From: Affinirhizobium straminoryzae
GTDB taxonomy: Bacteria > Pseudomonadota > Alphaproteobacteria > Rhizobiales > Rhizobiaceae
Direction of reading: 5' to 3'
NCBI RefSeq assembly: GCF_007004135.1
Contig: NZ_VJMG01000001.1
Coordinates: 1-64,000, forward strand
DNA length: 64,000 nt
The notes under the pieces are model-generated. The model had not been told where the DNA came from. It made no database searches and saw nothing but the letters and a program-made list of their open reading frames with translations. Within the stretch, counting starts at the first letter, position 1. Every line of letters begins with the position of its first letter. Positions 1 through 64,000 of the stretch are shown here, piece by piece. The position numbers were made by a program, and so were the translations under genes.

Positions 1-924
1 GCCCCGTCACTCGCGCCATTCTTTTTCCTCCTCCTTGCCTCCGTCGTCGCGCTCCGGGTTCACGCCGGTTCGCCGCATGCGTCCGTTGCGGGGAGATGGC
101 GTTTTTTATCGCGCGCTGATCCTGCAGCGGTTGCGGACCTCTGCCCATTGTTTGTCGTCGTGTCGCTGGCGGGGCTCTGCTCGTTCTGCTGCGTTGCAGC
201 ATGAGGCGCTCGGGGCTTCACCCAACTGATGCGGTGGAAAGGGGGGGGCTCGTGTCCGATGGTTGCCTGCGTCGAGCGCACGGCGGGGGTGCGTCCACCC
301 GTCGTTGCGCGCTGTCCTGCACGCGTGCTGCGCAGGGCCGTGCCGGTTGGGTGTCGCACGGCGACGCCGATTGTCGGTCGTATCGGGTGGGTGCCTCAGC
401 TTAACATGCGTTCGGCTCAGCAGTCATTTTTCCGTGATGGTCGCTGTGTGTTGCGGGGGTGCGTCACGGTGCCGGGGACCCGGTGCCGGTTCAGTGCCAA
501 GTCACGGAAATATGGCAGACTCTCGCATTTGAGGGTATGCTCATATAAATGCCGAGACCCTATTGCGTTCGGTTTGGCGCGGTCCTATCTCTGCTCTGGC
601 GGGTGAGACAGCGCCGCGCTCTGCCGCGGGTGTCTCTCCGGTCCGGGCGGTCTTCTCGCCGGACTTTAACGTGATGTGAGAAATCATCTTTTCGGGCCTG
701 TCTCATGCGGAAGGTCCCTTCTTTCGGCCTCTTCGAGCCGAGTCTGAATCAACAACGACCGGCCGCGGCACTTTGTGTCATTTTGGTGCTGGATGTGGCG
801 CTCAAAGGTCTTGCGCCGGGATGCGGCCTGCGCTAGTCACGGCTTGTTGCAATGCACGTTCGCTTGCCGCGCATTCGCTCACGTGCCGCCCCGGGCACCG
901 CTTGGCAAGCAGGGATCGAATACC
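1..924. other. Long A-poor spacer upstream of the nuo operon
   Basis: I see no convincing gene, tRNA or strong terminator here. The open frames are short, overlap one another in all frames and have no good ribosome binding site. By hand count, bases 121-420 of the plus strand hold about 28 A against about 70 T, an unusual strand skew that ordinary coding DNA around it does not show. The nuo promoter presumably lies in the last 300 bases, but I could not pick a reliable -35/-10 pair. Confidence 0.5.
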
Positions 925-1290
925 ATGACTGAACTTCTCAGTTCCTATGTCCCGATCGCGATTTTCATCGGAATCTCCCTCGTGATCGGCCTGGCGCTTC
1001 TGATTGCGCCGTTCGCCGTTGCCTACAAGGCGCCCGATTCGGAAAAGCTCTCGGCATACGAGTGCGGCTTTAACGCCTTCGACGACGCGCGCATGAAGTT
1101 CGACATTCGCTTCTACCTGGTGTCGATCCTCTTCATCATCTTCGACCTCGAAGTCGCCTTCCTGTTCCCCTGGGCCGTGTCCTTCGGCGCGATCGGCTGG
1201 TTCGGCTTCTGGTCCATGATGGTGTTCCTCGGCGTTCTCACCATCGGCTTCATCTATGAATGGAAGAAAGGAGCACTCGAATGGGAGTGA
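925..1290 (+). CDS. nuoA: NADH-quinone oxidoreductase subunit A
   Basis: Membrane subunit of proton-pumping complex I, sitting at the junction between the membrane arm and the quinone-binding peripheral arm. The product is 121 aa, normal for NuoA. Three membrane helices are visible at about residues 8-33, 62-83 and 88-111. The family hallmarks YECGF (45-49) and the acidic helix with FDLEVAF (73-79) are intact. An upstream in-frame start at 775 would add about 50 residues with no family counterpart, so the ATG at 925 is preferred. First gene of the operon; its last bases overlap the nuoB start. Confidence 0.97.
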
Positions 1291-1862
1291 TCGATCCTTC
1301 GTCCACCCTCGTTGCGCCGCAGCCCAAGGGGATCATCGATCCCAACACGGGCAAGCCCATCGGCAGCGACGACGCTTTCTTCGGCGAGATCAACAATGAG
1401 CTCGCCGACAAGGGGTTTCTGGTGACCTCAACCGATGAGCTCATCAACTGGGCGCGCACCGGCTCGCTGATGTGGATGACCTTTGGTCTCGCCTGCTGCG
1501 CCGTGGAAATGATGCAGCTGTCCATGCCGCGCTACGACGTCGAGCGCTTCGGCTTTGCGCCGCGCGCCAGCCCGCGCCAGTCCGACGTGATGATCGTGGC
1601 CGGCACGCTGACCAACAAGATGGCGCCGGCGCTGCGCAAGGTCTATGACCAGATGCCCGAGCCGCGCTACGTCATCTCCATGGGCTCCTGCGCCAATGGC
1701 GGCGGCTATTATCACTATTCCTACTCGGTGGTCCGCGGCTGCGACCGCGTCGTACCTGTCGATATCTACGTTCCGGGCTGTCCCCCCACGGCAGAGGCCC
1801 TGCTGTACGGGGTCCTTCTGCTGCAGAAGAAGATCCGCCGGACCGGTACGATCGAGCGCTGA
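1281..1862 (+). CDS. nuoB: NADH-quinone oxidoreductase subunit B
   Basis: Peripheral-arm subunit of complex I that binds iron-sulfur cluster N2, the last cluster before quinone. The 193-aa product carries the four expected cysteine ligands: adjacent Cys72-Cys73, Cys137 in GSCANGGG, and Cys167 in YVPGCPPT. The start at ATG 1281 is chosen because AAGGAG lies about 8 bases upstream and because a start at 1260 lies inside nuoA without a site. The start overlaps the nuoA stop by 10 bases, so translation is probably coupled. Confidence 0.97.
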
Positions 1863-1877
1863 GGGCGAGGACCTGAC

Positions 1878-2480
1878 ATGAATGAAGCCCTGAACGAATT
1901 TGCCGCCTACCTGGCCGAGGCACGGCCGGGTCTGTTTGTCGAAGCCAAGGTGGCCTTCGGCGAGCTGACGCTGACGGTGGAAGCCGACAAGCTGCTTTCG
2001 CTCGTCACCTTCCTGCGCGACGACGTGCAGTCCGGTTTCGTCAACCTGATCGATGTCTGTGGTGTCGACTGGCCCAAGCGCGAGCGTCGCTTCGACGTGG
2101 TCTATCACCTGATGTCGCCACGTCAGAACATGCGCATCCGCCTGAAGGTGGAAACCGCCGAGGACGTGCCGGTTCCCTCGCTCACGGGCATCTTCCCGGG
2201 CGCCGACTGGTTCGAGCGTGAAGCCTGGGACCTCTACGGCATCCTCTTCACCGGCCATCCGGACCTGCGCCGCATCCTGACGGATTACGGCTTCGAAGGT
2301 CATCCGCTCCGCAAGGATTTCCCGACCACCGGTTTCGTCGAGGTTCGCTACGACGACAGCGCCAAGCGCGTCGTCTACGAGCCCGTTGAACTGCGCCAGG
2401 AGTTCCGCAGCTTCGATTTCCTGAGCCCCTGGGAAGGCACGGACTATGTGCTGCCGGGGGATGAGAAGGCCAAGGCTTGA
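1878..2480 (+). CDS. nuoC: NADH-quinone oxidoreductase subunit C
   Basis: The 30-kDa subunit of the complex I connecting module. The product is 200 aa and is a stand-alone NuoC, not the NuoCD fusion of enterobacteria. The C-terminal half carries the signature [12 protein letters not shown] followed by [19 protein letters not shown], typical of the family. It lies 15 bases after nuoB. In most rhizobia nuoD follows at once; here about 490 bases holding a four-helix-bundle gene intervene. Confidence 0.97.
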
Positions 2481-2493
2481 TTGGGTTTTAGGG

Positions 2494-2522
2494 CGAATAG
2501 CGAGTAGCGAATAGCGAATAGT
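2494..2522 (+). repeat. Left arm: four tandem CGAATAG heptamers
   Basis: Four consecutive 7-bp units, CGAATAG, CGAGTAG, CGAATAG, CGAATAG, begin 13 bases after the nuoC stop. They are the reverse complement of the array at 2926-2954. The 22 bases 2501-2522 match the reverse complement of 2926-2947 with one mismatch (base 2504). Together the arrays bracket the four-helix-bundle gene and could form a long stem in the nuo transcript. Confidence 0.9.
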
Positions 2523-2576
2523 TGTCGCCACAACGAAAGGATTAGGCAGACGATCAGCTCTTACAAGGATCTCAAG

Positions 2577-2912
2577 GTGTGGCAGCAAGCCATTGATCTG
2601 GCGGTTGAATGCTACCGCTGCACCGAGAGCTTTCCAAAGAGCGAGGCTTGCGGACTGACAGCCCAGATACGACGTGCGGCGGCATCGGTCGCCGCCAATA
2701 TCGCGGAAGGGCATGGTCGGGAAAATACCGGAAGCTTCGTGCAGTTTCTGAGGATTGCTCAAGGGTCGCTGAAGGAGTTGGAAACGCACATGATCATTGC
2801 GCGGAGGGTCGATATTCTCCCGCAGCAGCCGTTTCAAAGCTTGATGGAGCAATGCGATGAAATCGGCCGGATGATGCGTGCGCTGATCAGAAGCCTGCAG
2901 GAGAAGACATGA
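2577..2912 (+). CDS. Four-helix-bundle protein (23S rRNA intervening-sequence protein family)
   Basis: The 111-aa frame reads as four amphipathic helices with the family landmarks VWQQAIDLAVECYR near the start, RRAAASVAANIAEGHGR in the middle, then QFLRIAQGSLKELETH. The biochemical function of the family is not established; it includes proteins coded by rRNA intervening sequences and relatives of retroelement accessory proteins. Homologues begin about ten residues earlier, and the matching segment ISSYKDLK is encoded just upstream, but back to the stop at 2505 there is no ATG, GTG or TTG, only ATT (2541), ATC (2553) or ATA (2511). The real start may therefore be a non-standard codon, or the gene uses the GTG at 2577. 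It stands inside inverted heptamer arrays. Confidence 0.82.
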   Translation: MWQQAIDLAVECYRCTESFPKSEACGLTAQIRRAAASVAANIAEGHGRENTGSFVQFLRIAQGSLKELETHMIIARRVDILPQQPFQSLMEQCDEIGRMMRALIRSLQEKT

Positions 2913-2925
2913 GCGGTATAGACCT

Positions 2926-2954
2926 ACTATTCGCTATTCGCTATTCGCTAATCA
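2926..2954 (+). repeat. Right arm: CTATTCG heptamer array
   Basis: Three perfect CTATTCG units (2927-2933, 2934-2940, 2941-2947) followed by a decayed CTAATCA, beginning 14 bases after the stop of the four-helix-bundle gene. It is the inverted counterpart of the array at 2494-2522. The nuoD ribosome binding site GGAG (2962-2965) starts right after it. Confidence 0.9.
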
Positions 2955-2972
2955 CCAGCGCGGAGCGCGCCA

Positions 2973-4163
2973 ATGACTGAACATAACGTCCGCAATTTCA
3001 ACATCAACTTCGGGCCGCAGCATCCTGCGGCTCACGGCGTGTTGCGGCTTGTTCTTGAGCTGGACGGCGAGATCGTCGAGCGCGTGGACCCGCATATCGG
3101 GCTTCTGCATCGCGGCACCGAGAAGCTGATCGAGAGCAAGACCTATCTGCAGGCTCTGCCCTATTTCGACCGGCTCGATTACGTCGCGCCGATGAACCAG
3201 GAGCACGCCTACTGTCTGGCGGTCGAAAAGCTGCTCGGCATCACGGTTCCGATCCGTGGCCAGCTGATCCGCGTTCTCTATTCGGAAATCGGCCGCATCC
3301 TCTCGCATCTGCTGAACGTCACCACGCAGGCCATGGACGTCGGCGCGCTGACGCCGCCGCTCTGGGGCTTCGAGGAGCGCGAGAAGCTGATGGTGTTTTA
3401 TGAGCGCGCCTCCGGCTCGCGCATGCACGCTGCCTATTTCCGTCCGGGCGGCGTCCATCAGGACCTGCCGGTCGAGCTGGTGGAAGATATCGGCAAGTGG
3501 TGCGATGCCTTCCCGAACGCGCTCGATGACATCGATGCGCTAATCACTGACAACCGTATCTTCAAGCAGCGCAACGTCGATATCGGCGTGGTGAAGCTGG
3601 AAGATGCCTGGGCCTGGGGCTTTTCGGGCGTGATGGTGCGCGGTTCGGGCGCCAAGTGGGACCTGCGCAAGTCGCAGCCCTACGAGTGCTATGCGGATCT
3701 CGATTTCGACATCATGATCGGCAAGAACGGCGACTGCTACGATCGCTACCTGATCCGCATGTTCGAGATGCGCGAAGCGGTGAAGATCATGAAGCAGTGC
3801 GTCAATCGCCTGCTGTCCGACGCCAAGACCGGTCCGGTGTCGTCGATCGACGGCAAGATCGTTCCGCCGAAGCGCGGCGAGATGAAGCGGTCGATGGAAG
3901 CGCTGATCCATCACTTCAAGCTCTACACCGAAGGCTTCCACGTGCCGGAAGGCGAGGTCTACGCCGCCGTCGAGGCGCCGAAGGGCGAATTCGGCGTCTA
4001 TCTCGTCGGCGACGGCACCAACAAGCCGTATCGCTGCAAGATCCGCGCCCCGGGTTATGCGCATCTGCAGGCCATGGATTTCCTGTGCCGCGGCCACCAG
4101 CTGGCGGACGTCTCGGCCATCCTCGGCTCGATCGATATCGTGTTCGGAGAGGTGGACCGCTGA
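2973..4163 (+). CDS. nuoD: NADH-quinone oxidoreductase subunit D
   Basis: The 49-kDa subunit of complex I, forming with NuoB the quinone reduction site. The product is 396 aa, the usual alphaproteobacterial length, with the N-terminal [18 protein letters not shown] signature and the [14 protein letters not shown] and [10 protein letters not shown] segments. The ATG at 2973 follows GGAG by 7 bases. Its stop shares bases with the start of the next small gene (TGATG), which suggests coupling. Confidence 0.97.
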
Positions 4164-4411
4164 TGGGCCGAACGCTCCTCCTTCTTGGCGGTCTGCTCGT
4201 TTCGGGTCCTGCGCTGGCGCAGACCTCCGAGCCGAGTACGCAAGGCGGTGGAGCATCGGAGACCATGGCGCATCTGCTCTCCAGGGAGTATGAAATCAAG
4301 GCGGCCGTGCCCAATGGAACGAAGCTCATCGTTTTCCTGCAGAAGGGCACGTCAGCTTATGCCTGTGAATTCGTGAGTGTCACGAAGACGCGGTGCGGAT
4401 CTGTCAATTGA
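4163..4411 (+). CDS. Small secreted protein of the nuo operon, unknown function
   Basis: An 82-aa protein. Residues 1-19 form a clear signal peptide (positive start, a leucine/glycine-rich core, ending PALA before Gln20), so the mature part of about 63 residues is predicted to be periplasmic. It contains two cysteines (in YACEF and TRCGS) that could pair. The start codon overlaps the nuoD stop and the gene ends 16 bases before nuoE, so it is transcribed within the operon. It matches no complex I subunit I know; a role in assembly or periplasmic quality control would be guesswork. Confidence 0.75.
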   Translation: MGRTLLLLGGLLVSGPALAQTSEPSTQGGGASETMAHLLSREYEIKAAVPNGTKLIVFLQKGTSAYACEFVSVTKTRCGSVN

Positions 4412-4427
4412 TAAGGCGTGAGAAAGA

Positions 4428-5228
4428 ATGTCCGTTCGTCGACTAGCCGAAGATCAGTTCCAGCCGGCAGCCTTTGCCTTCACTGCGGATAACGCCGCAT
4501 GGGCGGAGGCGACGATCCGGAAATATCCCGAGGGTCGCCAGCAATCGGCGGTCATCCCTCTGCTCATGCGTGCGCAGGAGCAGGATGGGTGGGTCACCCG
4601 CGCGGCGATCGAGTTCATCGCGCAGAAGCTCGCGATGCCCTATATCCGCGTGCTGGAGGTGGCGACCTTCTACACCCAGTTCCAGCTGAAGCCGATCGGC
4701 ACGAAGGCCCATATCCAGGTCTGCGGCACAACGCCCTGCATGCTGCGTGGTTCCGAGGCGCTGATGGATGTCTGCAAGCGCAAGATCCATCACGAGCCCC
4801 TGGAGCGCAACGAAAGCGGCACGCTGTCATGGGAAGAGGTCGAATGTCAGGGCGCCTGCGTCAACGCGCCGATGGTGATCATCTTCAAGGATGCCTATGA
4901 GGACCTGACGCCCGAGCGTCTGGAAGAGATCATCGACGCGTTCGAGGCAGGCAAGGGCGCAGAGGTCAAGACCGGCCCGCAGATCGACCGCCACACCTCG
5001 GCGCCGGAAGGTGGCCCGGTGACGCTGCTCGACGACATCAAGCCTGTGCGCACCAATCTGGATCCGAAGCCGGCCGAAGAGGCCGTGTCGGTTCCGCCCG
5101 GCGATGCCGCGCGCCCGAAGGATACCGCCGCAGAGACGAACCCGGCCGTGAAGACGCCGGCGACGGCACCGGCGGCGGCGGAAGCCAATGCCAAGGCCGC
5201 CGAGACCAACGACGGCACGAAGAAGTAA
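4428..5228 (+). CDS. nuoE: NADH-quinone oxidoreductase subunit E
   Basis: The 24-kDa subunit of the NADH-oxidising module, binding [2Fe-2S] cluster N1a. The thioredoxin-like core occupies about residues 1-170, with ligands Cys99, Cys104, Cys140 and Cys144 (CGTTPC and CQGAC). The product is 266 aa, roughly 100 longer than enterobacterial NuoE: the tail from about residue 175 is rich in Ala, Pro, Lys and Glu and looks disordered. Extended NuoE tails are common in alphaproteobacteria. The gene starts 16 bases after the small secreted-protein gene. Confidence 0.96.
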   Translation: MSVRRLAEDQFQPAAFAFTADNAAWAEATIRKYPEGRQQSAVIPLLMRAQEQDGWVTRAAIEFIAQKLAMPYIRVLEVATFYTQFQLKPIGTKAHIQVCGTTPCMLRGSEALMDVCKRKIHHEPLERNESGTLSWEEVECQGACVNAPMVIIFKDAYEDLTPERLEEIIDAFEAGKGAEVKTGPQIDRHTSAPEGGPVTLLDDIKPVRTNLDPKPAEEAVSVPPGDAARPKDTAAETNPAVKTPATAPAAAEANAKAAETNDGTKK

Positions 5229-5343
5229 GCAGATCCGGGGAAGGGGCGGGACGCCTTCTTCCCCCGGGCCGCACCCGGCAGACCGGGCGCATCACGCATT
5301 TGACAAGCCGGCCGGAAGTGGCCGCGGACTGGTGGAATAGATC

Positions 5344-6648
5344 ATGTTGAAAGATCAGGATCGCATCTTTACCAACATCTACGGCCTCAAGGACAAGTCG
5401 CTGAAGGGCGCGATGAGCCGTGGCCACTGGGACGGCACCAAAGAGATCATCGAAAAGGGCCGCGACTGGATCATCAACGAGATGAAGGCATCCGGTCTGC
5501 GCGGTCGCGGCGGCGCCGGCTTCCCCACGGGCCTCAAGTGGTCCTTCATGCCGAAGGAATCGGATGGCCGTCCGCATTACCTCGTCGTCAATGCCGACGA
5601 GTCGGAGCCCGGCACCTGCAAGGACCGCGAGATCATGCGCCACGATCCGCATACGCTGATCGAAGGCTGCGTGATCGCCGGTTTCGCCATGGGCGCCCAC
5701 ACCGCCTATATCTACGTGCGCGGCGAATACATGCGCGAGCGCGAGGCGCTGCAGGCGGCAATCGACGAATGCTATGACGCGGGCCTGCTCGGCCGCAACG
5801 CCAAGACCGGCTGGGATTTCGACGTCTACGTCCATCACGGCGCCGGCGCCTATATCTGCGGCGAGGAAACCGCGCTGCTCGAAAGCCTCGAAGGCAAGAA
5901 GGGCCAGCCGCGCCTCAAGCCGCCGTTCCCGGCAAATATGGGTCTCTACGGCTGCCCGACCACGGTCAACAACGTCGAATCGATTGCGGTTGCCCCGACC
6001 ATCCTGCGTCGCGGCGCCTCCTGGTTCTCCTCCTTCGGTCGTCCGAACAATGTCGGCACCAAGCTGTTCATGGTTTCCGGTCACGTCAACAAGCCCTGCA
6101 CCTTCGAGGAGCAGATGGGCCTGACGTTCCGCGAGATCATCGAGCATCACTGCGGCGGCATCCGCGGCGGCTGGGACAATCTGCTTGCCGTCATCCCCGG
6201 CGGCGCTTCCTGTCCGGTCGTCAAGGGCGAGGACATGAAGGATGCGATCATGGACTTCGACGGCATGCGCGACGTGAAGTCGTCGTTCGGCACCGGCGGC
6301 ATGATCGTGATGGACAAGTCGACCGACATCATCAAGGCGATCTGGCGCATTGCCGCCTTCTTCAAGCACGAGAGCTGCGGCCAGTGCACGCCCTGCCGCG
6401 AAGGCACCGGCTGGATGATGCGCGTTCTCGAGCGCATGGTGCAGGGCAAGGCGCAGAAGCGCGAAATCGACATGCTGTTCCAGGTCTCCAAGCAGATCGA
6501 GGGGCACACGATCTGCGCGCTGGGTGATGCGGCTGCCTGGCCGATCCAGGGCCTGATCCGCAACTTCCGCCCGGAAATCGAAGCGCGCATCGACCAGTAC
6601 ACGGCCAATGCGACCAGGGACGGCGCTGTTCTGGTGGCTGCGGAGTAA
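5344..6648 (+). CDS. nuoF: NADH-quinone oxidoreductase subunit F
   Basis: The 51-kDa subunit that binds NADH, FMN and [4Fe-4S] cluster N3. The product is 434 aa. The glycine-rich NADH/FMN segment [13 protein letters not shown] lies near residue 55, [13 protein letters not shown] near 85, and the cluster motif [13 protein letters not shown] near 345 with a fourth cysteine in TICALGDAA. It is separated from nuoE by about 115 bases with no other gene. The following helix-hairpin-helix gene starts 6 bases after the stop. Confidence 0.97.
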
Positions 6649-6654
6649 GCACGA

Positions 6655-7383
6655 ATGGCGGACGGGACAAACGGCAAGGATCGGGAAAAGCAGGGGCCGG
6701 CGTCGTCGCTCGGCTTCACGCTGCCCTTTGCCGATGAAGTTCCCGCAGGCACTTTGGCCAATCCGGTCGCAGTGATGGCTGCTGCAACGGCGGCCAGTGT
6801 CGCGATCGGCACACAGTTCGCCACCGCCTTTCTCGGCCTGATGCAGGCCTCGATGGAGGCGGTTGGGCGGGCCGACGCAAGGGATACGGCGCCGCAGCCG
6901 GCCGAGCCGAAGGGGGCGGAAGTCAAGGATGCCGAAGCCAGGAGCGCGGTTCCTGAGGTGAAGACCGAATCGGCCCCGGCTGCCACGGTCGTGGCCGCAG
7001 CCGAAGCGCCGGTCGTGACGCCGAAGGCCGCCACGCCCAAGCCGGTCCGCAAGGCGGCCGAGCCTGCCGAGAAGGCGACGGCCAAGGCCGCGACCAGGCG
7101 CAGCAAGGTTGCACCCTCGGTGGCGGAGCCGGTGAAGGCGCCGGCTGCGAAGGCAAAGGCATCGAAGCCTGCCGCCCGCAAGGCGAAGGCGGATGACCTG
7201 AAGAAGATCTCGGGCATCGGCCCGAAGCTGGAAGACCTGCTGAACGGCATGGGTGTGGCGCATTATGCCGCCATCGCCGCTTGGACGGAGAAGGACGTGG
7301 AGCATTTCGACCGGGAGCTGGGGCTCGACGGCCGCATTGCCAAGGATGATTGGATCGCGCAGGCCAAGGCGCTGCTGCGGTGA
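6655..7383 (+). CDS. Helix-hairpin-helix protein encoded in the nuo operon
   Basis: A 242-aa protein in two parts. The first 175 residues include a hydrophobic stretch around 38-62 and then an Ala/Lys/Pro-rich, low-complexity linker. The last 64 residues form a compact domain starting DDLKKISGIGPKLEDLLN, a helix-hairpin-helix fold like that found at the end of some alphaproteobacterial NuoE proteins. Such folds usually bind DNA, but here the context is complex I. The gene lies 6 bases after nuoF, so co-expression is near certain; the role is unknown. Confidence 0.8.
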   Translation: MADGTNGKDREKQGPASSLGFTLPFADEVPAGTLANPVAVMAAATAASVAIGTQFATAFLGLMQASMEAVGRADARDTAPQPAEPKGAEVKDAEARSAVPEVKTESAPAATVVAAAEAPVVTPKAATPKPVRKAAEPAEKATAKAATRRSKVAPSVAEPVKAPAAKAKASKPAARKAKADDLKKISGIGPKLEDLLNGMGVAHYAAIAAWTEKDVEHFDRELGLDGRIAKDDWIAQAKALLR

Positions 7384-7447
7384 CGGAATGTGTCGCCGGC
7401 TTCTCTTCGCAAGAGGGCAGGGGACTGGAAACAGGACGTAAGTGACG

Positions 7448-9529
7448 ATGGTTAAGCTCAAGGTTGACGGCAAAGAGATCGAGGTTCCGGATCACTTCAC
7501 GCTGTTGCAGGCGTGCGAGGAAGCTGGTGCCGAAGTTCCGCGCTTCTGTTTCCATGAACGCCTGTCGGTGGCCGGAAACTGCCGCATGTGTCTGATCGAG
7601 GTGAAGGGCGGCCCGCCGAAGCCGGCGGCCTCCTGCGCCATGGGCGTGCGCGACATCCGCGGTGGCCCGAACGGCGAGCTGCCGGAAGTGTTCACCAACA
7701 CGCCGATGGTCAAGAAGGCCCGCGAAGGCGTGATGGAATTCCTGCTGATCAACCACCCGCTGGATTGCCCGATCTGCGACCAGGGCGGCGAGTGCGACCT
7801 GCAGGACCAGGCCATGGCGTTTGGCATGGACGCCTCCCGTTACACGGAAAACAAGCGCGCCGTCGAAGACAAGTATATCGGCCCGCTCGTCAAGACGGTG
7901 ATGAACCGCTGCATCCACTGCACGCGCTGCGTCCGCTTCACGACGGAAGTGGGCGGCATTTCCGAACTGGGCCTGATCGGCCGCGGCGAGGATGCCGAGA
8001 TCACCACCTATCTCGAACAGGCGATGACGTCGGAACTGCAGGGCAACGTGATCGACCTCTGCCCGGTCGGCGCGCTGACCTCCAAGCCCTTTGCCTTCAC
8101 CGCCCGTCCGTGGGAACTCGGAAAGACCGAATCGATCGACGTGATGGATGCCGTGGGTTCGGCGATCCGCGTCGATACGCGGGGCCGCGAAGTCATGCGC
8201 ATCATGCCGCGCGTCAACGAGGCCGTGAACGAGGAGTGGATCTCCGACAAGACCCGCTTCATCTGGGATGGCCTGAAGACTCAGCGTCTGGATCGCCCCT
8301 ATGTGCGCCGCGACGGCCGCCTGCAGCCGGCAAGCTGGGGTGAAGCCTTTGCCGCGATCAAGACCGCCGTTGCCGCCACCAAGGGCGACAAGATCGGCGC
8401 GATTGCCGGCGACATGGCTTCCGTCGAGGAAATGTATGCGCTGAAGGAACTGCTGACCGCGCTCGGTTCGCAGAACCTGGACTGCCGCCAGGATGGCGCG
8501 AAGTTCGATCCCTCCCTCGGTCGCGCCAGCTACATCCTGAATTCCACCATCCAGGGCATCGAAGAGGCCGATGCGCTGCTGCTGATCGGCGCCATTCCGC
8601 GCTTTGAAGCCGCCGTGCTGAACGCCCGCATTCGCAAGCGGTGGCGCCGTGGCAACTTCCCGATCGGCGTGATCGGCGAAGCCGCCGAACTGCGCTATGC
8701 CTACGACTATCTCGGCGCCGGCACCGATACGCTGACCGATCTGGTCAATGGTTCGAACGGTTTCGTCGAAAAGCTCCGCAACGCCAAGAAGCCGCTGATC
8801 ATCGTCGGTTCGGGTGCCGTCACCCGTGATGACGGGGCAAGCGTTCTCGCCGCAGCCGCCAACCTCGCCGTTTCCGTCGGCGCCGTTGCCGACGGGTGGA
8901 ACGGCTTTGGCGTGCTGCACACCGCAGCCTCGCGCGTCGGCGGCCTCGATCTCGGCTTCGTGCCGGGCCCGAACGGTGCCAATGCCGCCACCATGCTGCG
9001 CGCCATGGACGTTCTGTTCCTGCTCGGCGCAGACGAAATGGAATTTGGCTCCAAGCACGCCAAGTTCACCGTCTATATCGGCAGCCACGGCGATGCCGGC
9101 GCCCACCATGCCGACGTCATCCTGCCGGGTGCGGCCTATACCGAGAAGTCGGGCACCTGGGTCAACCTGGAAGGCCGTGTCCAGATGGGCAACCGTGCCG
9201 GCTTTGCGCCGGGCGAAGCCCGCGAGGAATGGGCGATCCTGCGTGCACTCTCCGACGTGCTCGGCAAGAAGCTGCCCTTCGATTCGCTGTCGCAGCTGCG
9301 CGCCAGGCTTTATGCCGCCTATCCGCATTTCGCCGAGCTGGACGAAATCGCTGCCGGTGCAGCGGACGATATTGCAACGCTTGCCAAAAATCCGGTGAGC
9401 CTCGGAAAGTCCGGGTTTGCGTCCCCGATCAAAGACTTCTATCTGACGAACCCGATCGCACGCGCTTCGGCCGTGATGGCCGAGTGTTCGGCGCTGGCCC
9501 GCAACAATTTCAAGGCTGCGGCTGAGTAA
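7448..9529 (+). CDS. nuoG: NADH-quinone oxidoreductase subunit G
   Basis: The 75-kDa iron-sulfur subunit of complex I, 693 aa. Cys34, Cys45, Cys48 and Cys63 match the [2Fe-2S] N1b site; CPICDQGGECDLQDQA and RCIHCTRCVRF mark the [4Fe-4S] sites N4 and N5. The remaining two thirds are molybdopterin-oxidoreductase-like. An in-frame GTG at 7442 has AGGA only 5 bases upstream and cannot be excluded; I prefer ATG 7448, giving MVKLKVDGKEIEV, the usual start of the family. Confidence 0.96.
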   Translation: MVKLKVDGKEIEVPDHFTLLQACEEAGAEVPRFCFHERLSVAGNCRMCLIEVKGGPPKPAASCAMGVRDIRGGPNGELPEVFTNTPMVKKAREGVMEFLLINHPLDCPICDQGGECDLQDQAMAFGMDASRYTENKRAVEDKYIGPLVKTVMNRCIHCTRCVRFTTEVGGISELGLIGRGEDAEITTYLEQAMTSELQGNVIDLCPVGALTSKPFAFTARPWELGKTESIDVMDAVGSAIRVDTRGREVMRIMPRVNEAVNEEWISDKTRFIWDGLKTQRLDRPYVRRDGRLQPASWGEAFAAIKTAVAATKGDKIGAIAGDMASVEEMYALKELLTALGSQNLDCRQDGAKFDPSLGRASYILNSTIQGIEEADALLLIGAIPRFEAAVLNARIRKRWRRGNFPIGVIGEAAELRYAYDYLGAGTDTLTDLVNGSNGFVEKLRNAKKPLIIVGSGAVTRDDGASVLAAAANLAVSVGAVADGWNGFGVLHTAASRVGGLDLGFVPGPNGANAATMLRAMDVLFLLGADEMEFGSKHAKFTVYIGSHGDAGAHHADVILPGAAYTEKSGTWVNLEGRVQMGNRAGFAPGEAREEWAILRALSDVLGKKLPFDSLSQLRARLYAAYPHFAELDEIAAGAADDIATLAKNPVSLGKSGFASPIKDFYLTNPIARASAVMAECSALARNNFKAAAE

Positions 9530-9542
9530 AGGCTGATTTGAC

Positions 9543-10586
9543 ATGGACTCCTTTTTCTTGACCTATCTCTGGCCGGCGATCGTGATGATCGGTCAGTCCC
9601 TGTTGCTGCTGGTCTGCCTTCTGGTCTTCATTGCCTATATCCTGCTGGCCGACCGCAAGATCTGGGCTGCCGTGCAGCTGCGCCGCGGCCCGAACGTCGT
9701 CGGTCCCTGGGGTCTGTTCCAGTCCTTCGCCGACCTTCTGAAGTTCGTCTTCAAGGAGCCGATCATTCCGGCGGGCTCCAACAAGGGCGTGTTCCTGCTG
9801 GCGCCGCTCGTCTCGGTCACGCTGGCGCTCGCCACCTGGGCCGTCATCCCGGTCAACCAGAACTGGGTGATCGCCAACATCAATGTCGGCATCCTCTATG
9901 TGTTCGCCATCTCCTCGCTCGAGGTCTATGGCATCATCATGGGCGGCTGGGCTTCGAACTCGAAATATCCATTCCTCGGCGCCCTGCGCTCGGCGGCACA
10001 GATGGTGTCCTATGAAGTTTCCATGGGCCTCATCATCGTCACCGTGCTTTTGACGGTCGGCTCGCTGAACCTCACGGATATCGTCGCTGGCCAGAACCAT
10101 GGCATCGGCACCATGATCGGCCTGCCGAGTTCCTTCCTCGACTGGAACTGGCTCGTCCTCTTCCCGGCCATGGTGATCTTCTTCATCTCGGCGCTGGCAG
10201 AAACCAACCGTCCGCCCTTCGATCTTCCGGAAGCGGAATCGGAACTGGTCGCCGGCTTCATGGTGGAATACGGCTCCACCCCGTACATGATGTTCATGCT
10301 CGGCGAGTATGCTGCCATCGTCCTGATGTGCGCGCTCACCACCATCCTGTTCCTCGGTGGCTGGCTGCCGCCGCTCGATATCGCGGTTCTCAACTGGGTT
10401 CCGGGCATCATCTGGTTCATCCTGAAGGGCATGTTTGTCTTCTTCATGTTCGCCATGGTGAAGGCCTTCGTTCCGCGCTACCGCTATGACCAGCTGATGC
10501 GGCTGGGCTGGAAGGTTTTCCTGCCGATGTCGCTCGTCCTGGTCATCGTCACTGCATTCGTTGTCAAGCTGACGGCCGGCGCCTGA
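9543..10586 (+). CDS. nuoH: NADH-quinone oxidoreductase subunit H
   Basis: Membrane subunit that closes the quinone chamber of complex I. The product is 347 aa with about eight membrane helices. Family landmarks visible are [20 protein letters not shown] near residue 38 and the acidic loop [23 protein letters not shown] near 220, which carries the conserved Glu residues of the quinone/proton path. It starts 13 bases after nuoG. Confidence 0.97.
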
Positions 10587-10622
10587 TCGGCGCCGCCACC
10601 CGGCTTCACCTGGAGAATAACA

Positions 10623-11114
10623 ATGGCAAGTCTGGCACAGTCCGTCAGTTCGCTGTTCCTGAAGGAGTTCGTCTCGGCTTTCTTCCTGTCGATGCGCTAC
10701 TTCTTCAAGCAGAAGGCCACGATCAACTATCCCTTCGAAAAGGGTCCGGTCAGCCCGCGCTTCCGTGGCGAACATGCGCTGCGACGCTACCCGAACGGGG
10801 AGGAGCGCTGCATTGCCTGCAAGCTGTGCGAAGCCATCTGTCCTGCCCAGGCCATCACCATCGAGGCCGGCCCGCGCCGCAATGACGGCACCCGCCGCAC
10901 GGTGCGCTACGACATCGACATGGTGAAGTGCATCTATTGCGGCTTCTGCCAGGAAGCATGCCCGGTCGATGCCATCGTGGAAGGCCCGAACTTCGAGTTC
11001 TCCACGGAGACCCGCGAGGAGCTTTACTTCGACAAGCAGCGCCTGCTCGACAATGGCGACCGCTGGGAACGCGAAATCGCGCGCAACATCGCCATCGACG
11101 CGCCGTACCGCTGA
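10623..11114 (+). CDS. nuoI: NADH-quinone oxidoreductase subunit I
   Basis: The 23-kDa ferredoxin-like subunit of 163 aa carrying clusters N6a and N6b. Two complete CxxCxxCxxxCP motifs are present: Cys63, 66, 69, 73 and Cys103, 106, 109, 113. The N-terminal amphipathic stretch (about 8-30) anchors it to the membrane arm. It lies 36 bases after nuoH with GGAG upstream of the ATG. Confidence 0.97.
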
Positions 11115-11244
11115 TCGAAAGACACTGCCGGCACCGCCCTGGTGCCGGATCGACCACAAGCATGACACCTGGCCGGTGAAACCGACCGCCGGGTTTTGAC
11201 GGTGAGGGGCAGGGCCCCGCCGGGGAAGACGAAAAGGCACCACT

Positions 11245-11859
11245 ATGGGTTTGCAGGCTGTTTTCTTCTATTTGTTCGCCTTCGTCGCGGTGGCGTCTGC
11301 GTTCATGGTCATCTCGGCCAGGAACCCGGTGCACTCGGTTCTGTTCCTGATCCTGGTGTTCTTCAACGCGGCGGGCATGTTCCTGCTGACCGGGGCTGAA
11401 TTCCTCGCGATGATCCTGCTCGTCGTCTATATCGGCGCCGTGGCGGTTCTCTTCCTCTTCGTCGTGATGATGCTCGACATCGATTTCGCCGAACTGCGCT
11501 CCGGCTTCATGCAGAATGCGCCGATGGGGGCGCTGGTCGGTCTGATCCTCGCCGCAGAGCTGATCGTCGTCATCGGCGGCAGCGTGATCACGCCGCAGGC
11601 CGCGCAGTCGATCACCACGCCGATCCCGTCGCCTGCGACCCGCACCAACACGGCGGCGCTCGGCGATCTGCTCTATACGAATTACGTCTACTTCTTCCAG
11701 GTGGCAGGTCTCGTCCTCCTCGTGGCCATGATCGGCGCGATCGTGCTGACGCTGCGTCACCGGCAGAACATCAAGCGCCAGGACATTTCCAGGCAGGTCG
11801 CCCGCACGCCGGCAACGGCTGTCGAGGTGGTCAAGGTCAAGCCCGGTCAGGGCATCTGA
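11245..11859 (+). CDS. nuoJ: NADH-quinone oxidoreductase subunit J
   Basis: Membrane subunit of 204 aa with five predicted helices; the segment [20 protein letters not shown] around residue 60 is the conserved third helix with its pi-bulge. A spacer of 130 bases separates it from nuoI, the widest gap in the second half of the operon, and I saw no clear terminator in it. The start ATG at 11245 gives the usual family start. Confidence 0.96.
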
Positions 11860-11881
11860 GCGCGATCAAGGAACAGCGAAT

Positions 11882-12190
11882 ATGGAAATCGGACTTTCTC
11901 ATTACCTGACCGTCAGCGCCATTCTTTTCACCCTCGGCGTATTCGGCATCTTCCTGAACCGGAAGAACGTCATCATCATCCTGATGTCGATCGAGCTTAT
12001 CCTGCTGTCGGTCAACCTGAACATGGTGGCGTTCTCGCACTTCTTGAATGACATCGTCGGTCAGGTCTTTGCGCTGTTCATCCTCACCGTCGCGGCGGCG
12101 GAAGCCGCGATCGGTCTTGCAATTCTGGTGGTCTTCTACCGCAACCGCGGCTCCATCGCGGTCGAAGACATCAACATGATGAAGGGCTGA
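11882..12190 (+). CDS. nuoK: NADH-quinone oxidoreductase subunit K
   Basis: Small antiporter-like membrane subunit, 102 aa with three helices. Both conserved membrane glutamates are in place: one in [11 protein letters not shown] and one in [12 protein letters not shown]. It begins 22 bases after nuoJ and ends 7 bases before nuoL. Confidence 0.97.
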
Positions 12191-12197
12191 TCAGGTC

Positions 12198-14198
12198 ATG
12201 ATCTACAAGGCTATCGTCTTTCTTCCCCTGATCGGCTTCCTGATCGCCGGCCTGTTTGGTCGTTCGATCGGGGCCAAGGCATCCGAATACGTCACCACGG
12301 GCCTGATGGTCGTCGCGGCCGTCCTGTCCTGGGTGGTCTTCTTCAACGTGGCGCTCGGCCACGCCGAAGGTCATGAAGTGATCAAGGTCAGCGTGCTGCG
12401 CTGGGTCCAGTCCGGCGGCCTCGATTTCGAATGGGCCTTCCGCATCGACACGCTCACCTCGGTGATGTTCGTCGTGGTGAACTCGGTCTCCTGCCTCGTT
12501 CACCTCTATTCGATCGGCTACATGCATCACGACCCGCATCGGCCGCGCTTCTTCGCCTATCTGTCGTTGTTCACCTTCGCCATGCTGATGCTGGTGACCT
12601 CCGACAACCTGGCGCAGATGTTCTTCGGCTGGGAAGGGGTGGGTCTTGCCTCCTACCTGCTGATCGGCTTCTGGTTCAAGAAGCCGTCTGCCTCGGCGGC
12701 CGCGATGAAGGCCTTCATCGTCAACCGCGTCGGCGACTTCGGCTTCGTGCTCGGCATTTCCGGCGTCTTCGTCCTGTTCGGCTCGATCAACTTCGACACC
12801 ATCTTCGCTACTGCCCAGACCTATCTGCCGGCGGAGGGCGCTGCCGATGCGCATCAGGCTGTGATCAACCTGTTCGGCCTGCATCTCGACAAGGCGCATG
12901 CGATCACCGGCGTCTGCCTGCTCTTGTTCATGGGCGCCATGGGTAAGTCGGCACAGTTCCTGCTGCACACCTGGCTGCCGGATGCCATGGAAGGCCCGAC
13001 CCCGGTTTCGGCCCTCATTCACGCCGCAACCATGGTCACCGCCGGCGTCTTTCTCGTTGCCCGCATGTCGCCGCTCTTCGAACTGTCGCCGGATGCGCTG
13101 ACCTTCGTGACGATCATCGGTGCCATCACCGCCTTCTTCGCCGCGACCGTCGGTCTGGTGCAGAACGACATCAAGCGCGTGATTGCCTATTCGACCTGCT
13201 CGCAGCTCGGCTACATGTTCGTGGCGCTCGGCGTCGGCGCCTATGGCGCGGCCGTCTTCCACCTCTTCACGCACGCCTTCTTCAAGGCGCTCCTGTTCCT
13301 TGGCGCCGGCTCGGTCATCCATGCCGTCGATGGCGAGCAGGACATGCGCTACATGGGCGGCCTTCGCAAGCACATCCCCTATACCTTCTGGGCGATGACG
13401 ATCGGCAACCTGGCGCTGACCGGCGTCGGTATTCCCGGCACCATGTTCGGCTTTGCCGGCTTCTTCTCCAAGGACGTGATCATCGAGTCGGCCTATGCCT
13501 CGCACTCGGCGGTTTCGGGCTTCGCCTTCACCCTGCTGGTCGTTGCGGCTCTCTTCACGAGCTTCTACTCCTGGCGTCTCGCCTTCCTCACCTTCTTCGG
13601 CAAGCCGCGGGCCTCGTCGGATGTCATGCATCACGTGCATGAATCGCCGATGGTGATGCTGCTGCCGCTCGCCTTCCTGACTGTCGGCGCCGTGTTTGCC
13701 GGTGTCGTCTTCGAAGGCCATTTCTTCGGCGAGGAGTATCAGGAGTTCTGGAAGGGCGCGCTCTTCACCTCCGAGCACAACGAGATCCTGCACGAATTCC
13801 ATCACGTGCCGCTGCTCGTGAAGTGGAGCCCGTTCATCGCCATGATCACCGGTCTGGTGACGGCCTGGTACATGTACATCAAGTCGCCGTCGACGCCGAA
13901 GCGTCTCGCCGAAAACCACCGGGTTCTCTACCAGTTCCTGCTCAACAAGTGGTATTTCGACGAGCTCTACGACTTCCTCTTCGTCCGCTCCGCCAAGGCA
14001 CTTGGCCGGTTCCTGTGGAAGAAGGGTGACGTCGCCGTCATCGACGCCTATGGCCCGAACGGCATTGCCGCCCGCGTCTCGGACATCACGCGCGGTGTCG
14101 TGCGCCTGCAGTCCGGCTACCTCTATCACTATGCGTTTGCGATGCTGATCGGCATCGCAGCCCTCGTCACCTGGATGATGCTCGGGAGTTCCTTCTGA
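12198..14198 (+). CDS. nuoL: NADH-quinone oxidoreductase subunit L
   Basis: The largest proton-pumping antiporter-like subunit, 666 aa. The N-terminal extension and proton-conducting core include [18 protein letters not shown] (with the key Glu), [20 protein letters not shown] and the lysine helix. The C-terminal region from about residue 530 forms the long lateral helix that braces NuoM and NuoN. Its stop overlaps the nuoM start (TGATG), so the two are coupled. Confidence 0.97.
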
Positions 14199-15709
14199 TG
14201 ACCGATTGGCCGATTCTTTCCACGGTCACCTTCCTGCCGCTGGTCGGTGTTGTTCTTCTGCTGCTCACGCGGGAGGACGGCCCCTTCGGCCGCCGGAATA
14301 TCCTGAACGTGTCGCTGCTGACGACGGTCTTCACCTTCGTGGTGTCGCTGTTCATCTGGATCGGGTTCGACAATGCGAATCCCGGCTTCCAGATGGTGGA
14401 AAAGCATGAATGGATGAACACCGGCATCGCCTATCACCTGGGCGTCGACGGCATCTCCATGCTCTTCGTGATCCTGACGACCTTCCTGATGCCCTTCTGC
14501 GTGCTCGCCAGCTGGGATTCGGTCGAGAAGCGCCTGAAGGAATACATGATCGCCTTCCTGCTCCTGGAAGTCGTCATGATCGGTGTCTTCGTCTCGCTCG
14601 ACATCGTTCTCTTCTACGTCTTCTTCGAAGCCACGCTCGTGCCGATGTTCATCATCATCGGCGTCTGGGGCGGCAAGGATCGCGTCTACGCCTCCTACAA
14701 GTTCTTCCTCTACACGCTGCTTGGCTCTGTGCTGATGATGGTCGCCATCATGGCCATGTACTGGCAGGCCGGCACGACGGATATCACGGCGCTGCTGAAA
14801 TACGGCTTCCCGGCCGGTCTTCAGACCTGGCTGTGGCTTGCCTTCTTCGCCTCCTTCGCGGTCAAGATGCCGATGTGGCCGGTCCACACCTGGCTTCCGG
14901 ATGCGCACGTGCAGGCGCCGACGGCGGGCTCGGTCATCCTGGCCGGCGTCATGCTGAAGCTCGGCGGCTACGGGTTCATCCGCTTCTCGCTTGCGATGTT
15001 CCCGCTCGCCTCGGATTACTTCGCGCCCTTCGTCTTCACCCTGTCGGTGCTCGCCATCATCTACACCTCGCTGGTCGCGATGATGCAGGACGACATCAAG
15101 AAGCTGATCGCCTATTCCTCCGTCGCCCACATGGGTTACGTCACCATGGGCATCTTCGCCGCCAACCAGCAGGGCGTGCAGGGCGCAATCTTCCAGATGC
15201 TGTCGCATGGCATCGTTTCGGGCGCGCTCTTCCTCTGCGTCGGCGTGATCTACGACCGTCTCCACACCCGCGAGATCGCGGCCTATGGCGGCCTCGTCAA
15301 CAACATGCCGAAATATGCCGTGGCCTTCATGATCTTCACCATGGCCAATGTCGGTCTGCCCGGCACCTCCGGCTTCATCGGCGAGTTCCTGACGATCATC
15401 GGCGTGTTCCGCGTCAACACCTGGGTGGCCCTGTTTGCCGCCACGGGCGTGATCCTCTCGGCATCTTATGCGCTCTGGCTTTATCGCCGGGTCATCTTCG
15501 GTGCGCTGGAAAAGGAAAGCCTGAAAAGCCTCCTCGACCTCAGCACCCGCGAGAAGATCGTGCTCTATCCGCTGGTCATCCTGACCATCTTCTTCGGCGT
15601 CTATCCGGCCCCGGTCTTCGATGCGACCGCCGCTTCCGTAGACTTGCTGGTCAATAACTACTCCGCTGCCCTTCAGGCAGCCGGGAAACTGGCACTCCTG
15701 GTGCACTGA
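14198..15709 (+). CDS. nuoM: NADH-quinone oxidoreductase subunit M
   Basis: Antiporter-like proton-pumping subunit, 503 aa with about 14 helices. Conserved stretches include [20 protein letters not shown] (with the helix 5 Glu) and [20 protein letters not shown]. It is translationally coupled to nuoL through a 1-base overlap and ends 18 bases before nuoN. Confidence 0.97.
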
Positions 15710-15727
15710 TACGGGACACGATTGGAC

Positions 15728-17170
15728 ATGACTGCTGAAATCCTCCTCGCGAGCCTGCAGATCTCGACGCCCGAGCTGATCCTGGCGATCGGCGCGCTGG
15801 CGCTCTTGATGATCGGCGTTTTCTCGGGCGACCGGTCGGCTCCGACGGTCACCGGGCTGGCCGTGGCGATCATGATCGCCGCCGGCCTGTGGCTGGTCCT
15901 CGTTCCCGTCCAGGGCGAAGCCTGGGGCGGTGCCTTCATCCTCGATCCGTTCAGCCGCTTCATGAAGGTGATCGCGCTGGTCGGCTCGATCACCGCCATG
16001 GTCATGACGGTCGGCAATGCGCGTTCCGAACAGCTGGACCGTTTCGAATTTCCGGTCCTGCTGCTGCTCGCCACGCTCGGCATGATGCTGCTGATCTCGG
16101 CCAACGACCTGATCGCGCTCTATCTCGGCCTCGAGCTGATGTCGCTTGCGCTCTATGTCGTCGCCGCCATCAACCGTGACAGCCTGCGCTCCACGGAAGC
16201 GGGCCTGAAGTACTTCGTGCTTGGCGCGCTGTCATCCGGCATGCTGCTCTACGGCATGTCGCTGATCTACGGCTTCACCGGCAATACCGGCCTCGACAAC
16301 ATCGCCCAGGTGCTGACGGCGGAAACCCGCTCGCTCGGCGTCGTCTTCGGCCTCGTCTTCATCCTTGCCGGCCTGGCGTTCAAGATTTCGGCCGTGCCGT
16401 TCCACATGTGGACGCCGGATGTCTATGAGGGCGCACCGACCCCGGTCACCGCCTTCTTCGCCTCCGGTCCGAAGGTTGCCGCCATGGCCGTTTTCGTCCG
16501 CGTCGTGACGGAAGCCTTCATGCCTGTCTTCGCCGACTGGCAGCAGGTGGTTGTGTTCATCTCGATCGCTTCGATGCTGCTCGGTTCCTTCGCCGCCATC
16601 GGCCAGAAGAACATCAAGCGACTGATGGCCTATTCCTCGATCGGTCACATGGGCTATGCGCTGGTCGGCCTTGCCTCCGGTTCGCAGTCCGGCGTGTCGG
16701 GCGTCGCGCTTTACATGCTGATCTACATGGTGATGACGCTCGGCACCTTTGCCTGCATCATGGCCATGCGCCGCAAGGATGGCGGTGCGGTGGAAAACAT
16801 CGAGGATCTCGCCGGTCTGTCCTCCACCAACCCCTTCATGGCGCTCGTCATGACGGCCCTGATGTTCTCGCTGGCCGGCATCCCGCCTTTCGCAGGCTTC
16901 TGGGCCAAGTGGTTCGTCATCCTGCCGGCCATCGAGGCCAAGCTCTATGCGCTGGCCATCATCGGCGTTGTCGCCTCGGTCGTGGGTGCCTATTACTACC
17001 TGCGCGTCATCAAGGTGATGTGGTTCGACGCGGCAACCGGTGAATTCGGTCGCATCTCCGGCGAACTGCGTCTCGTCTTCGGCCTGTCCGGCCTGTTCGT
17101 CACGGCCTATGTGCTGTTCGGCGGCCCGGTCGGCAGCGCGGCGGAAGCCGCCGCCAAGGCCTTCTTTTGA
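15728..17170 (+). CDS. nuoN: NADH-quinone oxidoreductase subunit N
   Basis: Third antiporter-like subunit, 480 aa. [16 protein letters not shown] carries the helix 5 Glu and [21 protein letters not shown] the conserved lysine and loop. The frame is open from a TTG at 15722, but the ATG at 15728 is the better start. It closes the nuo operon; its TGA overlaps the TTG start of birA. Confidence 0.96.
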
Positions 17171-17931
17171 GCAGGATCGCGCGAGGGGGGCGCTACTCCC
17201 TCGACGCCTTCCGCCATCAGGCGCTGGGCGAGGTCGGCTCCACGAACACCGAATGCCTGGCGCGCGCCAGGCAGGGTGACCCGGGCAATCTCTGGGTCAC
17301 CGCCACCCGCCAGACGGCCGGCCGCGGCCGTCGCGGGCGCAGCTGGGCCTCGGAGCCCGGCAATCTCTACGCTTCCCTTCTTCTGATCGATCCCGCCCCG
17401 CCCGAACGGCTCGGTTCGCTGCCGCTCGCCGTGGCGCTTGCCGTGCATGGCGCGCTGCGCTCCGTTCTGCCGCCGGGTGCCGAGGCGCTGGAGATCAAGT
17501 GGCCGAACGATGTGCTGATCGGCCGCAAGAAGTCCTGCGGCATCCTGCTGGAAGGCGAGGGGCTTGCGCAGGGGCGCCGTGCGCTGGTTGCCGGTATCGG
17601 CATCAACATCCGCTTCCGCCCGGAGGACGGCCCCTACGGCGTCACCTCGCTGCAGGAGCAGGGCTCGGATATTTCCGCCGAGGAACTGTTCTCGCATCTC
17701 TATCGCGAAATGGCCGAGGTGCTGGTGCTGTGGGACGAGGGGCGGGCGGTTGCCGCCATTACCGAGCGCTGGCGCTCCGTTGCCTGTGGCATCGGCGAAC
17801 CGATCCGCGTCAATCTGCCGGATCGCTCCATCGACGGGCGTTTTGCCGGTATCGATGATCGGGGACTTCTGCTACTCGATACACAACACGGCACCATGCC
17901 GATCGCCGCCGGCGATGTCTTCTTCCTCTGA
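17167..17931 (+). CDS. birA: Biotin--[acetyl-CoA-carboxylase] ligase
   Basis: Makes biotinyl-AMP and transfers biotin to the lysine of biotin-dependent carboxylases. The 254-aa product has the adenylate-binding loop GRGRRGRSW (52-60), [19 protein letters not shown] from 111, and the small C-terminal domain. There is no N-terminal helix-turn-helix, so it is a ligase only and not a repressor like E. coli BirA. The TTG start overlaps the nuoN stop by four bases; this coupling to complex I is typical of rhizobia. Confidence 0.93.
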
Positions 17932-17983
17932 CATCCGGCCCTGGGCGAAGCCCGAATTCCTTTGAACCGAAATGAGTATGTGA

Positions 17984-19651
17984 ATGGCAAAACAGGACGA
18001 ACTGGTATTTCTGCCGCTGGGCGGGGTCGGTGAGATCGGTATGAATCTCGCCCTCTATGGCTACGGGCCTGCGGCGAAGCGCCAGTGGATCATGGTCGAT
18101 TGCGGCGTCACCTTTGCCGGGCCTGACCTGCCGGGCGCCGATCTCGTGCTGCCGGATATCCGCTTCCTGGCCCGTGAGCGTGATCGCCTGAAGGGGATCA
18201 TCATCACCCATGCGCATGAAGACCATTATGGCGCGCTGAACGATTTGTGGCCGGGCCTCAACGTTCCGGTCTATGCCTCGCCCTTTACTGCAGGCATGCT
18301 GGAAGCCAAGCGGGAATATGAAGGCACCCGCGCCGAAATCCCGATCACCATCTTCAAGGCCGGCGACCGTATCACCGTCGGTCCCTTCGAGATCGAGGCG
18401 GTCGGGGTCAACCATTCCATCCCCGAGCCGATGTCGCTCGTCATCCGCACGCCGCTCGGCAATGTCGTGCATACCGGTGACTGGAAGATCGATGCCGATC
18501 CCTCGCTCGGGCCCCTGACCGACGAGAACCGCTTCCGCGCCATCGGCGACGAGGGCGTTCTGGCGTTGATGTGCGACAGCACCAATGCCATGCGCGAGGG
18601 TGTGTCGCCCTCCGAACAGGAAGTGTCCGAAGGCCTGCGGAAGGTCATCGAGCAGGCGGAAGGGCGCGTGGCCATCACCACCTTCTCCTCCAATGTCGGC
18701 CGCATCCGCTCCATCGCACAGGCCGCCGAGGCTGCGGGCCGCGATGTTCTGCTGCTCGGCAGCTCGCTGAAGCGCGTCTGCAACGTGGCGCGCGATGTCG
18801 GCCTGATGGAAGGCATCAAGCCCTTCATCGCCGAGGATGAATATGGCTATATCCCGCGCGACAAGGTGGTGGTGATCCTCACCGGCAGCCAGGGCGAACC
18901 GCGCGCGGCGCTGGCCAAGCTTGCCCGCGACGAGATGCGCCATGTGGCGCTCGCCGCCGGCGATATCGTCGTCTTTTCCTCGCGTGCCATTCCCGGCAAC
19001 GAGAAGGCCATTCTGGAGATCATGAACGGCCTGATCGACCAGGGCGTGAAGATCGTCACCGACGGTCAGGCGCTGGTGCACGTGTCCGGCCATCCGCGCC
19101 GCAACGAGTTGCAGAAGATGTATGAGTGGATCCGTCCCGAAGTACTGGTGCCGGTGCATGGCGAGGCCGCGCATCTGACGGCGCAGGCGGAGCTGGCGAC
19201 GGCGGCAGGTATCCCGATTGTTCCCCGGGTCCGTAACGGCAACATGCTGCGTCTGGCGCCCGGTGAGGTTGCTGTGGTCGAGGATGTGCCGCATGGGCGC
19301 ATCTTCAAGGACGGCAAGCTGATCGGCGATATCGACGAAGTGGGAATTTCCGAACGCAAGAAGCTCGCCTATGTTGGCCATGTCGCGGTCAACATCCTGC
19401 TCGACCAGCGCTTCGATTTCCTCGCCGATCCCGACGTGGTGCCCTATGGCCTGCCGGATTATGACGAAGAGGGCGAAGACATGGCCGATACGCTCTATGA
19501 CGCCGTGCTGGGGGCCGTGGAAAGCATTCCGCGCAGCCGCCGCAAGGATCTGGGTGCCCTGCAGGAATCGGTGCGTCGTGCCGTGCGGGCCGCTGCCAAT
19601 GCCGCCTGGGGCAAGAAGCCCGTGGTGACGGTGTTCGTCAGCAAGGTGTAA
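17984..19651 (+). CDS. rnj: Ribonuclease J
   Basis: Metallo-beta-lactamase-fold ribonuclease acting in mRNA decay and rRNA maturation, with endo- and 5'-3' exonuclease activity known in the family. The product is 555 aa. The zinc motif HAHEDH lies at residues 76-81, followed by the beta-CASP region (SSNVGRIRSIAQAA, LTGSQGEPRAAL) and the late motif HVSGHPRR. It starts 52 bases after birA. Confidence 0.93.
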   Translation: MAKQDELVFLPLGGVGEIGMNLALYGYGPAAKRQWIMVDCGVTFAGPDLPGADLVLPDIRFLARERDRLKGIIITHAHEDHYGALNDLWPGLNVPVYASPFTAGMLEAKREYEGTRAEIPITIFKAGDRITVGPFEIEAVGVNHSIPEPMSLVIRTPLGNVVHTGDWKIDADPSLGPLTDENRFRAIGDEGVLALMCDSTNAMREGVSPSEQEVSEGLRKVIEQAEGRVAITTFSSNVGRIRSIAQAAEAAGRDVLLLGSSLKRVCNVARDVGLMEGIKPFIAEDEYGYIPRDKVVVILTGSQGEPRAALAKLARDEMRHVALAAGDIVVFSSRAIPGNEKAILEIMNGLIDQGVKIVTDGQALVHVSGHPRRNELQKMYEWIRPEVLVPVHGEAAHLTAQAELATAAGIPIVPRVRNGNMLRLAPGEVAVVEDVPHGRIFKDGKLIGDIDEVGISERKKLAYVGHVAVNILLDQRFDFLADPDVVPYGLPDYDEEGEDMADTLYDAVLGAVESIPRSRRKDLGALQESVRRAVRAAANAAWGKKPVVTVFVSKV

Positions 19652-19704
19652 GGCCGGGGTCTGGGGAGGCGACGGACAGAGGGTGGATCTGAGGGAGGAG
19701 TAGC

Positions 19705-20109
19705 ATGCTCGGACGTGTCAACCATATCGCCATCGCGGTGCCGGATCTTGTGGCCGCCACCGCGACCTATCGCGATACGCTCGGCGCCCGCGTCTCGCAG
19801 GCGCAGGCGCTGCCCGAGCATGGCGTCACCGTGGTCTTCGTCGAGCTTGCCAACACCAAGGTGGAGCTTCTGGAGCCGCTCGGCGACGCTTCGCCGATCG
19901 CAGCCTTCCTCGCCAAGAACCCGGCCGGCGGCATGCATCACGTCTGCTACGAGGTGGAGGACATCCTTGCCGCCCGTGACCGGCTGAAGGGGGCCGGTGC
20001 CCGCGTGCTCGGCGATGGCGAGCCGAAGACCGGCGCGCATGGCAAGCCGGTGCTGTTCCTGCATCCGAAGGATTTCAACGGCACCCTGGTGGAACTCGAG
20101 CAGGTGTGA
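19705..20109 (+). CDS. mce: Methylmalonyl-CoA epimerase
   Basis: A 134-aa vicinal-oxygen-chelate protein that interconverts the epimers of methylmalonyl-CoA (in alphaproteobacteria also ethylmalonyl-CoA). The start MLGRVNHIAIAVPDL places metal ligand His7; GGMHHVCYEVEDI provides the second His and the C-terminal FLHPKDFNGTLVELEQ the final Glu. GGAGGAG precedes the ATG. It lies between rnj and DUF1467 as in other rhizobia. Confidence 0.9.
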   Translation: MLGRVNHIAIAVPDLVAATATYRDTLGARVSQAQALPEHGVTVVFVELANTKVELLEPLGDASPIAAFLAKNPAGGMHHVCYEVEDILAARDRLKGAGARVLGDGEPKTGAHGKPVLFLHPKDFNGTLVELEQV

Positions 20110-20193
20110 CACTGCGTCCTCGGGTGCGGCCTTCTGCGATCGCGCCGGAGCAGATAGAGTGATGCGTCCTGGGATGGAGAACTGCGGTCACCT

Positions 20194-20240
20194 GTCCGGA
20201 TCCGGACGAGGTCCCGGACGAAGATGTCCCGGACGAAAAT
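20194..20240 (+). repeat. Palindrome plus two tandem 15-mers
   Basis: In the 190-base spacer between mce and DUF1467 there is a perfect 14-bp palindrome GTCCGGATCCGGAC (20194-20207), then two 15-base copies beginning GTCCCGGACGAA (20211-20225 and 20226-20240, one mismatch). No function is evident. Confidence 0.7.
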
Positions 20241-20298
20241 GAATGCCGCCGATGCCTGACGGGTATCGCGCCGCACGGGGGAAGAGGAGTTTGCCCGC

Positions 20299-20574
20299 AT
20301 GTCGTTGATGTTGACCTTCGCCTCCTACTTCATCGTCTGGTGGATCACCTTCATTGCGCTGCTGCCCTTCGGGCTGCGTACGCAGGCGGACGAGAATGAC
20401 GTGGTGCTTGGCACGGAGGCGAGCGCGCCGGTGCATTTTCGCGGCGGACGGGTGGTTTTGCTGACAACCGTAATCTCCGCGACGCTTTACGGCATCTGGT
20501 ACTGGCTGGCCGTCCGCTACGGCCTCAGCCTCGGAAATCTGCCGCGGATCGTGCCGGATTTCGGCCACGATTGA
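20299..20574 (+). CDS. DUF1467 family membrane protein
   Basis: A 91-aa protein with two membrane helices, at about residues 5-27 and 52-72, separated by a short loop containing PFGLRTQADE, the hallmark of the DUF1467 family of alphaproteobacteria. Function is unknown. GAGGAG stands 9 bases upstream of the ATG. It is the last plus-strand gene before the sRNA locus and proS. Confidence 0.87.
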   Translation: MSLMLTFASYFIVWWITFIALLPFGLRTQADENDVVLGTEASAPVHFRGGRVVLLTTVISATLYGIWYWLAVRYGLSLGNLPRIVPDFGHD

Positions 20575-20644
20575 GCCGCCGGAAGGGCGGCTTTCCGAGG
20601 CCTGAAAAGGGCTGACCGATTGCTCGCTCGGGTGTCGGAGAATC

Positions 20645-20674
20645 AAAAAAAAACAAGGCTTTGCAGCCTTGTTT
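20645..20674 (-). terminator. Intrinsic terminator of the candidate sRNA
   Basis: A perfect 10-bp stem (AAACAAGGCT, 20651-20660, with AGCCTTGTTT, 20665-20674) has a 4-base loop. On the minus strand it runs into a nine-T tract. In the plus direction it also sits 77 bases after DUF1467, with a weaker T tract, so it may act in both directions. Confidence 0.85.
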
Positions 20675-20790
20675 CAAGTGTCGCGTGATCCTTTAACCGT
20701 TGCCGGGGCTGCGAGCGAGCGCGCCTAAGATCTGATCCTCCCAAGACTTGACCGCGAATGGCAGAAATTTGAACTCCCTGCCTCTTTTCT
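20645..20790 (-). ncRNA. Candidate trans-acting sRNA, possibly alpha-r45 family
   Basis: A minus-strand transcript of about 145 nt is suggested by a strong intrinsic terminator at its end (20645-20674) and a promoter-like GTGACA ... TAGTTT pair with a 17-base spacer (about 20822 down to 20795). No good ORF exists on that strand. From memory, the rhizobial sRNA family alpha-r45 (Smr45C in Sinorhizobium, about 147 nt) maps next to proS in this gene neighbourhood, which fits the size and place. The 5' end is approximate. Confidence 0.5.
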
Positions 20791-20822
20791 GAGCCGAAAC
20801 TAGCTTAACATTTGGGCCTTGT

Positions 20823-21165
20823 CACCATCAAATTTGGCAGTTTTGCTACACTTCCGTAAAAATTTTCCTGTTGACGGAAAAGAGATCGGGCTTGTCACAA
20901 ACATGGCGCAATCGGGGCGGGCGGGTGCTTCGTCCGGCACCCGAACCATTGCCGGGTCTGCATCAGTGAACAGGGGCGGAGCCTTCCGGAATGCGGCATG
21001 CGGCTGTCCTTTCGTCCGCCCGTGCCTTGCGTCTGGCATGTGGGCGACCGGCGGTTGCGGGTTTCCTTGCGGCCCTGAAAAGGCTATGAAGCCAGCCCTA
21101 TATCAGCCCTTCACCGGCCGATTCCCGCCATGTTGGCAACGGCCGCACAGAACCCGGAAACCGCG
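20823..21165. other. Spacer upstream of proS
   Basis: About 340 bases between the presumed sRNA promoter and proS, AT-richer in its first part. An inverted pair TTCCGT (20852-20857) and ACGGAA (20874-20879) is visible, and TTGACG at 20871 could be a -35 element for proS, but no matching -10 stands out. The proS frame stays open back to an ATG at 21130. Confidence 0.4.
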
Positions 21166-22494
21166 ATGCGCCTGTCCCGCTATTTCATGCCGATCCTCAA
21201 GGAAAATCCCAAGGAAGCGGAAATCGTCTCCCACCGCCTGATGCTGCGCGCGGGCATGATCCGCCAGCAGAGCCAGGGCATCTATTCCTGGCTGCCGCTC
21301 GGCAAGCGGGTGCTCGACAAGGTCAACAAGATCATTCGCGAGGAGCAGAACCGCGCCGGCGCCATCGAACTGTCGATGCCGACGCTGCAATCGGCCGAGC
21401 TGTGGCAGGAAAGCGGTCGTTATGACGACTACGGCAAGGAAATGCTGCGCATCAAGGACCGCCAGGAGCGCCCGATGCTCTATGGCCCGACCAACGAGGA
21501 AATGATCACCGACATCTTCCGCGCCTCGGTGAAGTCCTACAAGAACCTGCCGCTCAACCTCTACCACATCCAGCTGAAGTTCCGCGACGAGATCCGTCCG
21601 CGCTTCGGCACCATGCGTTCGCGCGAATTCCTGATGAAGGACGCCTACTCGTTCGATCTCACCAAGGAAGGCGCGCTGCATTCCTACAACAAGATGTTCG
21701 TGGCCTATCTGCGCACCTTTGCCCGGCTCGGCGTGCGCGCCATCCCGATGCGCGCCGATACCGGCCCGATCGGCGGCAATCACAGCCATGAATTCATCAT
21801 TCTGGCCGATACGGGCGAATCGGAAGTGTTTTCCCACAGGAGTTTCACCGAGTTCGAGATCCCCTCGGAAAACACCGATTTCGACGATGTCGCCGGCCTG
21901 CAGGCGATCTTCGACAAATGGACCTCGGTCTATGCCGCAACCTCGGAAATGCATGACGAGGCAGCCTTCACCGCTATTCCCGATGCCGATCGTCTCTCGG
22001 CGCGTGGCATCGAGGTCGGCCACATCTTCTATTTCGGCACGAAATATTCCGAGCCGATGGGCGCCAAGGTGCAGGGGCCTGATGGCAAGGAGCATCTTGT
22101 CCACATGGGATCCTACGGCATCGGCCCGACGCGCCTTGTTCCCGCCATCATCGAAGCATCGCATGACGAGAATGGAATCATCTGGCCTGCCTCGGTTGCC
22201 CCCTTCGATGCGATGGTCATCACCATGAAGGCCGGTGATGAAGCCTGCGACCGCGTTTGCGACAGCCTCTATGCGGGCCTCACCAAGGCCGGCAAGGACG
22301 TGCTCTACGACGACACGGACGATCGTGCCGGCACGAAGTTCGCAACCGCCGACCTGATCGGCGTGCCGGTGCAGATGATTGTCGGTCCGCGCTCTGCGGC
22401 CACCGGCGAAGTGGAAGTGAAGGACCGCAAGACGGGCGCCCGCGAAACCATGACGGTGGAAGCGGCGCTGAACCGTCTGACGGCTTCGGCGTAA
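21166..22494 (+). CDS. proS: Proline--tRNA ligase (short alphaproteobacterial type)
   Basis: Class II aminoacyl-tRNA synthetase charging tRNA-Pro. The 442-aa product is the short form without the editing (INS) domain, usual in alphaproteobacteria. Core motifs include [16 protein letters not shown] (motif 1), [23 protein letters not shown] (motif 2) and the motif 3 region YGIGPTRLV, then the anticodon-binding domain. Homologues start MRLSRYFMP, so ATG 21166 is preferred over 21130, which would add 12 residues. Confidence 0.94.
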
Positions 22495-22543
22495 AGACGA
22501 CGGACAAGCCCCGCCGCGCAGGCGGCGGGCACAGGGAGAGACG

Positions 22544-23848
22544 ATGGCGAAGGCTGCGAAGGTTACGACGCAACAGCAGGACGCGGTGCCTTCCGCCCGT
22601 GCCTTTTCGGTGTTCGAGCGCATGGTGGCCTGGCGCTACCTGCACTCGCGCCGCAAGGAGGCCTTCATCTCCGTCATCGCCGGCTTCTCCTTCGTCGGCA
22701 TCATGCTGGGTGTTGCCACCCTCATCATCGTCATGGCGGTGATGAACGGGTTCCGCACCGAGCTGATCTCCCGCATCCTCGGCATCAACGGCCACATGAT
22801 CATCCAGCCGGTCGATCAGCCGCTCAACGATTATGCGCAGCTCGCGCAGAAATTTTCCGCCGTGCCCGGCGTCACCATGGCGTTGCCGCTGGTGGAGGGC
22901 CAGGCGCTTGCCTCCGGCAAGCAGAGCGCCGGCTCCGGGGCGCTGGTGCGCGGCATCCGCGCCGAGGATCTGGAAAAGCTGAAGGCCGTCTCCGGCAATA
23001 TCCGCTCCGGCAATCTCACCGGCTTTGCGACCGGCGACGGCGTTCTCGTCGGCTCGCGGCTGGCGGCCTCGCTCGGGCTCGGCGCCGGCGACCGCATCAC
23101 GCTGGTCTCGCCGGAAGGCGATGTCACGCCGATGGGGGTCAGCCCGCGGGTGAAGTCCTACACGATCTCCGGCATCTTCGAGATCGGCATGTCGGAATAT
23201 GATGCCTCGATCATCTACATGCCGCTTGCCGAGGCGCAGGCCTATTTCAATGCCGACGGCATCGTGCAGTCGATCGAGCTGTTCCTCGCCAATCCCGATC
23301 TCGTCGACCAATTGCGGCCGAAGATCGAGGCGGCGGCCGGCCGGCAGATCTTCATCACCGACTGGCGCCAGCGCAACCAGACCTTCTTCTCCGCCCTGCA
23401 GGTGGAGCGCAACGTGATGTTCATGATCCTGACCCTGATCGTGCTCGTTGCGGCGCTCAACATCATCTCCGGCCTCATCATGCTGGTGAAGGACAAGGGC
23501 AGCGACATCGCCATCCTGCGGACCATGGGAGCGTCCTCCGGCTCGATCATGCGCATCTTCTTCATGACGGGGGCTGCCATCGGCATTGTCGGCACCATTG
23601 CCGGCGTGGCTCTCGGCGTCGTCGTCTGTCTCAACATCGAATCGATCCGCCAGTTCTTCTCCTGGGTTTCGGGCACGGTGCTGTTCGACCCGGAGCTTTA
23701 TTTCCTCAGCCAGCTGCCGGCGGAGATGAGCTTTGGTGAAACCGTGTCGGTCGTCGTGATGGCGCTGACGCTGTCCTTCCTCGCGACCATCTTTCCGGCC
23801 TGGCGGGCCTCCCGGCTCGATCCGGTGCAGGCGCTGCGTTACGAATAG
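22544..23848 (+). CDS. lolC: Lipoprotein-releasing ABC transporter permease
   Basis: Inner-membrane permease that releases outer-membrane lipoproteins to the periplasmic carrier LolA. The product is 434 aa with one membrane helix near residue 50, a periplasmic MacB-like domain of about 200 residues, and three more helices from about 285, ending AWRASRLDPVQALRYE, as in LolC/LolE. Only one permease gene is present here, so it may be a LolF-like homodimer. The ATPase gene lolD follows after 15 bases. Confidence 0.92.
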   Translation: MAKAAKVTTQQQDAVPSARAFSVFERMVAWRYLHSRRKEAFISVIAGFSFVGIMLGVATLIIVMAVMNGFRTELISRILGINGHMIIQPVDQPLNDYAQLAQKFSAVPGVTMALPLVEGQALASGKQSAGSGALVRGIRAEDLEKLKAVSGNIRSGNLTGFATGDGVLVGSRLAASLGLGAGDRITLVSPEGDVTPMGVSPRVKSYTISGIFEIGMSEYDASIIYMPLAEAQAYFNADGIVQSIELFLANPDLVDQLRPKIEAAAGRQIFITDWRQRNQTFFSALQVERNVMFMILTLIVLVAALNIISGLIMLVKDKGSDIAILRTMGASSGSIMRIFFMTGAAIGIVGTIAGVALGVVVCLNIESIRQFFSWVSGTVLFDPELYFLSQLPAEMSFGETVSVVVMALTLSFLATIFPAWRASRLDPVQALRYE

Positions 23849-23863
23849 GACTGCGTACAGCCC

Positions 23864-24547
23864 ATGCCCCGCAAAACCGTCTTGAAACTCACCGGTGTCG
23901 ACCGCCATTACGGCCAGGGCGATACGGTGCTGTCGATCCTGAAGGGTGCCAATTTCGAGCTGAATTCCGGCGAGGTCGTTGCGCTCGTGGCGCCCTCCGG
24001 CACCGGCAAGTCGACGCTCCTGCATCTTGCAGGCCTGCTGGAACATCCCGATGCCGGCGAGATCTACATCAATGGCGAGCCGAGCAACGGCCTGCCCGAC
24101 GAGCGCCGCACTGCCATTCGCCGCACCGATATCGGCTTCGTCTACCAGTTCCATCATCTGCTGCCGGAGTTTTCGGCGCTCGAAAACATCATGATGCCGC
24201 AGATGATCGCCGGCCTTCCCAAGAAGGAAGCTGCCGAGCGCGCCGCGCAACTGCTGGATTACATGCGCATCGGCCACCGTGCCGGTCATCGTCCGGCCGA
24301 GCTTTCCGGCGGCGAACAGCAGCGCGTGGCCATTGCGCGTGCCGTTGCCAATGCGCCGCTCCTGCTTCTCGCCGACGAACCGACCGGCAATCTCGATCCG
24401 GAAACCGCATCCTATGTATTCGAGGCGCTGGAGGCCCTGGTCCGCCAGTCCGGGCTTGCGGCGCTGATCGCAACCCACAACCACGATCTCGCCGATCGCA
24501 TGGACCGCCGTGTCACGATCGAGGGCGGCAAGATCCGCGAGTTCTGA
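23864..24547 (+). CDS. lolD: Lipoprotein-releasing ABC transporter ATPase
   Basis: ATPase subunit of the Lol exporter, 227 aa. Walker [10 protein letters not shown] is at 43-51, the Q-loop in [17 protein letters not shown], signature LSGGEQQR near 147 and Walker [10 protein letters not shown] near 167. [15 protein letters not shown] is the characteristic LolD motif. It is co-transcribed with the permease. Confidence 0.94.
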
Positions 24548-24620
24548 TTCTTTCGCGCCCCGGCTTTCGTGATGGATGGATCTCGGGGCAGGGGCCTCCA
24601 TGCAGTCTGCTGAAGGCGTT

Positions 24621-24779
24621 CGCGGGGCTCCCCCACCCTAACCCTCTCCCCGAGGGGGGAGGGGATTCTTCGTTAAGCCTACCGCTTTTCCCAAGACTGC
24701 CACGGTTGTGGCTTCTCCCTTCTCCCCTGTGGGGAGAAGGTGCCCGAAGGACGGATGAGGGGGCCTTGCTCGCCCCGCG
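24621..24779. repeat. Rhizobial intergenic mosaic palindrome
   Basis: A 159-base element with inverted outer ends CGCGGGGC (24621-24628) and GCCCCGCG (24772-24779). Inside are two hairpins: one of C and G runs at 24645-24665 and a perfect TTCTCCCC/GGGGAGAA at 24720-24738. The text closely resembles the RIME-type intergenic palindromes scattered in rhizobial chromosomes. It lies between the convergent lolD and DUF2026 genes. Confidence 0.8.
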
Positions 24780-24789
24780 AAATCTCCGC

Positions 24790-25398
24790 CTACCAGCTGC
24801 CGGACAACGCATTGCCGGAGAGCGGAATGGCGCGCTCGGCGCCCGCCGGGTCGCGCAGCGAGAGCGCCGGCTGCATCTGCTTCGGCGCCTTGCGGAACCA
24901 CTGGCTGGCAATGCTGGCAAGGTCGCCGATCAGGCCCTGGCCCCGCCAGTCGGCAAAGCGCCGGGCCATCGCTTCCGGCTCGGCATGAAGGAAGAAGTCG
25001 CCGGATTGCCCGAGATCGTTGATCGAGGCGGCCATGGCGCTGACCGGCTTCTGGAACATGCGGGCCGGCACCTCGGCCGTCTTCACCGCCTGCGGAAAGG
25101 CCGGCGCCATGAAGTCGAGGACGAAACCCTCTGCTTCCACCCAGCAGTGGAAGGTTTCGCCCGCGCCGGTCACATAGCCGTCGTCGCGGTGATCGGCAAA
25201 CAGCACGATGGTGCCACCCAGATTATAGGCCGCCAGCCCGCCCTTCGGCACCGCCTGCAGCTTGAAGTGATGCTTCAGGATGAAGGCGCCGAAGCTCGCA
25301 AAATACATCGAGGCGGTGGCGGGATCGGCCTTCTGCGCCACAAGCAGGCTGTGGATGACCTTGTAGATCCGGTGATAGTCGCTCTGCTTGATCAGCAT
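24790..25398 (-). CDS. DUF2026 family protein
   Basis: A 202-aa soluble protein beginning MLIKQSDYHRIYKVIHSLL. The segments GGLAAYNLGGTIVLFAD and FHCWVEAEGFVLDFMAPAFP, with a conserved Cys-Trp and Asp, match my memory of DUF2026, whose fold may relate to papain-like or transglutaminase proteins; function is unknown. The frame is open further upstream to 25728, but that extension encodes tandem-repeat DNA (VGSGQWAV-type translation) and is not real. The ATG at 25398 is preferred. Confidence 0.8.
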   Translation of the reverse strand: MLIKQSDYHRIYKVIHSLLVAQKADPATASMYFASFGAFILKHHFKLQAVPKGGLAAYNLGGTIVLFADHRDDGYVTGAGETFHCWVEAEGFVLDFMAPAFPQAVKTAEVPARMFQKPVSAMAASINDLGQSGDFFLHAEPEAMARRFADWRGQGLIGDLASIASQWFRKAPKQMQPALSLRDPAGAERAIPLSGNALSGSW

Positions 25399-25793
25399 GG
25401 GTGTGCCTTCCGCCTGTGATGTGCCGGGTTCCAGTAGGCGAGGCGCCGGCGGATGTAAACGGCTGGATGATGTCCGCGCCTGACTGTCTTCGGCCGGCCC
25501 TCCGCCCCGGAACGCAAAGCACTGGCCTCCCCGATGCGTGTGCCCTCTGCCACCCGTCTGTCTTGCCTCGGAAATCGGCCTGTCGCACCGGAAAACACCG
25601 CCTGCCAGACTGCAATGCGAGCCTTCCACTGCCCACTGCCCACTGCCCACTGCCCACTGGCCGCCGCTCCGTCCTGATGTTTTCCTGATGCCCGCGGGCA
25701 CGCTCCCCAATCGAAACCTGATCTGCATCGGCCTAACCTTGCGGCATTGGTGATGTCGTTGCTGGCAACGGCATGTTCAGGGGAGTTCGTTCA
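25399..25793. other. Spacer with a heptamer array between divergent genes
   Basis: About 395 bases between DUF2026 (minus) and the first small membrane ORF (plus). Apart from the tandem heptamer array at 25626-25660, I see nothing assignable. Short open frames here are translations of the repeat. Confidence 0.5.
25626..25660 (+). repeat. Tandem heptamer array CCACTGC x5
   Basis: Five consecutive 7-bp units, four perfect CCACTGC (25626-25653) and a last CCACTGG. The unit length equals that of the arrays around the four-helix-bundle gene at 2.5-2.9 kb, but the unit sequence differs and no inverted partner or bundle gene is present nearby. Confidence 0.9.
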
Positions 25794-25976
25794 ATGATAA
25801 GCCGGTTTGCGGGCATGGCCCGCTCATCCTTCTCCGGGGCGCGGGATCAGCGGGCAAGGGGGCTTCCACCCCTCGCGCGGTCCCAGCCGGATTTTGCCGT
25901 GGCGTTGCGCCTGTCCGGTCTGTTCGGCCTTATTGCTCTGCTTCTCGCCGGCATGACCGGCTTTGCCGTGCTGTGA
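25794..25976 (+). CDS. Small single-pass membrane protein
   Basis: A 60-aa ORF. An excellent AGGGGAG site (25779-25785) stands 8 bases before ATG 25794, so this start is preferred over the ATG at 25773. The N-terminal 38 residues are basic and the C-terminal 20 form one membrane helix (LFGLIALLLAGMTGFAVL). It is followed after 11 bases by a second small gene, itself coupled to a third, suggesting a three-gene unit. I do not recognise the family. Confidence 0.55.
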   Translation: MISRFAGMARSSFSGARDQRARGLPPLARSQPDFAVALRLSGLFGLIALLLAGMTGFAVL

Positions 25977-25987
25977 GGGAGGCTGCC

Positions 25988-26269
25988 ATGCGGGTGAAGC
26001 TTCCGTACCGTCTCGGTTATCCCTCCGTGCGCCTGTGGATCGGCCGGGACAAACGCGGCCGCTGGCTGGTCTGCGACGGGCGCGGCACCGTCGGCGGCAT
26101 CTTTGCCGACCGGGCGTCTGCCGTGCATGCGGCGATGTATGAAAGCGATGGTGCGCCCTGTTCCGTCTGCTGCCTGCCGGAGCAGCAAAGCCTCGACATC
26201 GAGGGCGAGATCGTCGATGGCGTGCCGCCCGACCTGCTTCGCCGCCCGCTGCTGCGGAGGTCCGACTGA
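25988..26269 (+). CDS. Conserved-looking small protein, unknown function
   Basis: A 93-aa soluble protein with GGAGG 5 bases before ATG 25988. The centre reads SVRLWIGRDKRGRWLVCDGRG and then VGGIFADRASAVHAAMYE, resembling the short strand-strand-helix modules of uncharacterised rhizobial proteins. A CSVCC cluster follows near residue 62. It overlaps the next start codon (TGATG), so coupling is likely. Function unknown. Confidence 0.6.
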   Translation: MRVKLPYRLGYPSVRLWIGRDKRGRWLVCDGRGTVGGIFADRASAVHAAMYESDGAPCSVCCLPEQQSLDIEGEIVDGVPPDLLRRPLLRRSD

Positions 26270-26436
26270 TGCGCCGCATACGCAAAGGCCATGCGCGCCC
26301 GCTGCCCGCCGCGCCCGCCCGCCGTCCGCCGCTCGTCCTGCGCGCCACGGACATCATCCTCCTGATGCTCGCGCTCGGCATGGCGGGCTTCCTGCTGGTG
26401 CATGTGTTGACCCCGCCCGGCATGGTGCAGCCCTAG
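26269..26436 (+). CDS. Small membrane protein, unknown function
   Basis: A 55-aa ORF whose ATG overlaps the stop of the preceding gene. The N-terminal 24 residues are rich in Arg and Pro; residues 27-47 form one membrane helix (DIILLMLALGMAGFLLVHVL). Overlap with the gene before it and the shared small-protein character support expression as the last member of a three-gene set. No family recognised. Confidence 0.5.
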   Translation: MRRIRKGHARPLPAAPARRPPLVLRATDIILLMLALGMAGFLLVHVLTPPGMVQP

Positions 26437-26614
26437 CGCCGGCGAGGCATCGAGGAGGAGCAGCGAGGGCGGCCTGGCGCCGCTGCCGCGCGAACAGGAG
26501 CATCAGGCTTGTCTTCGGTATGTTCCAAGGGCGGTGCCCGCGTATCATCCGAGCATGAACACTGTAGCAGACAGCGGCGTCTCTTGCGTCACCCGCAGCT
26601 CCACAGAGACCGTC

Positions 26615-26637
26615 ATCCTTGGGCTTGACCCGAGGAT
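26615..26637. repeat. Rhizobial ATCCT(T/C)GGG palindromic repeat
   Basis: ATCCTTGGG (26615-26623) pairs with CCCGAGGAT (26629-26637) around a 5-base loop, with one G-T pair. The sentence CGTCATCCTTGGGCTTGACC is a common intergenic repeat of alphaproteobacteria, often mistranslated into short hypothetical proteins. Confidence 0.7.
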
Positions 26638-26798
26638 CCATGACCCCGTGCTTCCCCCGCCAGCCCCTCTGCCCTGCGGGGGTAATCGCCCCACGGAGGG
26701 GAGGCCGCATCGCTGCGCCGGCTTCCCGCCCCATGACCGTCGCAATCGAAGAAACCGCTCCGAGCTCTCTGTCCTGCGAGCGGCCGACCGTTCTGCCG

Positions 26799-26821
26799 AT
26801 CTCCCCCCTTGAGGGGGAGAT
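26799..26821. repeat. Rhizobial CTCCCCC/GGGGGAG palindrome
   Basis: ATCTCCCCC (26799-26807) and GGGGGAGAT (26813-26821) form a perfect 9-bp stem over 5 bases. It is flanked by inverted GTCCTGC/GCAGGAC-type text at about 26771 and 26827, as in the mosaic palindromes of rhizobia. Confidence 0.7.
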
Positions 26822-27118
26822 GTCCGGCAGGACAGAGGGGGGTAGCCCCATCCGCGAACGTCCAACGACAGATCCCTAACCCATTGATTGGACACGCTTT
26901 CCGACAGGCCTCCGCACAAAGCCTCCAAGCCTCCGGCAAAAAAAAACACCCTCGCAATTTCCCCACCCCCAAAATCCATGCCTACAATCGCCTCGTCCCG
27001 CAGCGGATACACCGGCAGGCGTGCCGGCGATGCGGGGCCGGTTCGGGGCAGGCGGGTGAGACGCAAAACCGCCTGAGCCGGGTCCGTCAACAGGGTCCCC
27101 CTCCGGCGACCGGGTGGA

Positions 27119-27151
27119 GGACAAGGCGCGTCGGACGTCTGCGCCTTGTCC
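27119..27151. repeat. Perfect 11-bp hairpin
   Basis: GGACAAGGCGC (27119-27129) and GCGCCTTGTCC (27141-27151) form an uninterrupted 11-bp stem with an 11-base loop. It is followed only by TTC, so termination would be weak. No gene on either side is clearly served by it. Confidence 0.7.
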
Positions 27152-27339
27152 TTCAACGCTCCCAGCTGCGCGTCGGGCGTGCCTTATGTGGCACACATGG
27201 GGAAGGCCGGCAGGGGCCGCATCGCCCGTTGTCCGCCCGCATCCGTCCCGCACGGGAAGGATGACGGGAACGGCGATGGCAAACGGCACCACAGGCCTTT
27301 CAGACAGAGGGACCGACCGGCGGGCACAAACAACCGAAC

Positions 27340-27395
27340 GGGGCGCTGAGAGGTGTCACATATAAACTACCCGACGAGGCAGCTTTCAGCGCCCC
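27340..27395. repeat. Long-loop hairpin, 10-13 bp stem
   Basis: GGGGCGCTGA (27340-27349) pairs perfectly with TCAGCGCCCC (27386-27395), and three further pairs (one G-T) extend it inward. The loop of about 30 bases is AT-rich (CACATATAAACTACC) in GC-rich surroundings. It may be a structured RNA or the ends of a small decayed element. Confidence 0.6.
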
Positions 27396-27543
27396 GGCCG
27401 AATGCAGCGTCACAGCACGGGTCGAAACCGGCCGCGTGAAGAATGGCGGCTGCGCACGGCGCATCGGCCGGCAGCGGAGAGAATTCGGGTCCCTGTGGAA
27501 AGCGGGCAAAACGACCTCCATTTACCTCCGGTTAAACAAGTTT

Positions 27544-27558
27544 GTTCCGCCTTCGTTC
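27544..27558 (+). promoter_or_regulatory. LexA (SOS) box 1
   Basis: GTTC (27544-27547), seven bases, GTTC (27555-27558): an exact match to the alphaproteobacterial LexA site GTTC-N7-GTTC. It lies 64 bases before the 36-codon ORF and 16 bases before a second, oppositely oriented box. Confidence 0.8.
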
Positions 27559-27573
27559 TTTTTGTTGACGGGT

Positions 27574-27588
27574 GAACATATTTGGAAC
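27574..27588 (-). promoter_or_regulatory. LexA (SOS) box 2
   Basis: GAAC (27574-27577), seven bases, GAAC (27585-27588): the LexA direct repeat read on the minus strand. Its centre is 30 bases, about three helical turns, from box 1. A TTGACG (27565-27570) just before it could be the -35 element of the downstream ORF, so LexA bound here would cover the promoter spacer. Confidence 0.82.
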
Positions 27589-27621
27589 AAAGTAGAAACA
27601 TAACGGAAAAGGAGAGCGCTG

Positions 27622-27732
27622 ATGACTGACTACCTCCGCGATGTGGCTGCTTTTGCCTCCATGATGACCTTTCTCGTCTGCGTCTGCGTTTACCTCATGG
27701 CCATGGGGCCGGGCGGTGTCCCCACATTTTAA
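27622..27732 (+). CDS. 36-aa membrane peptide behind two LexA boxes
   Basis: A 36-aa ORF with an excellent AAAAGGAG site (27607-27614) 7 bases before the ATG. Residues about 8-28 form one hydrophobic helix containing two cysteines (FLVCVCVYLMAM), with a short charged N-terminus and a Gly/Pro tail. It lies 33 bases after a LexA box and 48 bases before dnaE. In Caulobacter the LexA-controlled 29-aa membrane peptide SidA blocks cell division on DNA damage; I infer an analogous, not necessarily homologous, role here. I know no named family for this sequence. Confidence 0.7.
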   Translation: MTDYLRDVAAFASMMTFLVCVCVYLMAMGPGGVPTF

Positions 27733-27780
27733 GGTGATGCGGAAAGCTTCGGCTGGACTTCACCCCTCCGAGACCGGACA

Positions 27781-30700
27781 ATGGCTGCCTCTGAATCGGA
27801 TGGCGGCGACATGGCAGATGGAAATGACACGGCGGTTTCGGGCGATCAGACGGAGGCAGATCCGCACTTCGTCCACCTGAGGGTTCATTCCGCCTACTCC
27901 CTGCTGGAAGGGGCGCTGCCGCTCAAGAAGATCCTCGGCAAGGCCGCCTCGGATGGTCAGCCGGCGATTGCCATTACCGATACCAACAATCTGTTCGTCG
28001 CCCTGGAATTTTCCCAGAAGGCCATGGATGAAGGCATCCAGCCGATCATCGGCTGCCAGATGGCCATCGACATGGAGGATCAGGGCGAGGAAAAGCGCGG
28101 CAACCAGAACGGTCTCGCCAAGCTGCCGGCGCTCGTGCTGCTTGCCACCAATGCGGTGGGCTACGAGCGGCTGGTGGATCTCGTCAGCCGTGCCTATCTC
28201 GGCGGTGAAGGCAGTCATCAGGCGGTGCACATCGCCATGTCCTGGCTGGAAGAGGGGGGCGCGGATGGCATCATCGCGCTCACCGGCTTTGCCTCCGGGC
28301 CGATCGATCCGCTGCTGAAGGAAGGCCATGCGGCCCAGGCGGAGCAGCGTCTTCTCCGGCTGAAGGCGGTGTTCGGCGACCGGCTTTATGTCGAGTTGCA
28401 GCGGCATGGCCGCTACGACCGGCGCCACGAACGCCGGCTGATCGAGCTTGCCTACCGCCACGACCTGCCGCTGGTTGCCACCAACGAGGCCTTCTTCCCC
28501 TCGAAAGGCGAATATGACGCGCATGACGCGCTGATGGCGGTGGCGCACAACGCGATCGTGTCCGATGACAGCCGTTTCCGCCTGACGCCGGATCATTATC
28601 TGAAGAGCCGGGCGGACATGGCAAAGCTGTTTGCCGATCTGCCGGAGGCGCTGGACAACACCGTCGAGATCGCGCGGCGCTGCTCCTTCATCCTGAAGAC
28701 GCGCAAACCCATCCTGCCGCGCTTCACCGGCGCGACGGAGGATGCGGAGGAGGCCGAGCGTGCCGAATCGGCGGAACTGCGCCGCCAGTCGGTGGAAGGT
28801 CTGGAACAGCGACTGGCCGCACTCGGCATGGCGGCCGGCTATACCGAACAGGATTACCGCGAGCGGCTGGATTTCGAGCTGTCGGTCATCGAGCGCATGA
28901 AGTTCCCCGGCTACTTCCTGATCGTGTCGGACTTCATCAAATGGGCGAAGACGCAGGATATTCCGGTTGGCCCCGGCCGCGGTTCCGGTGCCGGCTCGCT
29001 GGTCGCCTATGCGCTGACCATCACCGACGTCGATCCCTTGCGCTTCTCGCTGCTGTTCGAGCGCTTCCTCAACCCGGAACGCGTCTCGATGCCGGACTTC
29101 GACATCGACTTCTGCCAGGATCGCCGCGAAGAGGTGATCCGCTACGTGCAGCAGAAATACGGCCGCGAGCAGGTGGCGCAGATCATCACTTTCGGTTCGC
29201 TGCAGGCGCGTGCGGCGCTGCGCGACGTCGGCCGCGTGCTGGAAATGCCCTATGGCCAGGTCGACAAGATCTGCAAGCTGGTGCCGAACAATCCGGCCAA
29301 TCCCACGCCTCTCTCCAAGGCGATCGAGGAGGAGCCGAAGCTGCAGGAGGAGGCGGAGAAGGAACCCGTCGTCGCCCGCCTGCTCGATATCGCCCAGAAG
29401 ATCGAGGGGCTTTACCGCCACGCCTCGACGCATGCCGCCGGCATCGTGATCGGCGACCGGCCGCTGTCGAAGCTTGTGCCGATGTACCGCGATCCGCGCT
29501 CCGACATGCCGGTCACCCAGTTCAACATGAAGTGGGTGGAACAGGCTGGTCTCGTGAAGTTCGACTTCCTCGGCCTGAAGACCCTGACGGTTCTGAAGAC
29601 GGCGGTGGATTTCGTCGCCAAGCGCGATATCCATGTGGATCTCGCAAAGATCCCGCTCGATGACACCAAGACCTACGAGATGCTCTCGCGCGGCGAAACC
29701 ATCGGCGTGTTCCAGGTGGAAAGTGTCGGCATGCGCAAGGCGCTGCTCGGCATGAAGCCGGACTGCATCGAGGATATCATCGCGCTGGTGGCGCTTTATC
29801 GCCCGGGCCCGATGGAAAACATCCCGGTCTACAATGCCCGCAAGCATGGCGAGGAAGAGATCGAATCGATCCATCCGAAGATCGATTACCTCCTGAAGGA
29901 AACGCAGGGCGTCATCGTCTACCAGGAACAGGTCATGCAGATCGCGCAGGTCCTGTCCGGCTATTCGCTCGGCGAAGCCGATCTTCTGCGCCGTGCCATG
30001 GGCAAGAAGATCAAGGAGGAGATGGACAAGCAGCGCGCCCGTTTCGTGGATGGCGCGATCAAGAACGGCGTGTCCAAGCCGCAGGCCGACCTGATCTTCG
30101 ATCTTCTGGCAAAGTTCGCCAATTACGGCTTCAACAAGAGCCACGCCGCGGCTTACGCCATCGTCTCCTACCAGACGGCCTATATGAAGGCGCATTATCC
30201 GGTCGAGTTCCTCGCCGCGTCGATGACCTACGACATGGCCAATACCGAGAAGCTGAACGATTTCCGGCAGGATGCGTCGCGCCTCGGCATCAAGGTGGTG
30301 CCGCCATCGATCCAGACCTCGTTCCGCAAGTTCGAGACCGGCGAGAACTGCATTTTCTATTCGCTGGCCGCCATCAAGGGCGTCGGCGAATCGGCGGTGG
30401 AGCATATCGTTTCGGTGCGCGGCGACACGCCCTTTGCCAGCATCGAGGATTTCTGCCTGCGCATCGATCCCAAGCAGGTGAACCGCCGCGTGCTGGAAAG
30501 CCTGATCTATGCCGGTGCCTTCGATTGCTTCGGCAAGGACCGCGCCGAACTGGTGACGGGCCTCGACCGCATCATCGGCTATGCGCAGCGCGCCGCCGAA
30601 GGCAAGACGAGCGGCCAGCACGACATGTTCGGCTCCTCGTCTGCGGCCGGACCTGAAAAGCTGATCCTGCCCTCCTTCGACCCCTGGACCGCATCGGAAA

Positions 30701-31311
30701 AGCTGATGCGCGAATATCAGGTGCTCGGCTTCTATCTCTCGGCCCATCCGCTCGATACCTACAAGGATGTGCTGGCCAAGATGCGTGTGCAGAATTTTGC
30801 CGAGTTTTCCGCCGCCGTGAAAGCCGGCGCCTCGGCCGGGCGTCTGGCGGGAACCGTGACGGCCAGGCAGGAGCGCAAGACGCGCACCGGCAACAAGATG
30901 GGCATCGTCACCTTCTCGGATGCGACCGGCCAGTTCGAGGCGATCCTGTTTTCCGAGGCGCTCAACCAGTACCGTGACCTTCTGGAGCCAGGCAAATCGC
31001 TGGTGATCACCGTGCAGGCCGACGAGCGGCCGGAAGGCATCGGCCTTCGCATCCAGACGGTCCAGTCGCTGGAAGAAAAATCGGTGCAGATGCAGAAGGC
31101 GCTGCGGGTCTATGTGCGCGATTCCGGTCCGCTGAAAACGGTTGCCCGGCATCTGAATGCCCGGGGCGACGGCCTCGTCTCCTTCATCGTCATCAAGGAT
31201 GACGGCAGGCGGGAAATCGAGGTGGAACTGACGGAGAAATTCCGCCTCTCGCCGGAGATCGCCGCGGCTCTGCGCGCCGCACCCGGCGTTCTGGACGTGG
31301 AACTGGTCTGA
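27781..31311 (+). CDS. dnaE: DNA polymerase III subunit alpha (replicative)
   Basis: Catalytic subunit of the replicative polymerase, 1176 aa, the length of DnaE1 rather than the shorter mutagenic DnaE2. The PHP domain starts FVHLRVHSAYSLLEGALPL near residue 30; the catalytic aspartates are in PDFDIDF (438-444), preceded by VGPGRGSGAGSLVAYAL; a helix-hairpin-helix and an OB-fold (GIVTFSDATGQFEAILFSE) follow. The start is not certain: ATG 27781 has only a weak site, and ATG 27811 is a second choice. It lies 48 bases behind the SOS peptide ORF and may share its transcript. Confidence 0.94.
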   Translation: MAASESDGGDMADGNDTAVSGDQTEADPHFVHLRVHSAYSLLEGALPLKKILGKAASDGQPAIAITDTNNLFVALEFSQKAMDEGIQPIIGCQMAIDMEDQGEEKRGNQNGLAKLPALVLLATNAVGYERLVDLVSRAYLGGEGSHQAVHIAMSWLEEGGADGIIALTGFASGPIDPLLKEGHAAQAEQRLLRLKAVFGDRLYVELQRHGRYDRRHERRLIELAYRHDLPLVATNEAFFPSKGEYDAHDALMAVAHNAIVSDDSRFRLTPDHYLKSRADMAKLFADLPEALDNTVEIARRCSFILKTRKPILPRFTGATEDAEEAERAESAELRRQSVEGLEQRLAALGMAAGYTEQDYRERLDFELSVIERMKFPGYFLIVSDFIKWAKTQDIPVGPGRGSGAGSLVAYALTITDVDPLRFSLLFERFLNPERVSMPDFDIDFCQDRREEVIRYVQQKYGREQVAQIITFGSLQARAALRDVGRVLEMPYGQVDKICKLVPNNPANPTPLSKAIEEEPKLQEEAEKEPVVARLLDIAQKIEGLYRHASTHAAGIVIGDRPLSKLVPMYRDPRSDMPVTQFNMKWVEQAGLVKFDFLGLKTLTVLKTAVDFVAKRDIHVDLAKIPLDDTKTYEMLSRGETIGVFQVESVGMRKALLGMKPDCIEDIIALVALYRPGPMENIPVYNARKHGEEEIESIHPKIDYLLKETQGVIVYQEQVMQIAQVLSGYSLGEADLLRRAMGKKIKEEMDKQRARFVDGAIKNGVSKPQADLIFDLLAKFANYGFNKSHAAAYAIVSYQTAYMKAHYPVEFLAASMTYDMANTEKLNDFRQDASRLGIKVVPPSIQTSFRKFETGENCIFYSLAAIKGVGESAVEHIVSVRGDTPFASIEDFCLRIDPKQVNRRVLESLIYAGAFDCFGKDRAELVTGLDRIIGYAQRAAEGKTSGQHDMFGSSSAAGPEKLILPSFDPWTASEKLMREYQVLGFYLSAHPLDTYKDVLAKMRVQNFAEFSAAVKAGASAGRLAGTVTARQERKTRTGNKMGIVTFSDATGQFEAILFSEALNQYRDLLEPGKSLVITVQADERPEGIGLRIQTVQSLEEKSVQMQKALRVYVRDSGPLKTVARHLNARGDGLVSFIVIKDDGRREIEVELTEKFRLSPEIAAALRAAPGVLDVELV

Positions 31312-31352
31312 GGCTTGGACGGGCGGCGTTTCTTGCTGCCCTCGTTAAGGGA

Positions 31353-32627
31353 TCAGAACTCCAGCGCGCTGTGGCCGCGATGGGTCAGCGTGATGAAATC
31401 CGTGCCCTTCGTGGTTTCCTTTTCGGTGCCGGTATCGGTGATGGTGAGCGACGCGCCAGCGGTCAGCAGCGCGCCGATGCGCGCCGCAAGGTCTGCGGGC
31501 ACGTGGATGCGGTCGAGCACGGCCGAAAGCGCCTGCGGGCCCTCCAGCGCCCCTTGGGTGATACCGAGACGCTGGCGCTCCTCCGAGGAGAGGTCGTTCG
31601 GCAGCGACAGCCCCTGCCAGGAGGCGGAACCGCTTGCCGCATCGACCCGCACGGCGGTCAGGAAATGCGTGCCGAGCGCCATCTGCGGCGCGTCGAAGGC
31701 GACCGGTTCCGACAGCACGTCCTCAAAATTCTGCCGGACAAGGAGCTGGCCGGCCGGCGGCATGTCGCGTCCGGCCGAGTCATAGAGCGCTGAAATGAGT
31801 GCCGGAGTGACCAGGGGCCCCTTCTGCGGCAGGCCTTTCCAGCGTTTGTAGCCGGCGATCGCCTGACGCGTTGCGGGACCAAGGATGCCATCGGCGGCAC
31901 CGGCATCGAAACCGAGATCCGTCAGCATGGCCTGCAGATCGGCCATCCGGTCGCGGTCGGTGCGCCGCGTGATGAGGATGCGGATCGGCGGTCCACCCAG
32001 CGTCACGGTGGCCGAGGCGGGGACAGTGCCCGGGGCTGTGGCCGGGATGGAGGCCTGCGGCGCATTCAGCGCCACGTCCACCGCAACGCCGTCCGGCGTC
32101 ACCGCGGCATGACGCTCCGGGGCATCGGACAGCAGCGGCTGCGGCGGCGCGCTGCGCGGCGGCTGGAACAGGGTGGCATGCTGGATCGGTTGCGGGGCGA
32201 CCGGCGCATCGGAGATCACCACATGCATGCCGAGCCCCGTCATGCCGTACAGCGTCCGGGCAAACGCCGCCGGCAGCCGCACGCAGCCATGCGAGGCCGG
32301 ATAGTCGGGGACGCTGCTCGATTCGTGCAGCGCAATGCCGGACCAGGTGAGGCGCTGCATCCAGGGCATCGGTGCGTCGGAATAGATGTTCGACTTGTGG
32401 TGCCGCGCCTTCTGCAGCACCGAAAAGATGCCGGTCGGCGTCTCATGGCCGGCCTTGCCGGTGGAAACACGCGAGGTTGCCACCACCGCGCCATCCTCAT
32501 AGACGGCCAGCGACTGGGTCTGGCGGGATACGACGATCTGCAGCGTTCGCGCATCAGCGGCGCCCGCCACCGAGGGCAGGGCGACAGTGGCAAGAAGCAG
32601 CAGGCGGGCAAGGAGGAGAGGGGGCAT
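31353..32627 (-). CDS. L,D-transpeptidase (YkuD) with peptidoglycan-binding domain
   Basis: Periplasmic enzyme expected to form 3-3 cross-links in peptidoglycan or attach proteins to it. The 424-aa product has a signal peptide (about 1-23), the YkuD domain with HESSSVPDYPASHGCVRLP (catalytic Cys115), a Pro/Ala linker, and a C-terminal peptidoglycan-binding helix bundle (MLTDLGFDAGAADGILGPAT). Methionine at 32627 is chosen because the signal peptide starts there; the frame is open to 32672. It converges with dnaE. Confidence 0.88.
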   Translation of the reverse strand: MPPLLLARLLLLATVALPSVAGAADARTLQIVVSRQTQSLAVYEDGAVVATSRVSTGKAGHETPTGIFSVLQKARHHKSNIYSDAPMPWMQRLTWSGIALHESSSVPDYPASHGCVRLPAAFARTLYGMTGLGMHVVISDAPVAPQPIQHATLFQPPRSAPPQPLLSDAPERHAAVTPDGVAVDVALNAPQASIPATAPGTVPASATVTLGGPPIRILITRRTDRDRMADLQAMLTDLGFDAGAADGILGPATRQAIAGYKRWKGLPQKGPLVTPALISALYDSAGRDMPPAGQLLVRQNFEDVLSEPVAFDAPQMALGTHFLTAVRVDAASGSASWQGLSLPNDLSSEERQRLGITQGALEGPQALSAVLDRIHVPADLAARIGALLTAGASLTITDTGTEKETTKGTDFITLTHRGHSALEF

Positions 32628-32852
32628 GGCACGGCAGACACATTTCGGGAAAGAACCATGATAAAGGATCATGTTTAAGGAAGGGTTTCCTGCGCCCGCC
32701 TCATCCCGTTCCGTGTTTCACGAAAGGCAAAGGCCGCGCATTGCAGCCCGCGTCCCGACGCCGACAGCGAAGCGGAGGGAGAGTGCGATCGCTCGTGCTC
32801 GACCATCGCCGGGCCGCTTCCGTCCGGCCCGCCGCGAGCCGGAAGTTACCCG

Positions 32853-34139
32853 CTACGGCTTGCGTGCGCCAAATGTGTAGCCGGTTTCCACGGAGGCCTT
32901 GCCGAACTTGTCGCGCAGCTTGTCCATGGCCGCCTCGGCGGCCGCCCGGCGACCGGCCTGCCGGTCGACGAGATCGGGCGGGTCGGCCCGATCCGGGTCG
33001 GTGAGATCGGTCACGCCGATGCCGATCAGGCGGAATTTCGTGCCGTCGGTTTCCCGTTCCAGCAGCGACAGGCCGGTGCGGAAAATGCGGTCGGCGAGCT
33101 GGGTCGGATCCTCCAGCCGCCGGTTGCGGGTACGGCTGCGGAAATCGGCGGTCTTCAGCTTCAGCACCACCGTCTCACCGGCGACCTGCTGCTTCTTGAG
33201 GCGGCTGGAGACCTTTTCGGAAAGGCGCCGCAGCACCGGCACCAGATCCTCGTAGCGCGCGATATCCTCGAAGAAGGTGGTTTCGGCGGAAACACTTTTC
33301 GCCGGTTCGTTGGGATGCACCGTACGGTCATCGATGCCGCGCGCCAGCCGGAACAGGCGCTGCCCCATGGTGCCATATCGGCGCATCAGATCGCTTTCCG
33401 CCATGGTCTGCAGCTGGCCGATGGTGCGGATGCCATCCGCTTCCAGCGTCGCCGCAAACGCCTTTCCGACGCCCCAGATGGTGGTGACCGGGCGCGGCGC
33501 GAGGAATGCCACCGCTTCCTCCCGGCCAATCACCGAAAAGCCGCGCGGCTTCTGCAGGTCGGACGCCACCTTGGCGAGGAACTTGCAGTAGGACAGGCCG
33601 ACCGAGAGCGTGATGCCGATTTCGCTTTCCACGCGCCGCACCAGCCTTGCCAGGATACGCGCCGGCGGATCGTGGTGCAGCCGTTCGGTGCCGGAGAGAT
33701 CGAGGAAGGCCTCGTCGATGGACAGCGGCTGGACGAGCGGCGTCAGTTCCTGGAAGAGCGTGCGCACCTGCCGGCCGACTGTCGCATATTTCTCCATGTT
33801 CGGGGGAATGACCACGGCATCGGGACAGGCCTCCAGCGCCTTGAACATCGGCATGGCCGAGCGCACCCCGCTGATGCGTGCGATGTAGCAGGCCGTCGAG
33901 ACGACGCCGCGCTTGCCGCCGCCGATGATCACCGGCTTGTCGGCCAGTTCCGGATTGTCGCGCTTCTCGACGGAGGCGTAGAAGGCATCGCAATCGATAT
34001 GGGCGATGGTGAGATCATAGAGTTCCGGGTGGTAGACGAGGCGCGGGCTGCCGCAGGCACGGCACCGCCGCCTTCCGTCCGGTTGCCCGGTCAGGCAGTC
34101 GCGACAAAAGCCGGGATCGAGGGCAAAAGGCTGCGTCAT
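32853..34139 (-). CDS. dinB: DNA polymerase IV with N-terminal zinc ribbon
   Basis: Y-family translesion polymerase, 428 aa. The N-terminus carries a possible zinc ribbon (Cys12, Cys15, Cys26, Cys29), a feature of rhizobial DinB. Catalytic acids are Asp49 in [12 protein letters not shown] and Asp142-Glu143 in [11 protein letters not shown]; the little finger domain follows. The ATG at 34139 stands only 5 bases after a LexA box, implying SOS induction from a promoter with a very short leader. An upstream TTG (34184) would place the box inside the gene and is less likely. Confidence 0.93.
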
Positions 34140-34144
34140 GTCCG

Positions 34145-34159
34145 GAACAAAGGTTGAAC
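34145..34159 (-). promoter_or_regulatory. LexA (SOS) box of dinB
   Basis: On the minus strand the sequence is GTTC, seven bases, GTTC, an exact alphaproteobacterial LexA site, ending 5 bases before the dinB start. A TTGTGC and TAAGGT pair 17 bases apart just upstream could be its promoter. Confidence 0.82.
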
Positions 34160-34259
34160 ATGGCGACCTTAATCCCCTTGCCAATGCTGCACAAGGGGTG
34201 CGCGTGGCGACGGCCTGCGCAACTGTGGACGTCGTGACGCAGACAAAAAGTCCCAGACG

Positions 34260-34904
34260 TCAGTGGTTGGAAAAATGCTTCAGCAGATGCGCTTCGGCAT
34301 CGCGCCAGTCGCGGGCCTGTACCACATGCGGGCCGGGCTTCGGCGCATGGCGATGCATCTCGCTTTCCGGCATCAGATGGACGAGAAGGCACTGCGGCAC
34401 GCTTTCGGCCACCGAGACGTGATTGTGCGCCATGTCGTCGATGAAGGCGAGCGGCAGCGGGCGTGCCCCATGCATCTGACGCACCACCGGCCCCTTCGGG
34501 CTTTCGGTGGCGAGCAGCGGGAAGGTGAGGTCCAGCCGGTCGAGCAGGCGGCGGCGCATCAGCGTGTAGCGCGGTGGCATGGCGGTAAGGAACACCACGT
34601 CGGCGCTTTCGCCAATCCGTTTCAGGGTGGAAACCGCATCGCCAAACGGTGTCTGCCAGTCCTCCTGCGCCTCGAAGAAGTCGAGCACCAGCTGGCTGAC
34701 CAGCGCGTCGTCCACCGGCACCTCGTCGCGCGCGGAGACGATATTGCCATGCAGCCGGTAGGAGCGGGGAAGGAGCCGGTGGCCGAGACTGTCGAGAAAC
34801 CGCTCGAAGGGGTGCAGGAATTCGAGCACGACGTCATCGACATCGCAGACGGCGAGCGGCCGGTCGCCGAGGCGGACATGCGCGAGGTCAACGATCTCGC
34901 TCAT
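34260..34904 (-). CDS. HAD superfamily hydrolase
   Basis: A 214-aa haloacid-dehalogenase-fold protein. The nucleophile motif is AVCDVDDVVLEF near residue 20, motif II is VVFLTAMPP and the late acidic motif is FIDDMAHN. Substrate cannot be told; such proteins are usually small-molecule phosphatases. The start overlaps the DUF3572 stop by four bases (ATGA), so the pair is coupled; an extended frame to 34991 lacks family match. Confidence 0.8.
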   Translation of the reverse strand: MSEIVDLAHVRLGDRPLAVCDVDDVVLEFLHPFERFLDSLGHRLLPRSYRLHGNIVSARDEVPVDDALVSQLVLDFFEAQEDWQTPFGDAVSTLKRIGESADVVFLTAMPPRYTLMRRRLLDRLDLTFPLLATESPKGPVVRQMHGARPLPLAFIDDMAHNHVSVAESVPQCLLVHLMPESEMHRHAPKPGPHVVQARDWRDAEAHLLKHFSNH

Positions 34905-35209
34905 CCGTGGTCTCCCGAATCGAGGCCCGGCCCCGAATAGTGGTGCCAGGCGGCCACCACGGCCTCCGGCTTCCAGTCCCGCGCGGCACAAAATGCCATC
35001 AGGGTCGGCTCATGCCCCATCACGAAGTCGATCATGCCGGCGAGAAAGCCGGGATCGCCGATCGCACCGCGCAGCTGTTCCACCTGCACGCCCGACAGGG
35101 ACAGAAAACGACCGAGCATGTCCGGTTCCTCCGCAAGCCATTGCAGAATCGCGGTTGCCGTTTCTTCCGCCGAGGCAAGCGATGATGTTTTTCCGATCCC
35201 GCGCGACAT
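34901..35209 (-). CDS. DUF3572 family protein
   Basis: A 102-aa helical protein with AILQWLAEEPDMLGRFLSLSG and AALDFVMGHE-like text (IDFVMGHEPTLMAFCAARDW), the signature of DUF3572, found beside divK in rhizobia. Function unknown. It is divergent from divK, with about 125 bases between them holding both promoters. Confidence 0.85.
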   Translation of the reverse strand: MSRGIGKTSSLASAEETATAILQWLAEEPDMLGRFLSLSGVQVEQLRGAIGDPGFLAGMIDFVMGHEPTLMAFCAARDWKPEAVVAAWHHYSGPGLDSGDHG

Positions 35210-35336
35210 GCTGCAACAAATTACCTTTTCTTCAACCTTATGGCTTTAGACTGTTTGAACCGAATGAATGGAATCGGCCGCAGGCGAGCTTATCTTCAAA
35301 GGATACGCTTGCAAGGCAGGATTTGGGGATGATGTT

Positions 35337-35708
35337 ATGCCCAAGAGGGTCATGATTGTCGAAGACAACGAGCTCAACATGAAGCTCTTCCGCGACCTGA
35401 TCGAGGCCTCGGGTTATGCAACGATCCAGACGCGCAATGGCATGGAAGCGCTAGATCTTGCCCGCAAGCACAAGCCGGACCTCATCCTGATGGACATCCA
35501 GCTGCCGGAGGTTTCTGGGCTGGAGGTGACGAAATGGCTGAAGGAAGATGACGAGTTGCACGTCATCCCGGTCATCGCCGTTACCGCCTTTGCGATGAAG
35601 GGAGATGAGGAGCGCATTCGCCAGGGCGGTTGCGAGGCCTACGTTTCCAAGCCGATTTCCGTGCCGAAGTTTATCGAGACCATCAAGACCTATCTTGGTG
35701 ATGCCTGA
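35337..35708 (+). CDS. divK: Single-domain response regulator DivK
   Basis: Cell-cycle response regulator of 123 aa consisting of one receiver domain. The acidic pocket (Glu9, Asp10), phosphoacceptor Asp53 in [10 protein letters not shown], the Thr of [11 protein letters not shown] and Lys of YVSKPIS are all present. In alphaproteobacteria DivK acts through DivL and CckA to lower CtrA activity. [16 protein letters not shown] is the usual start, so the frame before 35337 is dropped. pleD begins 15 bases after its stop, as in Caulobacter and rhizobia. Confidence 0.94.
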
Positions 35709-35723
35709 CGCGGGACAAGGGTA

Positions 35724-37091
35724 ATGACGGCACGGATCCTGGTTGTTGACGATGTTCCGGCCAATGTGACGTTGCTGGAAGCCAGGCTGATTGCCGAATA
35801 TTTCGAGGTGCTGTCCGCCTCAAGCGGTCCCCAAGCGCTCGACATCGTCGCCAGCACCCCCGTCGATATCATCCTTCTCGACGTCATGATGCCCGGCATG
35901 GATGGATTCGAGGTCTGTGCGCGGCTGAAGGCCGATCCGCAGTCGGCCCATATCCCCGTCGTCATGGTGACCGCGCTCGATCAGCCGGCCGACCGCGTAC
36001 AGGGGCTCAAGGCCGGTGCCGACGATTTTCTGACCAAGCCCGTGAATGATCTGCAGCTCGTCTCGCGCGTGAAAAGCCTCGTGCGGCTGAAGACGCTGAG
36101 CGACGAATTGCGTATCCGTGCCGAGACCGCCCGCAAGATCGGTGTCGACGATGCCTTCCGCCTGGATCTGATGGACGGGCCGGGGAGGGTGCTTCTGGTC
36201 GACAACCGTGCCGCCTCGCAGGAGCGCATTGTCCGGACGCTGAAGCCGGTTGCGGAGGTGGATGCCCTGTCGGACCCCCAGGCTGCACTGTTTCAGGCGG
36301 CGGAGAGCCCGGTCGATCTCGTGATCGTCAATGCGGCGGGCGACGAATACGATCCTCTGCGGCTGTGTGCGCAGCTTCGGCTGCTGGAGCGCACCCGCTT
36401 CCTGCCGCTGCTGCTGGTGACCGATACGGGTGACGAGGACATGGTGATCCGCGCGCTGGACCTCGGCGTCAACGACTACATCATGCGTCCGGTCGATCCG
36501 AATGAACTGGTCGCCCGAACGCTGACCCAGATCAAGCGCAAGCGCTACAACGATCGCCTGCGGGCGAGCCTCAGCCAGACCATCGAGCTTGCCGTGACAG
36601 ACGGGCTGACAGGCCTCAGCAACCGTCGCTCTCTCGACAGTCACCTGAAGACGCTGTTCAACCGTGCAGCCAGCCGCATGCGGCCGCTCTCCGTCTGCAT
36701 GACCGATATCGACCGCTTCAAGCAGGTCAACGATACCTATGGTCACGATGCAGGTGATGAGGTGTTGCGCGAATTTGCCCGCCGCATCCGCTCCACCGTG
36801 CGGGGGGCGGATCTTGCCTGCCGTTACGGTGGCGAGGAATTCGTCGTGGTCATGCCGGATACCGATGCGGCGGCGGCTGCCGCCATCGCCGAGCGACTGC
36901 GCGCCATCATCGAAGGGGAGCCCTTCGTCCTGAATCAGGGGACGCAGCGGCTGTCGATCACCGCCTCCATTGGAATTGCCAGCAACGCCAGCGGTATCGA
37001 TACGCCCGAACATTTGCTCAAGCAGGCCGATCGCGCGCTCTACGCCGCAAAGCTCGCAGGACGAAACCGAGTCGTCGCCTCTGCAGCATGA
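35724..37091 (+). CDS. pleD: Diguanylate cyclase response regulator PleD
   Basis: Makes cyclic di-GMP in response to phosphorylation, driving cell-pole development. The 455-aa protein has receiver domain 1 with phosphoacceptor Asp53 (DIILLDVMMPGMDG), a second receiver whose acceptor position reads Asn in VIVNAAGDE and is therefore adaptor-like, and a GGDEF domain with the active motif RYGGEEF. An inhibitory I-site RxxD (RGAD) lies five residues before GGEEF. Co-transcribed with divK. Confidence 0.95.
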   Translation: MTARILVVDDVPANVTLLEARLIAEYFEVLSASSGPQALDIVASTPVDIILLDVMMPGMDGFEVCARLKADPQSAHIPVVMVTALDQPADRVQGLKAGADDFLTKPVNDLQLVSRVKSLVRLKTLSDELRIRAETARKIGVDDAFRLDLMDGPGRVLLVDNRAASQERIVRTLKPVAEVDALSDPQAALFQAAESPVDLVIVNAAGDEYDPLRLCAQLRLLERTRFLPLLLVTDTGDEDMVIRALDLGVNDYIMRPVDPNELVARTLTQIKRKRYNDRLRASLSQTIELAVTDGLTGLSNRRSLDSHLKTLFNRAASRMRPLSVCMTDIDRFKQVNDTYGHDAGDEVLREFARRIRSTVRGADLACRYGGEEFVVVMPDTDAAAAAAIAERLRAIIEGEPFVLNQGTQRLSITASIGIASNASGIDTPEHLLKQADRALYAAKLAGRNRVVASAA

Positions 37092-37807
37092 TGATTCGCG
37101 CTTTTATTGAAAAAACCGATAGAACTGCTCTCACGCCTGCCCCCGTTCGGCGGCCGGCAAGCTTTGCCAAAAGTTAGACGAAGCCTGGAAATTACACTGC
37201 ACTATCCGAAATTTCGTATGGCTTTGACAAAAGCCTGATTCACAAAGCGTCTTGCTTTGCGGCACATTGTCCAAAAAACACTCAGCTTTTGCCGGATTGA
37301 CTCGTCGCAAAGTTGGTGTGCAATATTACTTGCCTTAATTCCCAGTGGATATAGCAATCGGCGCCCTGTTTTTAACCATGTCCTGGGGAAAAATGTGTGC
37401 AGGTTAAGAATAGGTTGATTTTCGTTCTAAATTACGCAAGTTTAGCACCAAGGCAGCTTGTTCCCTTCGGGAACTCAGATACCCCATGATGCTCAGGTCC
37501 GCCGCATCTCCTGGGTCGTGGGGTCGGTCGGTCGGTTCGCATATCACGCGGTTCCTCGTGCCGCTTGCGCGCCGACCGGCCCCCTTAAGCTATTTCCCCG
37601 CCAATACTGATCATAGCCATCGTCTGACAGTGCATCGTGCTTGGGCCTTACGCGAAGACCCGTGATCTCGCGGCGAAGGTGCCCGTGTCTGTTCTATTCA
37701 TTCAGGTGCGGCGGAAAGGGGCCGGCGATATCATGCCGTCGTGCTGGTCGCGGGGGCAACGGACGCCGCCATATCACGGCAGGTCCTGCCGCTGGATGCC
37801 GACAATG
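37092..37807. other. AT-richer spacer after pleD
   Basis: About 715 bases with no convincing gene. The first 350 bases are markedly AT-richer than their surroundings. I note one small hairpin (GTTCCC/GGGAAC, 37460-37474), a TTAACCAT word near 37375 resembling a CtrA half-site, and a TCGG tandem near 37525. The open frame at 37637-37843 runs into the rpmG terminator and is not credible. Confidence 0.5.
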
Positions 37808-37841
37808 AAAAAGGCGCGGAGCCGGAGCGCCGCGCCTTTTT
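37808..37841 (-). terminator. Intrinsic terminator of rpmG
   Basis: AAAAAGGCGCGG (37808-37819) and CCGCGCCTTTTT (37830-37841) form a perfect stem over a 10-base loop, 22 bases past the rpmG stop. The flanking A and T runs make it usable in both directions. Confidence 0.85.
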
Positions 37842-37863
37842 GAAGAGAAGAAACTGATCAAGC

Positions 37864-38031
37864 TTACTTGATCTTGGTTTCCTTGAACTCAACGTGCTTC
37901 TTGACGACCGGGTCATACTTGGTCTTGGTCATCTTGTCCGTCATCGTACGGCTGTTCTTCGTCGTGACGTAGAAGAAACCGGTATCGGCCGTCGACAGCA
38001 GCTTGATTTTGATGGTCGTAGCTTTCGCCAT
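37864..38031 (-). CDS. rpmG: 50S ribosomal protein L33
   Basis: A 55-aa basic ribosomal protein starting [20 protein letters not shown] and ending FKETKIK, an unmistakable L33. It is the cysteine-free (C-minus) form, lacking the zinc-binding CxxC pairs, typical of alphaproteobacteria. A strong terminator follows its stop. It stands alone between pleD and the MFS transporter gene. Confidence 0.95.
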
Positions 38032-38123
38032 GGTCTTCCTGCCTCTGAATAAAAATCAAGCCGCGGACGCCTGAGCGGTCCACGGCGAAATCTGGCGCGA
38101 AACTACAAATCGCGCCCGAAAAG

Positions 38124-39308
38124 TCAAGCCCGTTCTCTGCCGAAAAGCAGTCGGCAGATGGATATCAGCACATAAAGCCCGAAGAAGCCTGCCAGAGCCC
38201 AGGCAAAGCCGTTGTTTCCACTGATGTCGATGGCCGCACCGATCGCCTGCGGACCGGTCACGGTGCCAACGGCATAACAGAAGACGAAGGCTGCGTTGGC
38301 GGCAACAAGGTCCGATCCGGTGAGTCGCGAACCGAGATGGGCAAGGCCAACCGTGTAAAGACCGGAGACGCAGCCGCCCCAGACGAGCAGCAGACCGGCC
38401 ATCAGCCACCAGTGATGGATGAGGAAGGGCAGAGCCAGCGCCCCCATCAGGCCGGCAATCGCCATCAGGAACAGCATCGGGCGACGGTCCTTCAACCGGT
38501 CGGAAATCATGCCGAACGGGATCTGGAACACCATGTTGCCGATACCCATCACCGTCAGCAGCAGCGCGGCATTCGCTTCCGGCAGGCCTGAGCGATTGGC
38601 ATAGACCGGAAAGAGCGACAGGCCGCCGGCTTCCACGGCGCCGAAGACGAAGACGGCAGCCGTCGCGGTGGGCACCAGGAAGACATAGCGCATGAAGTGC
38701 TTCTGCGGCTTTTCTTCCAGCACCGGGCTTTCGCCACGGGCAATGTAGATCGGCACGAAGGCAACGAGAATGGCGCAGGCGCCGATGATGAAGGGCAGGA
38801 TGCCCTCGCTGCCGATCGCCGAGAAGATCAGGGGGCCGATGGCAAAGCCGACGGCCAGCACAGTGGCATAGATGCCGAGCACCAGCCCGCGGCGGCGCGG
38901 AGGGGCTGCGGCATTGATCCAGAACTCCGAGAGAATGAACAGCGTCGTGGTGGCGCCGTGGAAGGTCAGGCGAAGCGGAAACCACATCCAGAAGGCTTCC
39001 GCATAATAAAAGCCGAGCGCGCTCACAGCGGAGATCAGGACCGCCCACAGCATGGTGCGGGCCACGCCGAAATCATGGGCAAGCCGGGTGCTGATCGGCG
39101 CCGCGATCATGGCGGCAACGCCGGCCATGGCTGAGTTGAGGCCGATCAGGGTCGACGAGATGCCGCGCTTTTCCAGAATGATGCTGAGCAGAGGCAGGCC
39201 GAGGCCGATGGCAATGCCGACTGCACTGATGGCAGAAATGGCAGCGACCAGCGACGGCCAATGGATTTCTTCGGGGTGGCCCATATTGCCGCCCGTCGAT
39301 TGGGACAT
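38124..39308 (-). CDS. MFS transporter
   Basis: A 394-aa major facilitator with twelve predicted helices. The cytoplasmic loop between helices 2 and 3 and the PPRRRGLVLGIYATVLAVGFAIGP segment in helix 4-5 resemble efflux or sugar permeases of the YfcJ/YbfB kind; the substrate is unknown. The ATG at 39308 is chosen because AAGGA lies 7 bases before it; an ATG at 39335 lacks a site. Downstream member of the minus-strand run from topA. Confidence 0.82.
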   Translation of the reverse strand: MSQSTGGNMGHPEEIHWPSLVAAISAISAVGIAIGLGLPLLSIILEKRGISSTLIGLNSAMAGVAAMIAAPISTRLAHDFGVARTMLWAVLISAVSALGFYYAEAFWMWFPLRLTFHGATTTLFILSEFWINAAAPPRRRGLVLGIYATVLAVGFAIGPLIFSAIGSEGILPFIIGACAILVAFVPIYIARGESPVLEEKPQKHFMRYVFLVPTATAAVFVFGAVEAGGLSLFPVYANRSGLPEANAALLLTVMGIGNMVFQIPFGMISDRLKDRRPMLFLMAIAGLMGALALPFLIHHWWLMAGLLLVWGGCVSGLYTVGLAHLGSRLTGSDLVAANAAFVFCYAVGTVTGPQAIGAAIDISGNNGFAWALAGFFGLYVLISICRLLFGRERA

Positions 39309-39341
39309 CTTACGATCCTTCGTGTAGGAATCCATTTTTCT

Positions 39342-40040
39342 TTACAGCCGATGACGCAGAAACATGCCGTTACGATTGGTGTACACCCATACATCGCTTC
39401 CAAACGGCAAAGAACGGTTCGACTCAAGTGATTTTTTTAAGTCATCGAGCACGGCGAGGACGATCTCCGGCATTTTGACCGCCTCCAGCGCGTCGAGAGA
39501 CAGCCAGTGCAGGTCGGACAGCTCGGCACTTTCCGTCGGGTGCTGCGCCTCGATGCCGGCTTCATCGGTAAAGGCGGCGAAAAAGCGATTGTCGAAGCGG
39601 CGCGACGCACCGGGCGGCGTCACCGCGCGCGCGATATAGCGCAGGCAGGAGAGGTCCGGTGCCATATCCGGCATGGTGGAAAGGTGCAGACCCGTTTCCT
39701 CGCAAAGCTCGCGGGCGGCTGCAAGGGCCAGTGCGCGGGCGCTTGCCTCGGAAAGGGGGCGGCGACCGTTCTGCTTGAGCCGGTCGAGCACCAGAGGATG
39801 CAGGTCCTGGGCGAAGGGCAGGGCATGGTCGCGTGGATCGCGCCGGCCGCCGGGCACCACATAGAGATCCGGCATGAAGACGTGGGCGCTGCCGCGCCGG
39901 CCGACAAGGATGCGATGGCTTGCGCCGCTGCGGTCGATCAGGATCAGCGAGGCGGAGGCACGCGGACGCAGTCTCGCGGCAGCCGGGGCGGCCACGGTGG
40001 ACATGGCAGCCTGCGCCGATGCGCGGGACGTGCGGGTCAT
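39342..40040 (-). CDS. NUDIX hydrolase family protein
   Basis: A 232-aa protein. Central text VVPGGRRDPRDH and, after an insert, ALAAARELCEETGL contains the glutamate core of a NUDIX box (REL-EETGL), pointing to hydrolysis of a nucleoside-diphosphate-linked compound. The insertion between the two halves is of the long type seen in the RNR/CoA-pyrophosphatase-like branch. An Ala-rich tract starts the protein. It lies 13 bases after the DUF983 gene. Confidence 0.78.
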   Translation of the reverse strand: MTRTSRASAQAAMSTVAAPAAARLRPRASASLILIDRSGASHRILVGRRGSAHVFMPDLYVVPGGRRDPRDHALPFAQDLHPLVLDRLKQNGRRPLSEASARALALAAARELCEETGLHLSTMPDMAPDLSCLRYIARAVTPPGASRRFDNRFFAAFTDEAGIEAQHPTESAELSDLHWLSLDALEAVKMPEIVLAVLDDLKKSLESNRSLPFGSDVWVYTNRNGMFLRHRL

Positions 40041-40053
40041 GCCGTCGGTCCGA

Positions 40054-40521
40054 TCATGCGCCGTGGCCGCCGCGGCCGGGATCGATGCTCTCGTCCTCAT
40101 TGCCGAAGCCATGCATTCTCAGCGCCCATTGCAGGCCGATCACGCCGCCCTTGATGGGCTGCATGGAGGCGAGCGCCGTCAGGATGGTGATGGGGGTCCA
40201 GATGGCGAGATGCGTCCACATCGACAGGTGCCACACCATGTCGGTCATCATGAAGCCGCCGACCGTGACGTGACCGATCACGAAGATGACCAGATAGGGC
40301 GGAAGGTCATCGGCGCGGTGGTGAAACATTTCCTCGCCACAGGCCGCACAGCGGTCGACCGGCTTCAGGAAGCTCTTGAACAGGCGGCCGCTGCCGCAGT
40401 TCGGGCAGGTGCATTTCAGACCGCGCAGGATGGACTGGCCGAGCGGGCGCTCCGGGCGATCGGCGCCGCCATACCGGATGGGGTGAGCCGGGGCATGGGC
40501 GTGATCGCTCGACACTGTCAT
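40054..40521 (-). CDS. DUF983 family zinc-ribbon membrane protein
   Basis: A 155-aa protein. A four-cysteine zinc ribbon (CPNCGSGRLF and CAACGEEM) is followed by two membrane helices around residues 85-105 and 113-133. DUF983 proteins are conserved in alphaproteobacteria; function is unknown. MTVSSDHAH at 40521 is the likely start; it begins 10 bases after the rnr stop, in the topA-rnr unit. Confidence 0.85.
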   Translation of the reverse strand: MTVSSDHAHAPAHPIRYGGADRPERPLGQSILRGLKCTCPNCGSGRLFKSFLKPVDRCAACGEEMFHHRADDLPPYLVIFVIGHVTVGGFMMTDMVWHLSMWTHLAIWTPITILTALASMQPIKGGVIGLQWALRMHGFGNEDESIDPGRGGHGA

Positions 40522-40531
40522 CGCTTTTCTC

Positions 40532-42883
40532 CTAGCGGCCGCGCCGTGGCGGGCGGGTTCCGGGTTTGCGCGCTGCACGCCGTCCCGACTTGTGGAAGGA
40601 ACGGGTCGCCGCGCCCATCTTCTGGCCCTCGCTCAGCATCTCGAAACGGAGAGCGCCGGCAAGAGGGATAGCTTCTGCCAGTCTAACATCCACTGCGTCA
40701 CCAAGCTGATAACCGAGGCCGGTCTTGTCGCCGATCAGCGCCTGCCGGCTTTCGTCATAGTGGAAGTAATCATTACCAATGGTAGATATGGGCACGAAAC
40801 CGTCGGCGCCATAGGTTGGAAGCGTGACAAAAAGTCCCGCCTTGGTGACGCCGGAAACGCGCCCCTCGAATTCCTGGCCCACCCGTTCAGCCAGATGATG
40901 GGCGATCAGGCGGTTGATCGTATCACGCTCGGCCGCCATCGCGCGACGTTCGAAGGTGGAGATTTCCGCCGCGATGTCGTCGAGTTGTGCCTCTTCCTCC
41001 GGCGTGATGCCGCCTTCGCCAAGGCCGAGCGAGCCTACCAGCGCGCGATGCACGATGAGGTCGGCATAGCGGCGGATCGGCGAGGTGAAATGCGCGTATT
41101 TCATCAGGTTGAGGCCGAAATGGCCGATGTTTTCCGGGCTGTAGACGGCCTGGCTCTGGCTGCGCAGCACCATTTCGTTGACCATCACCTGGTGCGGCGT
41201 GTCCTCGGCGCGCGCCAGAATCCCGTTGAAGGAATTGGCACGCATCTGGCCGCCCTTGGCCATGGAGATGCCGAGTGTCGCCAGGAACTCCCGCAGCACC
41301 TCCTGCTTGGCGAGCGAGGGCGCATCATGGACGCGGTAGATCAGCGGCTGGCGCTTCTTTTCCAGCGTTTCTGCCGCGCAGACATTGGCCTGGATCATCA
41401 TTTCCTCGATCAGCTTGTGGGCATCGAGGCGTTCAGGAATGATGACCTTGTCGACCGTGCCGTCGGACTTCAGCAGAATCTTGCGCTCGGGCATGTCGAG
41501 TTCGAGCGGCTGGCGACGGTCGCGACCGCGCTTCATCACCGCATAGGCGTGCCACAGCGGCTTCAGGATCGGCTCCAGCAGCGGGCCGGTCTTGTCGTCC
41601 GGCTTGCCGTCGATCGCAGCCTGCGCCTGCTGGTAGGAGAGTTTTGCCGCGCTCTTCATCATGATGCGGTGGAAGGTGTGGCTCGCCTTGCGGCCGTCCT
41701 TGGAAAACACCATGCGCACGGCAAGCGCCGGCCGGTCCTCGCCTTCGCGCAGCGAGCAGAGATTGTTGGAGATCCGTTCCGGCAACATGGGAACGACGCG
41801 GTCGGGGAAATAGACGGAATTGCCGCGCTTCAGCGCCTCTCGGTCGAGCGGCGCGCCGGTGCGCACATACCAGGACACATCGGCAATGGCGACCGTGACG
41901 ATCACGCCGTCCGGATTGTCCGGGGAGGGGTCCGGTTCGGCATAGACCGCGTCGTCATGGTCCTTGGCGTCTGCGGGATCGATGGTCACGAGCGGCACGT
42001 GGCGCCAGTCCTCGCGTTTCGCCATACTGGCGGGGCGCGCTTCTTCCGCCTCGTCCATCACCGGTTTCGGGAAGATATGCGGGATGCCATGCGAATAGAT
42101 GGCGATCATCGAGATCGCCTTTTCCGAGGCAACCGAGCCGACTACCGTCAGAACCTTCGCCCGCGTGAGGCCAAAACGGTTGCCGCGCAGCACATCGGCC
42201 TCGATCAGATCGCCATCCTTTGCCTCGCCGAGATCGCTGAGCGCGATCTGCATTTCCTCGCCGCGCCGGTCGATCGGCAACAGGCGTGCACCGCCTTCCG
42301 GCATCATGCGGATGACGCCAAGCGCAGCATTGCGGTGCTTGTCGATGATTTTCACGACACGCGCCGTATAGGCCGGGCCTTTGCGATCCTTGTTGGGGAA
42401 GATCTTGGCAAGCACCCGGTCGCCAAGGCCTGCGGTGGGCGTTTTCGCCTTGCTGCGGTTGTCGGAGGACTGGCGGATCAGCACCGCCGGCGCCACGCCC
42501 TGGTCGTCCAGCCATTCGGCCGGCCGTGCGATGAGTTCGCCGTCCTTGCCGCGGCTGGTGATGTCGAGCACCGTCATCGGCGGTAGCGCACCCGGCCGCG
42601 TCAGCGCCTTGCGGCTCTTCTGCAGAAGGCCCTCGTCTTCAAGGTCGCGCAGAACATCCTTCAACTCCACGCGTGTGTCGCCCTTCAGGCCGAAGGCCTT
42701 GGCGATTTCCCGCTTGGTGGCGCGGTCGGGATTGTCGGCAATGAATTCCAGCAGTACCTCGCGCGGGGGAACCACGCCCTGCACGATGATCGACCTGTCA
42801 CCGGATGCGGCCAGTTCCGCGCGAAGGGCAGCCTTGCGGCTCAAGGGTTGAGAGGGCTTGGCTTCGCGCGGTGTCTTGCTCAC
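40532..42883 (-). CDS. rnr: Ribonuclease R
   Basis: 3'-5' exoribonuclease of the RNB family that degrades structured RNA. The 783-aa product has an N-terminal helical/winged-helix region, cold-shock domains, the RNB catalytic core with DPADAKDHDDAVYAE (aspartate cluster) and RGNSVYFPDRVVPMLP, and a C-terminal S1 domain followed by a basic tail. The GTG start overlaps the topA stop by four bases (GTGA), so it depends on topA translation. Confidence 0.94.
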   Translation of the reverse strand: MSKTPREAKPSQPLSRKAALRAELAASGDRSIIVQGVVPPREVLLEFIADNPDRATKREIAKAFGLKGDTRVELKDVLRDLEDEGLLQKSRKALTRPGALPPMTVLDITSRGKDGELIARPAEWLDDQGVAPAVLIRQSSDNRSKAKTPTAGLGDRVLAKIFPNKDRKGPAYTARVVKIIDKHRNAALGVIRMMPEGGARLLPIDRRGEEMQIALSDLGEAKDGDLIEADVLRGNRFGLTRAKVLTVVGSVASEKAISMIAIYSHGIPHIFPKPVMDEAEEARPASMAKREDWRHVPLVTIDPADAKDHDDAVYAEPDPSPDNPDGVIVTVAIADVSWYVRTGAPLDREALKRGNSVYFPDRVVPMLPERISNNLCSLREGEDRPALAVRMVFSKDGRKASHTFHRIMMKSAAKLSYQQAQAAIDGKPDDKTGPLLEPILKPLWHAYAVMKRGRDRRQPLELDMPERKILLKSDGTVDKVIIPERLDAHKLIEEMMIQANVCAAETLEKKRQPLIYRVHDAPSLAKQEVLREFLATLGISMAKGGQMRANSFNGILARAEDTPHQVMVNEMVLRSQSQAVYSPENIGHFGLNLMKYAHFTSPIRRYADLIVHRALVGSLGLGEGGITPEEEAQLDDIAAEISTFERRAMAAERDTINRLIAHHLAERVGQEFEGRVSGVTKAGLFVTLPTYGADGFVPISTIGNDYFHYDESRQALIGDKTGLGYQLGDAVDVRLAEAIPLAGALRFEMLSEGQKMGAATRSFHKSGRRAARKPGTRPPRRGR

Positions 42884-45552
42884 GTGTCCGTCTTCTTCGT
42901 CTTGGTCGCGGCCTTCGGCTTGACCGGGGCCTTTGCCTTGGCGGGGGCCTTTTTCTTCGGCTTTGCCGTCTCCTCATCGGAGGCGGCTGCCTTGGTCTTC
43001 GGGGCGGCCTTGGCCGCCTTGCCCTTGGCGGCAGGCGTCTTGCCGGCTCTTTCGGTGAGAAGCGCAAGCGCCTCCTCCACCGTCACGCTCTGCGGATCCT
43101 TGCCTTTCGGCAGGGTGGCATTCACCTTGCCCCAGTTGACGTAAGGGCCATAGCGACCTTCCCGCACGGTGATGGCGCCGCCATCCGGATGGTTGCCGAG
43201 CTCCTTGAGCGCTGCGGTGCCCGTGCGGGCGCGCCCGCCACCCTTGCTCTGCTTTTCCGCGAGAACGGTGACGGCACGGTTGAGGCCGATCGAGAACACG
43301 TCCTCGACACTTTCCAGATTGGCATAGGTGCCGTCATGCAGCAGGAAGGGTCCGTAGCGGCCGATGCCGGCGGAAATCATCTTGGCCGTCTCCGGATGCT
43401 GGCCCACATCGCGCGGCAGGTTGATCAGCGCCAGCGCCTTCTCGTGGTCGATATCCTCGGGCTTCCAGCCGCGCGGCAGCGAGGCGCGCTTGGACTCCTT
43501 GCCATCCCCGCGCTGGATATAGGGGCCGAAGCGGCCGGAGCGCAGCGTCAGTTCCTCGCCGGTCATCGGATCGCTGCCGAGCGCCTTCGGTTCGTTGAGC
43601 GTTGCGGCTTCCGCTTCCGCACCGTCGGACGACAGCTGACGCGTGTAGTTGCATTCCGGATAGTTGGAACAGCCGACAAATGCGCCGTATTTGCCGAGCT
43701 TCAGCGACAGGTTGCCGGTGCCGCACACCTGACAGATGCGTGGATCGCTGCCATCCTCCCGCTTGGGGAAAACGAGTGGCGCGAGCGCCTCGTTCAGCGC
43801 ATCCAGCACGTTGGTGACGCGCAGTTCCTTGGTGTCTTCGATCTGGGCGAAGAAATCCTGCCAGAAATCGCGCAGAACCTGCTTCCAGTTGAGTTCGCCG
43901 GCTGAAATGCGGTCGAGCTTCTCCTCGAGATCGGCCGTGAAATCATATTCCACATACTTCGTGAAGAAGTTCTCGAGGAAGGCCGTGACAAGGCGTCCCT
44001 TCGAATGCGGGATCAGCTTGCGCTTCTCGACGACGATGTATTCGCGGTCGCTCAGCGTCTTCAGCGTCGCGGCATAGGTGGAGGGGCGGCCGATGCCGAG
44101 TTCTTCCATCTTCTTGATGAGAGAGGCTTCGGAATAGCGCGGCGGCGGCTCGGTGAAATGCTGGCTCGCATTCACCTTGTCCTTGTCCAGCTTTTCGCGC
44201 GCATTGATTTCCGGCAGGCGGCCGTCCTCGTCGTCCTCTCCGCCTTCGCCCTCCTCGCGGTGGTCCATGTAGGCTGCCAGGAAGCCGTCGAAGCGGATCA
44301 CGGAACCGACGGCGCGCAGGCCTGCGCGATCCGAACCATGGGCGGCGGCGATCTCCACCGTCGTCCGTTCCATCTCGGCGGAGGCCATCTGGCTGGCAAT
44401 GCCGCGCTTCCAGACCAGTTCATAGAGGCGCAGCTGATCGCTGTCGAGGAAACGGCGCACCTTGTCCGGCGAACGACTGAAATCGGTCGGGCGGATGGCT
44501 TCGTGGGCTTCCTGGGCGTTCTTGGCCTTGGTGGAATAGAAGCGTGCCTTTTCCGGCAGGTAGCGTTCGCCGAACTGGTCACCGATGGCACGGCGGGCTG
44601 CGTCGATTGCTTCCGGTGCCATCTGCACGCCATCGGTACGCATATAGGTGATGAGACCGACGGTTTCGCCGCCGATATCGACACCTTCATAGAGCTTCTG
44701 CGCCACCTGCATGGTGCGCGATGCCGAAAAGCCGAGATTGGAAGAGGCGGCCTGCTGCAGGGTCGAGGTTGTAAAGGGCGGGCCCGGATTGCGCTTGACG
44801 GGCTTTGCCTCGACGGACTCGACCGTATAGGCGGCACCTTCGAGAAGCGCCTTCAGGCGGCCGGCATCCTCGCCGTTCTTGACCCCGCGCGGCGGCAGGC
44901 GCTTTCCGTCGGCCGAGACCAGCTTTGCTTCGAACTGGTCGCCACGCGGCGTCTTGAGGAGCGCCGAGATGTTCCAGTATTCTTCCGGAACGAAGCGTTC
45001 GATTTCGCTCTCGCGATCGCAGACCAGGCGGAGCGCGACGGACTGCACGCGGCCGGCCGAGCGGGCGCCCGGCAGCTTGCGCCACAGCACAGGTGACAGG
45101 TTGAAGCCGACGAGATAATCCAGCGCGCGACGGGCAAGATAGGCGTCGACCAGCGCGATATCGATGTCGCGCGGGTTGGCCATGGCATCCAGCACCGCCT
45201 TCTTGGTGATCGCATTGAAGACCACGCGCTTCACCGGCTTGTCGCCGATCACCCGCTTCTTCTTCAAAAGATCCAGCACGTGCCAGGAAATGGCTTCCCC
45301 CTCGCGATCCGGGTCGGTTGCGAGAAAGAGGCCGTCCGAGCCCTTGACGGCATCGGCAATGTCTTTCATGCGCTTGGCCGAGGCGCTGTCGACCTCCCAG
45401 GACATTTCGAAGTCCTGGTCGGGCAGCACCGAGCCGTCCTTGGCCGGCAGGTCGCGCACGTGGCCAAAGGAAGCGAGAACCTTGTAGCCGGAGCCAAGAT
45501 ATTTGTTGATCGTCTTGGCCTTGGCAGGAGATTCTACAACTACAACATTCAT
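42880..45552 (-). CDS. topA: DNA topoisomerase I
   Basis: Type IA topoisomerase that removes negative supercoils. The 890-aa protein starts with a Toprim domain (MNVVVVESPAKAKTINKYLG), has the catalytic tyrosine in GLITYMRTDG, a C4 zinc finger (CQVCGTG ... CSNYPEC), several zinc-less repeats and a long Lys/Ala tail. The frame is open to 45711, but the Toprim start at 45552 is certain. First gene of the minus-strand run topA, rnr, DUF983, NUDIX, MFS. Confidence 0.96.
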   Translation of the reverse strand: MNVVVVESPAKAKTINKYLGSGYKVLASFGHVRDLPAKDGSVLPDQDFEMSWEVDSASAKRMKDIADAVKGSDGLFLATDPDREGEAISWHVLDLLKKKRVIGDKPVKRVVFNAITKKAVLDAMANPRDIDIALVDAYLARRALDYLVGFNLSPVLWRKLPGARSAGRVQSVALRLVCDRESEIERFVPEEYWNISALLKTPRGDQFEAKLVSADGKRLPPRGVKNGEDAGRLKALLEGAAYTVESVEAKPVKRNPGPPFTTSTLQQAASSNLGFSASRTMQVAQKLYEGVDIGGETVGLITYMRTDGVQMAPEAIDAARRAIGDQFGERYLPEKARFYSTKAKNAQEAHEAIRPTDFSRSPDKVRRFLDSDQLRLYELVWKRGIASQMASAEMERTTVEIAAAHGSDRAGLRAVGSVIRFDGFLAAYMDHREEGEGGEDDEDGRLPEINAREKLDKDKVNASQHFTEPPPRYSEASLIKKMEELGIGRPSTYAATLKTLSDREYIVVEKRKLIPHSKGRLVTAFLENFFTKYVEYDFTADLEEKLDRISAGELNWKQVLRDFWQDFFAQIEDTKELRVTNVLDALNEALAPLVFPKREDGSDPRICQVCGTGNLSLKLGKYGAFVGCSNYPECNYTRQLSSDGAEAEAATLNEPKALGSDPMTGEELTLRSGRFGPYIQRGDGKESKRASLPRGWKPEDIDHEKALALINLPRDVGQHPETAKMISAGIGRYGPFLLHDGTYANLESVEDVFSIGLNRAVTVLAEKQSKGGGRARTGTAALKELGNHPDGGAITVREGRYGPYVNWGKVNATLPKGKDPQSVTVEEALALLTERAGKTPAAKGKAAKAAPKTKAAASDEETAKPKKKAPAKAKAPVKPKAATKTKKTDT

Positions 45553-45676
45553 CTCTGTTCTCTGAAACGGCGTATGGTGGGTGTTCGCCGGGAAACCCGT
45601 GCCGGGAAACTGACCTCCCGACATGGAGGGCCTTTTGCCTGCGGTCAAGAGGGTGGCCGCATTTTCTCGACCGATG

Positions 45677-45716
45677 ATTGCAACCAAAGGAAGATTAATG
45701 ATTGGTTGCAATTTTT
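45677..45716 (+). terminator. Hairpin with T tract upstream of the 75-aa ORF
   Basis: ATTGCAACCAA (45677-45687) and TTGGTTGCAAT (45702-45712) form a perfect 11-bp stem with a 14-base loop, followed by TTTT on the plus strand. It lies between the divergent topA and 75-aa genes, where no upstream plus-strand gene needs a terminator. It could end a short leader or small RNA, or attenuate the downstream gene. Confidence 0.6.
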
Positions 45717-45795
45717 AATGGTGTGTGTAGATTTGCGAGCATGTCGCATATATTGCACGCATAGAGAGAATTTTTGGCGCATCGTGAGTGGAACA

Positions 45796-46023
45796 ATGAC
45801 TAACAGTCGCGGCAGAACAGGACGGAATGACAGTGACGAAACCATCGCCTACATCTGCCAGATGCTGGCCGAGTTGCGGGTTGTGGCCGATCGGCAGGGA
45901 GCGGAGATGCTCTGCTATCTGATCGAGATGGCCTATGTGGAAGCCAACGACCTGCAGTCCGGTCGTCGGCGCCGCTCAATCGACCATCGACAGGGAGACA
46001 AGTCCCCCGACATGCCGGTGTAG
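45796..46023 (+). CDS. Small conserved-looking protein, unknown function
   Basis: A 75-aa ORF between topA and dprA, starting [12 protein letters not shown]. Residues 16-55 form an amphipathic helical block ([20 protein letters not shown]) that ends in a Cys-Tyr-Leu-Ile stretch, resembling small rhizobial proteins found at this place. Its last 48 bases overlap the 3' end of dprA on the opposite strand. The role is unknown. Confidence 0.68.
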
Positions 46024-47127
46024 GCGGCCGGCCAGATCGAGCTCTAGCAGCACCAGGTAGACCGTGGAGGCAGGCAGCCCGGTGTGGCGTATGATGTCGT
46101 CGATTTCGACGGGCGTCGGCCCCAGCGCGCCGGCGATGCGCTGCCGGTCGCTGTCGTCGGGCGGCATCATCTGGTCTGTCGATCGTTCGGCGCCGGGTTC
46201 GTCGATCACCCGGTTCGCCAGGAGTTCGAGCTGGCTGAGCGGCGCCAGCGCTTCCAGCACGTCGCCGGCGCTGGTCGTTACGGTCGCGCCCTGCTTCAGC
46301 AACCCGTTGGTGCCCTCGCAGCGCGGATCGAGCGGGGAGCCGGGTACGGCAAAGACCAGTCGGCCGAAATCACCGGCGAGGCGGGCTGTGATCAGTGAAC
46401 CGGAGCGTGCCGCTGCCTCCACCACGACCACGCCAAGCGAGATGCCGGCAATCAGCCGGTTGCGGCGGGGAAAGTCGCGGGCTCGCGGTTCCCAGCCAAA
46501 CGGCATTTCGCTGACTGACAGGCCATGACCACCGGTGATCTCGTCCAGCAGCGGCACGTTCTCTGGCGGATAGGGCTGGTCGAGCCCGCCCGCCAGCACG
46601 GCGATCGTCCCGGTTTCCAGGCTTGCCCGGTGGGCGGCGGTATCGATGCCGCGCGCAAGGCCCGAGGTGATGCTATAGCCAGCGCGGCCGCAATCGCGGG
46701 CCAGCATCGCCGCAAATTTGGCGCCGCTGATCGAGGCATTGCGCGAGCCGACGATGCCGACGGAGGGTGAGGCTGCCACGGAAGCATCGCCCTTCATGGC
46801 GAGGAGCGGCGGGGCGCCATCGATCTGGCGAAGGGCCGGCGGATAGTCCGGCTCGCCGATCCCGACGAGGCGGGCGCCGAAGCGACGAGCGCGCTCCAGT
46901 TCCCGCTCGGCCTCGTCCACGGAGGCGATGCGGATGCTGCGGGATGCGCCGCCGCGGCGCGAAAGCTCCGGCAGGGCCTGCAGGGCGGCCTCTGCCGAGC
47001 CGAAATGGTTTATGAGATCGCGAAAGGTCGAGGGGCCGACATTGTCGCTGCGGATCAGCCGCAGCCAGGCGATCCTCTGTTTGTCCGTCAGCGCAATTCC
47101 AGGTCGTCTTGCGCCGTCGGATGCCAT
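45976..47127 (-). CDS. dprA: DNA-processing protein DprA
   Basis: Loads RecA on incoming single-stranded DNA during transformation; widely conserved also in non-competent species. The 383-aa protein has an N-terminal helical domain, the Rossmann-like core ([49 protein letters not shown]) and a C-terminal winged helix ([21 protein letters not shown]). The frame is open to 47496 through plsY, but the methionine at 47127 begins the family match, 5 bases past the plsY stop. Confidence 0.93.
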
Positions 47128-47132
47128 GCCTA

Positions 47133-47750
47133 TTAGCCCTTCTGGCCGATCCTGCTTTCGGTACCGTTGATCAGCCGCTCGATGTTTGCCTTGTGCTTCC
47201 AGTAGGAGATCACGGTCATCACCGCCATGACGAGGGCGATCTTCTGTTCGCCTACTATCCACAATGCAACCGGAATGACAAGCGTTGCAACCAGAGCGGA
47301 CAGCGACGAGTAGCGGCTGAGCTTGGCGACTGTCAGCCAGACGAAGGCAAAGACCAGCACCATGGCCGGCGCCACGCCGAGCAGCGTGCCGATATAGGTT
47401 GCCACACCCTTGCCACCCTTGAAACCGAGCCAGACAGGAAAGAGGTGGCCGATGAAGGCCGCAAAGCCGCCGAGGATCGCCGCTTCCGGCCCCCACAGCG
47501 CGCCGGCCAGCAGGGCGCCGGCGGTGGCCTTGAAGGCATCGAGCAGCAGGGTTGCGGCGGCGAGTTTCTTGTTGCCGGTGCGCAGCACGTTGGTGGCGCC
47601 GATATTGCCGGAGCCGATCGAGCGGATATCGCCGAGGCCGGCTGCCTTGGTCAGCAGCAGGCCGAAGGGAATCGAGCCGAGCAGGTAGCCGAGGGCGAGC
47701 GCCAACAGTGCTGTCGAGAGCGAGATCTCCCAGGTGAAGAGGTCGGTCAT
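47133..47750 (-). CDS. plsY: Glycerol-3-phosphate acyltransferase PlsY
   Basis: Membrane acyltransferase making lysophosphatidic acid from acyl-phosphate, the first step of phospholipid synthesis with PlsX. The 205-aa product has five membrane helices and the catalytic loops [18 protein letters not shown] and [15 protein letters not shown] lies 8 bases before ATG 47750, preferred over a TTG at 47756. It starts 12 bases after the pyrC-like gene. Confidence 0.94.
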
Positions 47751-47762
47751 GCGCAATTCTCC

Positions 47763-49055
47763 TCAGAGCGAATGGACGAGACGGCCGCCGACATAGGTCG
47801 CAACGGCGCGGCCGCTGAAACGGGCCTCGTCAAAGGGGGTGTTCTTCGAGCGCGAGACGATCTTCTCCTTCGACACCAGCCAGGGCTCGTCGAGATCGAT
47901 CAGCGCGATATCGGCGCGTGCGCCGGGCTTCAACGTGCCGGCGTCCAGGCCGAAGATTTGGGCCGGGCGGGTCGAGAGGGCATCGATCAGGCGCATCAGC
48001 GGCACGCGGTCGGCATGGTGGAGGCGAAGGGCCGCCGACAGCATGGTCTCGAGCCCGATCGCCCCATCGGCCGCATCGGCGAAGGGCAGGCGCTTGGTAT
48101 CGACATCCTGCGGGTCATGCGAGGAGACGATGATATCGATCGTGCCATCGGCCAGCGCATCGACCATGGCCTGGCGGTCGTCTTCGGTTCTGAGGGGGGG
48201 CGACAGCTTGAAGAAGGTACGGTATTCGCCGATGTCGTTCTCGTTGAGCGACAGGTGATTGATCGAGATCGCCGCTGTGGCCTTCGCGCCGCGGGCGCGC
48301 GCCGTGCGGATCGCCTCCGCCGATTCCGGCACGGAAATTTTTGCCGCATGGTAGCGCGCGCCGGTCAGGCCTGCGATGCGCAGGTCGCGCTCAAGCGGGA
48401 TCAGTTCCGCCTCGCGCGGCGCGCCGGAGAGGCCGAGCCAGCTGGCAAACAGGCCCTCGTTCATCACGCCGTTGACGGCAAGGTAGGGATCGCGGGCTTC
48501 CAGCGATACGACCGCACCGAATTCGCGGGCATAGGTCATGGCGCGGCGCAGCACCTGCGTGTCGGCAAGCGTGTGGCGGCCTTGCGTGAAGGCCACCGCA
48601 CCGGCCGCCTTCAGCATGCCGATCTCGGTCATTTCCTCGCCCTTCAGGCCCCGCGTCAGCGCCGCTGCCGGATGGACGTTGACCAGGGCCTTGTCGCGCG
48701 CCGTCTTCTTGACGAATTCGATCAGTGCGATGTCGTCCAATACAGGATCGGTGTCCGGCATCATGATAACGCTGGTGACGCCGCCGGCGGCCGCGGCGCG
48801 GCTGGCCGATTCGATGGTCTCGCGGTGTTCCGCGCCCGGTTCGCCGATGAAGACATGCGCATCGACGAGGCCGGGGGTGGCCACAAGGCCGCGGCAATCC
48901 CTCACCTCTGCACCCTCAGGCACACCCTGGTTGCGGGCCGCCGCGCCGGCCGCGAGGATCATGCCATCGGCGCCGACGATGATCGTGCCGGTTTCATCAA
49001 GACGGCGGGACGGGTCGATGATGCGGACATCGGTCAGGACAAGCGGCTTCCTCAT
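47763..49055 (-). CDS. pyrC: Dihydroorotase-like protein (PyrC/PyrX type, degraded active site)
   Basis: A 430-aa amidohydrolase-fold protein of the class I dihydroorotase family. However, the metal motif HxH is replaced: residues 66-71 read AHVFIG where active enzymes have HVHLR; the later HCED site reads LEARDP, and the usual DHAPH reads SHDPQ. In Pseudomonas a similar inactive homologue (PyrC', also called PyrX) is needed to assemble aspartate transcarbamoylase. The gene overlaps pyrB by four bases, which fits that structural role. A true dihydroorotase would then be encoded elsewhere. Confidence 0.88.
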
Positions 49056-50008
49056 GCTCCCATTCCTTCGCTTCTCGGTCCCTGGTTCTGCGAGACGAGC
49101 AGGGCTTCCATCACCGCCATACGCACGGCAACCCCCATTTCCACCTGGCTTTCGATCACGCTCTGCGGGCCGTCGGCCACTTCCGAGGCGATTTCCACGC
49201 CGCGGTTCATCGGACCGGGATGCATGACGAGCGCATCCTCTTTGGCCGCCTTCAGCTTTTCGGCGTCGAGGCCGTAGAAGTGGAAGTATTCGCGCACAGA
49301 GGGCACGAAGGAGCCGGCCATGCGCTCGCGCTGCAGGCGCAGCATCATCACCACATCGGCGTCCTTCAGACCCTCTTCCATCGAGTGGAAGACTTCCACG
49401 CCCATCTGGGCGATACCCGACGGCAGAAGCGTGGAGGGCGCGACAACACGCACCCTGGCACCCATGGCGTTCAGAAGCAGGATGTTGGAGCGGGCGACGC
49501 GCGAATGCAGCACGTCACCGCAGATCGCGACGATGATGCGCGCCAGCTTGCCCTTGGCGCGGCGGATCGTCAGCGCATCGAGGAGCGCCTGTGTGGGATG
49601 CTCGTGCTGGCCATCGCCGGCATTGACGACCGAGCAGCCGACCTTTTGCGCGAGAAGCGCTGCCGCACCGGCCGATGAGTGGCGCACCACCAGAACGTCC
49701 GGCCGCATGGCATTCAGCGTCATGGCGGTGTCGATCAGCGTCTCGCCCTTCTTGACCGAAGAGTTTCCGACCGACATGTTCATCACATCGGCGCCAAGAC
49801 GCTTGCCCGCGAGTTCGAAAGAGGATTGCGTTCGGGTCGAGGCTTCGAAAAAGAGATTGATCTGGGTCAGTCCGCGCAGCGTCGAGGTTTTCTTTTCTCT
49901 TTGCCGGCTGATCTTGACCGCCTCGTCTGCCTTGTCGAGAAGGAAGGTTATGTCCTGCTCGGTCAGGCCCTTGATTCCGAGGAGATGGCGGTGGGGAAAG
50001 AAGACCAC
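49052..50008 (-). CDS. pyrB: Aspartate carbamoyltransferase catalytic subunit
   Basis: Condenses carbamoyl phosphate with aspartate, the committed step of pyrimidine synthesis. The 318-aa product has the carbamoyl-phosphate loop STRTQSSFE and [13 protein letters not shown] plus [14 protein letters not shown]. The start is a GTG at 50008, chosen because GGAGG lies 8 bases before it; longer frames to 50542 have no family match. The next gene overlaps its stop (ATGA). Confidence 0.95.
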
Positions 50009-50131
50009 GAAATTGTCCTCCGCTGGTTTTCCGCGGTCTATAGAGACTGAGCGCGGGAGGGGCAAGCGGAGCAGAGGACCAGACGATCCGTTGCGCATGC
50101 AATTTCCCGAGAATTCGTTTAGAAGCACCCT

Positions 50132-51784
50132 ATGAATCAGATGACCCGGACCGAAGACACCCTTACCGAGCTGAACCAGCCAAGCCTCTGGTCCGGTATC
50201 AACGCCTACCGCACCGATCCGCTGATGGTGGATCTGACGGCGGGGCTGCACCGAGCTGTGCGCGAGGAATTCGACGCGCTCGGCCGTTACGTCACCTCGC
50301 CGGAGGCGCAGGAACTGGCGCGGATGGCGAACGAAAATCCGCCGAAGCTGAAGACGCATGGCCCGCGCGGCGAGCGGCAGGATCTGGTGGAATACCATCC
50401 CGCCTGGCATGCGCTGATGCGCCGCTCCATGTCGACCGGCCTCAATTCCTCGATCTGGGAAAATGCTGCCGAATCGCGCAACGCCCAGCACCGGGCGCGC
50501 GCCGCCCGCTTCTATCTCAGTGCCCAGCTGGAGTGCGGGCATCTCTGCCCGCTGACTATGACCAGCGCCTCGGTGGCGGCGATGATGGCATCACCGCGCG
50601 TTCACAAGGAATGGGCGCCGCGCGTTCTGTCGCGCAAATATGATTCGTCTAACCGTCCGGCGATGCAGAAGAGTGCGATCACCATCGGCATGGGCATGAC
50701 GGAGAAGCAGGGCGGCACGGATGTGCGGGCCAACCGCTCCACTGCCGAACGGGTGGGCGAGGGGGTCTATCGGCTGTCCGGCCACAAATGGTTCATGTCG
50801 GCGCCGATGAGCGATGCCTTCGTCATGCTGGCGCGCACCAATGAGGGGATCGGCTGCTTCCTCGTCCCGCGCCTGCTGGAGGATGGCACCGCCAACGGTC
50901 TGCAGTTCCAGCGGCTCAAGGACAAGCTCGGCAACCGCTCCAATGCCTCCGCCGAGGTGGAGTTCACCGATGCCTTCGGTTACCTGCTTGGCGAAGCGGG
51001 CGGCGGCATCCGCACCATTCTCGACATGGTGACGCTGACCAGGCTTGACTGCGCGCTGGCCTCTGCCGGCATCATGCGCGCCTCGCTGGCGGAGGCCGTG
51101 CATCATTGCCGCGGCCGCAGCGTGTTCGGCAAGAACCTCATCGACCAGCCGCTGATGACGCGCGTGCTGGCCGACATGGCGCTCGATGTCGCGGCCGCCA
51201 CCGCGCTCGCCTACCGCCTGGCGGAAGCCTTCGACAAGGCGGGCAGCAACCCGACCGATGCGGCCTATGCCCGCGTCATGACGCCGGTCATCAAATACTG
51301 GGTCTGCAAGATCGCGCCCTCTTTGATCTACGAGGCGATGGAATGCCTGGGCGGCAATGGCTATGTCGAGGAACGGCCGCTGGCGCGCCATTATCGCGAA
51401 GCGCCGGTCAATGCGATCTGGGAAGGCTCCGGCAACGTGATGGCGCTCGACGTGCTGCGCGTGATGGATCGCGGCCGCGATCTGTTCGATCTGGTGCTGG
51501 GCGGCATCGAGCGGGATCTCGGGCCGAGCGGACGCAAGACCACCGACGTGCTGCGCGCCGCCATGGCACTGGCGGAACGCGACGAGGGCGCGTCGCGCCT
51601 GCTGGTCGAGCAGCTTGCGCTGGCGGCCGGTGCCGCCGAACTGTTCCGGCTTGGGGCCGGCAAGATTGCCGATGCCTTCCTCGAGACGCGTCTCGCCGGC
51701 GGATGGCGCACCACCTATGGCATGCTCGATTCGCGCTTCGATGCCTCCTATATCGTCGATCTGCTCTATCCGGCAGCGACCTGA
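50132..51784 (+). CDS. aidB: Acyl-CoA dehydrogenase, AidB-like
   Basis: A 550-aa flavoprotein of the acyl-CoA dehydrogenase fold with the AidB-type long N-terminal and C-terminal regions. Landmarks: [32 protein letters not shown], the FAD-site [15 protein letters not shown], and [20 protein letters not shown] near the C-terminus. In E. coli AidB is part of the adaptive response to alkylation and binds DNA; substrate here is unknown. No LexA or Ada site was seen upstream. An ATG at 50141 is an alternative start. A terminator follows. Confidence 0.88.
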
Positions 51785-51822
51785 GCCAGACATCGCCAAG
51801 CCCTGTTATCCCGGCCTTTTCA

Positions 51823-51851
51823 CCCCGCGATTAACCATATCGCGGGGTTTT
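51823..51851 (+). terminator. Intrinsic terminator of aidB
   Basis: CCCCGCGAT (51823-51831) and ATCGCGGGG (51839-51847) form a 9-bp stem with loop TAACCAT, followed by TTTT. It stands 39 bases after the aidB stop. Confidence 0.85.
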
Positions 51852-51884
51852 CGTTGCGCGTGCGGTCGTGACCCCTAATGTGCG

Positions 51885-51900
51885 TTAACGATTTCTTAAC
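51885..51900 (+). promoter_or_regulatory. CtrA-type site TTAA-N7-TTAAC
   Basis: TTAA (51885-51888), seven bases, TTAAC (51896-51900), the full consensus recognised by the cell-cycle regulator CtrA in alphaproteobacteria. It lies in front of two overlapping membrane-protein genes; the ATG at 51878 would put the site inside a gene, while the GTG at 51917 leaves it upstream. Confidence 0.6.
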
Positions 51901-51916
51901 CACGCATGAGGCGCCG

Positions 51917-52087
51917 GTGTCGGGATATAGCCCCAATAGTTTTGCGTTGCTCGTCGCGGCACTTGCGTTCTTTTCGGTGCTGGCGCTGAACATTGCCGTG
52001 CCGGCGCTGGTGCTGTCCGGCATGGCGTTGCTGCGATGGCTGCTTCTGCTCCTCGACCGCCGGCTGCCGCAAGGAGCGCCCGCATGA
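51917..52087 (+). CDS. Small membrane protein, unknown function
   Basis: With a GTG start at 51917 the product is 56 aa: a short polar head, one or two hydrophobic stretches (SFALLVAALAFFSVLALNIA and ALVLSGMALLRWLLLLL), and a basic end. An in-frame ATG at 51878 would add 13 residues but runs through the CtrA-like site. The last four bases overlap the next start (ATGA). If transcription starts some 30 bases past the CtrA site, a later start would be needed, so the coding status is not settled. Confidence 0.5.
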   Translation: MSGYSPNSFALLVAALAFFSVLALNIAVPALVLSGMALLRWLLLLLDRRLPQGAPA

Positions 52088-52410
52088 AATGGTTTCTGAT
52101 TCTGTGGGCCGGTCCCGTGGCGCTGCTCGGTCTGTGGTACGGCCTATCCTACTACGACATGAGCTTCGGCTTCTTCATGCTGACGCGCAAGACGCATGAT
52201 CTGGTGTTCCAGATCTACGGCAATATCCTCGGCATTCCGCCGCAGGACCTGCCGCCGATGGTGGCACGCGCGATCGCCTTCGACAGCCTGATCGTTCTTT
52301 CCATCGTGCTGTTTCGCAAGCGGCGCGCCATTGCCGGCTGGTGGCGGGCGCGTCAGGCCTCTGTGCCGCGGCTGGCAGCCAGCGACGAGAGCCTGTCCAG
52401 CGCGCCCTGA
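52084..52410 (+). CDS. DUF6105-type membrane protein
   Basis: A 108-aa protein with one N-terminal helix ([19 protein letters not shown]), then [24 protein letters not shown], and a second helix around residues 65-82. The text matches a rhizobial family of unknown function (DUF6105, from memory). AAGGAG precedes the ATG at 52084. Its 3' end overlaps the ruvX 3' end by 58 bases on the opposite strand. Confidence 0.8.
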
Positions 52411-52841
52411 AGGATGAAGCTCGCGGCGGCCGAATCGATGCGCTCCTTGCGCTTGGCCCGCGATACGTCCATTTCCAGCAATGCCCGTTCGGCGGCCACC
52501 GTCGACAGCCGCTCATCCCAGAAGACGAAAGGGATCTGCGTCTTTTCCCCCATGCTGCGCACAAAGGCGCGCGTGGCCTGAACACGGGGGCCGGCGGAAC
52601 CATCCATATTCATCGGCAGCCCGATGACGAAGGCCGCGACCTTTTCTCTGTCGGCAAAGGCCAGCAACTGTTCGGCATCCTGGGTGAATTTTACCCGCTT
52701 GAGCACCGGGCGTGGCGAGGCGAAGCGACGACCGAGATCCGACATCGCAATGCCGATCGTCTTGGTGCCGAGGTCGAGGCCCGCAATGGCCTGGCCCGGT
52801 TGAAGCGTGGCCGCCAGTTCCTCGATCGTCAACGATGCCAT
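52353..52841 (-). CDS. ruvX: Holliday junction resolvase RuvX / pre-16S rRNA nuclease
   Basis: YqgF-family RNase H-fold nuclease, 162 aa. The start of the fold is [24 protein letters not shown] with catalytic Asp, then [17 protein letters not shown] and [14 protein letters not shown] with the other acids, and [14 protein letters not shown] at the end. In E. coli this protein matures 16S rRNA; Holliday junction resolution is an older assignment. Divergent from UPF0173. Confidence 0.93.
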
Positions 52842-53037
52842 GCACGCTTCCTCTTGCCACTCTTCGTCTTCACGATAACTTCGATGTATCGGCCTGCCGC
52901 CGATATGCTAACCCATGCAGCAGGCTGAGATCCGCAGCCAGCGGTTCGGCGTAGAGCCGCAATGTCAGAGCAAACCGTCACCGCTCGGTCCAGCCGAGCC
53001 ATCACATCAATTTATCGAGGAAACAAGGAGATTTTCC

Positions 53038-53742
53038 ATGAAGATCACCTGGCTTGGCCACGCGGCCTTCCGGATTGAAACTGCCGGCGCCAAAATCCTG
53101 ATCGACCCCTTCCTGAGCTACAATCCGTCTTTTGCGGATCAGGATCGCAAGGCGGTGGCCGAAGGCATCACCCATATTCTCCTGACCCACGGCCATGGCG
53201 ATCATGTGGGCGACACCGTCGCGCTGGCCAACGAGACCGGCGCCGTGGTGCTTGCCAATGCCGATCTTGCCGCCTGGCTGGCTGCCAAGGGCGTCAAGAA
53301 GATCGAGATGGGCAATACCGGCGGCACGGTAAACCTCGGCGGCTTTACCGCCACCTTCACCCAGGCGCTGCATTCCTCCGCGCAGATCACCGAGGACGGT
53401 GTGTCCCATTCGCTCGGCAGTGCCAACGGCCTGATGCTGCATTTCGATGATGAGCCCTCGCTGCTGCATATGGGCGATACCGACATTTTTACCGATATGG
53501 GCCTGATCAACGAATTGCACCAGCCGGATATCGGGCTGGTGCCGATCGGCGACCGCTTCACCATGGGCGGTGCCGTGGCGGCCTTGGCCTGCCAGCGCTT
53601 CTTCGATTTCAAGCATGCCATCCCCTGCCACTATGGCACCTTCCCGATCATCGACCAGACCCCCGAGACCTTCGTGAAGGGAATGGACGGCCTGAAGACG
53701 CGGGTCGAGACGCCCAAGGTCGGAACGGTGCTCAGCTTCTGA
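53038..53742 (+). CDS. Metal-dependent hydrolase, UPF0173 family
   Basis: A 234-aa metallo-beta-lactamase-fold hydrolase. The zinc motif [10 protein letters not shown] lies near residue 50, the later ligands in GDTDIFTDM and [15 protein letters not shown] sits 7 bases before ATG 53038, so the longer frame from 52915 is dropped. Substrate unknown. A GC-rich hairpin follows the stop. Confidence 0.88.
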
Positions 53743-53755
53743 TCGTTCGCCTTAC

Positions 53756-53783
53756 GGCTGCGGCTCGCTCGCGAGCCGCAGCC
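53756..53783. terminator. GC-rich hairpin after the UPF0173 gene
   Basis: GGCTGCGGCTCGC (53756-53768) and GCGAGCCGCAGCC (53771-53783) pair over 13 bases with a 2-base centre. No T tract follows, so it is terminator-like only; it stands 13 bases past the stop. Confidence 0.5.
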
Positions 53784-53906
53784 CTGCCGCGCGGGCGATG
53801 CCGGCAGCTTCGGATCTAGGCAATCTTCGCCGGTTCCCCGCCACAAAAAAGTACGGTTGACTGCCATCAATCCACGGGACCTCCAGATGGTCGAAGGATT
53901 GTTGAT

Positions 53907-55772
53907 GTGCGCCGCTATGCCTCCCTTATCTTGCTGAGCGTGATCGTATCGACGCATGCCGCCGTCGCGGCGGAGTCTCCTCTTGATCCGTTTGCCTCCG
54001 ATGCCGAGATCGTTTTTCACGACGAGGTGGAGGTCAACGACGACGACACCGGTACCTTCACTGAAACCCTTGACCGGACCATACAGCGCACCGGGGACAT
54101 CGCCGGTGCCGGGCAGGTGTCCTATGTCTTTGATCCCGAGCATCAGACCTTCAAGCTTTTGCAGGGATGGGTCGACACGACGGATGGCGTGCGCCTGAAC
54201 GTGGCGCCAGAGAGCGTGATGGTGCGCCCCAGCCACGCTGCCAGTTCGGCACCGGGTTTTGTCTCGACGATGACGGCGACCATCGTGCTGCCGCAGATCA
54301 CCGTTGGTGCCAAGGTGCATCTGCGGGTAGAGCGAAAGACGGTCCGGGCTTTTGAGGCCACCGGCTTCAACACCAGCTTCTATCTGTCGCCGGTCCGCAC
54401 CGGCGATTTTTACGTGGCTGTGCACGTGTCGAAGGACAAGCCGCTGTCAATCGGCGCGCGCAACGGCTTTACGGTGGTTCGCGACGAGAGCCTGGAGGAC
54501 CGCCGCTTCATCGAGGCGGAGGCGCATCTGCGCAATGTCTCGCCGGAAGACCAGGAGGTGCACATGCCGCCGCTCGACGACATCGTGCCGCTGTTCACGC
54601 TGTCGACGCTCAAGGACTATGCGGATCTCGGCCGGCGTTATCACGCCCTCGCCGATGGCAAGGATGCGGTGACGCCGGAAATCCAGGCGCTGGCGGATCA
54701 GGTGGCGGGCAGCCAGACCGGACTCGCGGCCGCGCGTGCGCTTTACAACTGGGTCGGAGGCCATATCCGCTATCTCGCTGTCGATCTCAGCGACGAGGCC
54801 GGCTATATCCCGCATCCGGCATCCGCCGTGCTGGCAGCCGGATACGGCGACTGCAAGGATCAGGTGGTTCTGCTGCAGGCGCTGCTGAAGGCGAAGGGCA
54901 TTGCGTCCGAACCGGTAATCGTCAAGTGGTCGGAAGCCCAGCTGGACTGGCCGGCGCCGGAAACCGGTGCCTTCAACCACATGATCATCTACCTGCCGGA
55001 GTTCGATCTCTACGCCAACCCGACCGACACGTTCACGCCCTTCGGCGTGCTGGATTATGGCCTGGTTGGCAAGCCGGCCCTGCATGCGACGGCAACACCG
55101 GTGATGCGACGAATACCGTCGTTGAAGCCGCAGGACGCACAGTTCTCCACCACCGGGACGATTGCCATTGCCGAGGACGGGTCACTGTCTGGCACGGCGC
55201 GCGTGTCGATGACGCCCATGCTCGGTGTTTACCTGCGTCGCGAGCTGTCGACGGACAAGCAGCAGATTACTGTGATGAGGAACGCGGCCGCCCATCTGCC
55301 CCAGCCGGCGACTGGCAATCTTCAGGTGACGAAGCCGGATGATCTCGAAACTCCCTTCAGTTTTTCAATGACCTGGCGCGCGCCGCAGGCGGTGAAGCCT
55401 GCCGGTTTCGTTCTGCCCGCCATGCCGGATTTCTCGCCCAATCCCTCGCCGCAGAGCTATCTTGGCAGCAGCAAGCCGAGGCGTTTTGGCGCCTTTTTCG
55501 GTCCGAAGACGCTGAACTGGCGCCTGACGCTGACAGCGCCGGCAGGCCAAAACTTCACGACGGTGCCGGCCGACGTGCATGTCACGAATGAAACCGGAAG
55601 CTATGACGCGCATTACGAAAATGCCGGCGGCAGCCTCACCATCACCCGGACGCTGGTGCTGAAGCAGTGGGTAGTTCCGGCCGCAGGCTATGGTGCGGTG
55701 GAGGCGATCTTCCGCGCCATCGTGGCCGATCAGGGCGCCATCGTCAGCATTGCCAGGACGAATAAGACGTAA
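53907..55772 (+). CDS. DUF3857 and transglutaminase domain protein
   Basis: A 621-aa exported protein. A signal peptide occupies about residues 1-22 (ending AAVAA). A DUF3857 beta domain covers roughly 40-230, then a transglutaminase-like core with Cys316 in GYGDCKDQ, His358 in AFNHMII and the acidic LYANPTD segment; the rest is beta-rich. The catalytic set appears complete, so it may be a peptidase or amidase; the substrate is unknown. The GTG start has AAGGA 8 bases upstream. Confidence 0.85.
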   Translation: MRRYASLILLSVIVSTHAAVAAESPLDPFASDAEIVFHDEVEVNDDDTGTFTETLDRTIQRTGDIAGAGQVSYVFDPEHQTFKLLQGWVDTTDGVRLNVAPESVMVRPSHAASSAPGFVSTMTATIVLPQITVGAKVHLRVERKTVRAFEATGFNTSFYLSPVRTGDFYVAVHVSKDKPLSIGARNGFTVVRDESLEDRRFIEAEAHLRNVSPEDQEVHMPPLDDIVPLFTLSTLKDYADLGRRYHALADGKDAVTPEIQALADQVAGSQTGLAAARALYNWVGGHIRYLAVDLSDEAGYIPHPASAVLAAGYGDCKDQVVLLQALLKAKGIASEPVIVKWSEAQLDWPAPETGAFNHMIIYLPEFDLYANPTDTFTPFGVLDYGLVGKPALHATATPVMRRIPSLKPQDAQFSTTGTIAIAEDGSLSGTARVSMTPMLGVYLRRELSTDKQQITVMRNAAAHLPQPATGNLQVTKPDDLETPFSFSMTWRAPQAVKPAGFVLPAMPDFSPNPSPQSYLGSSKPRRFGAFFGPKTLNWRLTLTAPAGQNFTTVPADVHVTNETGSYDAHYENAGGSLTITRTLVLKQWVVPAAGYGAVEAIFRAIVADQGAIVSIARTNKT

Positions 55773-55914
55773 AGGTCGCATGCTGCGGCCAGCATGGGCG
55801 GCGTTGCAGGGAGCGGCGTCGTTCCGATAAGGCGCCATGTGCCTGCCAAACCCGTTGCGAAGCCGGGACGCGGCCATTATAGCGGGAGGGAAATCCCAAA
55901 GCCGGAGAGAGATC

Positions 55915-56202
55915 ATGTCCGTCGACCTTGCCACCGTGAAGCGCGTCGCGCGCCTGTCCCGTATTGCCGTTACCGATGAGGAGGCCGGGCGGATGATGGG
56001 TGAACTGAACGGCATCCTCGGCTTTGTCGAACAACTGTCGGAAGTGAACGTCTCCGGTGTCGAGCCTATGACCTCGGTCACGCCGATCACCATGCGCCGT
56101 CGTGCGGATGCCGTGACCGATGGCGACAAGGCCGCCGCTGTGGTGGCCAATGCCCCGGCGACCGACCAGAATTTCTTCCTCGTGCCGAAGGTCGTCGAGT
56201 AA
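55915..56202 (+). CDS. gatC: Aspartyl/glutamyl-tRNA amidotransferase subunit C
   Basis: The 95-aa belt subunit of the GatCAB amidotransferase, which converts mischarged Glu-tRNA-Gln and Asp-tRNA-Asn. It starts [21 protein letters not shown] and contains [17 protein letters not shown] and VEPMTSVTP. Methionine at 55915 matches the usual start; the frame before it is shadow. gatA follows after 54 bases. Confidence 0.94.
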
Positions 56203-56256
56203 GCGGGCTTCCGCTGCCGCTCCGACCTGTTTCCGCTGCACCCGAACGAGATGATC

Positions 56257-57738
56257 ATGACCGACCTGACAAGCCTCACCATTGCCGCCGCCCGTGACAA
56301 ACTGAAGTCCCGCGAGATTTCCGCGCTCGACCTGACCGAAAGCTATCTCAAGGCCATCGAGGCCGCCAACGGTGCCCTGAACGCCTATGTGGCCGTCACG
56401 CCTGAAAAGGCGCTTGCCATGGCCAAGGCCTCCGATGCCCGTCTTGCCGAGGGCAAGGGCGGTGCGCTGGAAGGCATTCCGCTCGGCGTGAAGGACTTGT
56501 TTGCCACCGAGGGCGTGCACACGCAGGCCTGCAGCCACATTCTCGACGGCTTCAAGCCGAACTACGAATCGACGGTCACGGACAAGCTCTGGGCCGAAGG
56601 CGCCGTGATGCTGGGCAAGCTCAACATGGACGAGTTTGCCATGGGCTCCTCCAACGAGAGCTCCTATTACGGCCCGGCGGTCAACCCGTGGAAGGCGGAA
56701 GGCTCCGACGAGAAGCTCGTGCCCGGCGGCTCGTCCGGCGGCTCGGCGGCGGCCGTTGCCGCGCATCTGTGCGCCGGTGCCACCGCCACCGATACCGGCG
56801 GCTCGATCCGCCAGCCAGCCGCCTTTACCGGGACCGTCGGCATCAAGCCCACCTATGGCCGCTGCTCGCGTTTCGGTATCGTCGCCTATGCCTCCTCGCT
56901 CGATCAGGCCGGCCCGATCGCCCGCGATGTGCGCGATGCGGCGATCCTGCTGAAGTCGATGGCCGGTGTGGACAAGAGAGACACGACTTCCGTCGACCTG
57001 CCGGTGCCGGATTACGAGGCAGCGCTGGGACAGTCGCTGAAGGGCATGAAGATCGGTATTCCGAAGGAATATCGCCTTGACGGCATGTCGGAAGAGATCG
57101 AAACCCTCTGGGCGCAGGGCGTCGAGTGGCTGAAGGACGCCGGTGCGGAAGTGGTGGAGATCTCTCTGCCGCACACGAAATATGCTCTGCCGGCCTATTA
57201 CATCGTGGCGCCCGCCGAGGCCTCGTCGAACCTCGCCCGCTATGACGGCGTGCGGTATGGCCTGCGCGTCGAGGGCCGCGATATCGCCGATATGTACGAA
57301 AAGACCCGCGCGGCCGGCTTCGGCAAGGAAGTGCAGCGCCGTATCATGATCGGCACCTATGTGCTCTCTGCCGGCTATTACGACGCCTATTACCTCAAGG
57401 CGCAGAAGGTGCGCACGCTGATCAAGCGCGATTTCGAGGATGCCTTCCACGCCGGCGTCGATGCGATCCTGGCGCCGATCACGCCGTCGTCTGCCTTTGC
57501 CATCGGCGACAAGGAACTGGCGGCCGATCCGGTCAAGATGTACCTGCAGGACGTCTTTACCATCACGCTCAACATGGCGGGTCTGCCGGGGATTTCCGTG
57601 CCGGCTGGTCTCGACCGCAAGGGATTGCCGCTCGGCCTGCAACTGATCGGCAAGCCGTTCGAGGAAGAGACGCTGTTCAAGACCGCCCATGTGATGGAAA
57701 AGGCCGCCGGCACGTTTTCGCCGAAGGCCTGGTGGTAA
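56257..57738 (+). CDS. gatA: Aspartyl/glutamyl-tRNA amidotransferase subunit A
   Basis: Glutaminase/amidase subunit of GatCAB, 493 aa. The Ser-cisSer-Lys set is intact: Lys79 in LGVKDLF, Ser159 in [14 protein letters not shown] and Ser183 in [11 protein letters not shown]. The internal ATG at 56257 (MTDLTSL) matches homologues; the ATG at 56251 is only two codons earlier. Its end overlaps the next GNAT start. gatB is not adjacent but 2.2 kb away. Confidence 0.94.
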
Positions 57739-58253
57739 GCGGGTTCACCATACGCCCCATGGCGGCCGCCGATCATCGGGCGGTCACTGCCGTCGGTTTT
57801 GCGGCCTGGCAATCGAGCGATGCGTTTCGCGAGAGCGGCCTGCCGCTCGACCGTCTGGAGATGATCCGGCATGCCTATGACCGTTTTCTCGATGAGGCCG
57901 GAGACAGGATCGCCGTCGCAGACATCGAGGGCCGCGTTGCCGGCTGGACGGCGCGGGAGACGGAGCCCGACTATATTTCCGACCTCTGGGTCGATCCGGC
58001 CTTTCAGGGGCGCGGCGTCGGCAAGGCCTTGATCTTGCATCTGCTTGCAGTCATGCGTGAGGAAGGGCTCGCGCGGGCGCGCATCCACACGCATGGCAAC
58101 AATGCCGGCGCGATCCGGCTTTATCAGCGCTGCGGCTTTTCCATTGTCTGGCGCGGGCTGGAATATTCCAGAAGTCTCGGCGTGGAACACGAGAAGGTGC
58201 ATCTGGCGATGGGGCTGACGCCCGAGCCGGATGTCAGCGCTTCGACTGTGTGA
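57732..58253 (+). CDS. GNAT family N-acetyltransferase
   Basis: A 173-aa acetyltransferase. The acetyl-CoA loop is [17 protein letters not shown] and the C-terminal strand contains [20 protein letters not shown]. The acceptor is unknown. The GTG start overlaps the gatA stop, so translation is coupled, a recurring arrangement in rhizobia. Its last 20 bases overlap the 3' end of brnA on the other strand. Confidence 0.85.
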
Positions 58254-58485
58254 TCATGTAGGCCTTCAGCACGGCATTCATCCGGGTCTGATATCCCTTT
58301 CCCTGGGCACGAAACCAGTCCAGCACATCGGAATCGATGCGCATCGTGACCTGCGCCTTGCCCATCAGCTGAACGAGTTCGGCGGCTTCGAAAAAGCGAT
58401 CGTCAAGCTGCGGAATGTCGCTGTAGTCGATGGTGTCATCGCTCCGCTCTGCCAGAGTCCGCACGCGGTTTGGCGAGATGCTCAT
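58234..58485 (-). CDS. brnA: BrnA-type antitoxin
   Basis: An 83-aa protein with a BrnA family ending: VTMRIDSDVLDWFRAQGKGYQTRMNAVLKAYM, a ribbon-helix-helix DNA-binding unit for autoregulation, preceded by the toxin-binding part. The start lies inside the end of the toxin gene (50-base overlap), which fits the BrnT-BrnA order known from Brucella. Confidence 0.87.
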   Translation of the reverse strand: MSISPNRVRTLAERSDDTIDYSDIPQLDDRFFEAAELVQLMGKAQVTMRIDSDVLDWFRAQGKGYQTRMNAVLKAYMITQSKR

Positions 58486-58744
58486 AGTAGCGTTGCCTTT
58501 CTTTCCTGTTGGCGAGACGCGCCGAAATTAGTCGGGTCACGCCTTTGCGATCCGTGTGAACGACGACGATGACCACGATATCTGCGATTGCGCCGACGGT
58601 GATCCATCGTTCTTTGCGATAGGCAAAGCGGTCGTCCCGGGCACTCAACACGGGACCGTCGAAGATAAGGCTCGCCTCTTCGAAGGAGAGACCGTTCGTC
58701 TCCAGATTGGCGCGGTTCTTCGCGTCGTCCCAGCCAAACGCCAT
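58436..58744 (-). CDS. brnT: BrnT-type ribonuclease toxin
   Basis: A 102-aa protein of the BrnT family, whose RelE-like fold cuts mRNA and inhibits growth in Brucella. It begins MAFGWDDAKNRANLETNGLSFEEA, and contains the strand VIVVVHTDRKG and RLISARLANRKERQRYYEH near the end, with conserved basic residues. It precedes brnA in one unit. Just before the start lies a perfect palindrome that could be the operator. Confidence 0.87.
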   Translation of the reverse strand: MAFGWDDAKNRANLETNGLSFEEASLIFDGPVLSARDDRFAYRKERWITVGAIADIVVIVVVHTDRKGVTRLISARLANRKERQRYYEHLAKPRADSGRAER

Positions 58745-58752
58745 GTCTCAAA

Positions 58753-58762
58753 TGTAGCTACA
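58753..58762. promoter_or_regulatory. Palindrome in the brnTA promoter
   Basis: TGTAGCTACA, a perfect 10-bp palindrome 8 bases upstream of the brnT start, embedded in ATTTG/CAAAT-like flanks. BrnA is known to bind its own promoter through its ribbon-helix-helix unit, so this is the natural candidate operator. The binding itself is inferred. Confidence 0.55.
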
Positions 58763-58779
58763 AATGGCGTTGCAAGTAA

Positions 58780-58808
58780 GGCCGGCGCCGGATCATCCGG
58801 CGCCGGCC
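58780..58808. terminator. Perfect 14-bp GC hairpin between yjhX and brnT
   Basis: GGCCGGCGCCGGAT (58780-58793) and ATCCGGCGCCGGCC (58795-58808) form an uninterrupted palindrome about one base. It lies 6 bases past the yjhX stop on the minus strand. There is no T tract, so it is a terminator by position only. Confidence 0.6.
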
Positions 58809-58814
58809 GAGTCG

Positions 58815-59072
58815 TTATCGGTTGTCCTGCTCCGCGCGCACCAGAACCAGACCGCGTTCGGTGATGCGGTAGGGCTTGCCGCCCTGTGAGGCGATGGCGC
58901 GCTTCTGTTTGAGCTTGCGGAAGGTTGTCAGGTCGAGGCCGGCAAACAGCCAGCCTTCGCGGGTGAAGAGGTTCACCTTGTCGATCTTGCGCTGGTCATT
59001 GCGGATGAGTTCGATTCGTCCGCCCTGAGCGAGCAGGTGGAGGATGCGCTGTTCGGCGCGGGAAATATCCAT
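58815..59072 (-). CDS. yjhX: YjhX family (UPF0386) toxin-like protein
   Basis: An 85-aa protein starting MDISRAEQRILHLLAQGGRI and containing LFTREGWLFAGLDLTTFRKLKQ and GKPYRITERGLVLVR, which matches the YjhX family, described in E. coli as the toxin of a YjhX/YjhQ pair. The partner YjhQ is a GNAT acetyltransferase; a GNAT gene lies 267 bases away on the plus strand, divergent. The long frame from 59297 is dropped in favour of the family start at 59072. Confidence 0.86.
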   Translation of the reverse strand: MDISRAEQRILHLLAQGGRIELIRNDQRKIDKVNLFTREGWLFAGLDLTTFRKLKQKRAIASQGGKPYRITERGLVLVRAEQDNR

Positions 59073-59338
59073 GATATGAGGTCCGAAAGGTCCCGTCGGG
59101 ACGCACAAAACGGTTCCGGACGCACGGGCATGCGCCGGGGCTCGGTTTTGTTCGGGCAACCTGCAAAGGTCTATTCGCAGGCTGCCCCTTAACGGGACTC
59201 GGACAAATTCGACATCAAAACTCCATATGCTGCTAAAACTAGCGGAAAAGCGGCATGGGATCAATCTGTTAGCCGAAGGTTTGGCTTGGCAAGACAAGGC
59301 GTGGGTGTTCTACTGGGCCTCGACATACAGGGCCGACC

Positions 59339-59848
59339 ATGCCGACCATCCGCAATGCCCGAGAAGATGAAGCCGAACTGCTGAGCGAAATTGGCCTGCG
59401 CGCCTGGGAGGACGCGATGGGTGAAATCGGCGTCAGCCCCGAATTGCGCGAGAACGCACAGGCGGCCTTTCGTGGCTTCACCTACGGCGCCTGGCTTACA
59501 ATCACCGTGGTGGAGGAGGCAGGCACTGTGGCCGGCTGGGCGGCGCGCGAGGGGCTTGATGAACTGATCAGCGATTTCTGGATCGATCCCGCCTTCAAGC
59601 GGCGGGGGCTTGGCACGGCACTTCTGCGGGAAATCGAGGAGCAGATCGCGGCGCATGGCCATCCGGTTGCGCGGCTGGAAACCCATGCCCGCAATGTCGA
59701 GGCACTGCGCTTTTTCGAGGGCAAGGGCTATGGTGTCAACTGGCTGTCGGTCGTCTATTCTCCGAAGCTCGACCAGGATGTGCAGTCGGTGGGGCTCTCC
59801 AAGCAGCTTGTCGAGGAAGACGAGGCGCCGTTCGGCTATGACGTGTAA
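59339..59848 (+). CDS. GNAT family N-acetyltransferase
   Basis: A 169-aa acetyltransferase with IDPAFKRRGLGTALLREIEE as the acetyl-CoA loop and ARNVEALRFFEGKGYGVNWL near the C-terminus. It lies upstream of gatB and is divergent from yjhX with 266 bases between. Because E. coli YjhX is paired with a GNAT antitoxin, a functional link is possible but unproven. Confidence 0.83.
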   Translation: MPTIRNAREDEAELLSEIGLRAWEDAMGEIGVSPELRENAQAAFRGFTYGAWLTITVVEEAGTVAGWAAREGLDELISDFWIDPAFKRRGLGTALLREIEEQIAAHGHPVARLETHARNVEALRFFEGKGYGVNWLSVVYSPKLDQDVQSVGLSKQLVEEDEAPFGYDV

Positions 59849-59941
59849 GCTGTGGCGGCGCAGTGGTCGCAAAGCTTGCGCCACCGCCCCATTTGCTCTA
59901 CCTGACGAACAACCGAACAGACTGCATGAAGAGCTTTTTCC

Positions 59942-61447
59942 ATGACCATTGTCGACGTCCGTACGCCTGATCCGAAACGCCTCATTCCCGGCGCCACCGG
60001 CGACTGGGAAGTGATCATCGGCATGGAAGTGCACGCCCAGGTGCTCTCGAAGTCCAAGCTGTTTTCCGGTGCATCGACCGAGTTCGGAAAGGCGCAGAAT
60101 TCCAACGTATCGCTGGTGGATGCGGCCATGCCCGGCATGCTTCCCGTGATCAACGAGGAATGTGTGAAGCAGGCGGTGCGCACCGGTCTTGGCCTCAAGG
60201 CGCAGATCAACAACCGCTCGATCTTCGACCGCAAGAACTATTTCTATCCGGACCTGCCGCAGGGCTACCAGATCTCGCAGTTCAAGGATCCGATCGTCGG
60301 CGAAGGCAAGATCGTCATCTCGCTCGGTCCGGACCGGCAGGGCCAGTTCGAGGATATCGAGATCGGCATCGAGCGCCTGCATCTGGAACAGGATGCCGGC
60401 AAGCTGATGCATGACCAGCACCCGACCATGTCCTATGTCGACCTGAACCGCTCCGGCGTCGCCCTGATGGAAATCGTCTCCAAGCCCGACATGCGTTCGT
60501 CCGACGAGGCCAAGGCGTATATGACGAAGCTGCGCTCCATCGTACGCTATCTCGGCACCTGCGACGGCAACATGGACGAAGGCTCCATGCGCGCCGACGT
60601 CAATGTGTCCGTGCGCCGCCCCGGTGAAGCCTTCGGAACCCGCTGCGAGATCAAGAACGTCAACTCGATCCGCTTCATCGGCCAAGCGATCGAATATGAG
60701 GCGCGTCGCCAGATCGCCATTCTGGAAGAGGGCGGCACGATCGACCAGGAGACCCGCCTGTTCGACCCGAACAAGGGCGAGACGCGTTCCATGCGCTCCA
60801 AGGAAGATGCGCATGACTATCGCTACTTCCCCGATCCGGACCTGTTGCCGCTGGAATTCGACGATGCCTTCGTGGCGGAGCTGAAGGCGGATCTGCCGGA
60901 ACTGCCGGACGACAAGAAGGCCCGCTTCGTGGCTGAACTCGGCCTGTCCGTCTATGACGCCTCGGTGCTCGTCTCGGAAAAGGCGATTGCCGATTATTTC
61001 GAGGCCGTGGCTGCAGGCCGCGACGGAAAGACCGCGGCGAACTGGGTTATCAACGACCTGCTGGGCGCCTTGAACAAAGCCGGCAAAGGCATTGAAGAGA
61101 CTCCGGTTTCGCCGGCCCAGCTCGGCGGCATCATCGACCTCATCAAGGCCGAGACGATTTCCGGCAAGATCGCCAAGGACGTGTTCGAGATCGTCTTCAA
61201 CGAAGGCGGCGACCCGGCGGAGATCGTCGAGAGCCGCGGCATGAAGCAGGTGACCGATACCGGCGCCATCGAGAAGGCCGTGGACGACATCATTGCCGCA
61301 AACCCCGATCAGGTGGCCAAGGTGAAGGCCAAGCCGACGCTGGCCGGCTGGTTCGTCGGTCAGGTGATGAAGGCGACGGGTGGCAAGGCCAATCCGCAGG
61401 CCGTGCAGGCGCTGGTGAAGGCGAAGCTCGGCATCGAAGACGAATGA
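59942..61447 (+). CDS. gatB: Aspartyl/glutamyl-tRNA amidotransferase subunit B
   Basis: tRNA-binding and kinase subunit of GatCAB, 501 aa. The N-terminal cradle has [34 protein letters not shown] and [17 protein letters not shown], and the C-terminal GatB/YqeY domain starts near residue 350. It is separated from gatCA by toxin-type genes and acetyltransferases. A short hairpin lies just after its stop. Confidence 0.95.
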
Positions 61448-61453
61448 GGCGCT

Positions 61454-61472
61454 GCCCGGCCTAGAGCCGGGC
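61454..61472. terminator. Weak hairpin after gatB
   Basis: GCCCGGC (61454-61460) pairs with GCCGGGC (61466-61472) around CTAGA, 7 bases after the stop. No T tract follows, so termination is uncertain. Confidence 0.4.
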
Positions 61473-61567
61473 CTGCTATCGAATCCGTGTCTGTCGAGGG
61501 GGCGTCGCGGCCCCCTTTGCGCTCACCTGTCCCGTATGTCTATGCAAGTCCTGTCCCGGAGGACCCC

Positions 61568-62068
61568 GTGGTGTTTTTTGTTCGTAGCGCCAGCGAAAAG
61601 GATGTCGAAGCGATCCGCGAGATCCTCGTGGAAACCTGGCACGCCACCTATGATGCCTTCTATGGCGAGGCGAAGGTCAACGAACTGATCGCTGCGTGGC
61701 ATCGCCCGGCCACCATCCGCGCCAGCATCGGCAAGCGGGATGGCGAGTTTTTAGTGGCCGACGACGGCCGCCAGTTGGGCGGCATGGGCTATGCGGTCAT
61801 GTCCGATACGATGACGAAGACGGCGCTGCTGCGCCAGCTCTACGTGCGCCCGGCCTTCCAGGGGCAGGGCATTGGTCGCGATATCTTCGCGGAACTCGAA
61901 ACCTGCTTCCCGGATGCGGAAATCATGCGCCTCGAGGTCGAGCCACGCAATGTGCGGGCGATCTCCTTCTACAGTCGGCTCGGCTTTGTCGAAGTCGACC
62001 GCACCAAGCATTGCGGTGCTGAAGGCAGTGGCATCGAGGCGGTCATCATGGAAAAGCCGCTGCTCTGA
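61568..62068 (+). CDS. GNAT family N-acetyltransferase
   Basis: A 166-aa acetyltransferase with VRPAFQGQGIGRDIFAELE (acetyl-CoA site) and RNVRAISFYSRLGFVEV. GGAGGA at 61558-61563 places the start at GTG 61568 or the next GTG 61571; an upstream frame to 61487 has no site. Third GNAT gene around the gat genes; the substrate is unknown. Confidence 0.8.
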   Translation: MVFFVRSASEKDVEAIREILVETWHATYDAFYGEAKVNELIAAWHRPATIRASIGKRDGEFLVADDGRQLGGMGYAVMSDTMTKTALLRQLYVRPAFQGQGIGRDIFAELETCFPDAEIMRLEVEPRNVRAISFYSRLGFVEVDRTKHCGAEGSGIEAVIMEKPLL

Positions 62069-62122
62069 GCGTGCACTCATTCCCGGTGCCGCGCCGTGTC
62101 GGCACGACACCGGGCGACGCGT

Positions 62123-62650
62123 TCACTTCTGCGGATAGTCGAAGCTGAAGGTTTCGACGATCGGCTTGGTCCAGAAGCCCGGCACGCCGGTTTCCGTGTC
62201 GATGTGGTGGTAGAAGCCGTTTGCTTCCGGCGAGGCATAGGTGAGTTCCACCTTGTAATGGCCGGGGCCATTCATCCGCACATTCTTCGCATAATGCGGA
62301 CCGTCCTTTGCCGTCATCGGCAGCAGTGTGCCGGAAGAGTTCCAGGGTGTGCCGTCCTTGGTCAGCTTGTAGCTGATCTTGAGATAGGGGATCCAGGCAT
62401 CTGTGGGATAGCCCCAGGGATTGTCTTCCTTGGCGTGCACGTCGGTTTCGAGATGCACGACGTCCTTGTCGCCCATCACCATGTTCTGCATCATCGGGGC
62501 CATCTCGATACCGACCAGATAGCTTGCGGCGATTTCCAGATGTTCAGCCGTGACCGGGCCACCAATGGGGAATTCGCGGGCATTCGCCGGCAGGCTTGCC
62601 AGGGCGCCGGCCGTGGCTGCCAGCAGGCCGAGCGTCATCAACTTGCGCAT
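62123..62650 (-). CDS. P19/Tp34-family periplasmic iron-binding protein (FtrA-like)
   Basis: A 175-aa periplasmic protein of the P19 family that helps ferrous iron uptake (FtrA in Brucella and Bordetella). The signal peptide is about 1-24, ending PANA. MAPMMQNMVMGDKDVVHLETDVHA carries the conserved Met, Glu and His metal ligands, and YHHIDTETGVPGFW lies later. The start at 62650 is chosen because AAAGGA is 9 bases upstream. Last gene of the minus-strand iron set. Confidence 0.88.
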   Translation of the reverse strand: MRKLMTLGLLAATAGALASLPANAREFPIGGPVTAEHLEIAASYLVGIEMAPMMQNMVMGDKDVVHLETDVHAKEDNPWGYPTDAWIPYLKISYKLTKDGTPWNSSGTLLPMTAKDGPHYAKNVRMNGPGHYKVELTYASPEANGFYHHIDTETGVPGFWTKPIVETFSFDYPQK

Positions 62651-62700
62651 TGCAATCATCCTTTCAGGACTGGAGAGAAGAAAACGGAAAGCGTCGCGGC

Positions 62701-63546
62701 TCAGGGCCGCGGGCGCGCCTGCGCGGACGGCGGGGCCTGCCCTTGCGACTGGCGGATCAGGCGCGCACCAAGAACCAGAACGAGAAGCGTGGTGATCCAG
62801 GCTGCCACCTGGATGCCGAGCGGCTGGGCGCTGTAGCCGACGAGTGCGGTGGCCGCGCGACCGGCAAGGCTGCCATCGGAAAGCAGCCACGAGGTGTCCC
62901 ACAGGCCATAGCCCCAGGCAGGCAGAATGTCGTCGCGCGCCAGAAGCGCGGCGGCCTGACCCGCCATGCCGGCGGCCAGCAGCGCCACCAGCCCGGACGT
63001 GACCGAAAACAGCCAGCGCAGCGGAATGGCAAGCAGACCGCGATAGAGGACGAACGAAAGGGCCGCGCCCCCGAGAATGCCGAGCAGGCCGCCCGCCAGC
63101 ATCGCACCGAAGCCGATTTCGGCCGAGATCGCGATGCCATAGAGGAACAGCACCACTTCGCTACCCTCGCGCAACACCGCGATGGCGATCACCACGGCCA
63201 TGGCAAGCATGGATCGATCGCCCCGCGCCACCTGCTGGCCGAGCGCCTTCATCTCCGCTGCCATCTGCCGTCCGTGGCTTGCCATCCACAGATTGTGCCA
63301 GCCGAGCATGACCACGGCGATGCAGAGGATGGCGGCGTTGAACACTTCCTGGCCATTGCCGGCAAAGGCTTCCTCCAGCCGGCCGGCAAACAGAGCGACG
63401 AGGATGGCGCCGGCCAGCCCGGCCACAATGCCGCCCAGCACCCAGCCGGTGCGGCCGGAAATGCCGCGCGTCGCGGCCAGAACGATGCCGATGATCAGAC
63501 CGGCTTCCATGACCTCGCGAAAGACGATCAGCAGGCTCGCCAGCAT
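62701..63546 (-). CDS. FTR1-family iron permease (FtrC-like)
   Basis: A 281-aa permease with seven predicted helices and the two iron-transport REXXE motifs: REVME at 10-14 and REGSE at 126-130. It takes up iron after periplasmic oxidation, pairing with P19 and a cupredoxin. The start is 4 bases after the cupredoxin gene stop, so the genes are cotranscribed. The subunit FtrD of the four-gene systems is not seen in the window. Confidence 0.9.
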   Translation of the reverse strand: MLASLLIVFREVMEAGLIIGIVLAATRGISGRTGWVLGGIVAGLAGAILVALFAGRLEEAFAGNGQEVFNAAILCIAVVMLGWHNLWMASHGRQMAAEMKALGQQVARGDRSMLAMAVVIAIAVLREGSEVVLFLYGIAISAEIGFGAMLAGGLLGILGGAALSFVLYRGLLAIPLRWLFSVTSGLVALLAAGMAGQAAALLARDDILPAWGYGLWDTSWLLSDGSLAGRAATALVGYSAQPLGIQVAAWITTLLVLVLGARLIRQSQGQAPPSAQARPRP

Positions 63547-63550
63547 CCGC

Positions 63551-63916
63551 CTATTCCTTTGGAGCGACGGCAGTCAGCGTGCCGGTGGCTTCGGGATGGT
63601 AGTCGTCGAAGAATTTGTAGGTGCCGGCCGGCAGCGGGCCTGCATGGGCTGTGACATGCCCCTGGCCCACGACGATCTTCTCGAACTTCATGTCGTAGCT
63701 TTCGAACTCCGCCGTCGTGCCGTCCTTGTTGGTGACCTCGATCAGGAAGTGCGTATTGGCCGGCACTTCCAGATGCGAGGGAAGGAAGGTGTGATCCTCC
63801 AGCGTCAGGTGATAGGTCTGCATGGCATCGGCGAGTGCCAGATGCGGCAGCCCGACGACGGCGGCACCCAACAGGGCCGGAAGGAGGCTATGGCTTCGAA
63901 AGATGCCGTTGCGCAT
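63551..63916 (-). CDS. Cupredoxin-domain protein (FtrB-like)
   Basis: A 121-aa exported protein with a signal peptide of about 30 residues (ending ALAD). The fold shows the beta segments YHLTLEDHTFLPSHLEVPANTHF and PAGTYKFFDDYHPEATG with a conserved His. The classic Cys of blue copper proteins is lacking, as in FtrB relatives. It is the first visible gene of the iron unit; AGGATAGATC precedes the ATG. The promoter and any upstream gene fall at the window edge. Confidence 0.84.
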   Translation of the reverse strand: MRNGIFRSHSLLPALLGAAVVGLPHLALADAMQTYHLTLEDHTFLPSHLEVPANTHFLIEVTNKDGTTAEFESYDMKFEKIVVGQGHVTAHAGPLPAGTYKFFDDYHPEATGTLTAVAPKE

Positions 63917-64000
63917 GATCTATCCTGCTGATCTCTCCTGCGTCCGGGGTTGCTGCCGCTGGAGCCGGAATGACGATGCGGAAATATGACTGCCCGCATC

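Follow-up and report, generated by a model that had tools for sequence, protein, structure and literature searches.

A putative SidA ortholog with LexA-type boxes ahead of dnaE in Affinirhizobium straminoryzae

What is the role of a 36-codon open reading frame (ORF) that lies just ahead of dnaE in A. straminoryzae and is preceded by two LexA-type boxes? The locus was analyzed within a stretch of 64,000 nucleotides (contig NZ_VJMG01000001.1 of assembly GCF_007004135.1, positions 1 to 64,000), here called the window. An earlier note, made by a model from the sequence, had described the ORF as a possible SOS-controlled membrane peptide resembling the division inhibitor SidA of Caulobacter. The features of the locus are as follows.

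27544..27558, + strand: LexA-type box 1, GTTCCGCCTTCGTTC, an exact GTTC-N7-GTTC located 5' of the −35-like element (direct reading)
27565..27570, + strand: −35-like TTGACG, between the two boxes (direct reading)
27574..27588, − strand: LexA-type box 2, GAACATATTTGGAAC on the + strand and GTTCCAAATATGTTC on the − strand, lying 3' of the −35-like element, ahead of the start (direct reading)
27596..27599, no strand assigned: degenerate third half-site AAAC, continuing the 11-nt register of box 2
27609..27614, + strand: Shine-Dalgarno AAGGAG, 7 nt ahead of the ATG
27622..27732, + strand: peptide ORF, putative sidA ortholog, 36 amino acids (aa), consisting of a conserved 28-aa core with a single predicted helix and an 8-aa C-terminal tail, GPGGVPTF
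27781..31311, + strand: dnaE, replicative DNA polymerase III alpha, by its Pfam domains; a conserved neighbor

Direct reading confirmed the two exact boxes in opposite orientation that the earlier note had reported (GTTCCGCCTTCGTTC on the + strand and GTTCCAAATATGTTC on the − strand), with centers at 27551 and 27581 and thus 30 bases apart. The TTGACG between them, the strong ribosome binding site (AAGGAG) and the 36-codon ORF were likewise all found in place. The third half-site is an addition to the earlier note; its layout is also visible in many relatives, and GGAG-type Shine-Dalgarno sites occur in most relatives listed. The first possible ATG of dnaE, at 27781, is 48 nt 3' of the peptide ORF. 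Elsewhere in the neighborhood, a gene for a DUF2026 protein (24790-25728, −) lies between an ABC transporter ATPase gene and dnaE, and Rfam matches were obtained for the alphaproteobacterial sRNA ar9 (RF02343; 20645-20790, −) and for EcpR1 (RF02500; 37479-37586, +), the latter some 10 kb away from the peptide gene. Both matches agree with an assignment to Rhizobiaceae. EcpR1 is an alphaproteobacterial sRNA that acts as a cell-cycle regulator in Sinorhizobium meliloti.

Exact GTTC-N7-GTTC boxes occur five times in the window, compared to a mean of 1.47 in shuffled sequence, and 2 of 100 shuffles reached five. By a simple rate estimate, a pair of boxes no more than 40 nt apart is expected approximately 0.003 times per window. 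The lexA gene of the same genome carries an exact box of the same type 45 nt ahead of its likely start. A scan of 27400-27850 for consensus sigma-70 elements found no consensus −10; the promoter assignment therefore rests on TTGAC and its conservation. The position of box 2, downstream of the −35-like element and upstream of the start codon, is one from which bound LexA should block RNA polymerase. No terminator-like site was found between the peptide ORF and dnaE in a scan of the same interval, and with dnaE only 48 nt 3', some dnaE transcription may share the peptide promoter. Among the remaining boxes, one (34145-34159, −) is a few bases 5' of 34139, where the gene for a dinB-type polymerase with Pfam IMS domains may start, which suggests that this gene may also be under SOS control; those at 13923-13937 (+) and 46213-46227 (+) may be due to chance, judging by the shuffle expectation.

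The peptide was matched in all 57 genomes of the window's genus, its own included, with every best E value below 0.002, and loci were read from 30 of these. Across 29 genus loci, pN/pS was 0.258 in the reading frame and 0.51 to 3.9 in the five other frames, while pairwise differences numbered 4952 at third, 2298 at first and 664 at second codon positions. The amino acid sequence of the peptide is under purifying selection, and the ORF is a gene. Searches of Pfam and NCBIfam returned no family for the peptide.

In the same 29 loci, identity dropped past the usual 28-codon stop. Specifically, 56 loci were first fetched from the genus and family, of which 52 met a strict pattern (L014, L043, L046 and L050 fell outside it and were read later); a 28-aa product was found in 50 of the 52, the exceptions being the window and L002, from a sister species. 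The product is also 28 aa in 51 of 63 dnaE-linked relatives in the family, compared to 36 aa in the window. In the window, the 28-codon stop of the relatives has been lost (27706-27729), giving the tail GPGGVPTF, which among the loci read is common only to L002. Between these two, the eight tail codons carry 4 synonymous changes and no nonsynonymous one, which suggests, on very few sites, that the tail may be under constraint. A single-sequence AlphaFold2 model, made with no alignment, predicted a helix over residues 2 to 28 (mean pLDDT, 83), and hydropathy reached a maximum of 2.28 over 19 residues. The single membrane helix described earlier is thus predicted here as well; the two Cys residues listed with it (20 and 22) are not a family feature, as these positions are mostly Ser, Thr or Ala in relatives. 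A redox role for the Cys pair was rejected, as the residues are not conserved. An acidic residue at position 7 (D7) and F17 are near invariant, each present in 98% of 62 family peptides.

Boxes are conserved together with the ORF. Of the 30 genus loci read, 13 have an exact box no more than 100 nt from the start (next 100 nt as control, 0/30). If one mismatch is tolerated, all 30 have a box there (control, 3/30), which leaves 17 loci with one-mismatch boxes only. At that tolerance box 2 is kept in 29/30 loci and box 1 in 28/30; beyond the genus, box 1 is rare and box 2 is the common one. All 30 genus loci contain TTGAC; among the 63 family relatives, 51 have it no more than 90 nt from the start.

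For the family, meaning the one to which the window belongs in the genome collection, a profile was seeded from genus and family peptides and then iterated. The DnaE search matched 110 of 111 genomes (G129 gave none); 109 besides the window's own were examined, and for 107 of these the upstream sequence reached 500 nt. The peptide stands directly ahead of dnaE in 63 of these 109 genomes and is absent there in 46, a figure that gives prevalence and not independent discovery, as some seeds came from the surveyed genomes. The strand contrast serves as the control: over 7065 ORFs from all groups, the iterated profile gave 75 forward-strand hits and 0 reverse-strand hits at E ≤ 1. The gap between peptide and dnaE varies widely among the family genomes. 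Of the 63 dnaE-linked relatives, 56 have an exact box no more than 120 nt from the start, compared to 0/62 for the next 120 nt. When the 500 nt ahead of dnaE were considered, 50 of the 62 family genomes that have the peptide contained an exact box, compared to 0 of the 45 that lack it (shuffle means, 0.9 and 0.8). At the dnaE locus, box and peptide are gained and lost together in the family. The earlier note had named, as a check on the ORF, whether its frame and boxes persist ahead of dnaE in relatives; these counts, with the in-frame pN/pS given above, show that they do.

SidA of Caulobacter is presumably encoded by CC1927. Caulobacter dnaE is CC1926 (PMC1839093), and sidA is given as CCNA_02004 in PMC10769358. 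SidA is described as a 29-aa inner-membrane, SOS-induced division inhibitor that interacts with FtsW (PMC4211646), and the filamentation of a lexA-null Caulobacter strain is attributed to sidA (PMC12700426). In the order of Caulobacter sp. BP25, 42 of 150 genomes were matched at E ≤ 1, and the best 21 loci (E ≤ 1.5e-4) were read. All 21 of these best loci of the 42 carry a peptide ahead of dnaE, 26 to 30 aa in length (18 of them 29 aa), which starts 136 to 192 nt before the FVHL motif of DnaE. An exact box lies within 150 nt in 14 of the 21, and 7 are without one. Judged by size, box and place, this Caulobacterales peptide should be SidA.

When 17 distinct Caulobacterales peptides were compared with the family profile, the fraction of composition-preserving shuffles scoring as well was 0 to 0.019, and 14 of the 17 aligned at offset 0; the background was composition matched, and the tests are not independent, as the peptides are related to one another. 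Shuffling the N-terminal and helix parts separately gave fractions of 0 to 0.062, the upper value belonging to the worst peptide. Columns common to both groups are R/K6, D/E7, A/S10, F/L11, S13 and F17. At position 3, most family peptides have Asp or Glu and most Caulobacterales ones have Arg. W19 and M20 occur in all 18 of the 29-aa Caulobacterales peptides and correspond mostly to small residues in the family. The window core and the peptide of Caulobacter sp. BP25 share 6 of 28 residues; since this is a low identity in a short hydrophobic sequence, the case for orthology leans on place, box and register. The tie in sequence between the window peptide and the Caulobacterales peptide thus appears to be of moderate strength. 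As the latter occupies the same place and fits the family profile in register, the window peptide looks like its ortholog. The earlier proposal was of a LexA-controlled peptide with the same logic as SidA; conservation, place and the in-register fit support it and extend it to likely orthology.

Overall, we put the probability that the window ORF is a SidA ortholog, with LexA-released inhibition of the late divisome as its most likely mechanism, at roughly 0.85. By analogy with Caulobacter, the window peptide would act as a division inhibitor. LexA would normally occlude the peptide promoter; upon DNA damage, RecA would trigger self-cleavage of LexA, the promoter would be freed and the peptide made. 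The peptide would then insert into the inner membrane, bind the late divisome (FtsW/FtsI/FtsN) and hold it inactive, and constriction would wait until LexA was restored with repair done.

A reading that shares this orthology is that the SidA ortholog has been retargeted in the window's family, for example, to another envelope or elongation protein, and is SOS controlled without inhibiting septation. The C-terminal half does differ between the clades (W19 and M20 versus small residues), and the window lineage adds a tail; however, the N-terminal half is common to both clades, and in low-confidence AlphaFold 3 models by others, which place SidA against TM7 of FtsW, FtsW is a common target of such peptides (PMC13396833). 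We regard retargeting as unlikely.

Size, a single helix and LexA control would also fit an SOS-induced toxic peptide of the TisB or DinQ kind, which depolarizes the membrane and slows growth without binding the divisome, and such peptides are described (DinQ, PMC3567139; TisB, PMC8145889). Against this stand the place and register shared with the Caulobacterales peptide and the near-invariant D7 and F17, which would exceed the needs of a generic pore helix. As to the paired antisense RNA that goes with type I toxins of this kind, no Rfam RNA family was matched at the locus at the gathering threshold, a search that an undescribed antisense RNA could escape. A toxin of this kind has, in our judgment, only a slim chance of being correct.

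Copies of the peptide gene away from dnaE bear on a further reading. In eight family genomes (G086, G123, G125, G127, G128, G135, G141 and G153), peptide and dnaE are on different contigs or over 40 kb apart; none of these has a peptide ahead of dnaE, and all eight off-site copies keep an exact box. Twenty family loci were chosen by hand as lying off dnaE or unplaced. Nineteen of the 20 gave the peptide (L445 did not), each with an exact box within 130 nt (19/19), and no DnaE-like motif was found in the short stretch 3' of the peptide in those 19 loci, for eight of which the place of dnaE is known. Peptide genes off dnaE were seen in several family genera (L043, L046, L050, L431-L444 and L446-L450), and the copies read keep an exact box. 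Such copies with boxes argue that the peptide is not merely a dnaE leader, and a leader peptide in the strict sense, always in cis and largely free in sequence, was rejected on the eight off-dnaE copies and purifying selection. The broader idea of an upstream ORF (uORF) in the dnaE 5'-UTR that tunes dnaE expression, as proposed for sORF25 in the S. meliloti dnaE1 5'-UTR, with the peptide itself mattering little, draws on the position of the ORF 48 nt ahead of dnaE and on an adjacency kept in 63/109 family genomes but is very improbable in view of the selection on the amino acid sequence, the widely varying gap and the eight boxed copies elsewhere.

How far the arrangement of the putative SidA ortholog extends was considered across the class. 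With the family profile alone, 21 of 385 genomes were hit at E ≤ 0.1, the window's own included, and the best other E value was 0.0025; hits outside the family at this threshold, all weak, were treated as chance. ORFs of Pannonibacter and Parvibaculum match the family profile too, and Pannonibacter was counted as intermediate. Sequence homology is not claimed for the ORFs of Bosea, Microvirga and Parvularcula (shuffle fractions, 0.08 to 0.11) or for that of Brevundimonas terrae, whose fit is weak (fraction, 0.02). A class-wide DnaE search matched 111 of 114 genomes, and 110 loci were examined, the window's own included (G416 was left out); in a set of 20 named genomes, 19 were matched and Ponticaulis gave none. 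Among class loci that the profile did not hit and for which 500 nt could be read, an exact box lies ahead of dnaE in 19 of 105, compared to a shuffle mean of 0.9 (maximum, 3). A box together with a short hydrophobic ORF was found ahead of dnaE in 8/109 loci on the forward strand and 0/109 on the reverse, and KD precedes the helix in five of these eight ORFs. These patterns suggest that the arrangement of box, peptide and dnaE may be ancestral in the class, although the finding of nothing strong in other families by the family profile alone is a point against it. We consider it rather likely that SidA is an ancestral alphaproteobacterial SOS checkpoint ahead of dnaE, spanning Caulobacterales and the window's family and later relocated a number of times, that sORF25 of S. 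meliloti is SidA, and that the window lineage added a tail under its own selection.

With the window ORF as a likely SidA ortholog, rhizobia and their relatives gain a named candidate for the protein that stops division after DNA damage. The gene is tiny and easily missed in annotation; it is conserved well beyond Caulobacter, and the peptide family provides a motif to search with. A likely function also becomes available for sORF25, which ribosome profiling had left among possible uORFs, and natural variants are at hand with which the face of a minimal inhibitor that contacts FtsW could be mapped.

A search of the open-licence literature found no rhizobial SidA among the entries listed. Among the novel translated ORFs that ribosome profiling revealed in S. 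meliloti 2011 is sORF25, in the dnaE1 5'-UTR; uORF roles were proposed for some ORFs of its group, and the terms LexA and SidA are absent from the main text of that paper (PMC10117765). Like the window ORF, sORF25 is a short ORF at dnaE (dnaE1), and it is translated; compared by place alone, it is probably the S. meliloti copy of the window peptide gene. DidA of Caulobacter resembles the window peptide in its small size and as an inhibitor of division, which it blocks through the FtsW/FtsI/FtsN complex, but is SOS independent and binds FtsN, whereas the window ORF has LexA-type boxes (PMC4211646). Identity with DidA, which would imply SOS-independent expression, was set aside, since the LexA-type boxes conserved with the ORF point to SOS control. 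YneA of Bacillus subtilis, ChiZ of Mycobacterium tuberculosis and SosA of Staphylococcus aureus are larger than the window peptide. They are comparable as DNA-damage-induced late-division inhibitors with one helix, and YneA and ChiZ are set apart, by description, by their LysM domains (PMC13396833). Compared to SidA of Caulobacter crescentus, the window peptide has 36 aa with the GPGGVPTF tail, a core of 28 rather than 29 aa and a diverged C-terminal half; common to both are a short single-helix peptide, LexA control, here read from boxes only, and, going by the Caulobacterales loci read, a place ahead of dnaE.
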